Below are positions 1 to 64,000 of a stretch of 64,000 nt of DNA, in pieces. The translations under genes and the position numbers were made by a program. The notes beneath the pieces were generated by a model. The model did not search any database. It was not told the DNA's origin and worked only from the letters and a program-made list of their open reading frames with translations. How positions within the stretch are numbered: the first letter of the stretch is position 1; every line of letters starts with the position of its first letter. The stretch is from Mermis nigrescens. Its lineage: Eukaryota; Nematoda; Enoplea; Mermithida; Mermithidae. The DNA lies in assembly GCA_036768485.1 (NCBI GenBank), contig JAVLUZ010000340.1:7207802-7271801 (forward strand), given 5' to 3'.

Positions 1-660
1 CTATAGTCTGTTTCACTCTCAACAATTCACTTTAGCAAAGGTGCGCGCTATATGTACAGTCATAGGTATGTACATATGGTGTCTTTGATACATAGAAAAC
101 AACAACAGCATTGATTGACCTGAAAAATGAAACAGATATGGTCTTAGTTTAACTTGGATACCAGGTGCCGCCTCCTACCAATTGGAGTCTCCCAGGCTGC
201 ATAGGACTCGTTGATAGGGGGTCCATCACCCCCCTTCCCACTTACGCTTAGTTTACACTTAGGCTTACAAACCAGTCTATTCTCTTTTGTCCCTATGTGG
301 GTTTAGTACAAGAATTCAGGTTCACTTAGGCTTCAATTCAGGGTCGCACTCCCTAAGTATTTATTAGTACACCAATTTGGGCTCACTCAGATTAACTATT
401 TATTCTAGCTCTTCCCCTCCCCCAAGAAATTAGTGCATCAATTTGGGCCTGCCCCTGCCGCCTATGCTACAATGTGTCAAATGCCTAACCATTGCAGTCC
501 AGAGACCCACCCTTAACTACTACTATGTCAAAGACCAAATCATTCTTGTGTGTCACTCTTGGTCCTAAAAAATTGATGTACTCAGCTCACCCACATACAC
601 TACATGTCTGTATTATACTATAGTTGGCTTAATGATAATTACATTTCAATAAACCACTAA
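1..660. other. No gene recognised
   Basis: Intergenic-looking sequence with many stops in all frames. I see no domain, no repeat shared with the rest of the window and no clear RNA gene. Confidence 0.5.
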
Positions 661-680
661 ATTGTTTTAATATTCTAGAT

Positions 681-992
681 TTTTTCCATACTCTGCACAC
701 TTTTTTCCAAATCTGCACACTTTTTCCAACCTCTGCACACTTTTTTCAAAGTGCACACTTTTTTCCAAACTGCACACTTTTTCCAAACACGGCACACTTT
801 TTTCCAAACTGCACACTTTTTTCCAAACTCTGCAGTTTTTCCAAAACTCTGCACACTTTTTTCGAAACTCTGCCCACTTTTATTGAAACTCTGCACACTT
901 CTTTAGAACTCTCCACACTTTTTCCAAAACTGCACAATTTATTCCAAACTGCACACTTTTTCCAAACTCTGCACTTCTTTCCAACTGCACAA
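681..992. repeat. Pyrimidine-rich minisatellite, ~20-bp unit
   Basis: About fifteen degenerate units of the type ACTCTGCACACTTTTTTCCA follow one another with small length changes. Open frames on the minus strand here (Lys/Cys/Val-rich) are only the translation of the repeat and should not be read as proteins. Confidence 0.85.
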
Positions 993-1043
993 TTACAATT
1001 TTTTTCCCTCAAATGCTCAAATTATCCAGTGACCAGTTGTAAG

Positions 1044-1307
1044 CATAGGTGGGCAGCACCAAAATTCTGGGGGAGGGTGAAAAAATTTTCAAAGGTCAAA
1101 AAATGGTCTTAAAAGTGGTCATATGGCAAAAGCAAGACCATTTTTTGACGGTTCTCATCAAGCACTATCCAATGGCATCAAAAAATTGATAAAAAAGCAA
1201 AAAAATTGCAAAATTTGAATTCTGGGGGGGGTATTTTGATTTCTGGGGGGTAATTCAACTTTTGGGGTAGCATACCCCCCAAACCCTCCCCCCAATGCCC
1301 AAGTGTG
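1044..1307 (+). mobile_element. M1 MITE copy
   Basis: It starts CATAGGTGGGCAGC and ends GCCCAAGTGTG, with the family core (AAGCACTATCCAATGGCATC, ATTCTGGGGGG, TTTTGATTTCTGGGG). The flanking octamers GTTGTAAG and GCTGTAAA match at 6 of 8 positions, as an aged hAT-type target duplication would. Confidence 0.75.
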
Positions 1308-1309
1308 GC

Positions 1310-2250
1310 TGTAAACTATTTTAGCATTTATACTAACTGTTTTTTGACGCCATTTTGGCCCTAAAATTGCGCAGTATGATCAAGAGGTGTTTTTGGGGAA
1401 TTTGGGTCCAGAATGGCTACAGACCCCATCAAATTGACTGTGATTCCCACAATTGTCACTTTTTCAAAAATCATAGAAAGTGTGCCTTTTAAACATTAAA
1501 GATAATTTTTGGACTCAAACATGTCAAATTTTGTACATTGTTATCAGATACTTATTCACTCGCTGTAGTCTGTTCAATTAAGTTTAATTTTAAGCAGCGA
1601 CCAGATTCTGGGGGTCCAATGAGCAAACTCACTAAACAGCACCAAAAATTCAAATACTAGGATCAATCAATTTTTGGTAGTTCATCAAATTCTTGGCAAA
1701 TGCAGACCAGTCTCACCCATGAGTGGTCTCGTCCGACTAAATCAAAATCAGCCTCTGCTTAAAGCCTAGAATAGGCGGATTGCAGCTATTAAAAACAAAA
1801 ATGTACCCATCTATGCATTAGTACAAATATATACCTATTTATTTATGTTAGGCCATACGGCCACATGTACGTAATTAAATTACCTGTGCTAAAACTTATT
1901 ACCTAATTTGAATTTTGCAAGGTAGGCATTTATTATTCAGAAACAGTACTTACGGCAAAATTACTGTCTAACACTTTTTTGGAAATCCTAGGGGTCGGGT
2001 TGGGTCTACACCAATCTTTGGGTATTTAAGTTCCCATCAAGACAGCCCTCCAAACCCCCTGCGCCAATGTTTGCTCATAAATATAACTTATTGCACTTCA
2101 TCAACTTTTCTGAAATTCAAGAAAACAGTCGCTGACATGCATGGCCGTGAGGAGTGTGGAACCCCTCCCCCGAGAATCTAGCGGACCCCCAGAATTGAAT
2201 TTTTGGCGATTTTGGCCCAGCAGAGCCCCCACAATTTTGCTGCTGCCCAT
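1310..2250. other. No gene; one degenerate M1-like fragment near 2140-2250
   Basis: No coding signal is seen. Around 2140-2250 the strings CCCCCAGAATTGAATTTTTGG and GCTGCTGCCCATG recall the right half of the M1 family in minus orientation, but both ends are lost. Confidence 0.35.
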
Positions 2251-2254
2251 GTTT

Positions 2255-2525
2255 GTCACTGCAGTTCTGTGACTGGTTTCTGAAATTCAGAAAAATATTC
2301 AATGAAGATCTATGACCTTTTTGAAATTCAGAAAAACGGTCACTGCACTTTCGTGACCTTTTTTCAAAATTTAAAAAAATGGTCACTGCAGTTCCATGAC
2401 CTTTTCTTGAAATTCAGAATAATGGTCACTGAATTTCCATTTCTCTTTTGAACTTCAGAAAAATGGTCACTGCACTTCCATGACCTCTCTTTTGAACTTC
2501 AGAAAAATGATCACTCCTCTTCAGC
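2255..2525. repeat. ~45-bp tandem repeat, internally palindromic
   Basis: About six diverged units combine GAAATTCAGAAAAATGGTCA with CTGCACTTCCATGACC. TTCTGAA and TTTCAGAAA half-sites make each unit partly self-complementary. No protein is encoded; the minus-strand open frame over it is a repeat translation. Confidence 0.75.
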
Positions 2526-2529
2526 AATT

Positions 2530-4295
2530 TTTTTACTGAATGGTTAACAAAATATCACTGAACCGCAGTGACCGTTTTTCTTAAGTGCACACTGGCGCCA
2601 GTGTAGTTCATTTCTGAAGTGGCAATTAATACAAGATCCCTCACACATACAGAGTTAGACGACTTCTCCATATTGGAATCAGATTGCCCATTAAGGACAA
2701 GAACTGTTTGTGTCCATAACTAAGACTGATAGCATTTATACAATAGATGCAAATAAATGGGTGAGAGGCATTTATGGGCATGGTGGTTTATTTATGATAC
2801 ATGTACACAGGGAGGGGTGATGGGGATATTATCCTGTGCTGAAGAGTCTAAAAGTTAGGTAATATTGAGCAGTTTGAGCCAAAAATAGTGTATTTTAATG
2901 TGATTTTGACATGAAACTAGCCAGAAACGCAGTTTACTATTGTAAAGCTATTTTTCGTCCAAGAAGTCTGTAATGCTATGTATCTTTGCGATGTAATAAA
3001 TGCTACATATTTGCCACAAATGCTGAAAAACCGTTTTATAAAATGATACCATAATTCTTTGCTAAAGAATTGTTTTCTGTCAAAACACTTAGCTATCTTG
3101 AATTTGTTGATTTTCTTTACATCCTGAAATTTGACCTCTTGCACTTATGGTAAGGAGGTGTATTGCTAGACATGCACATCTTGGGAATCCTGAGGGAGAG
3201 TGAAACGTTAAAGTGCCTTTTTGGGTTGAAAAGGTGGATAACACGTCAAAAGTTATGTCCTTCTAGAAGCATAAAAGAATTTTTAAGCATTTTCATCATT
3301 CAAGTATCATTCAGATAGCAAAATGTCTGAATCGTCCAAGATTGGAACTTGCATTCTAATTTTTGTCCACTTTTAAACATTTAAACAGGCATTTGTGAGT
3401 TTTTTATTTAGATATACAGACTTGAAGTTTTTAAAGGCATAAATTGATACAAATCCCCACTCAAATGCCTATTATGCCATGTGTGCGTGTGTTTGTGCAA
3501 ACATATATTAAGACAATCTTCATTTTATCAGTCAAGTACTTTTAAAAAATGTGATCAGAAGTTTCATTCTTCTGCACAATATTTATAGCATGTGCGTGGA
3601 CCAGCTGGTACTTCATGCGGCCCAAGATGGAAAGATGTATGTCTCCGGCGGAAAACATTTCTTGATCCGGAACATCATTTTTCATGAATTGGGCAAATAT
3701 TTTCACTATGAAAATATGGCCATGTATAAGCGACCTTCTGCCTTGTGCTTGATAAACAAGTTTGTAACTTTTTCAATCTGTCTGGAAATACGTATGTATT
3801 CCTGAGCGCCAATCCACTTTTTTAGTTAAATTTTTCAGGATACTCTGCTTCAGTTATAGTTTTATCGAAATCCATAGATGTAATGAATGCTTTCAACTCC
3901 TCATCTGTCATTTAACGCAGGGAAGACCTACTCAAATGATTGGGCAGAGCCTTCAGACTTGAGCCAGTGGAATCTTCCTCTATGCACTCAGGCAGAGTCT
4001 TCATGTCTGAATTGAGATTAGTGGATTCAACATTTCCCTTAGTAAACCATGACTGATGCTCAATTCCTTGTGTAAATAATTAGCAATGCTAAATGTTGTC
4101 TGCTAATAGCTTCAGACATTCATGCTACTCAGAACTCCAAACATGCCATGGTGCTACAAGCAGGCTTAACAAGAATATATCTATTTTTTGCACTAATATA
4201 ATACCCATAATTTCTATTTTAAATTTTGGAATGAGTTTCATTATATAAGTTTTAAATTAAAGGTTTTAATTTCAAGCCTAAAAATGACCATACCA
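2530..4295. other. No supported gene
   Basis: Only short open frames are present: 2917-3144 minus (75 codons) and 3551-3805 plus (84 codons). Neither resembles a family I know or has a supporting splice or promoter context. AT-rich unique sequence. Confidence 0.4.
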
Positions 4296-4298
4296 CTA

Positions 4299-4706
4299 TC
4301 AACTAATTCCGTCATTTTCAAGTGAAATAAAAAGATACAAAACATAATTTGAGTTACTGAGATGATAAGTCCCATCAGTTTGAATTGTCCCTGGGAATTC
4401 ATTGTACCACTTTTCCAGTTTGCTTGATTGATAGAAAATAATTTCAACACATTTAGTCTGTGCATCTTTGACCACCCTAACAGTAGATCCAGGATCCCTA
4501 AGTTTCTCATTCTCCAACCTGTCAACTATTAAGAGTGTTTCATTTGAATTCTTATCCAAAATTTTGTTATTTGGGCACATTGCATTTCTAACATCTCTTG
4601 TATTGATGTGAACATTAAAAGGTTTATAGCTGTTATTGATGACAAGTTTTATATTATCCTTCACATAAGTAGACTGTTTGGCAAAAGAAACAGGATTGGC
4701 TGTCAA
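4299..4706 (-). pseudogene. MULE-type (Phantom-like) transposase fragment
   Basis: A 135-codon minus-strand frame carries KDNIKLVINNSYKPFNVHI, DPGSTVRVVKD, then EKWYNEFPGTIQTDGTYHL and YVLYLFISLENDG. In Mutator-like transposases the D of the (I/V)(D/Q)xDGTY block is the first catalytic Asp of the RNase H-fold DDE domain, and the region before it is the conserved DPGS(T/S)V linker. Only this central part is present; the second Asp, the Glu and the SWIM finger expected downstream are not found below 4299, where the frame ends. Family assignment comes from motif memory, not a search. The neighbouring minus frame at 4241-4525 is a shadow of this one. Confidence 0.6.
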
Positions 4707-4836
4707 CTGCCATTGTTAAGGATAATGAGCAAACAGCTCTGAAAAGACTTCTCTTGGAATTGTTACAAAACCACAAAATAAGTCATTCTATGCTGAGCTT
4801 AAACTTCAAACCAGTCAATTCACCAAAGATTGATAA

Positions 4837-5193
4837 AGCTGCAGATACAAGATCCATATAGCCAAAAAGTGTCATTTGTGCAGCAATATATTAAAGGCTA
4901 ATGATTACTTAGTGGGCGTCCAGTGTGACTTTTGCAACCTGTGGGGACACCCAAAGTGCATGGGATTGGACCAGGTTGTCTACAATGTGCTTAGGAAATG
5001 CATCGCCGAATCCACAAAATTCTTTTGCTCAAATTGCGTACCCAAGATAGATAGCCTGATTTTCATGGAAAAATGTATGGATGACATGGAGGCCCACTTC
5101 TGTGAACTAGAGGTGAAACTAGACACTGAACTCAATTTTTCATTGCTAACAACAATCCTTTTCTATCACAAATGCAACTGTTGTCATAAATAA
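4837..5193 (+). CDS. PHD-type zinc finger frame, retroelement ORF1-like
   Basis: The frame is open from 4837 and has no ATG before the finger, so it looks like an exon or a 5'-truncated gene. Visible Zn ligands fit C4HC3: CHLC (near 4870), CDFC, HPKC and CSNC. They are followed by a short charged helix-like stretch (MEKCMDDMEAHFCELEVKL) that could be a coiled coil. Single PHD fingers followed by coiled coil occur in ORF1 proteins of CR1/L2-type LINEs and in some transposon-borne chromatin readers; no reverse transcriptase is visible nearby, so I cannot decide. The MULE fragment on the other strand ends only 130 bp away and may be unrelated. Confidence 0.5.
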   Translation, partial: SCRYKIHIAKKCHLCSNILKANDYLVGVQCDFCNLWGHPKCMGLDQVVYNVLRKCIAESTKFFCSNCVPKIDSLIFMEKCMDDMEAHFCELEVKLDTELNFSLLTTILFYHKCNCCHK

Positions 5194-5899
5194 TTACATA
5201 TGATTTATTTTTGGCTGTAATTTAACCTGTTTTGGTTCATTTCTAATTGTTCCCAACAAAAAATGTTATGATTGGATAAAAAAATTATTATCTGAAGTCC
5301 TAAATATCCTAAATCTCAACTTAAACTTTGAATCTCTAAGTTTAGTATTACTAATGGTCAGCTCACCAACGTAATCTTGCTGCAGTCAATTGGCAAGGCT
5401 GCTAATTGAAGGCAACCAAATTACATTCTTAAATTTGTTTATTAAATTGGCAAATGACAGTTTTTTGACAAGAACATGATTATATGAAGAGTTCCAAAAA
5501 TGTAAATGACTGAATAACTGACACAAGCATATTCACTCAAATGTAAATGTTCCTTGTTTTAGATTCATACAAAATATTTGAAAAGTCAAAAATTACACTG
5601 TAAAAGAGCACAAAATCTTGCCATTTGTATTGGATTTTGGTCAGTCCAAAATGATTCAAATTGATTGGAAAATCTATTTTATGATAATGAGTGGCAACTG
5701 CTTTGTTGCTACTAGTATGCTAGCCATTAGAAAATTCATATCAAAAAATGATCAAGAAGCTATTATATTCAAAATAGTGGTGAATTTGCATAGCTTACAA
5801 AAAATTCATAAGAATAAATAATTAGAAAGATCTCTGGCAAATATTTTACATATTATCATCACAAAATTAACGTTTTTGCAACATTTGCAACACTCCCAC

Positions 5900-7250
5900 A
5901 GAGGGAAGATTTAGAAGAAGTTTTGTTCATTCTGAAACTTTTGTCTTTCAATTTTTACTTTATCTTGTATGTCATGTGAAATCTCATTATCATTTTTAAC
6001 ATTTGTATCCTTCAATTTATTGCATTGCTCACAATGTTTGGAAAATGAAGGATTCAAGTAATGAAAAGTTTCAGGTCTAATGTTATACGAATATAGGACT
6101 TACCACATTTTACCTTATATGGGACCTTCTGTCTATTAAACATAGGAGTCAAATGTTGAAATTGAAAATCATTTACCTGTGATCTATATCTACAATGAAT
6201 AGTATTATGATTTGTCTGCTTACATATAGCACAGTATTAACAAACTTTTTTATTCATATTCCCATGCCAGCATATGCTTACCTTATGGCCAAATTTTCAA
6301 CAATTGTAGCACATGATAGAAAAGGCCATTCAAAAATAAATTCAATGATTTCATAAGTCAATTAATATTTTTTAATTTACAGTCTTATATTACAATACAA
6401 ATTCAAAATCATCATCATCAACACATTTATAAATTTAGTTTTTTTGTTCCGATTGATTTGGATTAATCAGTTCTATCAAGGCTGTTGTTTGTTCATGAGT
6501 AGTTGAAGTCCAAGAATACTTTGCATCTTCATTTTATATCTCTTGTATCCGGACAGTTAAATAATTCACAGGAAGTTCTTCTTTTAAGCATAAAGTTTAT
6601 AAATAATCATGAAATGGATTCTCTAAGTCAAAATTTCAGGAAGCAATATTTTTGATCCAAACTTTTCCGCTTTCTGATAGCATGTTCTAAAATACGCTCC
6701 CCTAGTTCTATTTAGCTTTGTTTGTATCATAACCGGTTGAGTCTTTTACTGCAGGATAATGAATTTGTATTTCTTCATTTAACTTAGCCAAGTTTTTAAT
6801 TAAGTCTTGTTCCATTCTGAGAGGGGAAAAATGATAACATGTTCACTTTATTGAGCATCCTCAACTGATTTATTTGAACAGAATCACATCTCAACAATCG
6901 CGCTTCTGTGTTTAAAACATAATCATAAATGGCATCAGAATCATCATCATTGGGAATGTAATAACAACCTGGTCTTAATAAATTGATTATTTCCCAAATC
7001 TGTTATTGTGAAATAGTACTTAAAAAACATTTAGAAAGGAGATGCAAGTCTTCTTTTATCCAATTTATAACATACCCTAAGGGTATTTCTTTGCTGAACA
7101 GCAAATTCCAAATATATTCTGTAAAGAAATCTTGGGATAAGTGCTGTGAGCATCCTATAGTAGACATTTGGATTTGAGCTTTGTATGACAACATAGATCA
7201 CAGTTCTTATGCCAGGGATGATTTTGCGCAATACATGTCAAACGCCAGCT
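5900..7250 (-). pseudogene. Decayed gag-like relic with two CCHC zinc knuckles
   Basis: On the minus strand, 6192-6311 codes for two CX2CX4HX4C knuckles, the second reading CAICKQTNHNTIHC. The first is interrupted by an in-frame TGA, and a TAA lies between them. Paired CCHC knuckles are typical of the nucleocapsid part of LTR-retroelement Gag. Upstream in the same strand (6400-7250) there are several short frames in different registers that could be the rest of Gag, but I recognise no capsid motif. No LTR, protease or RT was found nearby. Functionless remnant if the assignment is right. Confidence 0.4.
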
Positions 7251-8119
7251 CATTTACAATTTCTCAATAGCAAATTCTGACATTCTCAATAAAAATTGTT
7301 AGATTATCTATAATCTTTGGCTCCATTCTCTTAATATATATATAATGCATGTACATATCATATATACATAAAGTAATCTAAATAACTTGACATACACATT
7401 ATTTATATTATACGAAAAAGACGACATGTTGTGCTTTAATATCACATTTGTTTATATCATGATTTAATAAGGCTTTTCTTTCTAGTGCATAAAATTAAAA
7501 CTAACTTCTGAATCAATGACACGATAATCTTTATGAGACTGATAATACAGGGCAAGATGAAAATCATGATTATTGCCAGAATAACCGTTGTTATTATAAT
7601 TAATATTGTTCTTACCCAATTTTTTAAAAGAATCTAAAGAATATATATTTAAATTTAGAGCAGATTCTGCTGCAGTCTCCTTTTCTAGAATGTCAGTCAA
7701 ATTATTGAGATCTTCTGTAGGTTTGAATAATGACTGAATGAAGAATCTTTATGAAATAAAATATAGGATTCAATGAATAGAGGAGGTAAATAATAAAAGT
7801 TTAGTGAGAAGTTGACAAAATATAATGGAAAGTGAGTGGAAAATTTGAATGACTATGAAATAAAAGTTTATAAGGATTGAAATAATAAATAAATATAATT
7901 AATATTAGTTTAGTAACAAGTTTACAGGTAGAACAATAAATAAATAAATGAAAAAATTTAATGGAGATGATATAAAATATAGGATTGAATAAATAAAATA
8001 CAATTCTTATTATTAAAAATATGTGCAAAATGGAAAATATTAAAATAAAACTTTATAGGGAAAATAAATAAATGCACAGGAAAACATTTATTACTAAATG
8101 ATTCTAATGTGAATCATAC

Positions 8120-8197
8120 CTCTGTGGCGTCCTCCCCTAACCTCAATCCAGGTCTAGACATCAGGGGCTGATTGTTCCTGGCAGGCCCTGATGGCTC
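8120..8197 (-). CDS. Possible small coding exon (26 codons)
   Basis: Bounded on the minus strand by TTTTTAG before it and GTATGATTC after it, 78 bp, fully open (EPSGPARNNQPL...). It is GC-richer than its surroundings. It follows a second exon-like block (8316-8375) in the same phase, separated by a 118-bp intron. No family recognised. A 72-codon Asn-rich frame at 7482-7700 on the same strand could be a further exon, but the phases do not join cleanly. Confidence 0.35.
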
Positions 8198-8315
8198 CTA
8201 AAAATGTTTGCAATTATAAGATAATGTTAAATGTATGTACAAAATAGTTAGAAAAAGTGTATAAGAAAGATTGCGTAAGACTAAATAGATAAATGCATTA
8301 TGGATAATATTGTAC

Positions 8316-8375
8316 CTGTGATAAATGCTGGCCTAATGTCAGCGGGTACGTTAAGTTGCACAAAACGACTTGTTC
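8316..8375 (-). CDS. Possible small coding exon (20 codons)
   Basis: Acceptor-like TTTTTTAG and donor-like CACAG/GTACAA bound a 60-bp block open in phase 0 (EQVVLCNLTYPL...). Both this and the 8120-8197 block have lengths divisible by three. Product unknown; a chance pair of splice-like signals in AT-rich DNA cannot be excluded. Confidence 0.35.
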
Positions 8376-8632
8376 CTAAAAAACATTTGGAAAATTAAGT
8401 TTAAAATTGAATGAGTATATATATATATATTGAAGAAATCTGTTTGAATTGCTTAGGCTACTATTCAAAGGTCCTACTTCTTCAACACGACCCCAGATTG
8501 AATCACATAGGGGTTAAGCAATATTTCATTGTCTTCTTCCTCAATTCATTCATTTTTTTGGAAAAACAGTAATGTGAAACGAAGTCAAAAAGAAAAGTAG
8601 TATGCTGCTATTGTTTTTCCTCACAAAATAGC

Positions 8633-9025
8633 TTAGTTCCCGAACTTTTTTGTTTTTTGTGAACTCATCATCATAGCAGAGATCATATCATTTTTACCCA
8701 TAGGTTCATACTCGTAAAATATAACAATTAATTTTGGTTTCGTTATTATAGGTGCTTCACATTTTCTTTGAATATTATGTTGTCCTGATCCGAACTTGAA
8801 AAATGTTTCTTTTTTCTTAGCTGTTCTTCCTCGCTTTTTAGCAACTTTTTTCTTTTATCTCATTATCTACACGCTGTTCTTCTAAGACTGCCTGTTTTTG
8901 CATGACATTGGCATATTTGACCAATTTTTTCTCAGGGCCACGTTTTTTGGTTAAAATTTTCTCTTTTGTCTTTTCTATATTTACTTGAACCGTAAGTAGC
9001 GGATCATTGATAATTTTTGCTTTTC
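8633..9025 (-). pseudogene. Lys-rich coding remnant, unknown
   Basis: The minus strand reads LLTVQVNIEKTKEKILTKKR, then VMQKQAVLEEQRVDNEIKEK, changes register in an A-run near 8870, and continues as AKKRGRTAKKKETFF and IVIFYEYEPMGKNDM to a TAA at 8633. The long open stretches on both sides of one frameshift suggest real but decayed coding sequence, basic and probably nucleic-acid binding. It may be the 5' part of the gene whose exon-like blocks lie at 8120-8375. No homology recognised. Confidence 0.35.
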
Positions 9026-9600
9026 ACATTAATGAATCGAAAAAAATTGCTAGGAACAACAGACATTTTCCGAACATTCATTTTACAAGAGCTTCCTTTA
9101 GAGCAGAATAGAGTTGAAGAATTATTTGAGGCAACTCAGTAATCAAAATTTTTTGTTTTTCACTCTTAGCGAGTAGTAAGGAGCCCCCCTGCGCCTGTAA
9201 AATAGGGTTCCACTCTATGCTTGCCTTACAGGTTGGCCTACAAGCCATCTTCTTGGGGTTCTGCTTTTTCCATGGAGGAAAATTTCCCAGGGGGAAAATT
9301 CAATAGTGGAAAATTTCTCCGGGTGAATTTTTTGATGTCTTTTTGGTAATAGTTATGCAGGTCACCCTGGTCCCAATTCTATAACATACCCTATGCTTAA
9401 GCATAGGCTGCTGAACAAGCCCAGACGTGCCTAGAATTTTTTCAATCTCAGGCTGGATTTTTGATAAATGTGCCCAATCATGCCCAGAATTATGTGGGAC
9501 TAGTCACCCAGGCTGGGGGAGGGGAGCGCCATCCAGGGCCAGGGGAGGAAAGTGCGGGTGACCACCTTTGGCTACCCCCGCTTATATTTATAGAATTGGA

Positions 9601-9675
9601 AAAAATTGCCTGAGCTGGAAATCGAACCACCAACCTCCGCGCTTGAAAGATTAGCCGCTTGACCACTGAGCAATT
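9601..9675 (-). repeat. tRNA-derived SINE head (A and B boxes)
   Basis: The minus strand carries a tRNA-like head with an A box TGGTCAAGCGG (9655-9665) and a B box GGTTCGATTTC (9618-9628), spaced as in a tRNA gene. No folded acceptor stem or anticodon arm supports a functional tRNA, and the sequence runs on into a repetitive body toward 9360. Its 5' end is cut off by the hAT-type element that starts at 9676. The missing start of the head (GCTAAATTG-like) lies beyond that element near 14363-14375. Confidence 0.6.
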
Positions 9676-11924
9676 CAGAGGCGTAGCCAGGGGGGTCAAA
9701 GTGGTCAATTGACCCCAAAAAAATATTGAAAATAGAATGCAAAGAGGGTAGTAAAGGAAATTAATCATCAGGTCTGGCCTGTGACGAAGTTAAGCTTTGT
9801 TTTCTAGTTTCAGTTACTGTAGACAAGTAAAAAGGTTCGGTTTGTTGTGCCATTGTACTGCATCAGTAGAGCAGTTATTGGCTCAGCTAGCTCTGTGAGC
9901 CATGCCAAAACAACAGTTATGTTTGACTGACGTCTTTTCAAAGTATACACCTAGTTATTCTTGCTCTCTCTCACTAGCCGCTTGTGAGATTATCAAAGTC
10001 TTATTTCTCTTTAGACGTCCTCAACAAACTGTTGAGGTGAGTGAAGATAATCAACATCATTCTGGATTGATTGCATCACAGTCAGATTTACATCTTCTAA
10101 CTAATCTTATTTACATTTGCTAACTAAGCATTAAGCAATAATTATCCTTATAGAAAGGCGTAGAGAACTTCAGATCTCATGAAGCTTTGGATTACCACAA
10201 GCTTACAGTTCAGAAAGCGAAAAGCTTTAAAGAAGTCTTCCACGGTCAGTCAAATGTTGCTGCACAGATTTGTGAAAGGAATAGTGAAAAGAGAAAAAAA
10301 TTGTGCAATGTAAGGAATACGTCGTATTATTAATTAAAGCGGAGTATGATGTACTGCTAATACTTACTTGCAAGATTAAGCGATTTTCATTATTATAACT
10401 ATTCTGTCTGAAGCAATTCATATTAGATGTCAGTGGATTTCTTTTAAAACGTTAAACAAAGTAATAAATTTAGATCAGCAATGTAATTTTATATTCACTA
10501 ACTTTAATGCCAAATTATGTGCTTACTATGTATTTTTAGCTATGTTTTTCCTTGAAATGTTAAATTTTAAAACAATTTGCATCTTATACACATATCTCAA
10601 CTTATATATTTTCAAGTTTTTAGGGGGGGGGCTAGTCCCCTATCCCTCCTGCAGCTATGTGCCTTATTGAAATACCCCATTTTCAGCTAATATCAATGAT
10701 GATTAGGTCAAGCTCTGAATGGGAAGAATAAAATCCAAGAAATAGATAGCAGTAAATTTAGTCTTTACATTTTTTAAGCTAGTCAAGTGAATAATGAGAA
10801 CACTCAAAATGACGGGTATATGGAATGCATTCATGCAAGAAGATCACATGTTTTTAAGATGTGAGCTATTTTGACTGCATTATTTCACTAAACAATATTA
10901 ACATAGAAATCTAGCCAAGACAAGTCAGATTTCGTAGAAAATTTTGAAAAAAAATTTATTTTTCCAACCAGGAAAGTCGTTAATACATGCTCAGAGCACC
11001 AGAACCTTTTTGCCATTACTGCATAATCCTCGAAAATAATGCAGTAAATATCTAACCAGCTCAAGATCGTCTGATACTGGGAGAGGTTTAAACTTTAAAT
11101 TTTAATTTTAAATACAAATTTCCAAATTTTACACCAGGTTTACATTTCTCTCCTTAAATCTGGTTGACCTCCCCTCCCAAGAATCCATTAGATCCATGCC
11201 CCTCTTATTCTCACAGTACACATTTCATTTATGTCATTTTTTTATTTTTAATTACCTACTGTAATGTAATAGATGGATCTTTCAAATTTAATGTTCATGC
11301 CATTTTACATCAACAAAGAAAATAACACTCCAAATTTTTAGGTTTGGGTGTATTATAGACCACATAGTGTTCTTGCTAAGAGAGGGGCCTGCCACTCCGT
11401 GGCCATCGAGACTCTGGCCCCATTCTGGAAACTAGTCCTCAATATGAAGGCAATTTTTGTGAACTACTTCGATTTCAAGCTTTTGTTAGACATCATAACA
11501 CTCTCCAAAATGTGCTTTTGAAGTCATCAAGAAATGCTCAATATACGTCTCCAGAGGTGCAAAATGAATTGATTGGCCTATGTGGAAAATATTTAAGACT
11601 AGGGCCTTAGGCTGCTTAAGCATGTTGAGCATAACTGCTGATGATATTTTTATTTTAAGAAAAAAATTGTTAAACAGGCTAATTCGTCAAAATGCTTTGC
11701 AGTTTTAGCTGATGAGGCAACAGACGTTTCTAATATAGCTACTTTGAGCATTTCGATTCAATATGTAGATAAAGTAATTTTATTCCGGATATTATCAATC
11801 ATGCAGAGCATAGCAATTCATGGAGTGAAATTTTTAAAATGGCTTTTGAGCCAAAAAAATGATGGGAACGCAGCAAAAACTTTCTTTTTGGCGTTTCAGG
11901 TCATGCTACTTCTTTCTAGAGGAC

Positions 11925-12331
11925 AAAAATAAAATATTCAAGAAAATTCGAATAAATTGAACAAATGGGCTGACACAAAAGCTGGATGGGCTGGAGGGTC
12001 CATTCGGACGGGCTGATTTTGAAAAAAACATAGGAAAACAGCAAAAAATCAAAGAAAATTGTCTCTTTTGACCCATTTTTAGCCCAACTAGGGACCAACC
12101 AACCTTTGAGAGCTTGAAGTTTGACAGGCTGAAGCTATGACAGTTGCCCAGGTTTGACACTTTGAGAAAAAAGATAGCTAAAAGTACTTAGAAAAGAACT
12201 TTGCCTGCAAACCTTTGAAAAAATTCTGGAAACTTCTGAAAACTGGAAACAAATCTGACTGGAGCGAAAATTTTTCTGGCAGTGAAAAATATTTTTGGGG
12301 ATAATCCCAAACCCCAAGATCATGCATAAAT
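11925..12331 (+). repeat. R3 dispersed repeat inserted in the hAT element
   Basis: Shares AATAAATTGAACAAA, the ATAGCTAAAAGTACTTAG block, TGGAAACTTCTGAAAA and a final CCAAGATCATGCATAAAT with copies near 22463-22811 and 32340-32660. The left end is worn. Confidence 0.5.
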
Positions 12332-13412
12332 ATTATATATATTTATATTTCGCTTAATGCTATTGCGTTTGGAATATTGTTCATGAAGATTTCCTTGGAT
12401 ACGTGCAGTTAAATACAGCAAAGCAAGACCAATTGTCGAAGCTTTACTAAATTTTCTTAGAGATGCAGGATTGAATCTGAACTGTTTGTCAGCACAGTGC
12501 TATGATGGTGCATCTGTAATGTCAGGTAGGTGCAGGCAAGCAAAGTATGGTGGTTGAGTTTTATCTTTATTATCAAGCATCATAAAATGTCATCATCTTT
12601 TATACAAGATTAATCTGCATTGCTGATTTTTGTGATAAAGATAAAGATTGTTTTTGTCTGGTTCAAGCTGATTGTCTTAATATTAAGTTCTGTTCATTGA
12701 AAAGATCACAAATGCTTAAGAATTCTTCTAGAAATAAATGTGATCATATTATACAGGAAATCACTCATACATCTATATAAAACAATCATTATTTTTAAAT
12801 TTTCTGTATAATTCTTTTGACCCACTTCATTTTTTGTGATATCAGATAATCAAGCTAGTCTAATGCTTTATCGATCTTGAATCTACTAAGTTCAGCAGAA
12901 ATTAAGTTATATAACTAAAAAACTGATCAAAATATGTCTTTCTATGAAAAAATAACTCGTTGAGTAAAGTCATCTTGTTGATCTTTTTTGAAGTTTAGTG
13001 TGAAAACTTTTAAATCCCCTTAATTTTAACTTACCTTGGTTGGTTAAGTTTAATTTATTTTGACTTAATATGGCAAGTTAACATTCAGTATTCTCCATGG
13101 GAATTAAGTTGTTAATACAACACAGTAGAAGTAAATAGATTACTTATTTTTTAAATTCTCCTAATTAAACGTTCGATCAACTTCAGCTTTTCTGAATCGA
13201 TGTTACTGCATGGTTACTTTTATTTTAGCTTTGAAATTCCTATTGAAAATGTGAATTCTTTTATTAATAATTTCTTCACAATGATTAAGCTATTTAAATT
13301 TATGTAAAGATTGCTATTTTCAAGATTCAGATTTGATATAAGATTACATACATACCTTCATGCCAATCGAGCAATTGGGCACATGGGACAACCTATAATA
13401 TTACCTTCCTGT

Positions 13413-13795
13413 CATAGGCGTACGCAGAAGGCAGGGAGGGCGGCCGCCTCCCTCCTTGGCCCAGAAACAATTTTAGGAAGGTAAGATAATGCATTGAAAA
13501 TAATGGAAATTGGCTCTTCTTCATCAATAATCTCAAAAGTTTAGGTGCTTCAGGCCATATAATCATTATTGTAATCAATTTAGGCCTGAGTGCGGCCAAA
13601 AAAATGTCATTTTTCATAGCTTATCCATAGGAGAAATTTTTTTGAAAAAGTTGAATTTTATGAGCTCATCGGATATAGAATGTTTGAAAACATCAGAAAA
13701 ATATGCAGTATATTTGGTGCCCCAGTGAACGTATCTCGGAATATAAGGTCACCAATTTCGGACCGCCTCCCCTCCTTATCCTGCATACGCCCCTG
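13413..13795. mobile_element. hAT-type MITE nested in the larger hAT element
   Basis: Terminal inverted repeats CATAGGCGTACGCAG and CTGCATACGCCCCTG enclose 383 bp. The flanking octamers CTTCCTGT (13405-13412) and CTTTCTGT (13796-13803) match at 7 of 8 positions. No coding sequence. Similar CTGCGTACGCCC / ACCGCC ends occur inside the D2 repeats near 17790-17840 and 27370-27415. Confidence 0.75.
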
Positions 13796-14470
13796 CTTTC
13801 TGTCATTGATTGCTTGGAATTGCTGTGATGCATTTTGAAAATTGTTTGTATTCTCAGATCCTGCTTACTGTACCAGTTACTACTTTGACGCCTGAGAGAA
13901 CGTTTTCCACATTGATAAGAGTTAAAAAGCTACCTCAGGTCACGTATGACCGAAGAACATTGCTGTGCATTGTGAAATGACAATAGATTGTGATAATATA
14001 CTTCAAATGTTTGCCTTAACTAGTTGTAGAATAGATCTTTAATGTACTGTAGCAAATCTTCCAATTTATGTCGTGCCATGAAAAATAAAAAATGTTTTAA
14101 TGATTACTGGCTGATTTTGTCAATGAATGCATTTAATGGTTCAAGCATGAATGCACAGATTTATACTAATCCACCACCTAAATTTTTCAATATTGTCCAA
14201 AAGTTTTAACCATCAATTTCAGATTCAATATAGTTTTATCATAAATTTTTCTGTGGGGAATGGATGGGGATTGGCTAATTTTCAGCACAATAAGACTTGC
14301 ACAATAAAATTTTAGAATGCTTGTCTTGACCCCCCAAAAATAAAATCCTGGCTACACGCCTGCAATTTAGCGCGTTTGTGTAAATGTAAGTATTATTTAT
14401 AGGGTGATCTGGCAATGTTGACAAACGTGTCTGAACATGTCCGGGCTTGCCGGACCTGCCCAGCCTACCT

Positions 14471-14670
14471 GAAGTCTATAAATATGAAAAATTTTCCTTA
14501 AAATTGTCACCCAACTAGAAAGAAATCAAAGTCACCCAAATAGAAATCAAAGTCTATAAATAATAAGAATTTTCTGTTAAAAATTATCACCCAACTAGAA
14601 AGAAATCAAAGTCCATAAATCATAAGAATTTTCTCCTAAAAATTGTCATATGACTAGAAAGAAATTATTC
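14471..14670. repeat. ~60-bp tandem repeat, about three units
   Basis: Units contain CACCCAACTAGAAAGAAATC, AAAGTCTATAAAT and AAGAATTTTCT. The first unit has an extra 20-bp internal duplication. The last unit runs up to the C2H2 frame at 14694. Confidence 0.75.
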
Positions 14671-14693
14671 CAAAATGAAATCCAACTTATAGT

Positions 14694-14897
14694 ATGACAC
14701 CAACGCGTAAGCTGCACACATGCATAACATGCAGCATAACATACACACGGCCTAATAAATTAAGGGAGCATGAGGAATCTGTGCACATAGGTGCTAGGTA
14801 TTGTTGTCCTTCATGTGCATCACTTTTTAGGCTTCCTAGAAAACTTTGTGCGCATTTTGAGATTAAGCATGTAGAAAAAAGTGTCATGCTACAGTAA
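14694..14897 (+). CDS. Two-C2H2-finger frame
   Basis: 67 codons from ATG at 14694. Two fingers of pattern C-x2-C-x12-H-x4-H: CITCSITYTRPNKLREHEES followed by VH, and CPSCASLFRLPRKLCAHFEI followed by KH. This is DNA- or RNA-binding in type. The frame ends at 14897, but the next 100 bp are in another register with PCSNCSN, and the frame from 15004 looks like the continuation of the same protein. I therefore read the whole 14694-15390 block as one decayed gene. It lies just after the hAT element and the 60-bp repeat. Confidence 0.5.
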   Translation: MTPTRKLHTCITCSITYTRPNKLREHEESVHIGARYCCPSCASLFRLPRKLCAHFEIKHVEKSVMLQ

Positions 14898-15003
14898 TTC
14901 ATTAGATCTTTTCTCAGATACTCATATATGAAATCATGCTTACTAGTAAAAGCTAATCCAGGACCCGAATTAGAAAAGGCTGAGCCGTGTTCAAACTGCA
15001 GTA

Positions 15004-15390
15004 ATGCCTGAGGACAGTCTTCTTCCAGAAGATTTGTTTGACTACCCTGACAATGTAAAGGAGGGAGTCCGGAAGTACTGGAATTTGATACGCACAACCA
15101 AAAGCATAAATGATGAGCTAGATTACTCTTATAATTATCACTGGGGAACTGGCGATTATTCAAATATGCTTAGTGATATTTTCAGTAATGAAATAGAGGC
15201 ATTTTGTGTGGATGCAGCATTAGGTTGTATTTTGAAAATTCGCGAAACTGGTTTAAGCAATTATTGATATGCTTGCCAAAATAATTTCACTCTTCTTGGA
15301 AAGCCAGTTCTAATTAGAAACAGTTATGATGTAAAAAGTTTAGCAAAAAAAGCTTGAGGAAATTGATATTGAGGAAAAATTCAGCCGCCC
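15004..15390 (+). pseudogene. Unknown decayed protein downstream of the C2H2 fingers
   Basis: An 87-codon frame (PDNVKEGVRKYWNLIRTTKS, DYSYNYHWGTGDYSNMLSDI, FCVDAALGCILKIRETG) meets a TGA. It reads on past the stop with a NNFTLLGKPVLIRNSYDVK block, then shifts in an A-run near 15345 to KLEEIDIEEKFSRPDTKW. The composition and the continuous sense across the breaks point to a real protein that has decayed. Similar uncharacterised C2H2-linked proteins seem multicopy in invertebrates as far as I remember; whether it is host or transposon encoded is open. Confidence 0.45.
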
Positions 15391-15437
15391 AGATACTAAA
15401 TGGGGACTTCAGGCTATATGAAATGAAGTACAAATGC

Positions 15438-16140
15438 AGCAACAACAATACAAAATTCATACGTGAGCATGGGGGTGAGCGGGTATTACCCCAACCCCTA
15501 AGCTGTGAAAAACTGATAGCTATACAGCAATTTTGGCCGAAAAACCATTGCTGTTTAAGCCTTTTTAGGCCCAGAAAACTGTCCTTTTTGAGCTCAGAAA
15601 TGCTATTTAGTTGTATTTTCCGTGTTTCAGAAAGATATATAGTTATTTACTCGACTCCAAAAAGGGATTAATAGCAATTTTTAGTCCAAAAAGGTTAAAT
15701 AGCTAGTTTTTTGAGATGAAAACGGCTATATAGCTAAATTTCTGAATCCAATAGGACTATAGAGCCGTTTTTACAAAGCACATAGCTATCTAGCGATTTT
15801 TAGTTTTCACCCTAATGAAATTTTGACCTTGCGCACCTGCATATGACAAAGTTGAATAAAAGTAGATATAGATATAGAAAATAAATACCTAACAAACATA
15901 TAATGAAGTGCGAAAAATGCATAGAAACGAATATTAAACCAAAATACGAAAAAATACATACCGCATTCAAATTATCATGACCAACCAATAAATTCTGATT
16001 AAGTCCAGTGAGGCCTTCCCTTTTATTCAATTGGCATTGTCTCCCTATCTCTCGCCTATCCTGCGGCATGTTAACGTTTACCGGTAAACCAGCAGTCATT
16101 GTTCGTATGACGTAATCAAGTGCTGTTTGCCAAAATTAAT
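15438..16140. repeat. D1 dispersed repeat, copy 1
   Basis: Matches 29154-29850 in the same orientation over about 700 bp. It starts with CAACAACAATACAAAATTCA and ends near CTGTTTGCCAAAATTAA. Short blocks such as AGCTGATAGCTATACAGC and ATATAGCTA recur inside. The minus strand carries a conserved exon (15962-16138). Confidence 0.8.
15962..16138 (-). CDS. Conserved exon of repeat D1, copy 1
   Basis: Minus strand reads FWQTALDYVIRTMTAGLPVN, continues through MPQDRREIGRQCQLN and ends GLNQNLLVGHDNLN before a GTATGTATTTTT donor. An acceptor-like CTATTCTACAG lies upstream. The copy at 29673-29847 keeps the same frame with conservative changes, which suggests it evolved as coding sequence. No family recognised; probably part of a mobile-element gene. 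Confidence 0.45.
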
Positions 16141-16374
16141 TCTGTAGAATAGGTGAATCCAGAATATTTATAAGCTTCTTCTGAAATTTCGTCTATTTTC
16201 ATGTCTACTGTCGTTTCTATGCATTTATCACCATAACATGAGCCTCTCTAATTACAAACTTTCGCTGATTCGACATGCATTTTAAATGATTTCAAAAAAT
16301 AATCACTATTTTTCTCGCGAATTAAATTGATACTTTGAACTTCTATTGCAAGATTACCAATATCATTCCCATTT

Positions 16375-16614
16375 TTATCTTTTATTGATAAAGAAGAGTC
16401 TTAACCTCGAAATACTAAAGACAGTCTCGTTGTTTCCATTATAACAGTCTGATTTACCACCACTGTCTTCTGTGCAATATGATCTCTCTGCTGTTAATGA
16501 AGTCACTTGTGTAGAACCATTTGCTGCTGTAAGAATGCAACTTATACATATGATTACAATTAAACTTTTATGTCCTAAAGTTCTATAGCCCCTTCTTTGC
16601 CAATTTTGACTCAT
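16375..16614 (-). CDS. Possible signal-peptide-bearing frame
   Basis: 79 codons. A basic N-terminus (MSQNWQRRGYRTLGHK) is followed by a hydrophobic stretch LIVIICISCILTAANG and a Cys-containing polar tail, as in a secreted-protein first exon. No homology recognised and no second copy in the window; could be chance. Confidence 0.2.
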   Translation of the reverse strand: MSQNWQRRGYRTLGHKSLIVIICISCILTAANGSTQVTSLTAERSYCTEDSGGKSDCYNGNNETVFSISRLRLFFINKR

Positions 16615-17122
16615 TTTACTAATGATTTTTCGGAAACAACAAACGTAAAATTCTCACAAAATTTTCTTGCTCGTGTATATTGGCATGCACATGCTTATTT
16701 GCATATATTATCGATCATAAACCATTTTTATCTCAAAACAATAGTAATGCATACAGTAAAATAATAATTGTTAAATAATTTGCAATGTTTCGCAACATTA
16801 AGACCTTTTTTGATTTGTTTTACCTCGCTAAAAGGTGGATCCATCAGATCCATCTTGTTGAAGATGAATTATTTGTCAACGCTGGCCGCGTGAGCGGCAA
16901 GGCAGTGGCAATGAATCTCGTGCGTTTTGGAATATTCACCTTCTCCACAATCACTGATAACCACCGGGAAGTTCTTGAAATTGTTTGGAAACCATTCCAT
17001 GGGCAAAAACGAGCAGCGAATGATAAAATTAAAATTAACATTATGCCTTTTCTTCATCCCCCAGCCCTGTTCAAATCCACACCCACTGATAAGCACAGGA
17101 AAGCAAAACCGCGTGCGGTAAA

Positions 17123-17248
17123 CATGCTACAAGCCACTAGGGCCTGGCTTGTTAATGCGTGTTGACAATCCATGCAAAATTGACGCAACTCGAGAGGCGC
17201 GTCCTCCAGATTTAATGGATTTTTTCCGTAAATGCACACCGGTCTCAG
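17123..17248 (-). CDS. Conserved exon of repeat D2, copy A
   Basis: Minus strand LRPVCIYGKNPLNLEDAPLE, then LRQFCMDCQH. Copies B (26912-27037) and C (45010-45135, plus strand) keep LRP, the RNP(L/I) core, the DA...V block and FC(V/M)DCR in frame. A Zn-binding CxxC is plausible. In B and C an acceptor-like TGATTTACAG precedes it; in A that part is deleted. Function unknown. Confidence 0.45.
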
Positions 17249-17282
17249 TTTAGCAGGGTTTAGATGGGCCATCCATGATCAT

Positions 17283-17509
17283 CATACTAGGGGGGAGGGT
17301 GCAAGATTTTTCAAAGGTAAAAAAATGGCCTTAAAAATGGTGGTATCGCGAAGAAAACACAATTTTTTTAACGTTTTTCATTGAGCACTATACATTGGCA
17401 TCAAAAAAAATTGCAAAAAAAGCAAAAAAATTTCAAAAATTGAATTCTGAGGGTATTTTGGTTTCTTGGAAGGGGAGTGCACACCCCCAACCCCCTATGG
17501 CCAGGTGTG
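17283..17509 (+). mobile_element. M1 MITE copy inside D2-A
   Basis: Left end CATACTAGGGGGG, right end CCAGGTGTG. Flanks ATGATCAT (17275-17282) and ATGAAAAT (17510-17517). D2-B has the uninterrupted TGATAATGAAGCACAC at this place, which is an empty site and confirms the borders. Confidence 0.85.
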
Positions 17510-18378
17510 ATGAAAATGAAGCACACATGTAACAGGAGTGATTGGGCGATGACCGAAAGAAAAGCTGATCATTGTCCCATCCCCTGAAGTAAGACAAATT
17601 TTTACCCCCCCCAACAAAAAGTTGTCATGTGTTGTCTGCCATTTCATTTGACTTCATTAATATGCCCAAAAAATGGTCGTGGGCCCCCAACCAAAACATC
17701 CAGTCTTTACATACGCAGGGGGATGGCAGTACTGAAAAGTCAGGAAATACACTTCACTTGATACCCCCCAAGCATGACGCGAAATATAGGGTCACCAATT
17801 TTAAACCGCCCAGCCCCCTTTAAAAACTCCTGCGTACGCCCTTTTATGGGTTCAGAACCACCTCATGTTCAGCGCTGCATGCTTTATTATCATTTTGACT
17901 AAATTTTATTAAATTTAATAGAATTTTTCGATATTTTTTCAACGTTCTTGAAGGATAGAGCATCCTCACAAATGCCAAAAAATGGTGTCCTCAGAATTCT
18001 GCTTATGCGTGTGACAGGGAGGTTTTGGGGACCCCACCAAACATAGTTGGACATTCCCGTCTCTCAATTTCAAAAAACGTTTGGCCCTCCCTTTCAATTT
18101 TTAAAACAAATTGCACTTGTTGTCCATGTTAACGTGTTCTTTGATGTTTTTGGCAAAACCGAGTAGGGGCCTAGACCCCAGCCAGTCTAGGAGAATGAGA
18201 AAGGCACTATAGATGCACAAGGTCAGGAAGGGGTGACATCGAGCTTTAGGGGTCAAGGTCAAGTAAAGCAAGCTTTTCTACTACAGAAAATTGACTTTTG
18301 GGCTATTTCTACTTCGTTTTTGACTCAAATTCCTCGACGGTACCTAACTTTTGGATCCTACAACGGGAGGGTCGAACC

Positions 18379-18624
18379 CATATGTGGGCAGCACCATTTC
18401 TGGGGGAGGTGCAAAATTTTTCAAAGCTAAAAAAATAGCCCTAAAAATCATAGTGTGGCGAAAAAAATCAGGTTTCAACGTCTTTCATTGAGCACTATCC
18501 AATGGTATCAAAAATTGTGAAAAAAACAAAAAAAATTTAAAGATTGAATTCTGGGGGGTAGTTTGATTTCTGGGGTATTTTGTTTCTGGGAGGTGCACAC
18601 CCCAAACCCCCATGCCCATGTGTG
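18379..18624 (+). mobile_element. M1 MITE copy
   Basis: CATATGTGGGCAGCACC at the left and GCCCATGTGTG at the right. Flanking octamers GTCGAACC and GTTATACC share five positions. Confidence 0.75.
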
Positions 18625-18759
18625 GTTATACCCCCTCTCTATGTGCATCTGAGAAAGACACGCTTACTTAAAAACGATAAACCCCAAAATTAAATTTTTA
18701 GCATGTTTTTTAACATCTTTTGAACTTTTGCCCTATGCACAGCCTACTACGCATGATCT

Positions 18760-19058
18760 CTTCAAGGGTTTGGTAGGGAGGGTTTCGGCCCAAGAAACTT
18801 TTTCACACCCATCAGAATTCACAATTTCCCAGGACTTTCCAAACAATGCGTAGAAAGGTGCTGGTTTAAACGTTTTTACCTGTTTTTGCTGAAAAGTATC
18901 AAATTTTTGAACTATTTTTTGGCTATGTTTCCCTTAATTTATTTGATGTTTTTTGATTTTTTGTTTATATGCCTACCAATTCTGAGCCCAGAAAAGGCAC
19001 TCAAATTTTAACCTTCCCCCATGGATTCCCATGCTGTGCATGTCTGGTCTGGTGGACC
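18760..19058 (-). repeat. R3 dispersed repeat, minus orientation
   Basis: Its right end reads GATTCCCATGCTGTGCATG, the reverse complement of the R3 left terminus. The body has the A-rich CAAAAATC/AAATAAATT segments shared with 31691-32058. The far end is unclear. Confidence 0.45.
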
Positions 19059-20848
19059 CCACCATAGAATATGGTCGCTGCCCATTACTCGTAAAAATTT
19101 ACCGCATGCTGTTCCAAGAATTCCCAATTCACTTGCATCATAATTAATAGCATTCAAGAATAGAATTGTACATTCCGTCGACTTTATGTAGCAAGTGATT
19201 AAAAGCATGGGGAATCCGATTGAAATTTATTGAGTTATTATATACTTATTATTTATTAATGTTTAAATTGCTGCACCATTAGCATAGTACGAACATGGTT
19301 GCATTGATTTTAATTTTATGAATTATCTATTTTTTCATTAATTATGGATGATTTTTACTTAATTCATTAATTAAGTTAATTTGCAACTCCATTTTAATTT
19401 TTTTCCTAACAAAATTAAGCAATATGTTGGATTTTAAAATGTACAAAAATTTTTTAGTTTGGCAAGGTCAAACTTACAGGAACAAGTGAAAAGCAATAGC
19501 CTGGAGATAGCTGGTTTGCATTACTTCGAAATTGCCTAAAAATGTATTATTTTCAGCTTAAAAGCTTGGCAGTATAAAACTTTTAGACCCTTCAGCGGGG
19601 GTTAATAGCTCTTCTCGCCACTCCCTATGTGCGATAAAAATAGCTTTTTTGGCCCTTTTGAAGTCGTGAAAACAGCTAAGAATCCTTCGGAGACTCAGAA
19701 AAAACAATCTGAACCACAAGGTACGTTTTCAGAGTCCAAAAAAGACTATATAGCTAGTTTTCTGAAACAAAAAAAGGCCAGGCAGCAATGTTTTTTGCTC
19801 GAAATGGCTAAATACAGTCGTCAGCTTTTTGGTGTTCAATAGGAGTAATACTCCCTCTAAACGCGCCTCACGCCAATGTATGTATCTCACCATTGTATAA
19901 TGCTGGCGTTCGATATTGGTTGGTGTGGAATAACATTGCTGCCCGCAATCGACGCCTGACCAGCGTTTCAAAAGTGTCAGGATCATACCTAGAAAATCCA
20001 ATAAGCTGCTCAATACTCATCAATTGATCGACTTCACCCAGTTCGGGCCTTGCGCACGATATCCCCCGGGCATTCAACTCGATCCAGTTGATGGTGGACA
20101 ATGAGCCGCAGCTCAATGATAATCCTCTGGCCTATGAGTAACAAAACGATATGTAGCGACTCACCATATATGCAAAGAATAAAAATTTTTGGAAGGCTAC
20201 ACCCAGTTTCCTGAGGTTGAGGGATTAATGAAACATAATTTTGTAATTTGATGCCTTCACGGAAATCTAACTTTACCTCAAACAAAGCGCCGTAATTGAC
20301 CTATAAAATGAAACAACGATTTCCGCTAGTGAGTTAAAAAAATTATTTTGTCCTAGTTTAAAACTAAAAAAAGATGGCAAAATCCCAGTCGATAATAGAT
20401 GAGCTAGTTATACATAAGTATAGAGGCATAAGAAATTTCTACATACTCCATTAAATACTAAGAAATTTTTGGCTAAAATCTAATTCGGAGGCTATCTAGC
20501 TAAGCTATGTACTAGTGATGCACGAGCCCGATTTCATGTATTCATAGAATTTGATGCAAAAGATTGAAATTTTTAATTGAAAATAGAAGAAAACAATACA
20601 AAAATAGCTGTTTCTGTTGTTAAAATTGTTTTGAAACATACATGAAGAGAAAATAACTTCCAGGTCGTCATTAAAGTAAATAAATGTCATTAATAGGTAT
20701 CAGCCAGCGCCTCGTGCCGAAAAATTTTGAGAAATTATAGTCACTGACGGTCAAAAATAAGTGAAGCACTGTTATTTGCTACAGAGTGGGCTTCATTCTA
20801 AAACAGTTCCTCCTTCACATTAAGCTCAAAAATTAAATTAATAAAAGC

Positions 20849-20947
20849 AGTACCGGTCAGTACCAGGGTGGTACCAGCGCCGGTACTATGGTACCAGTAT
20901 CAGCACCTTTGTACTGGTACCAGTACCTTGGTACCAGCACTGGTACC
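20849..20947. repeat. GGTACC-rich degenerate tandem repeat
   Basis: GGTACC, GTACTGGTACC and CCAGTACC motifs repeat roughly every 10-14 bp. The same motif resumes after the nested M1 at 21213-21228, so the MITE interrupted an existing subterminal repeat. Such GTACC-rich subterminal runs may be transposase-binding sites; that is inference. Confidence 0.7.
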
Positions 20948-21212
20948 CACACCTGGGCGTGGGGAGTTTGGGGGGTATGCACCCCCAGAAACCAAAATAC
21001 CCCCCCCCCAGAAATCAAAATACCCCCCCAGAATTCAATTTTTGGAAATTTTTTTCGTTTTTTTCGCAATTTTTTGATGCCAATGGATAGTGCTTGATGA
21101 GAAACGTCGAAAAATGGTGTTTTTATCGCCATACCACCATTTTTAAGGCCATTTTTCGACCTTCAAAAAAATCTTGCACCCCCCCCCAGAATTTTCTTGC
21201 TGCCCACGTATG
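20948..21212 (-). mobile_element. M1 MITE copy with perfect 8-bp duplication
   Basis: Begins CACACCTGGGCGTGGGG and ends TTGCTGCCCACGTATG. The octamer CTGGTACC flanks both sides exactly (20940-20947 and 21213-21220). Confidence 0.9.
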
Positions 21213-22233
21213 CTGGTACCGGTACCCAGTGCATCACTAATATGTACATACAATTGACGCTAACCACGATTTCATCCAAAATGACAGTTTCTACCCTTTG
21301 AACGAGCATCTTCATCGAACCCTCAAAATCAAGTTTCAACTTTTCTATATTAAAGAACCGAATAAGCAATTAAACTTCAACTGGAAAAAGCCAAATGAAC
21401 GATAGTATGCTAAAATTTGGTTGCCTAAAACTTTTAATAAAATTGACATACTTGGAATCAAGAAGCACTCCATTAATTACAAATTAATTAATGAATAAAC
21501 CAATAAATAAATTGAATAAGCTTATCCTACGCGAACCTGCTGCTTCAAACTGGTATATAAATGACGAAGTTCTACATTCTCAGCTCAAACACCACCGAGC
21601 TCTTCTACCAGCGCGTTCAGCCTCGAGTTTTCCTACGTTAGAAAAATTTATTTTGAATTCAACATTAAAATTTAAATTTTTACAAAAAAAGGGAAATTTA
21701 AAATTTGAAACCTACATGCTAAAGGACAAAAGTTCTGGAAGGGGATAAAGCGACTTTTCTTGTGAGTGAGTAGTTTGTTACCTGCATATTTATTCCCCAA
21801 AATTTGCTGCTTAATAACGGCCAGAGATAGTATGCCTTTCAAAAGTTGTGGTTTGAAATAGAACCTAAATTTTTCGTTTTTATCTTTTTCACTGATGGTC
21901 AAATAGCTCGCATTTTACTCCTCTATTTCGAAAATTGAAAATTTGTGAAATGTTTATTCTCAAATTAATTTTAATTGTTTACACGCAGGCCCATAAGTAT
22001 TACATGCAAGTAGAAATTCATGCCTACTGAAACTTACACGTCGTAACTTAATACGTATTGATAATTTATTTTATTGATCAATCACCATGTTATTTTCTTA
22101 TAATTTTATGAATTATTTTGTAATTATAGACATTAATTCTGAAGTCTATTGCCCTGCCACCAGAGCTTTTCTTCGCGTCTGAAATACGTTTATATGAGCA
22201 ATAGGCATTTGCCCACACAAAGCCAGTCGGCTC

Positions 22234-22445
22234 CACTCGTGGGCGTGGGAGGTTTGGGGGTGGGCAAGTACCTCTGGAATTCAATTTTTGAAATTTTTTT
22301 CGTGCAATTTTTTGATGCCAATGGATAGTGCTCGATGAGAAACGTTGAAGGTGTGTTTTGCCATGCCACCATTTTTAAGGCAACTTTTTGACCTTTGAAA
22401 AATCTTGCATTCAACCCCCCAGAATTTTTGTGCTGCCCACGTATG
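22234..22445 (-). mobile_element. M1 MITE copy
   Basis: CACTCGTGGGCGTGGG to GTGCTGCCCACGTATG. Flanks GTCGGCTC and GTCGTCCC match at 6 of 8. Shorter internal G-run block than other copies. Confidence 0.8.
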
Positions 22446-22462
22446 GTCGTCCCCCATCCCAA

Positions 22463-22811
22463 CATGCAATGCACAGGAACTCTAGGGGAAAAGTGAAGTT
22501 TTTATGGGGCTTTTATGAGCCCAAAAATAATGAATACGCGTAATATCGGCGTTTCTGAGAATGCATTATTTTCAGAGCATAAAAAACGAAAAATTCAAAC
22601 AAACGAACAAATTGAACAAAATAAGATCAAAAATGGTGCGAACTGCTGAATAATTTGACGCTTTTGAGCAAGTATGTTCTTCGCTAAAAACGCTAAAAAC
22701 AACTCCTTTTCTACGAATTTTTGGCATGTTTTTGGAAACTTTTTGAAAATCGCAAATTCTCGACCAAGGGATGGAAAAATTTGTGGGAGCTAAACCTCCA
22801 AGATCATGTAC
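22463..22811 (+). repeat. R3 dispersed repeat copy
   Basis: CATGCAATGCACAGGAACTC at the left, AAGATCATGTACG at the right. Interior GGCGTTTCTGAGA and GAGCATAAAAAACG are shared with 32340-32660 and, inverted, with 31691-32058. Confidence 0.6.
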
Positions 22812-22999
22812 GCTCTCCCATCCCTTCAAACGCAGCCCTTAACAACCAATTCGACAGATTTTTTGGGATAAAATTGTGCTTTTCTGCCATTTTAAAGATT
22901 TTAGAATAAATAAATAATGAAATAAAAATAATAGAATGAAAAAATGATAAAAACTAGAGTGAGGCATCAAAGAAACGGAAAATATTGAACTGGATCAAA

Positions 23000-23540
23000 A
23001 AAATTCAAAGTGAAGGGCAAGCCGCCAATTTATTGAAAACAGTGGGGTTTTAAATTGTTTTTATGTTATTACATCATTTGCGCCAGTTTTTGAGATAATT
23101 TTGACCCAAAACCCTTACTAGATCACAAATCTACAAAACCGACATTTAACGACTTATTATTTTGGTTAGGGGGGTCTCCGGACATTTGCAGCGCGGGGGG
23201 AAGAGGGGCGTAAATGACGTACTACTTTTAGCCAAAAATGCCAAAAAGACGCCTAAAAACGGCCTGAAATTTTAATTTTTTTCCAAAATTTTGGATCTAA
23301 ATTATTTTTGGGGCATTGCCCAGGTGCGATTTTCAATGGAAATAGGCAACGCAAACTCAGAAAAACCGCTATTTAACATGTGAAGGGCAAATTTTCGAAC
23401 ATATATCCAACTGCTTTTGGAAAAGTTAGGATACTGCCCCACATTAGGCACACATAGCTCATTGATACATAAAACATCTGCTTTGTCGTTGAAGCAACCC
23501 ATATTCGATTTCAGCCGAATATTTAGCGCACTTAAGTACT
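23000..23540. other. No gene seen
   Basis: No conserved frame, only short R3-like A-rich fragments near 23240-23300. Confidence 0.35.
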
Positions 23541-23543
23541 GTA

Positions 23544-23742
23544 CAGTGAAGACCACAAGTAACGTCGCTCAAGGGCAGGCATGACAGGCAACAGGCGCCT
23601 GTGACCTGCCTGTGAATCGGCCAAAATTTTATATTGGTAAACACGCGCGTCGAAAGAATATTGCCTGTGCAATGCTTGTCACTTTGACTGCCAGGCGCCT
23701 GTAGGACATGCGCTTGAGCGACGTTACTTGTGGTCTTGACTG
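23544..23742. mobile_element. Tc1/mariner-type MITE
   Basis: Terminal inverted repeats of about 30 bp: left CAGTGAAGACCACAAGTAAC, right the reverse complement starting CAGTCAAGACCACAAGTAAC. TA dinucleotides touch both ends (23542-23543 and 23743-23744). 199 bp, non-coding, with further inverted CAGGCGCCTG blocks inside. Confidence 0.85.
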
Positions 23743-24703
23743 TAGTATATTCTAGCACTGATTAAATGCCTAAATTTTATTTAAATGGGCGGACTGCTGC
23801 ATTAAAAATGGAAGAATCCCAACCAATCCCCCTCACTGAGCTCCCGTATTACAGTAATTTGTCTTGTTTCGCTTACTGTAGCCCATAAAAAGATTTACAA
23901 AAAGCTCTCATATAAAAAAACAGAGTAGGTATAGCTCAAGTAAAAAAGTAAGTCTAAAAGGATCTTCCAAAGGTAATTTATACATATATGTATAGGCTCT
24001 TGAACAAAACAAAGTGCAATCAATGTTGAGAGTGTATACATACTAATGTGCCATCCGTTTTTTGCTACCTTGTATGTACATACATACATTCAAACATAAG
24101 TACTATACGACTGCCCAGTCTACGCACTTCCACAAATCATTCGCAGCGGACATTACTCTGTTGGACCTACATACGTTACATTCACACGTAATCATCTTAC
24201 TTACTTACAATAAGGATATTTTCCATCATTATATCAACTTTAAAAAAATTGATATTCCAATGATCAGTTATCTAATCTTTTACATAAAAGTTCGAAAAAT
24301 AACTCTACTTAGTTTCTCAAAAGAACATTCTACAAGAAACGACACCAAACAAAGTTGTTCAACATAAGTTTCGCATTGGAAACTTACATAACTAGTTTTT
24401 GCCTCTTTTGGTATAGTAATATTGGTTTTAGATTAAAATCGAACTTATTTCACACTACATAAATACAATCTTTGCCAAAAACCGAATGTTTTTCGAACTG
24501 GAATTTAGTGGAGGATCTACTATAGCTATGTAAGGCGTTAGAATGTTGTTCAAAGTGTTGCGAAAAAAGGAGCATTTACAACAGAAGCAATTTCCAGGTC
24601 GAACAAGCACAAAATTTTTTTTACAGCTCAAATGTTAGAAAAAGGCGTTTACACGAAAAAAGTTGTAAACTTAAGACAAAAATGAAATACGGACAAATAC
24701 ATA

Positions 24704-25561
24704 CAGGGTGTCACGAAATGATAGCCCCCTCCTAAAACCGACTATCAAGAATCATAGAAAAAAATATACAAATACCATGTTGTAGAGTAGGTATTCAATT
24801 CTGCGTCAGATGCTTATTTTATTAAAGCGCAAAATGCACCGCTTAATTTTTTATTGATCAGAAACAAAAAACATCTCAGTATTTCGAATTTCACGACTAC
24901 GTCGATTCAAAAATCCATATAGCCGTCTTCAGCTTGGTCAACCTGCCTTAAACGCATAGTCATTGAACATAACAGATTGTCAGACTATTACGCATCATAT
25001 TCTAATTCATTTAACACCATACGCCAATTTTTTTGATGCTGTTTCTGCAGAATAGCGACCATACGTGGGCAGCAAGAAAATTCTGGGGGGGGTGGGGTCC
25101 AAGATTTTGTGAAGGTCAAAAAATGGCCTTAAAAATGGTGATATGGCGATAAAAACACCATTTTCGACGTTTCTCACCAAGCACTATCCATTGGCATCAA
25201 AAAATTGCGAAAAAAACGAAAAAAATTTTCAAAAATTGATTTCTGGGGGGGTCTTTTGATTTCTGGGGGGGGTCTTTTGGTTTCTGGGGGGGTCCAGACC
25301 CCCCCCCAGACCCCCACGCCCATGTGTGATAGCGACCGATTTCTGACTCCATGTGCACGAGCTTTTCTAATCGATTCGTCACAACTTTACTAAGATAGAT
25401 CTTATTCAGAGCTACTTGTAAAAATTTCTTTTCTGCAATGTATAAATCACTTTTTACTACCCAAAGCAGAATTGAATGCTCTACAACATAGTGCTTACAG
25501 ATTTTTCCTATCGTACCCTGAAATCAATTTTTGGAGGGGGCTATCATTTCGTGACACCCTG
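24704..25561. mobile_element. Mariner-type element, non-autonomous, ~100-bp inverted ends
   Basis: Ends CAGGGTGTCACGAAATGATA on both sides in inverted orientation, with TA on each flank. Similarity of the arms continues for about 100 bp (ATGTTGTAGAG, ATTCAATTCTGC). CAGGGTGTC is a common Tc1/mariner terminus. The interior has no intact transposase; a minus-strand remnant near 24950-25030 is unassigned. An M1 MITE is nested at 25060-25328. Confidence 0.8.
25060..25328 (+). mobile_element. M1 MITE copy with perfect 8-bp duplication
   Basis: CATACGTGGGCAGCAAG to GCCCATGTGTG, 269 bp, flanked exactly by ATAGCGAC (25052-25059 and 25329-25336). A good reference copy for the family. Confidence 0.9.
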
Positions 25562-25569
25562 TACATTAA

Positions 25570-26750
25570 AGAGTCAAAAGATCGTGCATTAGGAGGAAGA
25601 CACGTATTAGCACATTACACTACAGCGCAGTTTACATTTCACATATTCAATGGTTTAAACTTCGATTGGAGCAAAAGCGCCAACAGCTGCGCTGATCTCT
25701 TTGCGCTAATGAGCGCGCTAAATCAGATTGGGCCGGAAAAATTGAGGCGACTGAAACATAGATGGTATATTTCGCCCAATTTTTACTGATTACGCCCGGT
25801 GGTGAATTTTGTCAATTAGAATAATCTATATCAATATTTTATTTCGTTTTTACTTATTCATAATGATTTTCATGCAGATTGTCTTATAGGTTGATACGGA
25901 ATGACCAAGAAAAAAGCTCTATATAATTGACACAGAAATAAAGAAACGATAAAAGAACTTTTGATAGTATCCTAATAGAACTTTTTGTAAAGAAACATAA
26001 GAACAAATGAGTGGAAAAAATGAAAGTATCTTCCCAATGAAACTTATTTGAAAGTAAAGCAAAAGTGACAAAATCACAGAGAAAATAAACATTTAAGTGA
26101 CAATTGAGGTCCATCAGCCCGAAATTTCAAGCTCAATGGTTTAAAGTAATGAAGACGAATCATTGGCCCATCGCATGCGATTAGCCAAAACGCGTCATTG
26201 CGCAACTTTTCAATATTTGCCCAGTTCCGTTAAATTGTTCCAGGGTAATAAATCCAAAAACGAGCGCCTAACGGCGTGGTAAAATGCATTAAACGTTCTA
26301 CAGACAAGGATCCTTTTAAATCGGAAGACAATTAAACAACAAATGCAGATGTTCATAAAGCACTTGGCGAGATTCATGGACGGATTGCATTAATGGTGCG
26401 CAATAGGACACTGATAGATCTAAGATTTGTCTAAGGCAGATAAGAGTAGGTCCGGAAATTTGATCTTCACACGCGGAATATAGATTTTTCTGCGTTTTAC
26501 GTTGTATGTATACTTTTATTTAAAATTCCTTTTGACGCAATACTTTTTATCAAGAAATCTTTTAAAATTTTTGACAATTTTAAGCGAAAAAAAGCATCTA
26601 ATTTCATTGAAATTTGTGAAATTGCGGAAGGACATTTAGAAGCTCGATTTACTACTCGAATTGCCTAGATTTGTAGCCTTTGACACTGAAACTCGAAAAA
26701 TGTCAATAAAGTTATGCTTGAAAATAGAAGCAATCTGCGCCGAAATGATC
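25570..26750. other. No supported gene
   Basis: A 105-codon plus frame overlaps the mariner-type end (25472-25789), and a minus frame of 76 codons lies at 25884-26114. Neither resembles a known protein. Confidence 0.3.
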
Positions 26751-26754
26751 TTTC

Positions 26755-27742
26755 TGTTCTTGAAATTGTTTGGAAACCTATTCCATGTGCAAAACCGAGA
26801 AGTGAATGTTAAAAATAAAATTAACATGATGCTTTTACTTCATCCCCAGCCCCGCTCAAACCTACGCCCACCAATAAACATACAAAAGTGAAATCGCACC
26901 CGTCTAAGATGCTACACACTGCTCGGGCCCGCTTCGTTCATTTGCCTTCGACAGTCAACACAAAATCGACGCACGTCGACGGTGGCGTCCAGCAAACTTA
27001 ACGGATTTCGTTTTGCAAATAAGCCCATGGGCCTCAGTTCCGCGCCCTGTAAATCAGATCAATACACTGATCTAGATGGGCCATCCGTGATAATGAAGCA
27101 CACGTGTAACAAAGGTGATTGGGCAATATCCAAAAGAAAAGCTAAGTGTTGTGTCTAATCCCCTGAAGAATGACAATTTTTACCCCCTCCCCCGACAAAA
27201 TTTTATGCGTTATCTGTCATTTCATATGACTTCGATACTGCGCCCAAAAAATGGCCGCGGGCCCACAACCAAAACATCCAATATTTACGTACGCCGGGGC
27301 GGCGGCTCCAAAAAGTCAGAAAATACACTTCATTTGGTACCCTGGCGAATATAACGCTAAATATAGGGTCACCGATTTTAAACCGCCCAGCCCCTTTAAA
27401 AAGTCCTGCTTACGCCCTTCTATGGCCTCAAAACCACCCCATTTTCAGCGCTTCGCACTATATTATCATTTTTGACTAAATTTTATTCAATTTAATAGAA
27501 TTTTTCATTATTTTTCAACGTTCTTGAAAGATAGAGCATCCTCACAAATGCTAAAAAATGGTCTGTCCTCAGAATTCTGCTTATGTGTGTAACAGGAAGG
27601 TTTTGGGGACCCAACCCAACAAATTTAATGTCCCCGTCCCTCATAGTCTAAAAAAGTTTGGCCTTCCCTTTCAATTTTTGGAAAAAAATTGCATTCGTTG
27701 TCCATGTTTACGTGTTCTTAAGTGTTTTTGGCAAAAACGAGT
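26755..27742 (+). repeat. D2 dispersed repeat, copy B
   Basis: Uninterrupted version of the D2 repeat and therefore the best reference. Its 3' end breaks off at GGCAAAAACGAG, where an M1 fragment begins at 27747. Copy A continues GGCAAAACCGAG at the same point. Confidence 0.85.
26912..27037 (-). CDS. Conserved exon of repeat D2, copy B
   Basis: Minus strand LRPMGLFAKRNPLSLLDATV, then DVRRFCVDCRRQMNEAGP. It is preceded by ATCTGATTTACAG (acceptor-like). Frame open over the region shared with copies A and C. No known family identified. Confidence 0.45.
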   Translation of the reverse strand: MRPMGLFAKRNPLSLLDATVDVRRFCVDCRRQMNEAGPSSV

Positions 27743-27746
27743 AAAA

Positions 27747-27828
27747 TCGCCATACCACCATTTTTAAGGCCATGTTTCGACCTTCAAAAAAATCTTGCAC
27801 CCCCAGAATTTTCTTGCTGCCCACGTAT
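27747..27828 (-). mobile_element. M1 fragment (right end only)
   Basis: CGCCATACCACCATTTTTAA through TTGCTGCCCACGTATGG. The left two thirds are absent. Just after it, 27835-27866 has a second M1-like GCCCATGTGTGG end, so two broken copies abut. Confidence 0.7.
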
Positions 27829-27865
27829 GGTGCAAACCCCCTAACCCCTCCCCTAACGCCCATGT

Positions 27866-29156
27866 GTGGTTGCTAGGGTCTAAAATCGGATGGGGCTTCA
27901 AAATCGGCTGCTGGGGTCTAAAAATCGGTTGCTGGGGTCTAAAAGTCGGTTGCTGGGGTCCAAAAGTCGGTTGCTGGGGTCTAAAAATCAGTTGGTGGGC
28001 TCCGAAGATTAGTTGACCCCAGCAACAGATTTTTGGACCCCAGCAATCAATTTTAGACTCCAGCAACCGATTTTTAGAGCCCACTAACTGATTATCAGAC
28101 TACAGAAACTGATTTTTAGACCCCATCAACCGATTTTTAGACCCAAGCAACCGATTTTTGAAGCCTGGCAACTGATTTTTGGATCTCAGCAACGAGATTT
28201 TTGGACCCCAGCAACCGAGTTTGGCTGCACTGTTGGTGGCATCTAATCTTGTAAGATGCCTAAAAAGCTTTTATACAAAACATAGGGTGCAACTGGTGGA
28301 CCCTCCGGCTGGTTACCGAACCTGCTTCGGCTGGTGCCCGGTTGAACATGGTTGAAGCCCTTGCCCAGGTGGCTATGGTCAAAAAATCAGTTGGTGGTGT
28401 CCAAAAATCGATTTCTGTGGTCTGAAAACCGGTTGGCTGGCTCCAAAAATCGGTTGCTGAGGTCTATAAATCGGTTGGTGAGCTCTAAAATTGGTTGCCA
28501 GGGGTCTACAAATCGGTTCAGTGCACTTGAAAAATTGATTGATGGGTCCTAAATCACTTGTTGGGCTTATAAATCGCTTGCTGGGGTCATAAATCCGTTA
28601 CTGGGGTCCGAAAATCAGTTGCTGGGGTCTAAAAATTGGTTGGTTGGCTATAAAAATCGGTTGCTGGGGTCTGTAAGCCGGTTGGTTGGCTCCAAAGTCG
28701 GTTGCCGGGGTCTAAAATCGGGTTGCCGGAGACTAAAAATCGGTTGCCGGAGACTAAAAATCGGTTGCAGGGTCTAAAAATCGGTTGCCAGGGTCTAAAA
28801 ATCGGTTGCCAGGGTCTAAAAATCGGTTGCCGGGGTCAAAGGAATCGGTTAGTGAGCTCCAAAATCGGTTGCTGGGGGCTAAAAATCTGTTGATGGGCTC
28901 CACAAATTAGTTGAACCCGGGAGCAATTGATTTTAGAGCCATACAACCGATTTTTACCAGCAACCAATTTTTGGAGCGCATCAACTGACTCTTAGACTCC
29001 CAGCAACTGATTTTTTGGAGCCAATCAATCGATTTTTACACCAAAAAAAGTTTATGTACAAAACACAGGGTGCGACTGGTGGACCATTAGACTGGTACCG
29101 AACTTGCTCCGGCTGGTACCCGGTTGAACCTGGTTGAACCCCTTGCCCAGGTATGG
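27866..29156. repeat. Composite satellite: two hairpin arrays, each followed by a conserved tail
   Basis: A ~21-bp unit (GGTTGCTGGGGTCTAAAAAT) runs forward at 27869-28010 and reverse-complemented at 28011-28222. A unique tail (GGGTGCAACTGGTGGACC ... CTTGCCCAGGT) follows at 28223-28377. The same order repeats: forward 28378-28910, inverted 28911-29040, tail 29041-29156. The forward arm of the second unit is longer. Plus-strand frames here (KNRLxxSKIGC and similar) are repeat translations. Confidence 0.85.
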
Positions 29157-29850
29157 CAACAACAATACAAAATTCATACATGAGCATGGGGTGGGGGGTT
29201 ACACCAGCCCCCTAAACTGTGAAAAGCTGATAGCTATACAGCGATTTTGGCCGAAAAATTATTGCTGTTTAGCCTTTTTGGGCTCAGAAAACTGTGCTTT
29301 CTGAGCTCAGAAATGCTGTTTAGTTGTCTTTTCTGAGTTTCGCAAAGATATATAGCTATTTCCACGACTCAAAAGGAATTAATAGCAATTTTAGTCCAAA
29401 AAGGCTAAATAAGCTAGTTTTTTTAGATTAAAAAGGCTATATAGCTAAATTTCTGACCGCATAGGACTATAGAACCGTTTTTTACAAAGCAAGTAGCTGT
29501 CTAGCGATTTTTAGTTTTCACCCTCCTGAAAGTTTGACCTTGCGCACCTACATATGGCAAAATTGCATAGAAGTATATAAAGATATAGAAAATAAATGCA
29601 TAACAAACAAATAATGAAGTGCAAAAAATGCATAGAGACGAATATGAAATCAAAATACCAAAAAATACATACCACGTTCAAATTATCATGACCAACCAAT
29701 AAATTCTGATTAAGTCCAGTGAGGCCTTCCCTTTCATCCAATTGGCATTGTGTCCCTATCACTCGTCTATCCTGTGGCATATTTACGTTTACTGGTAAAC
29801 CATCAGTCATTTTTCGAACGACGTAATCAAGTGCTGTTTGCCAAAATTAA
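29154..29850. repeat. D1 dispersed repeat, copy 2
   Basis: Same orientation and borders as 15438-16140. It begins exactly where the composite satellite tail ends, so the two junctions share a border. Confidence 0.8.
29673..29847 (-). CDS. Conserved exon of repeat D1, copy 2
   Basis: Minus strand FWQTALDYVVRKMTDGLPVN, through MPQDRRVIGTQCQLD, to LVGHDNLN and a GTATGTATTTTT donor. Differs from copy 1 mainly by single substitutions without a frameshift. Unknown product. Confidence 0.45.
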
Positions 29851-30009
29851 GCGCATCAAATAAGAATATGCTTGGTCGCTCAATGAGAAAGAGAGGTTTC
29901 GTGGGGTGATGAGGCGTGCATTGGCGGCAATCAAATTCTGAGGATGGGGCAAAATCACTAAAAAATAGCACAAAAAGTTTAATCATTAGGTATATTAATT
30001 TTGGGGACA

Positions 30010-30338
30010 CAAAAACCGCTACCCCCACAAAATTATTCGATTTTTTGTGAAAGTTGTGAAAAGTGTGCCTTTTTAATCGTTTTTTTGCTCATTTTTTGGA
30101 GTCAAAAATCTCAAATTTTCGGCGCAATGCATATTTTTTTGACGATTATGTTCAATTTGAATTTTTTCAAACTTTTTTCGAGATTTCGTTTGCGTTTTTA
30201 TGTTCTAGAAAGAGTGAACATTGTCTGAAACGTCAAAAACAGTGTTTTTGACGTGTATCCATCGTTTTAAGCCCAAAGAAGGCACTTTTTAAAAAATTTT
30301 TGGGCCTGACTCCCCTCCAGAATTCCCATGCTGTACTT
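30010..30338 (-). repeat. R3-like dispersed repeat, minus orientation
   Basis: Right end GAATTCCCATGCTGTACTTG. Interior GTCAAAAACAGTGTTTTTGAC is a short perfect palindrome in the place where other copies have GGCGTTTCTGA. Confidence 0.5.
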
Positions 30339-30349
30339 GTATGATCATC

Positions 30350-31690
30350 ACTCAAAAACGAGTAGTCCTTATCCCGTTACACTTCTTCCGCTGTCTTTTC
30401 GGCAAAAGCTTTACACTTTTTAATGCTTTTTGCGATTCTTTGTCAAAAACTTTACACTTTTGAGCAAATAGATAGCCAAAAGTGCTTAAAAAACAACTTT
30501 TCTATGAATAGTTATGGAAATTTTCGGCAACGTTTGGAAAATCACGAATTCTGGCGCGGTGGGTGGGGCGAATTAGCCTCGAACTGCTCTGAGGGACCCC
30601 CATACATGTACCGGCTCGAAATTGTAGGTGCGGGAATCCCGGGCCATTTTCATGTAGTGTGACATTCATGTAACAGAGGGCTGAGGGATCCTCCACTTAA
30701 AGACATACCCCAGTCCCATCCCTTCCAAAGTCTGGAAATTCTTGACCCCCATTTTTTAGAAGAAAAATTTGGCCGGTTATGGCCAAAAAATTGAGGGTGA
30801 TTCGGGACCTCCACAAAAAAATTTCGAGCCATTATATACATACATGTCTGGGGTGCATAGTTTCCCAAGGTCGAATGTTCAGGAGGGGTGTTAAATCCCA
30901 AAATTAAGGAGCACTAAATTTAGAGTCTAGCCTTTTTTACGGGTCAGATATGAAAAATGGCTAAAACGTCCTATGCATATAGCATGTTTCAATGTGAAAA
31001 AACTGCATTTTTTTGTACCATTCTGACTTGTTTCGCCATTTTTGTAAGTAAAAAATATAAGAATTCGTCAAAAATTTCGACTTTTCAGATCATTTTAGGT
31101 TCATTCTAGGTATTTTATGGGTAAACAAAACAGAAATGTATTAGTTGGCGCAAAGCGCCAAAAAATTTTAGTATCTTCGCAGCTTTTATACCCAAAAATC
31201 ATGCAGAAAATGTTTGATAGCTCAAAATCGTCCGACAGTGATTCAAGTCTCGGACCCTGAGGTGGGAGTAATACCCCTCCACCCCCCTTCCCCCTATGGG
31301 AATGTATGCTGGGGTGGGGTGAATGACGTCCAATTTATGGCCAAGAAAAGGGCAAAATACCAACTAAAAGTGACCAGCAAGCGCATGTGATTACTTTGGG
31401 TGGGGGATCGCCTGCCCCTTGTTGAATTTATGCCCCAAGATCATAAATTGGAGCTTTCCCACAGCAAAGACAATCACTCAGCTGATTTGTCAGTTGGCTG
31501 GTAAGTTGGTTTGGTTGGGTCGCTAATGGATTATGCATCGAAAATGGCTCCAAGTGCAAAACAAAAGGTGAAAGGCCAACCCTTTAAATCATACGCAGGT
31601 AGCTGAGTCCGAAGAATAAAAAACTCCTGTATGAATGCTGCCTCGTTTGCTGTAATTAAATAAATAACAAGGGTCATGGGGGATGGAAAC
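30350..31690. other. No gene; further R3-like debris
   Basis: Several blocks (30420-30560, 30650-30900) echo R3 internal segments, but no ends or duplications can be placed. No coding signal. Confidence 0.35.
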
Positions 31691-32058
31691 CATATATGAT
31701 TTTATGGGGTTTTGGGGTCTCAACCTCCAAAATGCGTATTTTTCAGAAGTTCCCGAAATTTTCGCTAAAAATTCGCAAAAAAGGTGCTTTTTAAGCCTTT
31801 TATGCTATGTGCTTAAAAGTGTCAAGTTTCGCCACATATTGATGTTTCGACTATGTATATATACTCGGATTTTCTTCAATTTATTCGATTTTAGATTTTT
31901 TATCGAAATTTTCATGTTTTTATGCTCTAAAAGATATAGTAGCATCAGAAACACCGAAAAACGATCTTTTTAATGCGCACCGCCATCATATTTCGGCATA
32001 CAAAATGTACTTCAAAATTTCATCCCCACCCCTCCAAGAATTCCCATGCTGTGCATGT
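31691..32058 (-). repeat. R3 dispersed repeat copy, minus orientation
   Basis: Left CATATATGATTTTATGGGG, right GAATTCCCATGCTGTGCATG. 282 bp away the next copy (32340-32660) lies in the opposite orientation, so the two form a diverged inverted pair. Confidence 0.6.
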
Positions 32059-32339
32059 ATTAACCCATCCAACGTTGATGGTCTCCCATCCCCAATGACC
32101 GGAATTTTTCGCTCCTTCCCCATTTTGGTAAAAATTTAGTCTTATTTTATGTGCCTGTTTGCCCAGGGTTTAAGGTAATTTACCTTCCCTAAACATGGCC
32201 GGCTACTCCCCTTCCCAAATTTTGAGCTCTTAAACGTCTGCCTGCAAACTAACTACGGAAAACCATATCACACGCCACCAGCTTCTGGCTTTCTATTTAG
32301 CAAAAACCAAGTCTGAGAGCTTCTGCATTTAGCATATGA

Positions 32340-32660
32340 CATGCAAAGCACGGGAATTCTGGAAATGGGTGGAATTTTAAAAAAGCCTCTTGGGCCCAAA
32401 TGGTTAGTACGCATCAAAACACCATTTTTCGGCGTTTCTGACATCGTTATACCTATCTGGAGCATAAAAACATAAAAAATATCGAAAAAATTCGAGTAAA
32501 TCGAACCAGTCAAAAAAATGAGTAGAAATGTGACATTTTTGAAATAATACTTAAAACGGCATCTTTTCTAGGAATGAGTTGGAAAGTAGAAAAATGGCGA
32601 ATTTTGGGGGAGGTGGTGAAAACTTGCCCAAGGGAGAGTAAAACCTCAAAGATCATGTAT
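32340..32660 (+). repeat. R3 dispersed repeat copy
   Basis: CATGCAAAGCACGGGAATTC to AAAGATCATGTAT. The GGCGTTTCTGACA and GAGCATAAAAACATAAAAAA blocks identify the family. Superfamily unknown; no clear target duplication. Confidence 0.6.
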
Positions 32661-32669
32661 AAATCGTTG

Positions 32670-34390
32670 CTTAAGATTATTTGCACAAATCAACTTATGC
32701 ATTTACTAGTTAGCACCGGCGCCATTGCCAAACTGGCACTGGTGCTAGTCCCATCACTAGTAGGTACGTACTTTTAACAATAGCCACCAGAACAGTGTGT
32801 TAGACGTGTTGTATTAGCGTATTTAATAGTCAATTATATTTATTTAATGTGCATTACTTTAAACGTTGTATCTATATAGCTGATTAATCATTACAATACT
32901 GTGATTGCATGTGAATTATGTTATTTAGCTCAGCAGTGACATTATTGCCTCGTTGTGCGTAATCCAGTCTCATTTATCTACTCTTATGTGAATATTAATA
33001 ATCTTTCATTCACAGCAACGCTCTTTTCATGCGCATAATTCTATTTTGCGACCAACCTTAGATCCATGCAAATTTAAGTGCTGCATTTGCTCAAATTACG
33101 TGCGGATCACATTTAATTTGTATTGCTTGGATTTTACTAGAGCAGTGCTGGGGCCAGGCTGGCCCCGGCGCCGGGACCAGTGTTAGAGTTGATTAAAATG
33201 TAGAAAATTGATAATGTTTTGGGCAGATTAACCTTCAAGCTCAATTTCAAGCAACACCACACAGCTTTTTATAGTTTTTATCTTCCCAAAAATCTTTGTA
33301 CATGTACAAAGATAGTTCTGAAAAAGTATTTGTACATCGGGAAAAATCTTTGGCGAATACAAAAAAACACTGTTCTGTACATGCAAATTTTTGTATACTT
33401 TAATGTGGTACAGTAACGAGCTCAGTGAGGTAGAACATAGTTTTCGACCTTTAGTATTGTGTTTGGCTTATTTTTGGGTTTCTGAATATTTGACATTTTT
33501 CCATTCTCCCATTCTAAGCACAGTGTTGCTTATTACAAGATTTAATTTGCATATTACAATTTTTGTAATATTTCTGATTTTGTAGTACAAGTTGTTTTAG
33601 CTTTCTTAGTCAAGTTTTATGCGTGAATTGCATCAAAAGCTCATAAAAATTTTGGCACTTCACGCCAAACTAATATTATCAACTAAATTCAGGCTGAATA
33701 ATCACATTTAGAAGCACGGTCTTTTGTATTTGGCGAAGATTTTTGATGATGTACAAAGATGTTTCAGGACCGTCTTTATTAGTACAAAGATTTTTGAAGA
33801 ACAGAATCAGTAAAAAGGTGTAGAATTCCTTATTGCAAATTCTACCATTTGAAAGATTTTCAGGGGGTAAGCGGCTGCAAAAATGGAGCCGCTTACCCCC
33901 TTCCCTTGAAAATGGCCGAGAAATATACATGTGACAGGGGTTTGGGCCATCCCCCATCCACGCTTTGAAGCAACAAACTTCCTTGAATGTCTGAAAATAT
34001 TTGATACCCTCTCCCATTTTTTGGCGAAAACCTGCGCTTTTTGGCTATTTTTATGTGTTTTTACCAGGTTTGATCTAGTCGCTAACCCGCTCCTTCTAAA
34101 AATGGCGAGGACCCCTACCCTAGATTTCCAGCCATTACAGTTATACTGAGGGACCCTCATAAAATTTTAAGCGATCACATGCATGTTTTATAGTGATAGT
34201 TTATCCTATTTACTCTAGCTCGCATTCTAAAATAATGTATCACTTCGTGAAATTCTAATAGTTAGGTACACTTTTGCCATACTAAAAAATTAAATTAAAA
34301 AAATTCAAAAGGTTTTCACCAAAAATTGTCTGATAGTGACTTGTGTCTTGGAATTGAGTTTACATAGTTTTCATTTTTGCCAAAAACCCT
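32670..34390. other. No supported gene
   Basis: AT-rich, with short frames only. A GC-rich end-like string CTAGTCCCATCACTA at 32745-32760 resembles the terminus of the element at 20513-21239, but no partner end was found. 33850-34160 has R3-like blocks. Confidence 0.35.
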
Positions 34391-34397
34391 GTTTCTA

Positions 34398-34548
34398 CGG
34401 TGTTTTAAGTTGAAATCTTTAACTCGGATGTTGTAAAAAGAGCGCGGAAACACGTTAAATGTTTTAAACTTTTAAAAAACAATTTTTTCAATGTTTTTTT
34501 CTGTTTTATATTCATCATCCGAGTTGAAAATTTCAACTTAAAACACGG
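34398..34548. repeat. Short inverted repeat (~31-bp arms)
   Basis: GTGTTTTAAGTTGAAAT...CGGATG at the left and CATCCGAGTTGAAAATTTCA...CAC at the right pair with few mismatches around an 85-bp loop. It lies just 3' of the Merlin-type gene and may belong to that element's end. Confidence 0.6.
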
Positions 34549-34917
34549 TAAAAAAGTGGTTTTTGTCAATACCTTACTCTAGCGAGCTTTCTCCATCCTC
34601 TTCCTCATTGTTTTCTCCATCGCCCACAGCAGGCAAGGTCTCGGCCGGTCGGTTATCCTTTGGATTGTACAGAATACCTGCTAGTCGCAGAAACTCGTCC
34701 AGCAGATTGATTTTCAACTCCCGGCACCGTTTCTGTAACATGTATTTTGCCAGGTTTACAGCTATACTTGCCTTCTTTCGCCCAGCAAATGTTGATACTG
34801 CCTTTGCAGCGCGCCAAGTAGACTCAATTGAGTTGGTATGTGCGCCGGTATCCGCGTCCTCGAATATGAGACTATGATTCACCTGCAATAAGTTTCCAGG
34901 ATTGCTTGTGAACTCAG

Positions 34918-35042
34918 ATTGGTGCCAGCGCATGGGCTAAGCCTAAGGCGTAAATGGGGCAAAGATTGCTATGCTCGCTTCGCTCGCTCCGCAATTTTTG
35001 CCCCATTTAAGCTCAGAGCTTAGCCCATGTGCTGGCACCAAT
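34918..35042. repeat. Foldback hairpin unit, copy 1
   Basis: ATTGGTGCCAGCGCATGGGC pairs with GCCCATGTGCTGGCACCAAT, and TAAATGGGGCAA...GATTGC with GCAATTTTTGCCCCATTTA. The loop is GCTCGCTTCGCTCGCTCC. Located in the Merlin intron 36 bp upstream of the acceptor. Confidence 0.85.
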
Positions 35043-35235
35043 GTGAATGCACTACTAAGCCAAAGCCTAAGAACTTGGTTGTGGAAAACAGATATACTTA
35101 TGATAAAATTTTCATTTTTTTCAAAACTAAGCTTTTCTTGATATTAGGTACATAATCCAAATCTTTTTCAAAACATTTAAAACAGTTTTTGAAATGTTAA
35201 AAATGATGAAAAATTCTAAACAAATATTTATACAG

Positions 35236-35366
35236 CTAAACCTCTCCGAGAAATACTTATTTTTAAAAAACTAACCAAATACCTAATCAATAAAATTTTT
35301 TTTCAAAAAGAAAATTTAAAAATTTTCATTTAATTTTTCAAATATATAACGTTTTAAAATAAAACT
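35236..35366. repeat. Intron block duplicated at 38925-39060
   Basis: TATACAGCTAAACCTCTCC to CAAATATATAACGTTTTA and AATAAAACTAA are nearly identical in both places. At the far copy the block runs straight into the Merlin donor; here it runs into the 20-bp satellite. Confidence 0.8.
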
Positions 35367-35520
35367 AATCTATACATCGACCTAAGCATCTATACATTGA
35401 CCTAAGCATCTATACATCGACCTAAGCATCTATACATCGACCGATGCATCTATATATCGATCTAAGCATCTATACATCGACCTAAGCATCAATACATCGA
35501 CCTGAGCGGGAGCGACCTCG
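35367..35520. repeat. 20-bp satellite, array 1
   Basis: About eight units of CATCTATACATCGACCTAAG, ending in CGGGAGCGACCTCGACC and CTAAGCAGCTTAAAACACC. Confidence 0.9.
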
Positions 35521-36070
35521 ACCTAAGCAGCTTAAAACACCTTTTCAGATAAGCTAATTATACTCAGGGTTGGAAAAAACCAAAGTTTTAAAATTTCTGA
35601 TATTTTGGTTTTTTGGTTTTTTATGGTTTTTTTAATGGTTTTTTAAAGGTTAAATTTTGGTTTTTATATCTTAGTCGTGAGTATATATAAGTGTTTAAAT
35701 GCTTGATAATGGATAAAAACCACTAAATTAAAGAATAGGCATGAGTTGCCTAACCATTATTCAGGAAAAATAACAAAAGTGAACAATTTCAAATTTATTC
35801 AGTAGAATAAACTGCAACGGAGTAACTTAAGAATATGGTACTTTCTGAATACTAACAAATAAACTTCAGAAGAGCGGATTTTTTTGCTCAGTACTTAGAA
35901 CATGTTGAAAGAAAGCGCGGAAAAAAATTTCATCCGTCTATGATCAATATTACAAAAGCTATGGGTTCCTTTAATTAGCCTCTTCTCGACCTAAACAAGC
36001 ATCTTATCGACCTAAGTATTTGAAGATTCAAACAGCTGAATGCAGAATCACATGTAGATACCCAATTTAC

Positions 36071-36240
36071 GTCGACCTAAGCATCTTTGCATCGACCTAA
36101 GCATCTATACATTGACCTAAGCATCTATACATCGACCTAAGCATCTATACATTGACCTAAGCATATATCGATCTGAGCATGTATTCATCGACCTAAGCAT
36201 CAATACATCGACCTAGGCGGGAGCGACCTCGACCTAAGCA
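36071..36240. repeat. 20-bp satellite, array 2
   Basis: Same CATCTATACATCGACCTAAG unit as array 1, ending in the same GGGAGCGACCTCGACC context. It lies inside the hAT-type element. Confidence 0.9.
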
Positions 36241-36249
36241 GCTTGAAAC

Positions 36250-36700
36250 ACCTTTTAGATATACTAAGCCTAAGCCTAAGCCTGAGTATAATAGAAGCAA
36301 AAACTTAGATTTTTGTATATCTTATCGAGTAAAACCGAAAAATCATGCAAAAAAATGTGAAATTTTTTGATGTTTTTTCAAAATTTCAAACAGCTTTCCA
36401 TGCCTTTTTTTCTTTTTTCTCCTTCATTGCTATGCTTCCTTCTGTTATTTCAGCCCATATTATTTATTTCTGACAAATGTGTAAGTCCTTGGATCGAGTC
36501 GTTTAATTGTCCCATGCAACACTCAAATCGAGAGTTGCCTGCAACTTTGCAAATATGGCTCAGATTTTCACCAAATTTTCTTTCGCACTTCAATTTATCA
36601 TGTTCTATCATTTTGGCAAAAAATTTTGGCATTTCGTATTCGTTTTGCACCTTTTCTGAAAGTACCATATTCTTAAGTTTAGCCAACGGCAACATTAAGA
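36250..36700. repeat. Copy of the intron sequence that flanks the hAT-type element
   Basis: Aligns with 38372-38905: AGTATAATAGAAGCAAAAAC, TTCTCCTTCATTGCTATGC, TCAGCCCATATTATTT, AAATGTGTAAGTCCTT and GAGTTGCCTGCAA. Relative to it the outer copy has about 130 extra bp after TATTATTT. Frames on either strand here are not supported as genes. Confidence 0.8.
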
Positions 36701-37051
36701 ATCATTTTCTTCTTGTTCATTTACATCGCTAGAAATATCTAGGGTCGTTACTTCGAGTTGGTTGATATTGCTTTTGGTCCCCCCCCAAAATAAGTTCGTC
36801 CCCCCAAAATTAAGCTATGCTGATAAATGTTCTTTTGTTCCTTCGACATCTTTTATCATATATATCCTTTTTCATGTAATTTCTATTGCATTTTCTACGG
36901 CAGTAATTGCTAATAAAATATTATTATTATAAAATTGGAGGGTCAGCTACGTGCCTGGATCATCATTACATTACGATTATAATTACGTCTCTTATAAAAA
37001 AAGTTCAACCAAAATGAAAATAAACTATTTCATGCCGTTTATTCCCTAAAT

Positions 37052-37201
37052 AATTAGTCTACTCTATGCTAGAGTAAAGAGTACTAGGAATTTTTTTCTA
37101 ATATGGTTTTGTCTCCGATTCTCCTAATTAGTCTACTCTATGCTAGAGTAAAGAGTACTAGGAATTTTTTCTTATATGGTTTTGTCTCCGATTCTCCTAA
37201 A
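37052..37201. repeat. 76-bp direct tandem duplication
   Basis: TAGTCTACTCTATGCTAGAG through TTTTGTCTCCGATTCTCC occurs twice back to back with few changes, forming the outer left edge of the large palindrome. Confidence 0.85.
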
Positions 37202-38183
37202 AATACTTTTTTCTGATAGATTCGAGGACGCTGAGTCCAGAAAAAAAACCCGTTTGGGGGGCTGACGAATATTTGTGGAGATAGAGCCATTCAAACTTGC
37301 AAAAAACGTGATTATTTCAATCTTCTAAGAGCTCTATCTCCACAAATATTCGTCAACCGCCTAAACGCTTTGTTTTTCTGGACTCAGCAACCTCGAATCT
37401 ATCTGAAAAAATTATTTTTAGGAGAATCGGTGACAAAAAAATTTTTTGAAAAAAAATTATGCAAAAAAAAAATTCTGCTAAACCCAATTTTTAACATTTC
37501 TGCATTACAGTTCTGACGTTAACAAAGCCGAAGCAGGGTGTAATCGATTCATCACGGTTATTATTTTAGACTTGCCGTGCATATCAAATTGGTGCCAGCT
37601 GATGGTCTAAGCCTTAAGGCACAATTGGGGCAAAAATTGATCCGCTCGCTTCGCTCGCTCCGCAATTTTTGCCCCAATTGTCTCAGGCTTAGACCATCAG
37701 CTGGCACCAATGTGAATACACTTTCTAAGCCTAAGCCTAAGATGTTCGTATAAGCAAGCTGGTGAGTTGTGGGTAGCTCGCATGGATCTAATCACCAAAT
37801 TTTATCTAATATGGTTTTTTCTCAATTTTCCCAAAAATAGTGTTTTTACGCTTTGTTAACGTCAGAACTGTAATGTAGAAATGTTAAAAATTGGGTTTAG
37901 CAGATTTTTCTTTTTTTGCATTTTTTTTAAATTTTTTGTCACCGATTCTCCTAAAAATAATTTTTCTGATAGATTCGACAACGCTGAGTCCAGAAAACAA
38001 AAGCGTTTAGGGGGTGACGAATATTTGTGGAGATAGAGCCCTAAGAAATCGAAAGAATCACGTTTTTTGCATGTTTGAAGGGCTCTATCTCCACAAATAT
38101 TCGTCAGCCCCCTTAACGCTTTTCATTTCTGGACTCTCAGAAAAAATTATTTCTAGGAAAATCGGAGACAAAACCATATTAGA
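37202..38183. repeat. Large nested palindrome (~330-bp arms)
   Basis: Arm 37202-37533 is the reverse complement of arm 37852-38183 (shared blocks TTAACGTCAGAACTGTAATG, AAATTGGGTTTAGCAG, GATAGATTCGA). Each arm is itself palindromic around GACGAATATTTGTGGAGATA and TATCTCCACAAATATTCGTC. The spacer holds the foldback unit at 37588-37711. Confidence 0.8.
37588..37711. repeat. Foldback hairpin unit, copy 2
   Basis: ATTGGTGCCAGCTGATGG pairs with CCATCAGCTGGCACCAAT. The loop contains the same GCTCGCTTCGCTCGCTCC as copy 1. The downstream TGTGAAT(A/G)CACT and CTAAGCC runs are also shared. Confidence 0.85.
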
Positions 38184-38371
38184 AACTTTAGCCGAGTACT
38201 ATTTGCACATGTTTACAAATGATGAAATATGAATCTTGCGACATTTTTTAACATCGACTTAAAACCAACAACAAAAAAACCAAAAATAACAAAAACCAGG
38301 CCGATTTTCAAACCATAAAAAACAATTAAAAAAATTTTAAAAAACCAAAAAACCATGCCCGGCCAACCCTG

Positions 38372-38905
38372 ATTATACTAAGCCTAAGCCTAAGTATAAT
38401 AGAAGCAAAAACTTATATTTTTGTATATCTTGTCAAGTAAACCCGAAAAAAAACCTGCAAAAAAATTAGCAAATTTTTCAGGTTTTTCAAAACTTCAAAC
38501 AGCTTTTCGCGCCTTTTTTCTTTCTTCTCCTTCATTGCTATGCTTTCTCCCATAATTTCAGCCCATATTATTTGAAGAAAGAAAATTTTATTACCAATCC
38601 CAACTGTTAAAATACGAAATGACAAGATATATAATAAATGCAATTACGAATTAGTAAAGGACATGCGAGTCAATGGAATGACAAGTTTTGACAAATGTGT
38701 AAGTCCTTAAATCGAGCCGTTTAATCGTCCCACCCAACACTCACATAGAGTTGCCTGCAATTTTGCAAGTATGGCTCAGATTTCTACCAAATTTTTTTTC
38801 CGCGCTTCAATTTATCATGTTCTACCATTTTGACAAAAAAATTTTGGTATATTCACATTCGTTTTGCTCCTTTTCAAAAAGTACCATATTCTTAAGTTTA
38901 GCCGA
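38372..38905. repeat. Outer copy of the duplicated intron block
   Basis: Begins with the ATTATACT duplication, continues AAGCCTAAGCCTAAGTATAA, and aligns with 36250-36700. Followed by the block shared with 35236-35366. Confidence 0.8.
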
Positions 38906-39834
38906 GAAAATTCTAAGCAAATATTCATACAGCTAAACCTCTCCAAAAAAGACTTATTTTTAAAAAACTAACTAGATACCTAACTAATAAAAATTTTTTC
39001 AAAAAGAAAATTTGAAAATTTTTATTTAATTTTTCAAATATATAACGTTTTAGAATAAAACTAAAAAAATACCTTGAGGTGCTGAAATCCCTCGTTTTCT
39101 AGGCAATTGTAGGCCCGCCAACAATCACTTATTATCGTCGTTCCAGGGGCAGTCCACTGCTTGATAATTGGTAATAACGTTGCAGTCGACCGTTCCTCTA
39201 CTGGCACCAGAAATATACGCCGTTCCTCGCTCATACTTGCCAAATACCCATTGCCCTTCAACAAATTTTCCCTTGTTGTACTTGCGCTTCCCAAATTTTA
39301 ATTCGTCGATTTCGACGACATATCCTTCTCCGCCAATCTGTTCTGAATTTTCCAGGTACGTACACATCACTAGCTCCCGGCAAAATGATGCCCAATCTAC
39401 TGCTGTTCGTTAATCAAGATTCAAATCATCCCCGATATAGGCCAGTGGTAGATTCCATATCCACAGCCGGACAAATCCCAAAATTTGGTATATTGTGAGA
39501 TGCGACCGGGCGAAAAATGTTCCTGTTCTCAAAGAAACTTGAAATCCACATGGTTTTCTCTTCTGCTTCCGTTTCGCGACATATTCCAGGCAATTCCAAC
39601 GCCATCCATCCGGCTCCGATGCACATTTTCCAAGCTTTAATGATCCGCCACATTTCTCGCATAAATATTCAGGTTCCACCGGTATTAACTTCCACTGTTG
39701 TAATTTTTCTATCATTTTTGCTGGGTCTCGACACAAATCGCTTAATTCACAAAGCCGCATAGCTAGATATTCCGCGTCCAAGAAGTAATCTCGGGCGGGA
39801 GCAAGCTACTGGTTCTTTATATACACTACGTCGA

Positions 39835-39950
39835 CTTATATATGAAATCTAGAAAGTTTAGCGACCGCTGCGAGATCACTTTTCTATCCTTCTATTTGTT
39901 GACTCTTGATTTCGCAGCAGTCACTAAATTTTCTAGAATTCATATATAAG
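39835..39950. repeat. Inverted repeat, 44-bp arms, 5' of the Merlin-type gene
   Basis: Left arm CTTATATATGAAATCTAGAA...GAGATCA (39835-39878) pairs with the right arm TGATTTCGCAGCAGTCACTA...ATAAG (39907-39950), with about five mismatches and a 28-bp loop. It could be a small foldback element or part of the Merlin element's end. Confidence 0.8.
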
Positions 39951-39974
39951 ATGACGACCTACACAGGGTTGCCA

Positions 39975-40160
39975 GATGCTGGAGATTCTCCTGAATTCAG
40001 GAGAATCTAAAATTTTCAGGAGCAGGAGCAGGAGAATGGGCTTTTCAGGAGAAATTTCAGGAGAAGTTGTAAACATGCAGGAGAATGCAGGAGAATTTTA
40101 AAATGTCAGGAGAATTCAGTGGAATCCTGAAAATCTAGGAGAATTCAGGAGAATTTTCAA
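39975..40160. repeat. CAGGAGAAT-rich low-complexity block
   Basis: At least twelve occurrences of (T/G)CAGGAGAA or GGAGAATT at irregular 10-20-bp spacing. It starts with CAGGGTTGCCAGATGCTGG, a string that looks like a hAT left end, but no matching right end was found. Confidence 0.65.
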
Positions 40161-40384
40161 AACTTAAACAGCAAGTTATAATGATTATCATACATTAACC
40201 TTCTTACTGTACTTACTGTAGTTAGTTAGTTGTATATAATTTTATACATAGATCTTTCACATTAAGAATTTATTTCGTTCATAGTTAAGACCACCGTTTT
40301 TTTTCCTCTTTTTGGTCTATTTGTCAACCGAAATTTAGGGGAATGGAAAAAATTTTTGGGCTTGGTTGGCATTTGTGGAAACTT

Positions 40385-41015
40385 TTTGTAATGTTAAAAA
40401 TGCGTTTTAGAGAGTTAAAACTTCAAAAACTTTTCGGCGCTTTGCTTCGAATTGATTAAATTCTTACTTATTAGTAATCCTTAAGCCGCGCCACACCATT
40501 TTTATCGACAATCTGGTCTAGAACTTCACTACGATTGAAAATCCTTATTTTCTGCACGGATTCATTTAGTTTTTTAATGCAAAAATGCGTTTTAGAGCAG
40601 TGAAACTACAAAAACTTTTCAGCGCTTTGCGCCAAATTGATTTAATTCTTTTTTTGTTATTAATATTTGAGCTGCGCCGCGTCAACTGCAGCATTTTTAT
40701 CGAAAATTTGATCTAGAACTTTACTATGATTGAAAATCCTTATCTTATGCACGGATTCGGTTAGTTTTTGTAATGCAAAAATGCGTTTCAGAGAGGTTAA
40801 ACTACAGAAATTTTTCGCCGAATTGATTTAATTCTTACTTGTTATTGATGTTTAAGCCGCGCGGCACCAATTGCAGCATTTTTATCAATAATCTGGTCCT
40901 AGAACTCCACTATGATTGAAAATCCTTACCTTCTGCACAGTTTTTGAAATGCAAAAATGATTTAGAGAGCTAAAATTTCAAAATTTTCTGGCGCTTCACG
41001 CCATTTGATAAATGG
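40385..41015. repeat. ~190-bp tandem repeat, a little over three units
   Basis: Each unit has TGCAAAAATGCGTTTTAGAG, a TTCGGCGCTTTGCG(C/A) block, an AAGCCGCGC(C/G)(A/G)CACC block, ATGATTGAAAATCCTTA and TGCACGGATTC. Units start near 40390, 40578, 40773 and 40948. Confidence 0.85.
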
Positions 41016-41059
41016 AGTAACTTAAGAATATGGTACTTTCTGAATATCTTATTCGCCAG

Positions 41060-43160
41060 CAAATTTTGAGATTAAATATGTAGGTAACAAATTATCCCTA
41101 AGTCTTTACCTTCCAGAACTTTTGTCCATTAGCATGTAGGTTTCAAATTTTAAATTTCGCTTTTATTGTAAAATATTTATTTTAATGTTGAATTCAAAAA
41201 TAAATTTTTTTAACGTGAGGAAAACATCAGGCTAGTCCCGTGGCAGAAAAATGAACGTATGTTCGAGTGGAGAATTCCGACCTTCATCAAGTATATGTGG
41301 GGTAGAAGGAGAAGGTTTGCTTAGGAAAAGCTTATTATTCAGTTTATTTATTGATTGTTCATTAATTAATTTGTAATTAATGAAGCCCATACCAATCCAT
41401 ATGATAATAAATTTTATCAAACATTTAGCAATTCAGCATGTTATTATGTTCTTGCATTTTTCTTGTAGTTTCAATTCCATATTCGATTTCTTGATATAGA
41501 GTAGTTGAAACATGATTTTGGGGTTTAACAAAGATATGCTCGTTTAGGCGTAGAGTGGGTGTAAGGTTCGATGAAATCGTGGTTAGTCTCAATTTATTGT
41601 TAGCACAAAAATTTCAGGACTATGTACGTACATAGCTCAGTTAGCTAGCATCGAATTCTATTTTAGCCCAAAATTTTTTAGTATTTAATGGAGTATGTAG
41701 AAATTATTAATCCCCCTACCTGTTATAAGTAGTTTGTCCATTATTCACTGTGATTAGGCCGTCTTTTTCGAGTTTTAAACCTGCATAAAATAATCTTTAT
41801 ATTTAAAGTTGATGGTGAACCAATACGTTCGAGGTCAATTAGATTTTCGTGAAGAATAAAGTATCAAAATCTGACATTGAATAACGAAGTTATGTCTCAT
41901 TATACAACCCTAGGAAACTCAATGCGTATCCTTCCGAAATCTTAGGACTATGCATATATGGCTTAAAGTAGCTTAATATGGATTTCGTTATTCGCAGAGC
42001 TGGAGAAGTTTCCTATGGCTGCAGCTCATTGATATGCGATCAATTGGCTGCACCAGTTCGCCTACCGAATCGAAGCTGGGCCGACACCTCATGGCGATCA
42101 ATGGTGTTGATGGCGTGAACAGCTTATCCGATTGTCGGTACGATCGGATGCATTCGAAGCAATTGTCAGGGATTGATCTGGCGATCAGCCTTTTTTGAAA
42201 CAAGCCCGACAAATATTGAGCGCCAACGTTATGCTTCTTTGAGATACATACACTGTCTAGGGAGCGTTTAGAGGGGGTATTACACCTACTGAACATCAAA
42301 AAGCTGATGGCTAAGTTTATAGCCATAAAGAACATTGCTACATGGCGTTTTTGTTTCAGAAAACTAACTATATAGTCTGTTTGATCAAAACGTACCTTTG
42401 GCTCTAATTGTCTCTTTCAGAGTCTGCAAAGGATTCATAACTATTTTCCCGACTTAGAAAAGGGTTAAAGCTATTTTTATTGCACTCAGGAGCGGCGAGA
42501 GAGCTGTGTGCAACAAGGTCTAAAGTTTTATACTGTCGAGCATACGTGGGCAGCAAGAAAATTCTGGGGGGGGGGGGTGCAAGATTTTTGAAGGTCAAAA
42601 ATGGCCTTAAAAATGGTGACAGAGCCGATAAAAACTATTCGACGTTTCTCCCATCAGCACTATCCATGGCATCAAAAAATTGCGGAAAAACCGAAAAAAA
42701 TTTTCAAAGATTGAATTCTGGGGGTATTTTGATTTCTGGGGGGGGGTATTTTGGTTTCTGGGGGGTGCATACCCCAAACCCCATGGAGTGTGCTATCGAG
42801 CATTTAAGCTAAAAATCAGCCATCTCCAGGCTATTGCTTTTCACTTCTTCCTGCGAGTTTGAACCTGCCAATCTATAAATAGCCTGGTAACTAAAACATT
42901 TTTGTACATTCTAAAATCTGGCAACTTAATTGCTGAAAATGCTTAAAATGGGAATCCACTATAACTTAATTAATGAATTGGTAAAAACCATCCATAATTA
43001 ATGAAATAAAAAATTCATGACATTAAAATCAATGCATCCGCGTTCATACTATACTAGCCGTGCTGCAATTTAAACATTAAGTATAGAAATTTGATAATTT
43101 TCAATCGAGTTCACCGGGCTTTTAATCACTTACTACTTAAAGTTGATGGGACCCTCAATT
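41060..43160 (-). repeat. Arm 2 of the ~2-kb inverted duplication
   Basis: Reverse complement of 19190-21830, without the hAT-type insert of arm 1 but with its own M1 copy at 42541-42792. The 42000-42230 stretch is GC-richer and aligns with 19890-20110; frames differ between arms, so coding is not supported. Confidence 0.75.
42541..42792 (+). mobile_element. M1 MITE copy
   Basis: CATACGTGGGCAGCAAG to GGAGTGTG. Flanks CTGTCGAG (42533-42540) and CTATCGAG (42793-42800) match at 7 of 8. Confidence 0.85.
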
Positions 43161-43185
43161 CTATTCATGCGTAATGGACAGCGAC

Positions 43186-43420
43186 CACACATGGGCGTGG
43201 GGGTTTAAGGGGGTTAGCACCCCCAGAAGTTGAAATACCCCCCCCCCCCAGAATTCAAATTTTTGAAATTTTTTTTTTGTTTTTTTAGCGATTTTTGATG
43301 CCATTGGATAGTACATGATGAGAAATGTCGAAAAATAGTGTTTTTCGCCATACGACCACTTTAAAGTTCATTTTTTGTCGCTGAAAATTTTTCTACCCAA
43401 ATTTTGGTGCCGTACCTGGC
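43186..43420 (-). mobile_element. M1 MITE copy, right end worn
   Basis: CACACATGGGCGTGGGGG at the left. The right end reads TTTGGTGCCGTACCTGG, with the GCTGCCCACG box damaged. Core GGATAGTACATGATGAGAAA present. Confidence 0.7.
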
Positions 43421-43720
43421 GGCAACACTACCGTAGGTTCCCCAGACTAGACACCAGAGCGTGAATCCGCGGGGGTGCATTTGAGTATCTCTTCTGGGCT
43501 CATAAGTGGTAAGCATAAAAACAAAAAATCGAAAAAGATCAAATAAATTAAGGAAAGTAATTAAAAAAACTACTTCGAAAATTTGGTACTTTCCAGCAAA
43601 GATAGCTAAAAACGTTTAAACCAGCACGTTTCACATTGTTTGGAAACTTCCCAGTGCAGATACTGAGGTGAAAAAGTTTCAGGGGCAGAGCCACCTCTCT
43701 CAAACCCTTAAGGAGGTCAT

Positions 43721-43951
43721 CACACATGGGCGTGGGGAGGATCTGGAAGGATATAGACACACATTACAAAACTAAGGACATCCCAAGATTAAAAAACCCA
43801 GAAAATAATTTTAAAATTTCATAATTTTGATACCAATGGACCAAAATTGACATTAGAAAACAATAAATTGAACATGTTGCCATATCACCATTTTTAGGGC
43901 CATTTTTTGACGCTAAAATCTTGTTTTAAATTTTCTTGCTGCCCACGTATG
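43721..43951 (-). mobile_element. M1 MITE copy with perfect 8-bp duplication
   Basis: CACACATGGGCGTGGGGAGG to TTGCTGCCCACGTATG, with GAGGTCAT at both flanks (43713-43720 and 43952-43959). Its interior is strongly diverged from other copies although the ends are intact. Confidence 0.9.
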
Positions 43952-44522
43952 GAGGTCATGCGTGTTAGGGTGTGCATAGGGCAAAAGTTCAAAGGATGAC
44001 AAAAAACATGCTAAAAATTTAATTCTGGGATGTATTGTTCTCTAGGAAGCGTGTCTGCTCACAGATGCATATGGAGGTATGACCCTCCGTTGGCATGATC
44101 TAAACGTTATGCTGTTGAGAAATTTGTGTGAAAAAACAGTGTATGAAATAGCCTAGTCAATGATTTTCTTATCAAAATATGAGCTTTGCCGTCCTTCGAC
44201 CCGAAACCTGGTTACCTTCCTGGCCTTGTGCATCTATATTGATTTCCTCATTCTCAGGACTGGGGGTCTGAGTCGTTGCTCGTTTTTACCACGAAAACAC
44301 AAAAGAACACATAAACATGGACAACAAATGCAATCTTTTCCAAAACTTGAAAGGGCTAAACTTTTTTGGACTTTGAGGAATGGGGACATCCAACTGTTGG
44401 GTGGGGTCACCAAAAACCTTCCTGTTATGCATAAGCAGAATTCTGAGGACAAACCATTTTTTTGGCATTTGTGAGGGATGCTTCATCTTCAAGAACGTTG
44501 AAAAATATCGAAAAATTAAAAA

Positions 44523-44707
44523 TGGTGGGTATGGCATTAGCTTGCCATTTTCTGCAACTGTCAAGCACTATCCATTGGCATCAAAAAATTGCGAAAAAAA
44601 CGAAAAAAATTTCAAAAATTGAATTCTGGGAGGGGTATTTTGATTTCTGGGGGAGTATTTTGGTTTCTGGGAGGTGCATACCCCAAACCCCCCCACGCCC
44701 CGTGCAT
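44523..44707 (+). mobile_element. M1 copy, 5'-truncated
   Basis: Starts within the core (GGTGGGTATGGCATTAG, AAGCACTATCCATTGGCATC) and runs to CCCCACGCCCCGTGCA. No left terminus and no duplication seen. Confidence 0.7.
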
Positions 44708-45009
44708 AGAAGAGTGTAACAGGACTTTTTAAGGGCTGAGCAGTTTAAAATCGGTGGCCCTATATTTCTTGTAATCTTCGCCAGGGTACCAAATGAACTA
44801 TATTTTCTGACTTTTTTGGAGCCTACGCCGCCCTCTGCATGCGTAAAGACTGGATGTTTTGGTTGAGGGCCCAAGGCCATTTTTGGGCGCAGAAGTGAAG
44901 TCGCATGCAATGGCAGAGAACATAAGTTTTTGTTGACACCTTTGTTACATGTGTCTTCATTATGGGATGGCCATCTAGATCAGTCTGTTCTGATTTACAG
45001 GGCGGGGAT

Positions 45010-45135
45010 TTGAGGCCGGTGAGTTCATTTGTGCAACGCAATCCCATAAATTTATGGGACGCCACCATCGATGTCCATACGTTTTGTGTCGATTGTCGAA
45101 TTTGGGTGAACAAAGCGGGCCCGAGCAGGCGTGTA
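45010..45135 (+). CDS. Conserved exon of repeat D2, copy C
   Basis: Plus strand LRPVSSFVQRNPINLWDATI, then DVHTFCVDCRIWVNKAGPSR, preceded by TTCTGATTTACAG. All three D2 copies stay open here despite heavy divergence outside. Unknown family; CxxC may bind metal. Confidence 0.5.
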
Positions 45136-45148
45136 AGGTTTTAGACAG

Positions 45149-45507
45149 CGTGCGAATTCACTTTTTTGTGATTATTGGTGAACGTAAAATATTTGTATCT
45201 ATGTAGTGTAAAATATGTTCGATTTTGACCTAAAAGCAATATTTCTTTTTCGTGTGTTTATTGGTCGCGTGCAAATTCACTTTCTTGTGATTATTGGTGG
45301 TGGTAAAATATTTGTATCTACGTAGTGTAAAATATGTTCGATTTTGAACTAAAAGCAATAATTCTTTTTCGTGTGTTTATTGGTCGCGTGCAAATTCACT
45401 TTTTTGTGATCAATGGTGGTCGTAAAATATTAGTATCTACGTAGTGTAAAATATGTTCGATTTTGACCTAAAAGCAATAATTCTTTTTTGTGTGTTTATT
45501 GGTGGGC
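45149..45507. repeat. 118-bp tandem repeat, three units
   Basis: Each unit runs GTGCAAATTCACTTTTTTGT through AAATATGTTCGATTTTGA to GTGTGTTTATTGGTCGC with few changes. D2-A and D2-B have no such array at the matching place. TTTATTGGTGGGC, native to D2-B, forms its right edge, so the array may have grown from D2 sequence. Confidence 0.9.
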
Positions 45508-45812
45508 TTAGGTTTGAGCAGGGCTGGGGGATGAAGAAAAAGCATCATGTCAATTTTAATTTTAACATTCATTTCTCGGTTTTGCCCATGGAAAACTGGC
45601 AAAAATCCCACAAGCTTGAAAACATTTTTAAAAAGTTCATTTTTGGAACTTGAAAACGGTTGGGATTTGCGTCAAAAGGCACAATCTACTTTCGACCTTT
45701 TTGTCGATGCGGTCTCTTTCTACAAAATTTTACGAAAGTGCACAAAATATTCATCGCCAAACAAACAAATATTCGAAAAATTGATTCCTTTGTGCCAAAA
45801 ATCTTTTAGACC

Positions 45813-46620
45813 CCAGTGGGGGGATCCAGGATTTTTCTAAGGGGGGGGTGGAAACATGGCTTCCGGGTGCAGCCGTTCTAACCCAAAAATTCTCAATTTT
45901 GCGCAGTATTTTGGGCCAATGTCCCTCTCCCCACCCCCCTTAAATGCCCCTGTACCCTTAAATATCGTCACGGGGTTTTTTAATACTGGAAATTTTGTGA
46001 ATTAGGGTGAAGGTCAATGAACACGAGGGTCTGATAACCTATTTTTCACAAAAATAGATATATGAAATTTACTTGTCTTTTCTTACTTTTTACTCATAAT
46101 TTATTAAATTTTTAGATTTATTTCCCACTTTGTTATTTCATATTTGTGAAATTATCTTTATTCTGAATATTTAGTAGTAGAATATTCATATCGACCGGGA
46201 TTTTGGTCGCTTCTGGTCAAAAGTATAATTGTAATATAAAATTGCCAAAAATATTGACGTGTCTCTTATTTATTTTCCATTGGTCAAAATATGTATCGTG
46301 TAATGAAAGCCGTAAACGTAATGTTATTCATGTAACAGTATAAACTGAATTTATTACTTAATATTAACTTATTATTTATTTATTTCTTATTACTTACGCA
46401 ATTTTGCTTAATTGTATTGAATCTAAGTTACTGTATCATTAGATATTTTATTATCGTTCTTATAAATGCATTTCATACTCTTCAATGACTGTAAAGCGTG
46501 ATTTATTCTTTTCTTATTGCATTCTTTAAAATAATCGCACTTCTTTGGCAGTTGCATTACTTTTGACTGTATGACTGTATTTAAATTACTTATTATTGAA
46601 TTATTTATATGTTTGGTCGA
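45813..46620. other. No gene; one hAT-like terminus
   Basis: AGTGGGGGGATCCAGGATTT near 45813 resembles a hAT left end and the CAGTGGCGGATCCATGATTT string at 49288. No right ends found. The rest is AT-rich unique sequence. Confidence 0.3.
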
Positions 46621-46630
46621 GCTGAGATAG

Positions 46631-46858
46631 CACACCTGGCCACGGGGTGTTTGGTATACACCCCCCCAAAAGCCTGAAATACCCCCTAGATTTCATTTTT
46701 TGGAAATTCTTTGTTTTTGACGAAATTTTTTGATGTTAATAGATAGTGCTCGATGGGAAGCGTTGAAAATGGTGTTTTTCGCTATGCCACCATTTAAAGC
46801 CTGTCTTTCATATGAAAAATATTGCACCCCCCTAGAGTTTTGATGCCGCCCAGCTATG
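46631..46858 (-). mobile_element. M1 MITE copy
   Basis: CACACCTGGCCACGGGG to TGCCGCCCAGCTATG, an old copy with several changes in both ends. The target duplication is not clear. Confidence 0.7.
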
Positions 46859-46859
46859 C

Positions 46860-47805
<946 letters not shown>

Positions 47806-48006
47806 GACTGAAGCTGAGAAATCACAAAAAGCGAAATAAATGTTGATATTCCTGTTAATGAAGACTGTGGACTGGACAAATATTTATTACATCCATTTTA
47901 CACTTAAAACTGTTTCTAAATATTTTGCTGGGGCAGAAAATAATAAATCAAGAAGTATGATATTATGTAATTAATCTGTTATAAATTATTTATTAATTTT
48001 TATTAC

Positions 48007-48294
48007 ATGTTCAATTTTGAACAAACTCAGAGTTTAGAAGACTTCTATGGCAATTTTTTGGCAAGAGTAAATGAAACATTTTGCATTTCTTTACATTTGG
48101 CAAGTCTATGTAAGCCAGTTAAAACTTATTGTCAGATAATTATCAATATTCTTGGAGGTCTCAAAATGGTAATCATGTCAACAATTCAGGGCAATGAGAC
48201 TGAAATCGACTTGATTAATTTTGATAATTTATCATATAATTCCATTTTAACCGTTTCATCATCCGACTCATGTACATACAATGGTTGCACTTAA
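48007..48294 (+). CDS. Unrecognised 95-codon frame
   Basis: ATG to TAA, with balanced composition (EQTQSLEDFYGNFLARVNET, SLHLASLCKPVKTYC). Could be a fragment of a retroelement Gag or chance. No neighbour supports it. Confidence 0.2.
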   Translation: MFNFEQTQSLEDFYGNFLARVNETFCISLHLASLCKPVKTYCQIIINILGGLKMVIMSTIQGNETEIDLINFDNLSYNSILTVSSSDSCTYNGCT

Positions 48295-48793
48295 AAGCTG
48301 ATTTCAATTTTACTTGCCCACTAGTTTACAGCTTGCCTATATTCTGTGCTGTAAAAAGATCTGCAAAGTTAAGTAATTAATTCTGTTTTGTTCCTGGAAT
48401 TAATAACTTTTTATATACCGACCATTTTACTGATATCACTTCAAAGCGTTCCTGACTATACTCACTTCTATTCACTTTACACAACTATGTACTTTGTACC
48501 TTTAGTAGACAAAGTACATTCCTAATAGAAGCGGAATTAATTTTTAGGCATTCACTTATTATTGCACTCTTAACGTTTCTGGCTTAATTTTTCAAAAATA
48601 TGAGTCAACTACACAAGGGCTGTGTACAACCTGCTGTAGTGCAAAAGGTTCCTTTAAGTAATTTTGATTGGTTGTAAACTTGCCTTAAATGGTGACTATT
48701 GGGCTACAAAAGTGTTGTTATGTATGAAGAAACAATATCTTTCTACCTTTTTTCCTACAAATTTCAGCGTGCCAGATGCTTTAGCATCATAGT

Positions 48794-49052
48794 CACACAT
48801 GGGCATGGGGGTTTGGGGGTATGCACCTCCCAAGAAGTTGAAATACCCCCCCCAGAAAAATTTTTTTTGCTTTTTAGCAATTTTATGATGCCATTGGATA
48901 GTGCTCAATGAGAAAGGTCAAAAAATGGTGTTTTTTGCCATACAACAACTTTTAAGACCATTTTTTGACCTTTGAAAATTTTTTCAGCCCCTCCCCTCGC
49001 CCCAGGAATTTTTCACCCCAACCCCCCAGAATTTTGGTGCTGCCCACTTATG
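48794..49052 (-). mobile_element. M1 MITE copy
   Basis: CACACATGGGCATGGGGG to TGCTGCCCACTTATG. Flanks ATCATAGT (48786-48793) and GTCATAGT (49053-49060) match at 7 of 8. Confidence 0.85.
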
Positions 49053-49662
49053 GTCATAGTGTACAGTTGACATTGATCAGAAAGCTTCTGAAAATAGCTC
49101 ACTTGATATAGAAAGGATTGTAAAAACATGGTTTTAATGGCATGATTTACAACTGGGCCAGCCTTTAGCTTTTTTCTCTTTTGTTAGTTGTGAATATGAA
49201 AAATTTTAGTGGTATATCACTTTGCTGCAGTTTGAACTAATGCATTCATTTGCTCTCATTTACGCTACTTCATTGAAACTTATACCAGTGGCGGATCCAT
49301 GATTTTTCGACAGTGGGCCAAACCCAAAATTTTCCAAAAGTGCCAAACATTGCCTAAATCTTCATCACCGCTTTTTTGATGTCTTTTGATATATGTATAA
49401 AATTTATACCATTTTTTGAAATTCAGCAGTGTTTTTTTATTAAAACAACCACAAAATTAATGCAGAAAGCAACGTAAATTGCCAAAAAACACTTGAGAAG
49501 TCATTGTAAGAGCTACAAAATGTTTTTCCATGTAAAGAAAGTACTCTTCTGATGAAACTTTAAATTTTTAAGAGCACCAAGAGGGTCGTTATATAGCATA
49601 TTTATGGTAATGTGAAGGTAGTTACATGTTGCATTCTATATCATAAATTATTCTGAAATCTA

Positions 49663-50087
49663 TTAATTCCAATTCTTCATATTGTAGCTTATTTTATTTG
49701 ATTGACATTTCATAGAATTCATTGACTTACCTGGGATATGATGAATGTTCCAGGCTTTGACAGATAATTGAAAAGCAAATTTGGATACCAGAATAAGTAT
49801 TTGACCAATAGCAAACAATTGGTGAGCAACATCACAATCTGCTAAATTTATTGATTCTATATCTGGCATGCAGAAATTCAAGGGTAATCTACCCTCTGAT
49901 TCACTTCTGCCCAAATGCGCTCAACATGGTTGTTTTGTAAAACAATTAGAGAAGGTTTAGAGTAAGCATCCATTTGTTTTGCAAATGTATGCTCCCTTTT
50001 CAAATATTTTGTCTTACAGTAGTGACAGAAGGGAGAATCAAAAAGGGATATAACTGAGATTGTGTTGTGACCCACTATACCAACCAA
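49663..50087 (-). pseudogene. Integrase-like transposase fragment, one frameshift
   Basis: Minus strand reads NNHVERIWAEVNQRVDYP, shifts register near 49885, and continues LNFCMPDIESINL, VAHQLFAIGQIL, SVKAWNIHHIPGKSMNS. The (N/R)xERxWxEVN block is the third-acidic-residue region of retroviral-type integrase folds in a class of uncharacterised animal transposon proteins, which also have a conserved SWNxHxIPGKG-like end. Upstream catalytic aspartates were not found between 50090 and 50600. It may belong with the RING-like piece at 50820-50989. Remnant. Confidence 0.5.
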
Positions 50088-50819
50088 GCCCCACCATTCT
50101 ATTTAACTCAATTCACAAAGTCTAATCAAACTGTAAGAGATTTTAAGGGAAAAAGTAAAGAAAAACAATAAAGCCGGCATGCAGCTCCTATAGTCTACTT
50201 CACAGAACATGAAACCTTGTCTGTGGAAATCAATTTTCAGCGCTCAAGCAAGCAGCTACAAAAAAAGGTTTCTATGCAGCCTACTTTAATTTAAATTAGC
50301 ATGGTAAAACTTCATATGCTTATCAATTGCTAGGCACAGTAGCCTAAGTCTAAACTGCTTTTGTAGTGTATATAAACCGACTCAAAAATTGAGATCCATG
50401 CACAAGGTTTCACAAAACGGATTATAATTTTTAATTTATTTAATGCTGAAAATATTTAGTGATCAGTTGGATGGGCCTGGAAAATTTTTATAAAATGTGC
50501 TCGGAAAATATATAATTTTCTGCTTCTAGAACCCTAATAAGAATAGGACTTCATTGATTCAAGGAAGCACCCTGACTCATGAATCCTACTTGAAACAAAT
50601 AAATAAGCATTGTAACAATCATCGGAAAGCTGTTGGTTTTAATCATTCAATAATCAGATAAAACTGGATAGAAATTTATGACAATTAAATAAATGTCAAA
50701 AGCATGAAGATACATGCTTTTAGCTGCTAATTGGCCAATGAGTGAAATTGTTGCACAAACTTTGTCTAATTGACAAAGCTTGCACAATGCTTTGCTTATT
50801 CCTATCACATCATTGACAT

Positions 50820-50989
50820 TTTTGTTGGGGCTTGGCACTTAAGGCATCAAAAATTGGTTGAACGACAGCAAATCATGCAGGGGTTGTATCCTATAATTGG
50901 TTGGCACTGCATGCACACTTTAGGCTCCTGCATCAGCTGATGGCACACAACACACACAAATGAATTTTTGAACAATTTGAGTACTTCTT
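50820..50989 (-). pseudogene. RING-like Cys-rich fragment with in-frame stop
   Basis: After an acceptor-like TTCTTATTTTAG the minus strand reads LKLFKNSFVCVVCHQLMQEP, CMQCQ, GYNPCMICC, meets a TGA and continues CLKCQAPTK. Spacing of the Cys pairs resembles a RING-type E3 finger found N-terminal to the integrase-like domain in some animal transposon proteins. That link is from memory and needs a search. The order (finger upstream of integrase on the same strand) fits one decayed gene spanning 49.66-50.99 kb. Confidence 0.4.
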
Positions 50990-51059
50990 CTAAAATAAGA
51001 ACAATGGAAATAGTAAAGATGAAAAACAAAAGATTATTAAACATGAAACATAAAAACAT

Positions 51060-52890
51060 AATAGATTTTCAATTGTATGCAACACCCATCAAGAGTAAAT
51101 TTCTAAGAAGTTCGACCCAATGTGTATTAAGTCCAAAATTAATCACACCTCAAAAGTGCATGTTTAGAATAGTTTTCCATGCTGAACATTCTAATGCAAT
51201 TCACCTTAAAAATAAAAATTAATTGATCTACAGTATGCCAAGCTTCTAAATTTCTTCCAATTTGGCTAGTTTTCATTACATTTACAAAAATTTAATTTCC
51301 TCAGCCTGTACTACAGATAACTCAATCAAACAAAATGCATCTGATGATTAAAGAAACACTTATCTACTAAAACTAAGTGACATTTCTTAAGCTAATTACT
51401 TTACATTTTTTCATGCTATTTAGATTAGCGTGTTTATCTGAATAAATAATACAAAATCTATAAATTTGCATATTCATTAGGCGAGATATCAAATAAATCA
51501 AAATTTTTTTATTCTATCTTATAGCCCCCCCTCAACATGGGTTTGTGCTAGATTTGTATAATAAGTAAGTTTTTTAATCATCTGTCTATAAAACACCCTG
51601 TGAAATTGACTTTAAAAGAATAAAAATACTTAGGTTTTTACCATCAAACTTAAGTCCAATTGTTTTACTAATTGATATCACAAAGTGCAGTGATCTGAAA
51701 ATGCAAAACAGGCCAAAAAAGGTCATCTATAAATAGAGGAGGATTTATGGGTGGGCTTAGGGATGGCCGGCCGCCCCCAAATTGGCCAAAAATATTTGGC
51801 TAGATAAAGAGTGGATATGTAATTTGCAACAATCTTGGGCCATCCATGAATTCTCAAGGTTTTCCGAAGCTTTGTGCCGGAAAATACCAATTAATGACTA
51901 TTATTCACTTTTTTGGCAACACAGAAAGCTCTTTTTTGCTCATAAAATAGCTTTCAGTAACAAATTCAAGACCAGAAACACTTATTTTGACATATATTTC
52001 TTCTATTTTTGAGAATTATTTAAAGAAAAAAATTTTGACTTTCGTCATCAAATGCTACAAATGTATGAAATTGAGCAGTAAATCAGGTTCTTCAAGCATC
52101 CTGAAACCTCAATTTCACAAATTTTTTGGTGCTTTGTGCTAAATTTCTAATAAAATCTAAAAAATTTAATGAGTCTTTTGGTGCAAAATTGTGAAAAATT
52201 AAGAACTTTTTCGAACAAATGTGGTATCATACATAAGTGATTAGGCATCAACAATGTAAAACTACCAGAAAAATGCTGTTTCCGCACGTCAAGGGTAAAT
52301 TTTTGGACTAATTTTTGGCTCTTCTTGGAAAAGTTGAGGTACTGCCCTCCCTTTTAAAAAAATTATAAAATCCTAGATTGTAATTTCAAATGATATTGGC
52401 CATAACTGATGATAATTCCTCAAATTGATTACTGAAAATGAGATTTATTTACTTTTTTGACAGACAGGAAGTTCTTAAAACAATTTCAAGAGCAGTAACA
52501 GCTTTCTCAGCAATTTTTACTGCTTCTTTGGAAAAGTTGTGGTATGAACCGCCCTTCACTTCAGGATAATTGCATATCCACTTCTGAGTGTAAATGAATC
52601 ATGTGATTAAAAACAAAAAATGTACATAAATGCAATTGCATGAAATTGAAAAAAATGAAAAAAACCTAAATAAACTCTAGAAGGTAAGTGAAAATTGATC
52701 CTCAGATCACATTGAACAAAATATAGTCAGACCATAACTCAATGAAGCAAAGCACCAAAAATTTGACATATGTGAGCAAATAGATATTTAAAGCACTTGA
52801 ATCAGTGCCTTTCTATGACTGATGTGCTCAAACCAACAAAAGAATGTAATTTAACCTTTCTCTGATTCAGCTTTGCCTTGGCCAGCAAAC
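51060..52890. other. No supported gene
   Basis: AT-rich. 51720-52560 contains loosely repeated blocks (CTTTTTGCTCATAAAATAGC, CAGTAACA..CAAGACCAG) that recall R3 but cannot be bounded. Confidence 0.35.
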
Positions 52891-52894
52891 AGAG

Positions 52895-52962
52895 GCCATC
52901 TTGGACCTTTGAAAAATCTTGCACATCCCCTGCCACTAGAATTTTGGTGCGGCCCTCTTATG
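52895..52962 (-). mobile_element. M1 fragment (right end)
   Basis: ACCTTTGAAAAATCTTGCAC to TTTTGGTGCGGCCCTCTTAT. It abuts the four-copy array that follows. Confidence 0.6.
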
Positions 52963-52977
52963 CATAAGGGTGACCAC

Positions 52978-53238
52978 CAGACATGGGCAGCAAGAAAATT
53001 ATGGGGGTTCAAGATATTTTGAAGGTCAAAAAGTGGCCTTAAAAATGGTGGTATAGCAATGAAAACACAATTTTTTGACGTTTCTCATCAAGCACTATCC
53101 ATTGGCATCAAAAAATTGGGAAAAAAACAAAAATATTTCAAGAATTGAATTTCTGGGGGGGTTTGATTTCTGGGGAAAGGGGGGTATTTTGGTTTCTCGG
53201 GAGTATATACCCCCAGATCCCCCCAACGCCCAGGTGTG
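52978..53238 (+). mobile_element. M1 MITE, first of a head-to-tail array of four
   Basis: CAGACATGGGCAGC to GCCCAGGTGTG, flanked exactly by GTGACCAC (52970-52977 and 53239-53246). Confidence 0.9.
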
Positions 53239-53246
53239 GTGACCAC

Positions 53247-53512
53247 CATATGTGAGCAGCACCAAAAGTCTGCGGGGAGGGGTTGCAAGATTTTTCAAAG
53301 GTCAAAAATGGCCTTAAAGATGGTGGTATGGCAAAAAACATCATTTATTAACGTTTCTCATTGAGCACCATCCATTGGCATCAAAAAATTGTTAGAAAAA
53401 CAAGAAAAAATTTCAAAAATTGAATTCTGAGAAGGGGTATTTTAATTTCTGGGGGATGGAGTATCTTGGTACCCCTGGAGGGGGTGCAAACCCCCCCTCA
53501 CACTCAGGATTG
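53247..53512 (+). mobile_element. M1 MITE, second of the array
   Basis: CATATGTGAGCAGC to the worn end CTCAGGATTG. GTGACCAC before it and GTGACCAT (53513-53520) after it. Confidence 0.85.
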
Positions 53513-53520
53513 GTGACCAT

Positions 53521-53776
53521 CATACGTGGGCAGCAAGAAATTTCTTGGGGGGGTGCAAGATTTTTTTCAAGGTAAAAAAATGGCCTTAAAAATGGTGGTA
53601 TGGTGATAAAAACACCATTTTTTGACGTTTCTCATCAAGCACTATCCACTGGCATCAAAAAATTGCGAAGAAAGCGAATAAAATTTCCAAAAATTGAATT
53701 CTGGAAGGGGCTGAGGGTATTTTGGTTTCAAAGGGGGTGCATACCCCCCAAACCTCCCCCCACGCCCATTGGTGTG
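53521..53776 (+). mobile_element. M1 MITE, third of the array
   Basis: CATACGTGGGCAGC to GCCCATTGGTGTG. Preceded by GTGACCAT and followed by a shortened GTGAC before the next copy. Confidence 0.85.
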
Positions 53777-53781
53777 GTGAC

Positions 53782-53996
53782 CATACGTGGGCAGCAAGAA
53801 AATTCTGGGGAGAATGGTGCAAGATTTTTTTGAAGATCAAAAAATTGTGATATGGCCAAAAACACCATTTTTTGATGTTTCTCATTGAGCACTATCCATC
53901 AGCATCAAAAAATGGCAAATAAAAATTCAAAAATTGAATTCTGTGGGGGGATATTTTAGTTTCTTGGGCGCTGCATACCACCCGTGCCCAGGTGTG
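53782..53996 (+). mobile_element. M1 MITE, fourth of the array
   Basis: CATACGTGGGCAGC to GCCCAGGTGTG, with internal deletion relative to the others. Followed by GTGGTGACCACC, again the array octamer. Confidence 0.85.
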
Positions 53997-53999
53997 GTG

Positions 54000-54725
54000 G
54001 TGACCACCTTTGTACAGTTTTGGACAACGTGGTGACTAAATAGAAGATGGAAAAGGAACAGGTACAAGCACAATATAATTTAGCTTTGCCCAACATATTT
54101 TTATTTTAAATAACAGGTTCAAGTGGTTGTTTGTGTCTTGAGACAGTGATTCAAACATTGTGAAAGCATTAGATATTTTGATGCTCAGCAGCATACATAG
54201 TGTTGATCAACCGTTGATTCTGGTTGTAACGGATGGTAACTTAAAAAACACATTTTATATTTTAGAAAACTGTAGAAAGAGTGCTAAAAATTACAATTAA
54301 TTTTTAGAAAGCTTTGAATGCCTCAATAAAACAAAGCAAGTCTATTTACACAAAGAATATTCTTATCAAAAATTGAATTAAATATTAGCTATTTATGTAG
54401 CATTGAGAGTGCAACTTTTGTAGAAGAATACTTCACACATGTGTCACTCAATAGTTGGCCACTTTCACCTTTGCAACATAGCATGCAAACAGTTTTAAAG
54501 CAATTCAGCTGCATTTGAAACCCAAAAAGAGCTCTTGAAGCTAATGTAAGTGAATATTCAAGACAATCAATTCTGTGCATATGATCAGAATGATTAAGTT
54601 ATGAAATATAACGTATGCATATGTAAATGTGTTTCTTATGTTGCATATGTAAATTCTGCATAATTGAATAATTATCGTAAATTAAGGAAACCTTAAGCCT
54701 TTGGAACTCCATGCTGGACATAATA
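54000..54725. other. No supported gene
   Basis: A 63-codon minus frame at 54389-54580 is unrecognised. No repeat or RNA gene is clear. Confidence 0.3.
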
Positions 54726-54728
54726 ACC

Positions 54729-54981
54729 AACACCTGGGTGTGGGGGTATGCACCTCCCCCAAAAACCAAAATAACCCCCCCCCCCAGAAATCAAAATACC
54801 CCCCACCAGAATTCAATTTTTAGAATTTTTTTTGTGTTTTTCCCAATTTTTGATGCCAATGGGTAGTGCTTGATGAGAAACGTCGAAAAATGGTGTTTGT
54901 ATTGCCATACCACCATTTTGGAGACTATTTTTTGACCTTCAAAAAACTTCCCCCCCAGAATTATCTTGCTGCCCATGTATG
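54729..54981 (-). mobile_element. M1 MITE copy
   Basis: ACACCTGGGTGTGGGGG to TTGCTGCCCATGTATG. Right flank ATGATAAT, left flank ATAATAAC-like; duplication uncertain. Confidence 0.75.
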
Positions 54982-55179
54982 ATGATAATGCGGATAAAAT
55001 ACCTCAATGAATCAATTGCAATTTATGCTAAGGAACAAACTTTATTTGACTGGTCATTCCAGTCAAATATTATTGACGAAGTGATCAAATCTTAAAATCC
55101 ACTAAAGGAAATTACAATAAATGTATGTGGATTATTATAAGTAATAAATAATAACTAAATAAGTGTGTAGTAATTAAAA

Positions 55180-55743
55180 ATGAGTACAACAACCATTGAC
55201 ATGACACCTGAGCAGCCTGTAGATGATAAAAACAGCACAGTATTACAGCAATTCAATTGAGAGCTGAATATTGACAATTTTGTAGCTACAATGGGAATAC
55301 TTCAATTGCTGACATACTTTTGTACATTAAATAGATCAGCTCAATGCTCCATTCTCTAAAGCAAGATAACAAAGTGGGTTTCCATAGTACATCGGATGCT
55401 CTACAAAACAGAATCATGACTTAATTTGTCTGGCATTAATCTAACATGTAATCAAAGCATAGCTTTTTCTAGGTTTTTATTATTGATGCATATTTGCATT
55501 GCAGCATGTAATAATGCTTTGTTTCATGACCCTTGCTACAAAATCAAATTCTTCAAAAAGCCTGGAACATTACCAGACATGCAGCCAGTTGTCAATAAAT
55601 TTCTGAAAAAATTTGATGTCATGCAGCTTTGCATTGTGGGAACACTCAGCAAAGTTTGCAAGGATTGAGGGGCCAATATCTCATGCCCAACCTGCTTGTT
55701 TGATGACTTTGTAGCAGCAGCAGTGACAGTGAAAAACAGATGC
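55180..55743 (+). pseudogene. Unknown protein with four in-frame stops
   Basis: From ATG at 55180 one register stays readable for 188 codons with only four stops (TGA, TAA, TGA, TGA). It reads MSTTTIDMTPEQPVDDKNST, NIDNFVATMGILQLLTYFC, INLTCNQSIAFSRFLLL, TLPDMQPVVNKFLKKFDVMQ and ANISCPTCLFDDF. So long a register in 65% AT DNA suggests a decayed gene. Cys pairs hint at a metal-binding part. It ends just before the LTR at 55831; no family recognised. Confidence 0.4.
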
Positions 55744-55830
55744 TGAAGCTCAGCTTGAAAAAGTAAAAAGGAAATTTAGAAAAATATTATTCAATGTATT
55801 AATTTATATAAAATAATTGATGATATATTG

Positions 55831-56078
55831 TGTGGCCACATGTGCTCCTGTTCCATCTATTATTTACTTTAACCTTTTTAGTTAATTTGCATGTGTAACC
55901 ATCTGTATAAGCACATGCTATAACTAGTAAAGGGATCAGTCCAAAATAGTCTAGTCGGATGCGCGCTGAAGCAATACCAGCATTACTAAACCACTTAAGT
56001 AACCTTAAGTGCGCTCTATACAATTAAACTGTAACGTTTGAATAATAAACAGACACCCAACCCAACATCAACATTACA
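55831..56078 (+). mobile_element. 5' LTR of an LTR retroelement (248 bp)
   Basis: Begins TGTGGCCACATGTG and ends ...CAACATTACA (TG..CA), directly followed by a primer-binding site. A polyadenylation-type AATAATAAACAG lies 35 bp before the end. No second LTR with TGTGGCCACATG was found in the window, so the element is 3'-truncated or rearranged. Confidence 0.75.
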
Positions 56079-56096
56079 TTGGTGACCCGTGATCAA
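56079..56096 (+). promoter_or_regulatory. tRNA primer-binding site
   Basis: TTGGTGACCCGTGATCAA follows the LTR. TGG complements a tRNA CCA end, and TGGTGACCC-type sites are usual in Ty3/mag-like and BEL-like elements. Confidence 0.7.
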
Positions 56097-56248
56097 CCTT
56101 ATAGTATTACACAGTACTATATTCGATATATATTTATTTTATTTATTTCCAAAACAGCGCAAGAACGCATACTAGACGTTCTAACACACCTGTTTTACCT
56201 TTTAATTATCTCAATCAATACCTGAAAACAAAAAGAAAAACTTTTCGA

Positions 56249-57640
56249 ATGTTTTCAGACAAGAAGAGGAACGAGTCTCACTCAGAAGACTTGAGTGATG
56301 AGGGAAACAATATGTATAAGGACGCATCAGATCCAACAGCAAAGCTTGCAGCAAAGACTGCAAGGGTGAAAATTTCTGATGCCCAGGATAATGAATCAAA
56401 GAATCCTGAAGAAAACACTATCAGAATCCTTGAAGTTTTGGTCTAAGTCAAAATCTGAATTTGAAAAATATTCATGAAAAAACTCATTTGAAAGATCATT
56501 TGTCTGAAGCAAGTGAAGATTCGGATGATGAAAATTTTTTGAAAGAATTTAAAGCTTTCAAAAAAGCTAAAGGTCTTGTTAGTAAACAGCAAAGATTTGT
56601 TGAAGTTTGTTTTCAACATTTGAAATGCTTTGCTGGTGGAACCGATGTTTGTATACGCGATTACTTTAGTAATTTCGAACATCTTGCTTTGTGCTATGAC
56701 ATAAATGAAAATGAAATGTTAAAAGCGTTTGTACAACTGCTACAAGATGCAGCATTATCAAGCTTTTAAAAACATGTCTAGCGCGCAAAAAGAATTGTAT
56801 TCTAATTTAAAGAATGCATTAATGATTGTGATTCTCAGAAACTAGCAATACATACATTGCTAAAAGTAAATATTATGAAAGAAAACAAAATCCAAGTGAA
56901 ACGGTACAAGGATTTTATGACAAATTATGGCATTTAGCATCTATAGCAAATCCTGAGAATCAAACTTCTCACCTAGAAATTAGTGTCTACGATCAATTTA
57001 TTACTGGTCTAAACCCCAAAATTAGGAAATTTATTTTATGTTCGGGTGCTCCAGCTAAACTGGATGAGCTCCTTGAAAAAGCTAGAAATATTGAGCAAGC
57101 TAACAAAACTGAAATGGATGAAAAACCATCAATTTTGGTTAATAACATTTCTGATTATTGGTCTAAACCCATTAATTGTCGACAAAATTTTGTATCGTTT
57201 GACTCAGATGTTGCACAAACATCAGGTAATAGTGATACAAATAAACAAGATTTGCATAAAGAATGGTATAGTAAAAGGTATGTAAATACCAATAAAAAAT
57301 ACCATGATAGAAATAAAGTACCATATTTGAATGAATCTGCTGTTTCCTCAGATGCAGATGAGGTTAAACATAAAAATTGTAGAGATAATTGTATGCATAT
57401 TTGTGATCATCGACATCTACATTCGCCTAATTGACAATATTTGTTCATAAATTGAGGTTTTCAAAAACCTTTGAATTCACCAAATTTTTGTAATCAAAGA
57501 AAACCATGGAGTATTCCTAATAGAAGGTATGATCCTCATGCTTTTTGCAATTTTCACAAAACGTCAGGTCATTGGACAAATGATTGTTCCACTGTGAAAG
57601 CTGTTCAAAAAAGCATGAATGATGAAATGTGAATCCCCAG
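56249..57640 (+). pseudogene. LTR-retroelement Gag, broken
   Basis: Pieces in changing registers: an acidic N-terminus (56249-56446), a middle part with QRFVEVCFQHLKCFAGGTDV (56461-56769), and a part with ETVQGFYDKLWHLASIANPE and DQFITGLNPKIRKFILCSG (near 56885-57110). The last resembles the Gag blocks in which a short FYxxLxxLA and FxxGL...(I/V)R pattern repeats in Ty3/BEL capsids. The nucleocapsid-like CNFHKTSGHWTNDC (near 57545-57590) is a CX2HX4HX4C variant knuckle. Stops and frameshifts separate the pieces, so it is inactive. Strand and order agree with the LTR. Confidence 0.65.
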
Positions 57641-57771
57641 TGTTTTGTAAACAAATTTGCCAACTTATTCACAAAATCCCACATCAAATAATGCACCATT
57701 TTTGGTAAATACACCTACAATAACTGAGTTTTCTAATCAGGAATCTAGTAACTTTAATATGTTGCTACAGA

Positions 57772-58733
57772 ATGATAAAAGAGCGGAATTGCAAAATTCA
57801 GTTTGGAAAAGCAATAAAGAGAGTGCATGATTCCAATTTTAATTCACACATTATTTTATTTGCCACAGATGAATCGAATCACAAATTATTTAAATGTGAT
57901 TTAAAGCGTTCATCAAAAAACAAATGTCCAGCTGAATATGTGCATTATATTTCAAAGAGAAATATAAAATCAGCTGTTGAATTCACAAGTACTGAGAGTT
58001 TAAGGAAATTAAATGATAAATTTCATACCTGTAAAATGACATTGCAGGAAAAGATCGATTTTTCTTACCAAACACAGCTGCCTATGCTGCTGCCAGGAAA
58101 AATCGGAAATAAAAATATTTCCACGTAGTGCAATTCAGAATCACAATGCACACTTGTTAGTAAAAACATGATGAACAATGTGTTCGATATCGCATGCAAT
58201 AATAAAACACACATCAATGAAGTCATAGTAGCAAATCATGAAAGCATGAAAATTTTTAGAACCCTCAATTTTTATTTTGAGATTGATGATGAGAAAATAC
58301 CATTTCATGCAAGAATTGTCAAGACACTAAATGGTGATTTTATCATTGGCTCCGATATACTCGGAAATACGAGTATAAATACAATCATTAAAATGGCAGA
58401 ACGTTGCATTGAAATACATGGCAAGAAATTTTCTGCGTATAATCCAGGAAAATGCTCATGCAAAAAACCATTAGGTGTTAGTAGAATAACCATCCAAACT
58501 GCTGTAAAAATGATTATTCCGCCTGAAATGTCAAAAAATAATACCTGCGACGGTATATGTTGAAAAACCACAGGCCTCCATATACATGATTGAACCTGAA
58601 GAAAATCAGGCTGAAATTTTTGTTGCAAAATCAATATTTGGTTGCAACAAAGAAATGATAGCAGTATGTCTATTAAATACTGCTGATAACTGTATTTTAC
58701 CTTTGACGATGATCTCTTCAACCTAACACGCAT
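57772..58733 (+). pseudogene. LTR-retroelement protease/linker remnant
   Basis: 57772-58128 is a 118-codon frame of uncertain role. 58168-58563 has FHARIVKTLNGDFIIGSDIL, the C-terminal FxxxI(I/L)GxD(I/F)L block of retroviral-type aspartic proteases; the expected D(S/T)G is not recognisable. From 58560 the register changes and reads MIEPEENQAEIFVAKSIFG, then VCLLNTADNCILPL, like the linker that precedes reverse transcriptase. Sequence stops there: no RT, RNase H or integrase is present. Confidence 0.6.
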
Positions 58734-58915
58734 TTTTCATATTTCCTGTAATTACATACATAGCGCGCACATTTTGTATAAATCGTATGAAGAGCTGTAG
58801 ATCATCATAAGTCATCATTATTAGTCAATATACATTATGAATGTTTTGTATTTTATAATTTGATATATTTGTTGGATAATAATTGTATATTTTTCAGGAT
58901 GCTATTTTTTGCCAG

Positions 58916-59059
58916 TTTCGGATTTCGGATAGAAAAATGAGAAAAATGTCTCTGAATTTCAGAGAACACGTAGCCAATATTTGTACATCCGACTCGCAAT
59001 ATTCTAACAGCTCTTTCTGGAATTCGGAGGGTTTCTCCAAGCTTTTCTCCTCGTTATAC
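58916..59059 (-). pseudogene. Polinton PolB exon 7: Exo III region
   Basis: Reads YNEEKSLEKPSEFQKELLEY, then CESDVQILATCSLKFRDIF. YCxSDVxIL is the Exo III motif (Y-x3-D) of the 3'-5' exonuclease domain, with Tyr and Asp present. Recognisable similarity ends near 58916. Confidence 0.75.
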
Positions 59060-59387
59060 CTTAAAATGACGGAAAAATTCATTAATAATAAAAATAGAGA
59101 AGACTCACTCAACCATTAAAATACATATATACGTCTAATGTATTAATAATCAACGTATATATAAAAAATATGTAATTTTATTGAGAAAACGAGGCAACGT
59201 GAAGGCAGAAATGAATGAAATTTGTGCCTAACTGTATAATGAAATAATTTTAACGCTATTTTAGCGCAAATATAAGTTTTTTATGACCCAGACTCACTGG
59301 CTGCCCCTCTCTGGATCGGTCATATATTGCATTTATGGACATGACTCAAGTTTTTGAAATTAATGTAACAAATGAAGTTTTTCTTAC

Positions 59388-59624
59388 CAGGCTAGAAAAG
59401 CATTGCGTTCATCTTCTTCATTCCATCTGGGTCATAGAATTCTGCATCAGGTAACGCTCCAGCATAGTCCCAACTTTTGAGGCGGTTCAATAAATGCGGA
59501 AAATGGCCTTTTTTGAGCTCTGTAATACTGAAAGTCTTTGGAAACGCACTGAGTTTCATGGGTAGATAGTTCAGCGTGTCAATAATACAAATGCCGCCCG
59601 CCTCCAGCATCAATATTTCCAGGC
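59388..59624 (-). pseudogene. Polinton PolB exon 6
   Basis: Reads EAGGICIIDTLNYLPMKL, FPKTFSITELKKGHFPHLLN and ALPDAEFYDPDGM. This is the well-conserved (I/F)IDxLN(F/Y)LPM ... ELKKGxFPHxxN ... (Y/F)YDPD stretch of the family. A one-step register change near 59410 separates it from the exon end. Confidence 0.8.
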
Positions 59625-59808
59625 CTCAAATTAAAACAAATAACTAATAAGCAAAGCACTAAGCAACAATTTTATCACCAATATTTCTAAATAAAACAAA
59701 TTTCTCAATAAAACAGCCAAGTTAAAAAAATAATCACGTTTTTCATCCTGAGAATTCCCAAAAACAGTCCAACTAAAAAATAAGTATTTGTATCAACACA
59801 TAAAAATG

Positions 59809-59810
<2 letters not shown>

Positions 59811-59841
<31 letters not shown>

Positions 59842-59843
59842 CA

Positions 59844-59890
<47 letters not shown>
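59811..59890. repeat. (TTA)n microsatellite in a polymerase intron
   Basis: About 26 TTA/ATT units with one CATCAT interruption, near the donor of exon 5. The Asn run on the minus strand is a translation artefact. Confidence 0.95.
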
Positions 59891-59891
<1 letters not shown>

Positions 59892-59901
59892 TTGATAGTA
59901 C

Positions 59902-60255
59902 CTTGAGTAATAACTTTTGGGGCTATCGTTTTCTGTTTGTGGAGGTAATCCAGAAGGAATTGCGCATCATAACCACGGGCGTTGTGCGCCATGGTGATGG
60001 CTCCAACGATTTTGTTCCAAAAATAACCACTTTCCGAAATTGCACTGCACATTTTTGCCCATGAAGATGTGCTGGTTTCCCCACCACATTTGGTACAGCT
60101 GCCAAGCTCACAACCCTTACAAACGTCGCACAGGCGGTAGGCAACACTGCAGTTTGGGATATGCTTCATAACCGCCATTTTGACGTCCTGTCGGGTCTTG
60201 AACTTGAAGAATATAAAAATGGCCGCTTTCCAGTGTCGCACTTGTCCTTGATTGT
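59902..60255 (-). pseudogene. Polinton PolB exon 5: Exo I and Exo II region
   Basis: Exo II is intact: ITMAHNARGYDAQFLLDYL. The Exo I place, normally FFDFE-like with catalytic Asp and Glu, reads FIFFKFKTRQD, so both acids are replaced by Lys. Between them lie paired cysteines (CDVCKGCELGSCTKC), typical of Polinton polymerases. Loss of Exo I would abolish proofreading even without the frameshifts. Confidence 0.8.
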
Positions 60256-60326
60256 CTAATAAATTAATAAAATTAGAAAAAATAAAAAAATGTGGGCTTG
60301 AAAGAAATGATATTAAGTTACTGTGT

Positions 60327-60665
60327 TAAAAATACAAGAAAAATAGAATATGATTAAGTTATGAAGAACTCAGCATGAAAATTTTGGGGGAGGGATTTTA
60401 AGTGATTTTTTCAGGACAAAATATATCAATTTTGAGTTTCTGACAATGCTCTGAGAATAAAAAACTAAAAAATACATTAATAAAACTAAAAAATACATTA
60501 ATAAAACCATACAAAGAATGGAATATGTTACAAATAAAATACAAGAAAAATAGAATGTGATTAAGGTATGAAGAAAGAAACATGAAAATTTTGGGGGGAA
60601 ATAACATACCCTGGTAGAACCGAAAGTAGCGGTTAAGCAATTCTGACAATGCTCTGAGAATAAAA
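60327..60665. repeat. ~210-bp direct repeat within a polymerase intron
   Basis: AATACAAGAAAAATAGAAT.TG, ATGAAAATTTTGGGG and TTCTGACAATGCTCTGAGAA occur at 60327-60462 and again at 60538-60665, a partial tandem duplication of intron sequence. Confidence 0.8.
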
Positions 60666-60798
60666 ACCAAAAATTCTGGGAAAATATGAACTTAGGATGC
60701 TTATCATTTTTTCTGGCAGGAAATCCTTCTTTAATCTCCTCCTCAAGTTTACATAATGCACAGTGTATTAAAAGAGAGCATACAACAAAAACAATTAC

Positions 60799-61025
60799 TT
60801 TCATGTAACACTGGTGATTCTTTTTGTCAACCATAGCGTTACAGGTCCGGCAAAATACCTGGTGGCACCTGTGCTGCTTCTGGTGCCTCGTTTTGACGAA
60901 CTGGCCACAATGTGAACAACGCTTTAGTGAGCTGCAAATCAAAGCCGTCTTCTGAATATTGCCGCTTACCTCATGACGATTGGCCCAGCGTGTGGTTGGT
61001 GTAGCAAGACGTACTTTGGAAATAT
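60799..61025 (-). pseudogene. Polinton PolB exon 4: Cys/His-rich region
   Basis: Opens in the register YFQSTSCYTNHTLGQSS, meets a TGA near 60970, and continues in another as KTALICSSLKRCSHCGQFV, then CRTCNAMVDKKNHQCYMK. Zn-binding-type CxxC/HxC pairs precede the exonuclease in Polinton polymerases. Confidence 0.75.
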
Positions 61026-61397
61026 CTAAAAAATTGATAAATTTGAAGAAAATTGTAAAAAAGTGAAAATACAAATATTAATAATTTAAAGCAGAGTCAT
61101 TAAATGGTTGTATAAATTTAAAAATGAATATAAAGCTAAAAATCACACATGGAAGAGTAAAGCATTGATAAAAACTGTTTATTTATTATTTAATTCTAAT
61201 ACATGCTTCTAAATTAGACTATTTAATTTATTTTTATCTGATTATGAAACACTATTATTTTTTCAGTAAAGTTAGGACTATAGACACTTTTAGGTAAATA
61301 TTTACCTATTTATTTTCATTAAATAACGAGGTGCCCTATCATACTATTCAATTTTAAAAATTTCAATCGCTCATTTGATAAAATCAATATTTATTAC

Positions 61398-61690
61398 CTA
61401 TTACAATGTGGGCACTTCTTCCATTCCTCAAACGGGCAAGGAGTCGGCAAACAACAGCATGGGCACCCGCTCTTGATGCACCGGTGGTCCTCCTGGTTGC
61501 TATACCCCTTATTACACTTATCACAAAAATACGACCAACCCATGAAAGCCGTCATGCACGTGATAACGTCAAAATGATTGTTGTGATGATACAAATGAAT
61601 AATTTTCTCGGCATTGGGACCTTTCCAAATGGGCAAATTGAACGTGTAGCGAGAAAAAATTTTGATCTGATAATCGGGCGCTAAGTAATC
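61398..61690 (-). pseudogene. Polinton PolB exon 3
   Basis: Reads DYLAPDYQIKIFSRYTFN, IIHLYHHNNHFDVITCMTAF, SYFCDKCNKGYSNQEDHRC and CPHCNR. The NNHxxVIT.M..F ... YFC..C..GY....HRC pattern is diagnostic of Maverick-type PolB. Confidence 0.85.
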
Positions 61691-61699
61691 CTGAATTTG

Positions 61700-62040
61700 T
61701 TTTTGAGAATAAGTTGAAGTTTAAATGAAATAACTTTTAAGACAAAACTTTTCCGGAAAAATTTATATTATAATTCATAAAAACATGTAATAAATAATCA
61801 GTCATAGTTGAGAAAAATTTATACAATTATATTGCAATATATAATTTTAATTCATAAAAAACACAAAAAACACAACCCCTTGACATTTTTGAGTAATAAA
61901 TAGTAAATTTGCGGATGATTGAGCTAGTATGATACAAATACTACATAATTTTTGAAGTGATATAAACCTAAGCCTCATATTTAAGAAATAAATAGCGCAT
62001 GTATGAATGATTGAACGAATACATTTATTCTAAAATACAG
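61700..62040. other. Intron 2 of the polymerase gene
   Basis: AT-rich, non-coding; no repeat or element recognised. Donor GTATATAA at 62048-62041, acceptor ATTCAG at 61691. Confidence 0.6.
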
Positions 62041-62048
62041 TTATATAC

Positions 62049-62246
62049 TTGAATTTGTCGAGCTTCATTTAAACTGGCTTTTCCTGTAAGTTCGCCTAGT
62101 CCCAAATCAGTAAGTAGTTTCTGAGCCGGTTGCCTTTGCATTGCATTTCGATAGTCAGCAATAATTTTAAACTGTACATGCTTGTCTAGGCGAGCTTTAG
62201 CAACAATGACAGCTCTTGCCAAACACAGATTGTCGTCATTTTTTAT
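62049..62246 (-). pseudogene. Polinton PolB exon 2
   Basis: Reads IKNDDNLCLARAVIVAKARL and YRNAMQRQPAQKLLTDLGL. I(Q/K)N.D(N/D)(L/I)CLARA(I/V)V is a conserved N-terminal signature. 66 codons, open, in phase 0 with both neighbours. Confidence 0.85.
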
Positions 62247-62249
62247 CTT

Positions 62250-62650
62250 TAAAATTTGAGCAATAACATTTAACAAAAATTTTCCCTCAAATTGTATTTT
62301 TACATATTTATGGGTACATTATATTAAAAAGAAAAATTATTAATCATTGATTTATATTTGAGCACGTATTTCCGGAACTTTTGTAGTTCGGGAACTACAC
62401 AGTTACGTATCAATTAATTGTTTAGGAACTATTTAAAAAAGTTATTTATGCATTGATGTATGGTTAACGCTTCATGAAAAAATATTCAGTTACTTCTCAG
62501 AATAAAGAGAAATTTGCAAACTAATTTAAACAACAAGCACTAAATTTTTTTAGTATTTTTTCGAAAATTAAGAGCGGTAATATTGTTGAGAAATTGATTT
62601 TCGCCCATTTCACTAAATTTCCCAAATTTTCTAGCAAAAAACTTATTTGC
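62250..62650. other. Intron 1 of the polymerase gene
   Basis: AT-rich. Contains TTCCGGAACTTTTGTAGTTC and GGGAACTA near 62388-62415, the same palindromic GTTCCGGAAC-type motif as the promoter region. Confidence 0.6.
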
Positions 62651-62654
62651 TCAC

Positions 62655-63190
62655 CTGAAGAAAGCAGCCACCGTGGCCGCTGTGTCTAGAGAACCAGTTG
62701 TCAAAGTTAACAATCCTGGTCATCGTCCTTTCGTAATATCCTTTACTGCCGCCTCTCAGTTGTTCAACAATAACCATTTTGAAATTCAACGATTCGTCAA
62801 ATCCAAACTTGCGTTCCGACTGCTGGACCTTTTTGACCACCAATAAAATTTTATCGGCCGTCATAGCCTCCATTGCCGTAAATGGGACTAAAACGACCCG
62901 GCCCAAAGTTGGGTGTTGAAGCACGACGCCAACTCGGTCGCGGTCGTTCCTTCTGTCGCCTAATTTGCGATTTGAAATATCGTTTAAAATTAAGGGCAAA
63001 TGTCGAGGAGTAATTTCAGACACATTCTTGAATCGAATATTGAACGCAATAGCTTCAGAATTGAACTGTTTCACGCGAACCCGTTACTCCTCGCCAATAT
63101 TGTAAAATCGGAAATTTTGCGACCGCCTCCTACTTGCTCGCTGAAATCTTTGCCAAAAATAAGGTCCCAAAATTGAGGTGAGCTGAAATT
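62655..63190 (-). pseudogene. Polinton PolB exon 1 region (N-terminal domain)
   Basis: Reads VGVVLQHPTLGRVVLVPFTA, MTADKILLVVKKVQQSERKF and GHGGCFLQ before a GTGAGCAAAT donor. The VxFxxxxxLTAExILxxVxxVxQSxxxF pattern is the N-terminal domain shared by Polinton polymerases. A register change near 63072 joins it to FSSPQFWDLIFGKDFSEQVG upstream. The link from 63190 to the ATG at 63508 is not resolved. Confidence 0.7.
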
Positions 63191-63556
63191 CTGCTGCTCG
63201 GCTGTCGATAAACGTAAATTCAAAAATTTTGCAAATATAAATGAAATAATAGTTGACTCGTTAATCCACAATCAACTATCAATCAGGATTTGAAGCGAAT
63301 CTTTCGTAATAATGGGCTCAGTCAACTGCTGCAAGCTTCTGTCCTCAATAATCGTAGCCCAAAATTTGGCTGTAATGGCGTCTCAACAACCCTGCTGGCC
63401 AAACGTGATGACTTTTTGCAATAAAACTCCAATTCATTTCTTGTTTCCAAGCCATACTTTCAATTCAATAACGTTTCGTAAATCAGCAAATTTGTCCCAC
63501 TTGGCCATGATGACTAATAAAACAAATAAGAATGAGATTCCCAAACTCGCTTCTAG

Positions 63557-63564
63557 TATTTATA
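63557..63564 (-). promoter_or_regulatory. TATA box of the polymerase gene
   Basis: TATAAATA on the minus strand, about 50 bp upstream of the first ATG (63508). The extended CTATAAATAC is the form seen in insect heat-shock genes. Confidence 0.55.
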
Positions 63565-63574
63565 GGCAAGATTC

Positions 63575-63600
63575 TTCTGGAACTTTTTCAACCAATCAGA
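63575..63600. promoter_or_regulatory. Heat-shock-element-like site and CCAAT box
   Basis: GATTCTTCTGGAAC contains TTCnnGAA (63575-63582) with a neighbouring half-site; ACCAATCA lies at 63590-63597. Both are upstream of the minus TATA box. Confidence 0.45.
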
Positions 63601-63620
63601 ATTGAGAGTGAGTCATTCAT

Positions 63621-63646
63621 AGTTCCGGAACTAAGAGTTCCGGAAC
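63621..63646. promoter_or_regulatory. Two GTTCCGGAAC palindromes (HSE-like)
   Basis: AGTTCCGGAACT and GAGTTCCGGAAC lie 15 bp apart between the two divergent TATA boxes. TTCnnGAA is the core of heat-shock elements, which need three or more alternating 5-bp units; the palindromes supply inverted pairs. Confidence 0.5.
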
Positions 63647-63648
63647 AT

Positions 63649-63656
63649 TATAAATA
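63649..63656 (+). promoter_or_regulatory. TATA box of the rightward gene
   Basis: TATAAATA on the plus strand directly after the palindromes, 30 bp before an ATG at 63686 and 95 bp before the ATG at 63751. Confidence 0.5.
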
Positions 63657-63750
63657 CATTACTATTGAATCGAAATAAAACAAAAATGTATCTTTTCTTA
63701 TTCGTATATTTTACTACAGCGTGCACGCTTAAGTGCATATACAACAAAAC

Positions 63751-64000
63751 ATGCACATTTTGCAAAAAACTAGACACCTATGCAAATTTATCTTGAAACG
63801 TATTCTGTTTTTTCTCAAAGACAGCTGCGACTTTCAAATTTCAGACTGGAAAAACTTTTCTTCGCTTTTTCCGCAATTAGATTCTATGAAATTTATGCCA
63901 TACTGTAAAAATTGTTTGAAAATTGATGAAAATTTTAATGGTTTAAAAATCGAAGGCCGATGTTTAGAAAACGACATGAAATGTAGGCATAAAGAAGAAC
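63751..64000 (+). CDS. Unrecognised Cys-containing frame running off the window
   Basis: Open from ATG 63751 to the window end (83 codons): FFLKDSCDFQISDWKNFSSL, MPYCKNCLKIDENFNG, CLENDMKCRHKEE. Cys/His spacing suggests metal binding. An overlapping 36-codon frame from 63686 (MYLFLFVYFTTAC...CTFCKK) could be the true start followed by a frameshift. It is divergent from the polymerase and shares its promoter region, so it may be another gene of the same element. Incomplete. Confidence 0.35.
   Translation, partial: MHILQKTRHLCKFILKRILFFLKDSCDFQISDWKNFSSLFPQLDSMKFMPYCKNCLKIDENFNGLKIEGRCLENDMKCRHKEE

What the first reader, a model, noticed from the sequence alone, without database searches (positions are those of the whole stretch)
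58916..63508. Intron-rich Polinton-type protein-primed DNA polymerase
The minus strand carries the family signatures (CLARA, NNHxDVIT, HNARGYD, ELKKGxFPH, YCESDV) in correct order, on seven exons whose GT/AG borders keep phase. At 59902/59624 and 59388/59059 codons split across the intron are restored exactly where the family continues. Polinton polymerases are, to my knowledge, usually single-exon, so this is either an intron-bearing Polinton lineage or a copy resident long enough to gain or domesticate introns.
Basis: partly seen in the sequence, partly recalled or inferred. Interest (0 to 1): 0.75.

Follow-up and report, generated by a model that had tools for sequence, protein, structure and literature searches.

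The report
Intron-bearing Polinton polymerase gene, decayed copy
The window holds a broken front half of a DNA polymerase gene from a virus-like jumping element; its relatives in the same genome form a family whose polymerase gene, unlike the neighbouring virus-particle genes examined, is cut up by introns.

Summary
The introns are inherited features: de-duplicated copies elsewhere in the genome carry a GT..AG pair at the same coding position (intron 5: 16 of 17; intron 6: 15 of 17; maximum in 1000 shuffles 2 and 4), and DNA homology runs through introns 1-2 at 90%.

This copy is dead: stops and a frame change in exon 1, a frame change in exon 6, ExoI DxE changed to KxK, a break at 58940, no palm motif in the window. 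It is not a domesticated gene.

Of 58 copies examined, 26 have all of introns 5-7, 20 have none, 6 are mixed. The intron-bearing copies look like one lineage (weak tree support). Its exons show mainly third-position change, and some copies are 99% identical. In 3 of 6 flanks examined, polB follows protease and packaging-ATPase genes. Those genes, and the capsid-type and TATA-binding-protein (TBP) genes, show no introns where examined.

Splicing itself is inferred; there is no RNA evidence. My reading is that polymerase production needs nuclear splicing while the virion genes do not. TBP genes lie near many polB copies and were unexpected.

The parts
62655..63508 (-). exon 1: N-terminal part of PolB; four in-frame stops and a frame change
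   Evidence: 84% (residues 1-152) and 72% (112-304) aa identity in two frames to the single-frame exon 1 of copy L010
62247..62654 (-). intron 1, 408 nt, GT-AG, coding nt 411, phase 0
   Evidence: same coordinate in L010, L012, L021 and L031
62049..62246 (-). exon 2 (NLCLARAV)
   Evidence: tblastn blocks
61691..62048 (-). intron 2, 358 nt, GT-AG, coding nt 618, phase 0
   Evidence: same coordinate in L010, L012, L031; absent in L017 and L021
61398..61690 (-). exon 3 (NNHFDVIT and Cys-rich part)
   Evidence: 50-57% aa identity to intronless copies
61026..61397 (-). intron 3, 372 nt, GT-AG, coding nt 911, phase 2
   Evidence: same coordinate in L016, L035, L017, L031
60799..61025 (-). exon 4 (Cys/His-rich part)
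   Evidence: tblastn blocks
60256..60798 (-). intron 4, 543 nt, GT-AG
   Evidence: equivalent intron at coding nt 1131, phase 0, in L010, L011, L013, L014; window coordinate by eye
59902..60255 (-). exon 5 (ExoI changed to FKFKTRQD; ExoII HNARGYD)
59625..59901 (-). intron 5, 277 nt, GT-AG, coding nt 1501, phase 1; holds a (TTA)n microsatellite
59388..59624 (-). exon 6 (ELKKGHFPH); frame changes inside it
   Evidence: 60% aa identity to L004, 86% to L010
59060..59387 (-). intron 6, 328 nt, GT-AG; relatives: coding nt 1739, phase 2
58940..59059 (-). exon 7, first part only (YCESDV); homology stops at 58940
63674..64000 (+). start of a small predicted membrane protein gene (opposite strand), in two frames; runs off the window
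   Evidence: 59% and 94% aa identity to L040:2505-2960

Best explanation
The locus is a dead, 3'-truncated copy of the polB gene of a Polinton/Maverick-type element. It belongs to a multi-copy lineage in this genome whose polB carries at least seven introns with splice sites mapped here (about a dozen interruptions in all). SHOWN: the exon order, the shared GT-AG sites, the damage in this copy, the near identity of some copies, and intron-free neighbour genes in the stretches examined. INFERRED: the introns are spliceosomal and are removed by the host; they arose once in this lineage and were later lost singly in some copies; they persist because Polintons are thought to copy themselves as DNA (established knowledge), so introns travel with the element. 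LIKELY CONSEQUENCE (inference): PolB can be made only where nuclear splicing happens, while capsid, protease and ATPase genes can be expressed from unspliced transcripts. The window copy itself makes no polymerase.
For: Seven colinear blocks. Same-coordinate GT..AG in de-duplicated copies: intron 5 in 16 of 17, intron 6 in 15 of 17, intron 7 in 8 of 15; maxima in 1000 shuffles 2, 4, 2. Of 58 copies examined, intron 5 is present in 30 and absent in 27, intron 6 in 33 and 22, intron 7 in 31 and 21, the rest undetermined. 89.8% DNA identity of L040 to window 61356-63999, through introns 1 and 2. Codon-position differences 245:171:795 over 4250 codons in 14 overlapping pairs. Copies 99% identical over 3.2 kb, introns included. 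Protease (Peptidase_C5) and ATPase (Pox_A32-like) genes upstream of polB in L042, L065, L066, with no excess beyond 1 nt between their aligned pieces except one repeat insertion.
Against: No RNA evidence, so splicing is inferred. Trees do not firmly show one intron lineage: 65/79 (exon D) and 77/94 (exon E); in the exon F trees the intron-bearing rows need 2 changes or are not held together in the best rooted tree (AU p 0.43). Three of six flanks examined (L039, L040, L067) showed no protease or ATPase match. No integrase was shown beside an intron-bearing copy. The capsid-type protein has no Pfam or PHROG match. Terminal inverted repeats and target duplications were not sought.
Confidence: 0.88

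Rival explanations
1. A host gene: one Polinton polB was domesticated, gained introns as host genes do, and spread as a gene family.
For: Intron-rich structure; exons with mainly third-position change; no capsid-type, protease or ATPase genes within 8 kb of copy L010.
Against: Protease and ATPase genes lie directly upstream of polB in L042 (same subgroup as the window), L065 and L066. Palm motifs DVCSLYP and KLMLNSFWG and a split LYLDT/DS are kept in L010, with DVCSLYP in 10 further intron-bearing loci. The window copy is broken and truncated.
Confidence: 0.05
2. Pseudo-introns: separate repeat insertions into a once intronless gene that happen to begin GT and end AG.
For: Repeats do land in these genes: a ~290-nt G-rich repeat with an apparent short target duplication interrupts the protease gene in L066. 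G-rich repeats of the window also match parts of L014, L029, L032 and L034.
Against: That insertion shows neither a shared position nor a GT-AG border. The polB intervals recur at one coding coordinate in diverged copies, far beyond shuffles.
Confidence: 0.02
3. Opposite direction: the intron-bearing state is older within this group and the intronless clade N1 (L003-L008, L027, L028, L044-L047, L052, L055, L056) lost all introns at once, for example through a spliced cDNA.
For: In the rooted exon F tree N1 lies inside an unresolved fork with the intron-bearing groups (97/92 for the joint clade). Single losses occur: L016 and L048-L050 lack intron 5, L053 lacks intron 6.
Against: Exon D and E trees put the intron-bearing rows on one side of a branch (65/79, 77/94); the data do not reject one clade in exon F. 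The more distant intronless group N2 and the mollusc-type outgroup proteins fit an intronless ancestor, though their gene structures were not examined.
Confidence: 0.25

Closest known systems
Polinton/Maverick elements (polintoviruses)
   Same: Protein-primed-type PolB with exonuclease and palm motifs; neighbour genes match adenovirus-type protease (Peptidase_C5) and Pox_A32-like ATPase; a related intronless copy lies beside an rve + chromodomain integrase.
   Different: polB carries seven mapped introns.
Intronless Polinton polB copies of the same genome (L001-L008, L027, L028 and others)
   Same: Colinear protein, 28-60% identity in the window's exon blocks to L001-L008; many also have a TBP gene near by.
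   Different: No introns at the three positions tested in 20 of 58 copies.
Group I introns in polinton-like viruses (PMC12220804, passages seen)
   Same: Introns inside genes of polinton-like viruses.
   Different: Those are self-splicing group I introns in a short unannotated gene; here GT-AG introns in polB, and Rfam found no family in the window.
Intron-keeping genes of endogenized giant viruses (PMC11244446, passages seen)
   Same: An exception to intron-poor endogenous virus genes: KDM4-like genes keep a multi-exon structure.
   Different: Those are captured host genes in giant viruses; here the introns are in the element's own replication gene.

Membership tests
[quoted passage not shown]
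   For the lineage: exon and palm blocks in L010/L012, motifs. For the window copy: Exo part only, ExoI altered, palm absent. Protein priming itself not tested.
Polinton/Maverick | adenovirus-type cysteine protease | tested here: met
   Peptidase_C5 in L065 (E 1.4e-4, over cut-off) and L066 (E 0.0074, under cut-off); homologue in L042. Not found beside the window copy within L039.
Polinton/Maverick | FtsK/A32-type packaging ATPase | tested here: met
   L066 Pox_A32 E 2.5e-4, under cut-off; homologues in L065, L042.
Polinton/Maverick | retroviral-type integrase (rve), often with chromodomain | tested here: inconclusive
   Present beside the intronless relative L028 (rve E 4.3e-12, Chromo 5.3e-8); no tblastn match in the flanks of intron-bearing copies examined; the planned genome search did not complete.
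Polinton/Maverick | double jelly-roll major capsid protein | tested here: inconclusive
   A 424-aa protein beside L028, 51-53% identical to partial proteins upstream of intron-bearing L017 and L021; identity as capsid rests on gene order and recall; no Pfam, PHROG or PDB match.
Polinton/Maverick | terminal inverted repeats and target-site duplication | not tested
   Element ends were not sought.
Spliceosomal introns | GT-AG borders at conserved coding positions and phases | tested here: met
Spliceosomal introns | removal shown in RNA | not testable with these tools
   No RNA data.
Domesticated host gene | intact, conserved reading frame at this locus | tested here: not met
   stops, frame changes and truncation

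The most novel reading that the evidence does not exclude
A Polinton lineage with a split expression plan: its replication gene polB has become dependent on nuclear splicing, making element replication a host-licensed step, while virion genes stay intronless and may be transcribed with the help of an element-encoded TBP. Introns arose once in polB, were carried along by DNA-level copying through many copies, and are being lost piecemeal.
Probability: 0.3. Interest if true: 0.82.

Novelty: new variant of a known kind. Interest (0 to 1): 0.6.

Why it matters
Mobile elements that copy through RNA lose introns; DNA-copying, virus-like elements need not, but large intron sets in their own replication gene look rare. 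This genome holds intronless, partly intron-bearing and intron-rich polB copies side by side. Intron gain and loss, and any regulatory role of introns in a virus-like element, could therefore be tested within one species. TBP genes near many polB copies raise a second testable question, about how these elements direct their own transcription.

Tried and rejected
Considered and rejected: domesticated gene; repeat insertions posing as introns; a second small exon at 63508 (it is part of exon 1, which is one 304-aa frame in L010). The Secretin_N_2 Pfam hit on the exon 5 frame is read as an artefact of the (TTA)n run. Searches that gave nothing useful: viral contigs with exon 6, TBP and L028 PolB; phages (one weak hit); tRNA and Rfam; PHROGs. 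The search for homologous proteins with exon 6 gave one 124-aa metagenome protein, 68% identical. It reads across the place of intron 6 without a gap, so its gene lacks that intron or was reported without it. One search had an index slip and is discarded; one search is the mended run. In one search (31 rows) the intron-bearing rows did not group as one. In the exon F trees rows with a match span under 110 or 119 were left out, and near-identical rows were dropped.

Literature: searches (listings seen), plus passages of PMC12220804, PMC3671162, PMC6431247, PMC11244446, PMC11071296, PMC9683012, PMC10680173 and PMC12210455. None of these describes spliceosomal introns in Polinton polB or a TBP gene in Polintons. 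Subscription papers are mostly not held; a nematode Polinton polymerase paper (PMC10748475) is not held and might. So 'not in print' is not claimed.
Full report
What is there. On the minus strand from 63508 to 58940 lie seven blocks homologous to Polinton-type family B DNA polymerase. Unbroken PolB frames from the same genome (L001-L008) align to these blocks in order, with almost no missing residues between blocks. Six intervals of 277-543 nt separate the blocks; each begins GT and ends AG.

Are the intervals introns? I mapped donors and acceptors separately onto the coding coordinate of an intronless relative (p28, the L028 frame), without joining exons. Intron 5 falls at coding nt 1501 in 22 of 28 distinct loci, intron 6 at 1739 in 22 of 28, intron 7 at 2147 in 14 of 28 (the window appears there twice, as L009 and WIN, and is counted once). 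With near-identical copies removed the figures are 16 of 17, 15 of 17 and 8 of 15, against maxima of 2, 4 and 2 in 1000 shuffles of the border neighbourhoods. Intron 1 (nt 411) is shared by the window, L010, L012, L021 and L031. Intron 2 (nt 618) is shared by the window, L010, L012 and L031 but absent from L017 and L021. Intron 3 (nt 911) is shared by the window, L016, L017, L031 and L035. Intron 4 (nt 1131) is found in L010, L011, L013 and L014. The DNA of the L010 flank runs through introns 1 and 2 of the window at 89.8% identity. These are shared, inherited introns.

How widespread is it? An exon 6 search of the genome scored 150 of 667 candidates. After the window itself, the 17 best matches (86-68% identity) all lie in open frames of 79-95 aa, about the size of the exon. 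Long unbroken frames appear from 66% downward. I classified 58 copies: 38 with loci that I picked from the lower part of the list for their varied frame lengths. Of these, 26 have introns 5, 6 and 7, 20 have none of the three, 6 are mixed, and the other 6 are not determined at all three positions. The mixed ones are L016 and L048-L050 (intron 5 missing), L053 (intron 6 missing) and L060 (about 50 nt of excess at two positions, none at the third). The counts are lower bounds and not a random sample.

One lineage? Exon trees were built one exon at a time. Exon D and exon E trees place the intron-bearing rows on one side of a branch, with weak support (65/79 and 77/94). The exon F tree of 47 rows does so too (56/8), needing 1 change for intron 7, 2 for intron 6 and 4 for intron 5. 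The smaller exon F tree did not, and in the rooted exon F tree the intronless clade N1 falls in an unresolved fork among them (AU p 0.43 for one clade). A single gain with later single losses is the simplest reading; loss of all introns in N1 is not excluded.

Is the lineage alive as an element? Between related intron-bearing copies, differences at codon positions 1, 2 and 3 total 245, 171 and 795 over 4250 codons (14 overlapping pairs, three exons), so the exons evolved under constraint. L010 and L012 are 99.1% identical over 3.2 kb, introns included, on different contigs with different outer flanks. L021-L025 are about 99% identical, but some of these may be haplotype duplicates. L010 keeps DVCSLYP, KLMLNSFWG and LYLDT/DS, the last split by an interruption. 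Against L028 and L001 its polB shows about a dozen interruptions.

Which element? Upstream of intron-bearing polB in L065 and L066 lie a capsid-type gene, an adenovirus-type protease, an A32-like ATPase and a fourth gene; in L042, of the window's subgroup, the protease, the ATPase and part of the fourth gene. L039, L040 and the short L067 gave no protease or ATPase match. The aligned pieces of these neighbour genes are continuous to within 1 nt, except for one ~290-nt repeat in the L066 protease and a 28-nt overlap in the small gene of L042. Introns are thus concentrated in polB in the stretches examined. An integrase with chromodomain was found only beside the intronless relative L028. The capsid label is by gene order and recall.

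TBP. Directly upstream of polB in L010 is a 182-aa single-frame TBP gene (PF00352, E 3.6e-36; also similar to solved TBPs, best E 1.4e-23). The genome holds at least 150 matches (1661 candidates, 150 scored). From the length of genome covered about one would be expected (my arithmetic: 150 x 24 kb in 524 Mb). Five of the window's close relatives (L010-L014) have it 5.1-6.7 kb upstream on the same strand. In the window's element the TBP gene is split by about 8.3 kb, beyond the window's edge.

The window copy. It is a fossil: four in-frame stops and a frame change in exon 1, a frame change in exon 6, ExoI FKFKTRQD where L010, L011, L012 and L014 have DFETRQD, and a sharp end at 58940. Its exons 6 and 7 still differ from L010 mainly at third positions (9:3:20 and 1:1:4) while exon 5 does not (22:23:36), so decay is not old throughout.

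Mechanism. Polintons are thought to copy as DNA (established knowledge), so introns survive copying. An intron-rich polB can give polymerase only after splicing, which happens in the nucleus; the intronless neighbours need no splicing. This makes polymerase production a step that depends on the host. This is inference; no RNA data were available.

Novelty. In the papers found and the passages read, introns in such elements are group I (PMC12220804) or lie in captured host genes of giant viruses (PMC11244446). I did not find spliceosomal introns in Polinton polB or a TBP in Polintons described, but much of the literature is not held. I file it as a new variant of a known kind.

Noticed in passing
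L040:3431-3976 (-); genome-wide: TATA-binding protein genes (PF00352) beside polB: 37 of 147 places within 12 kb of a polB exon match, in both intronless and intron-bearing elements. A TBP in Polintons was unexpected.
   Followed up: partly
window 56105-58563 (+): Chain of gag/retropepsin-like frames in several reading frames just beyond the polB break; no Pfam match over cut-off; the likeness is by eye and recall.
   Followed up: no
window 8871-9110 (-): Fragment 45% identical to the gene between ATPase and polB of L065: remnant of another such element.
   Followed up: no
window 42534-42782, 52975-53970, 20941-21212 and elsewhere; L066 844-1125: G-rich repeat of about 270 nt, many copies in the window, matching parts of several polB loci and inserted in a protease gene with an apparent short target duplication.
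   Followed up: partly
G000 C48:9506535/9531021, C221:102562/127048, C721:31692/37792: Inverted pairs of near-identical intron-bearing polB copies, tail to tail 24.5 kb apart (same spacing on two contigs) and head to head 6 kb apart.
   Followed up: no
L060: A distant copy with about 50 nt of excess at intron 5 and intron 6 positions and none at intron 7: possibly very short introns.
   Followed up: no
L040:2957-3427 (-); L039:230-700 (-): A 157-aa protein between TBP and polB, kept in one frame beside the window copy at 87% identity; no Pfam match.
   Followed up: partly
L040:4584-4979 (+): Frame with a weak HMG-box match (MATalpha_HMGbox, E 0.0034, under cut-off), outside the shared unit.
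   Followed up: no
window 4299-4715 (-) and 4837-5193 (+): ZSWIM1-3 RNaseH-like domain (E 2e-10) and a PHD-finger-like frame (E 1e-4, under cut-off), probably of another mobile element.
   Followed up: no
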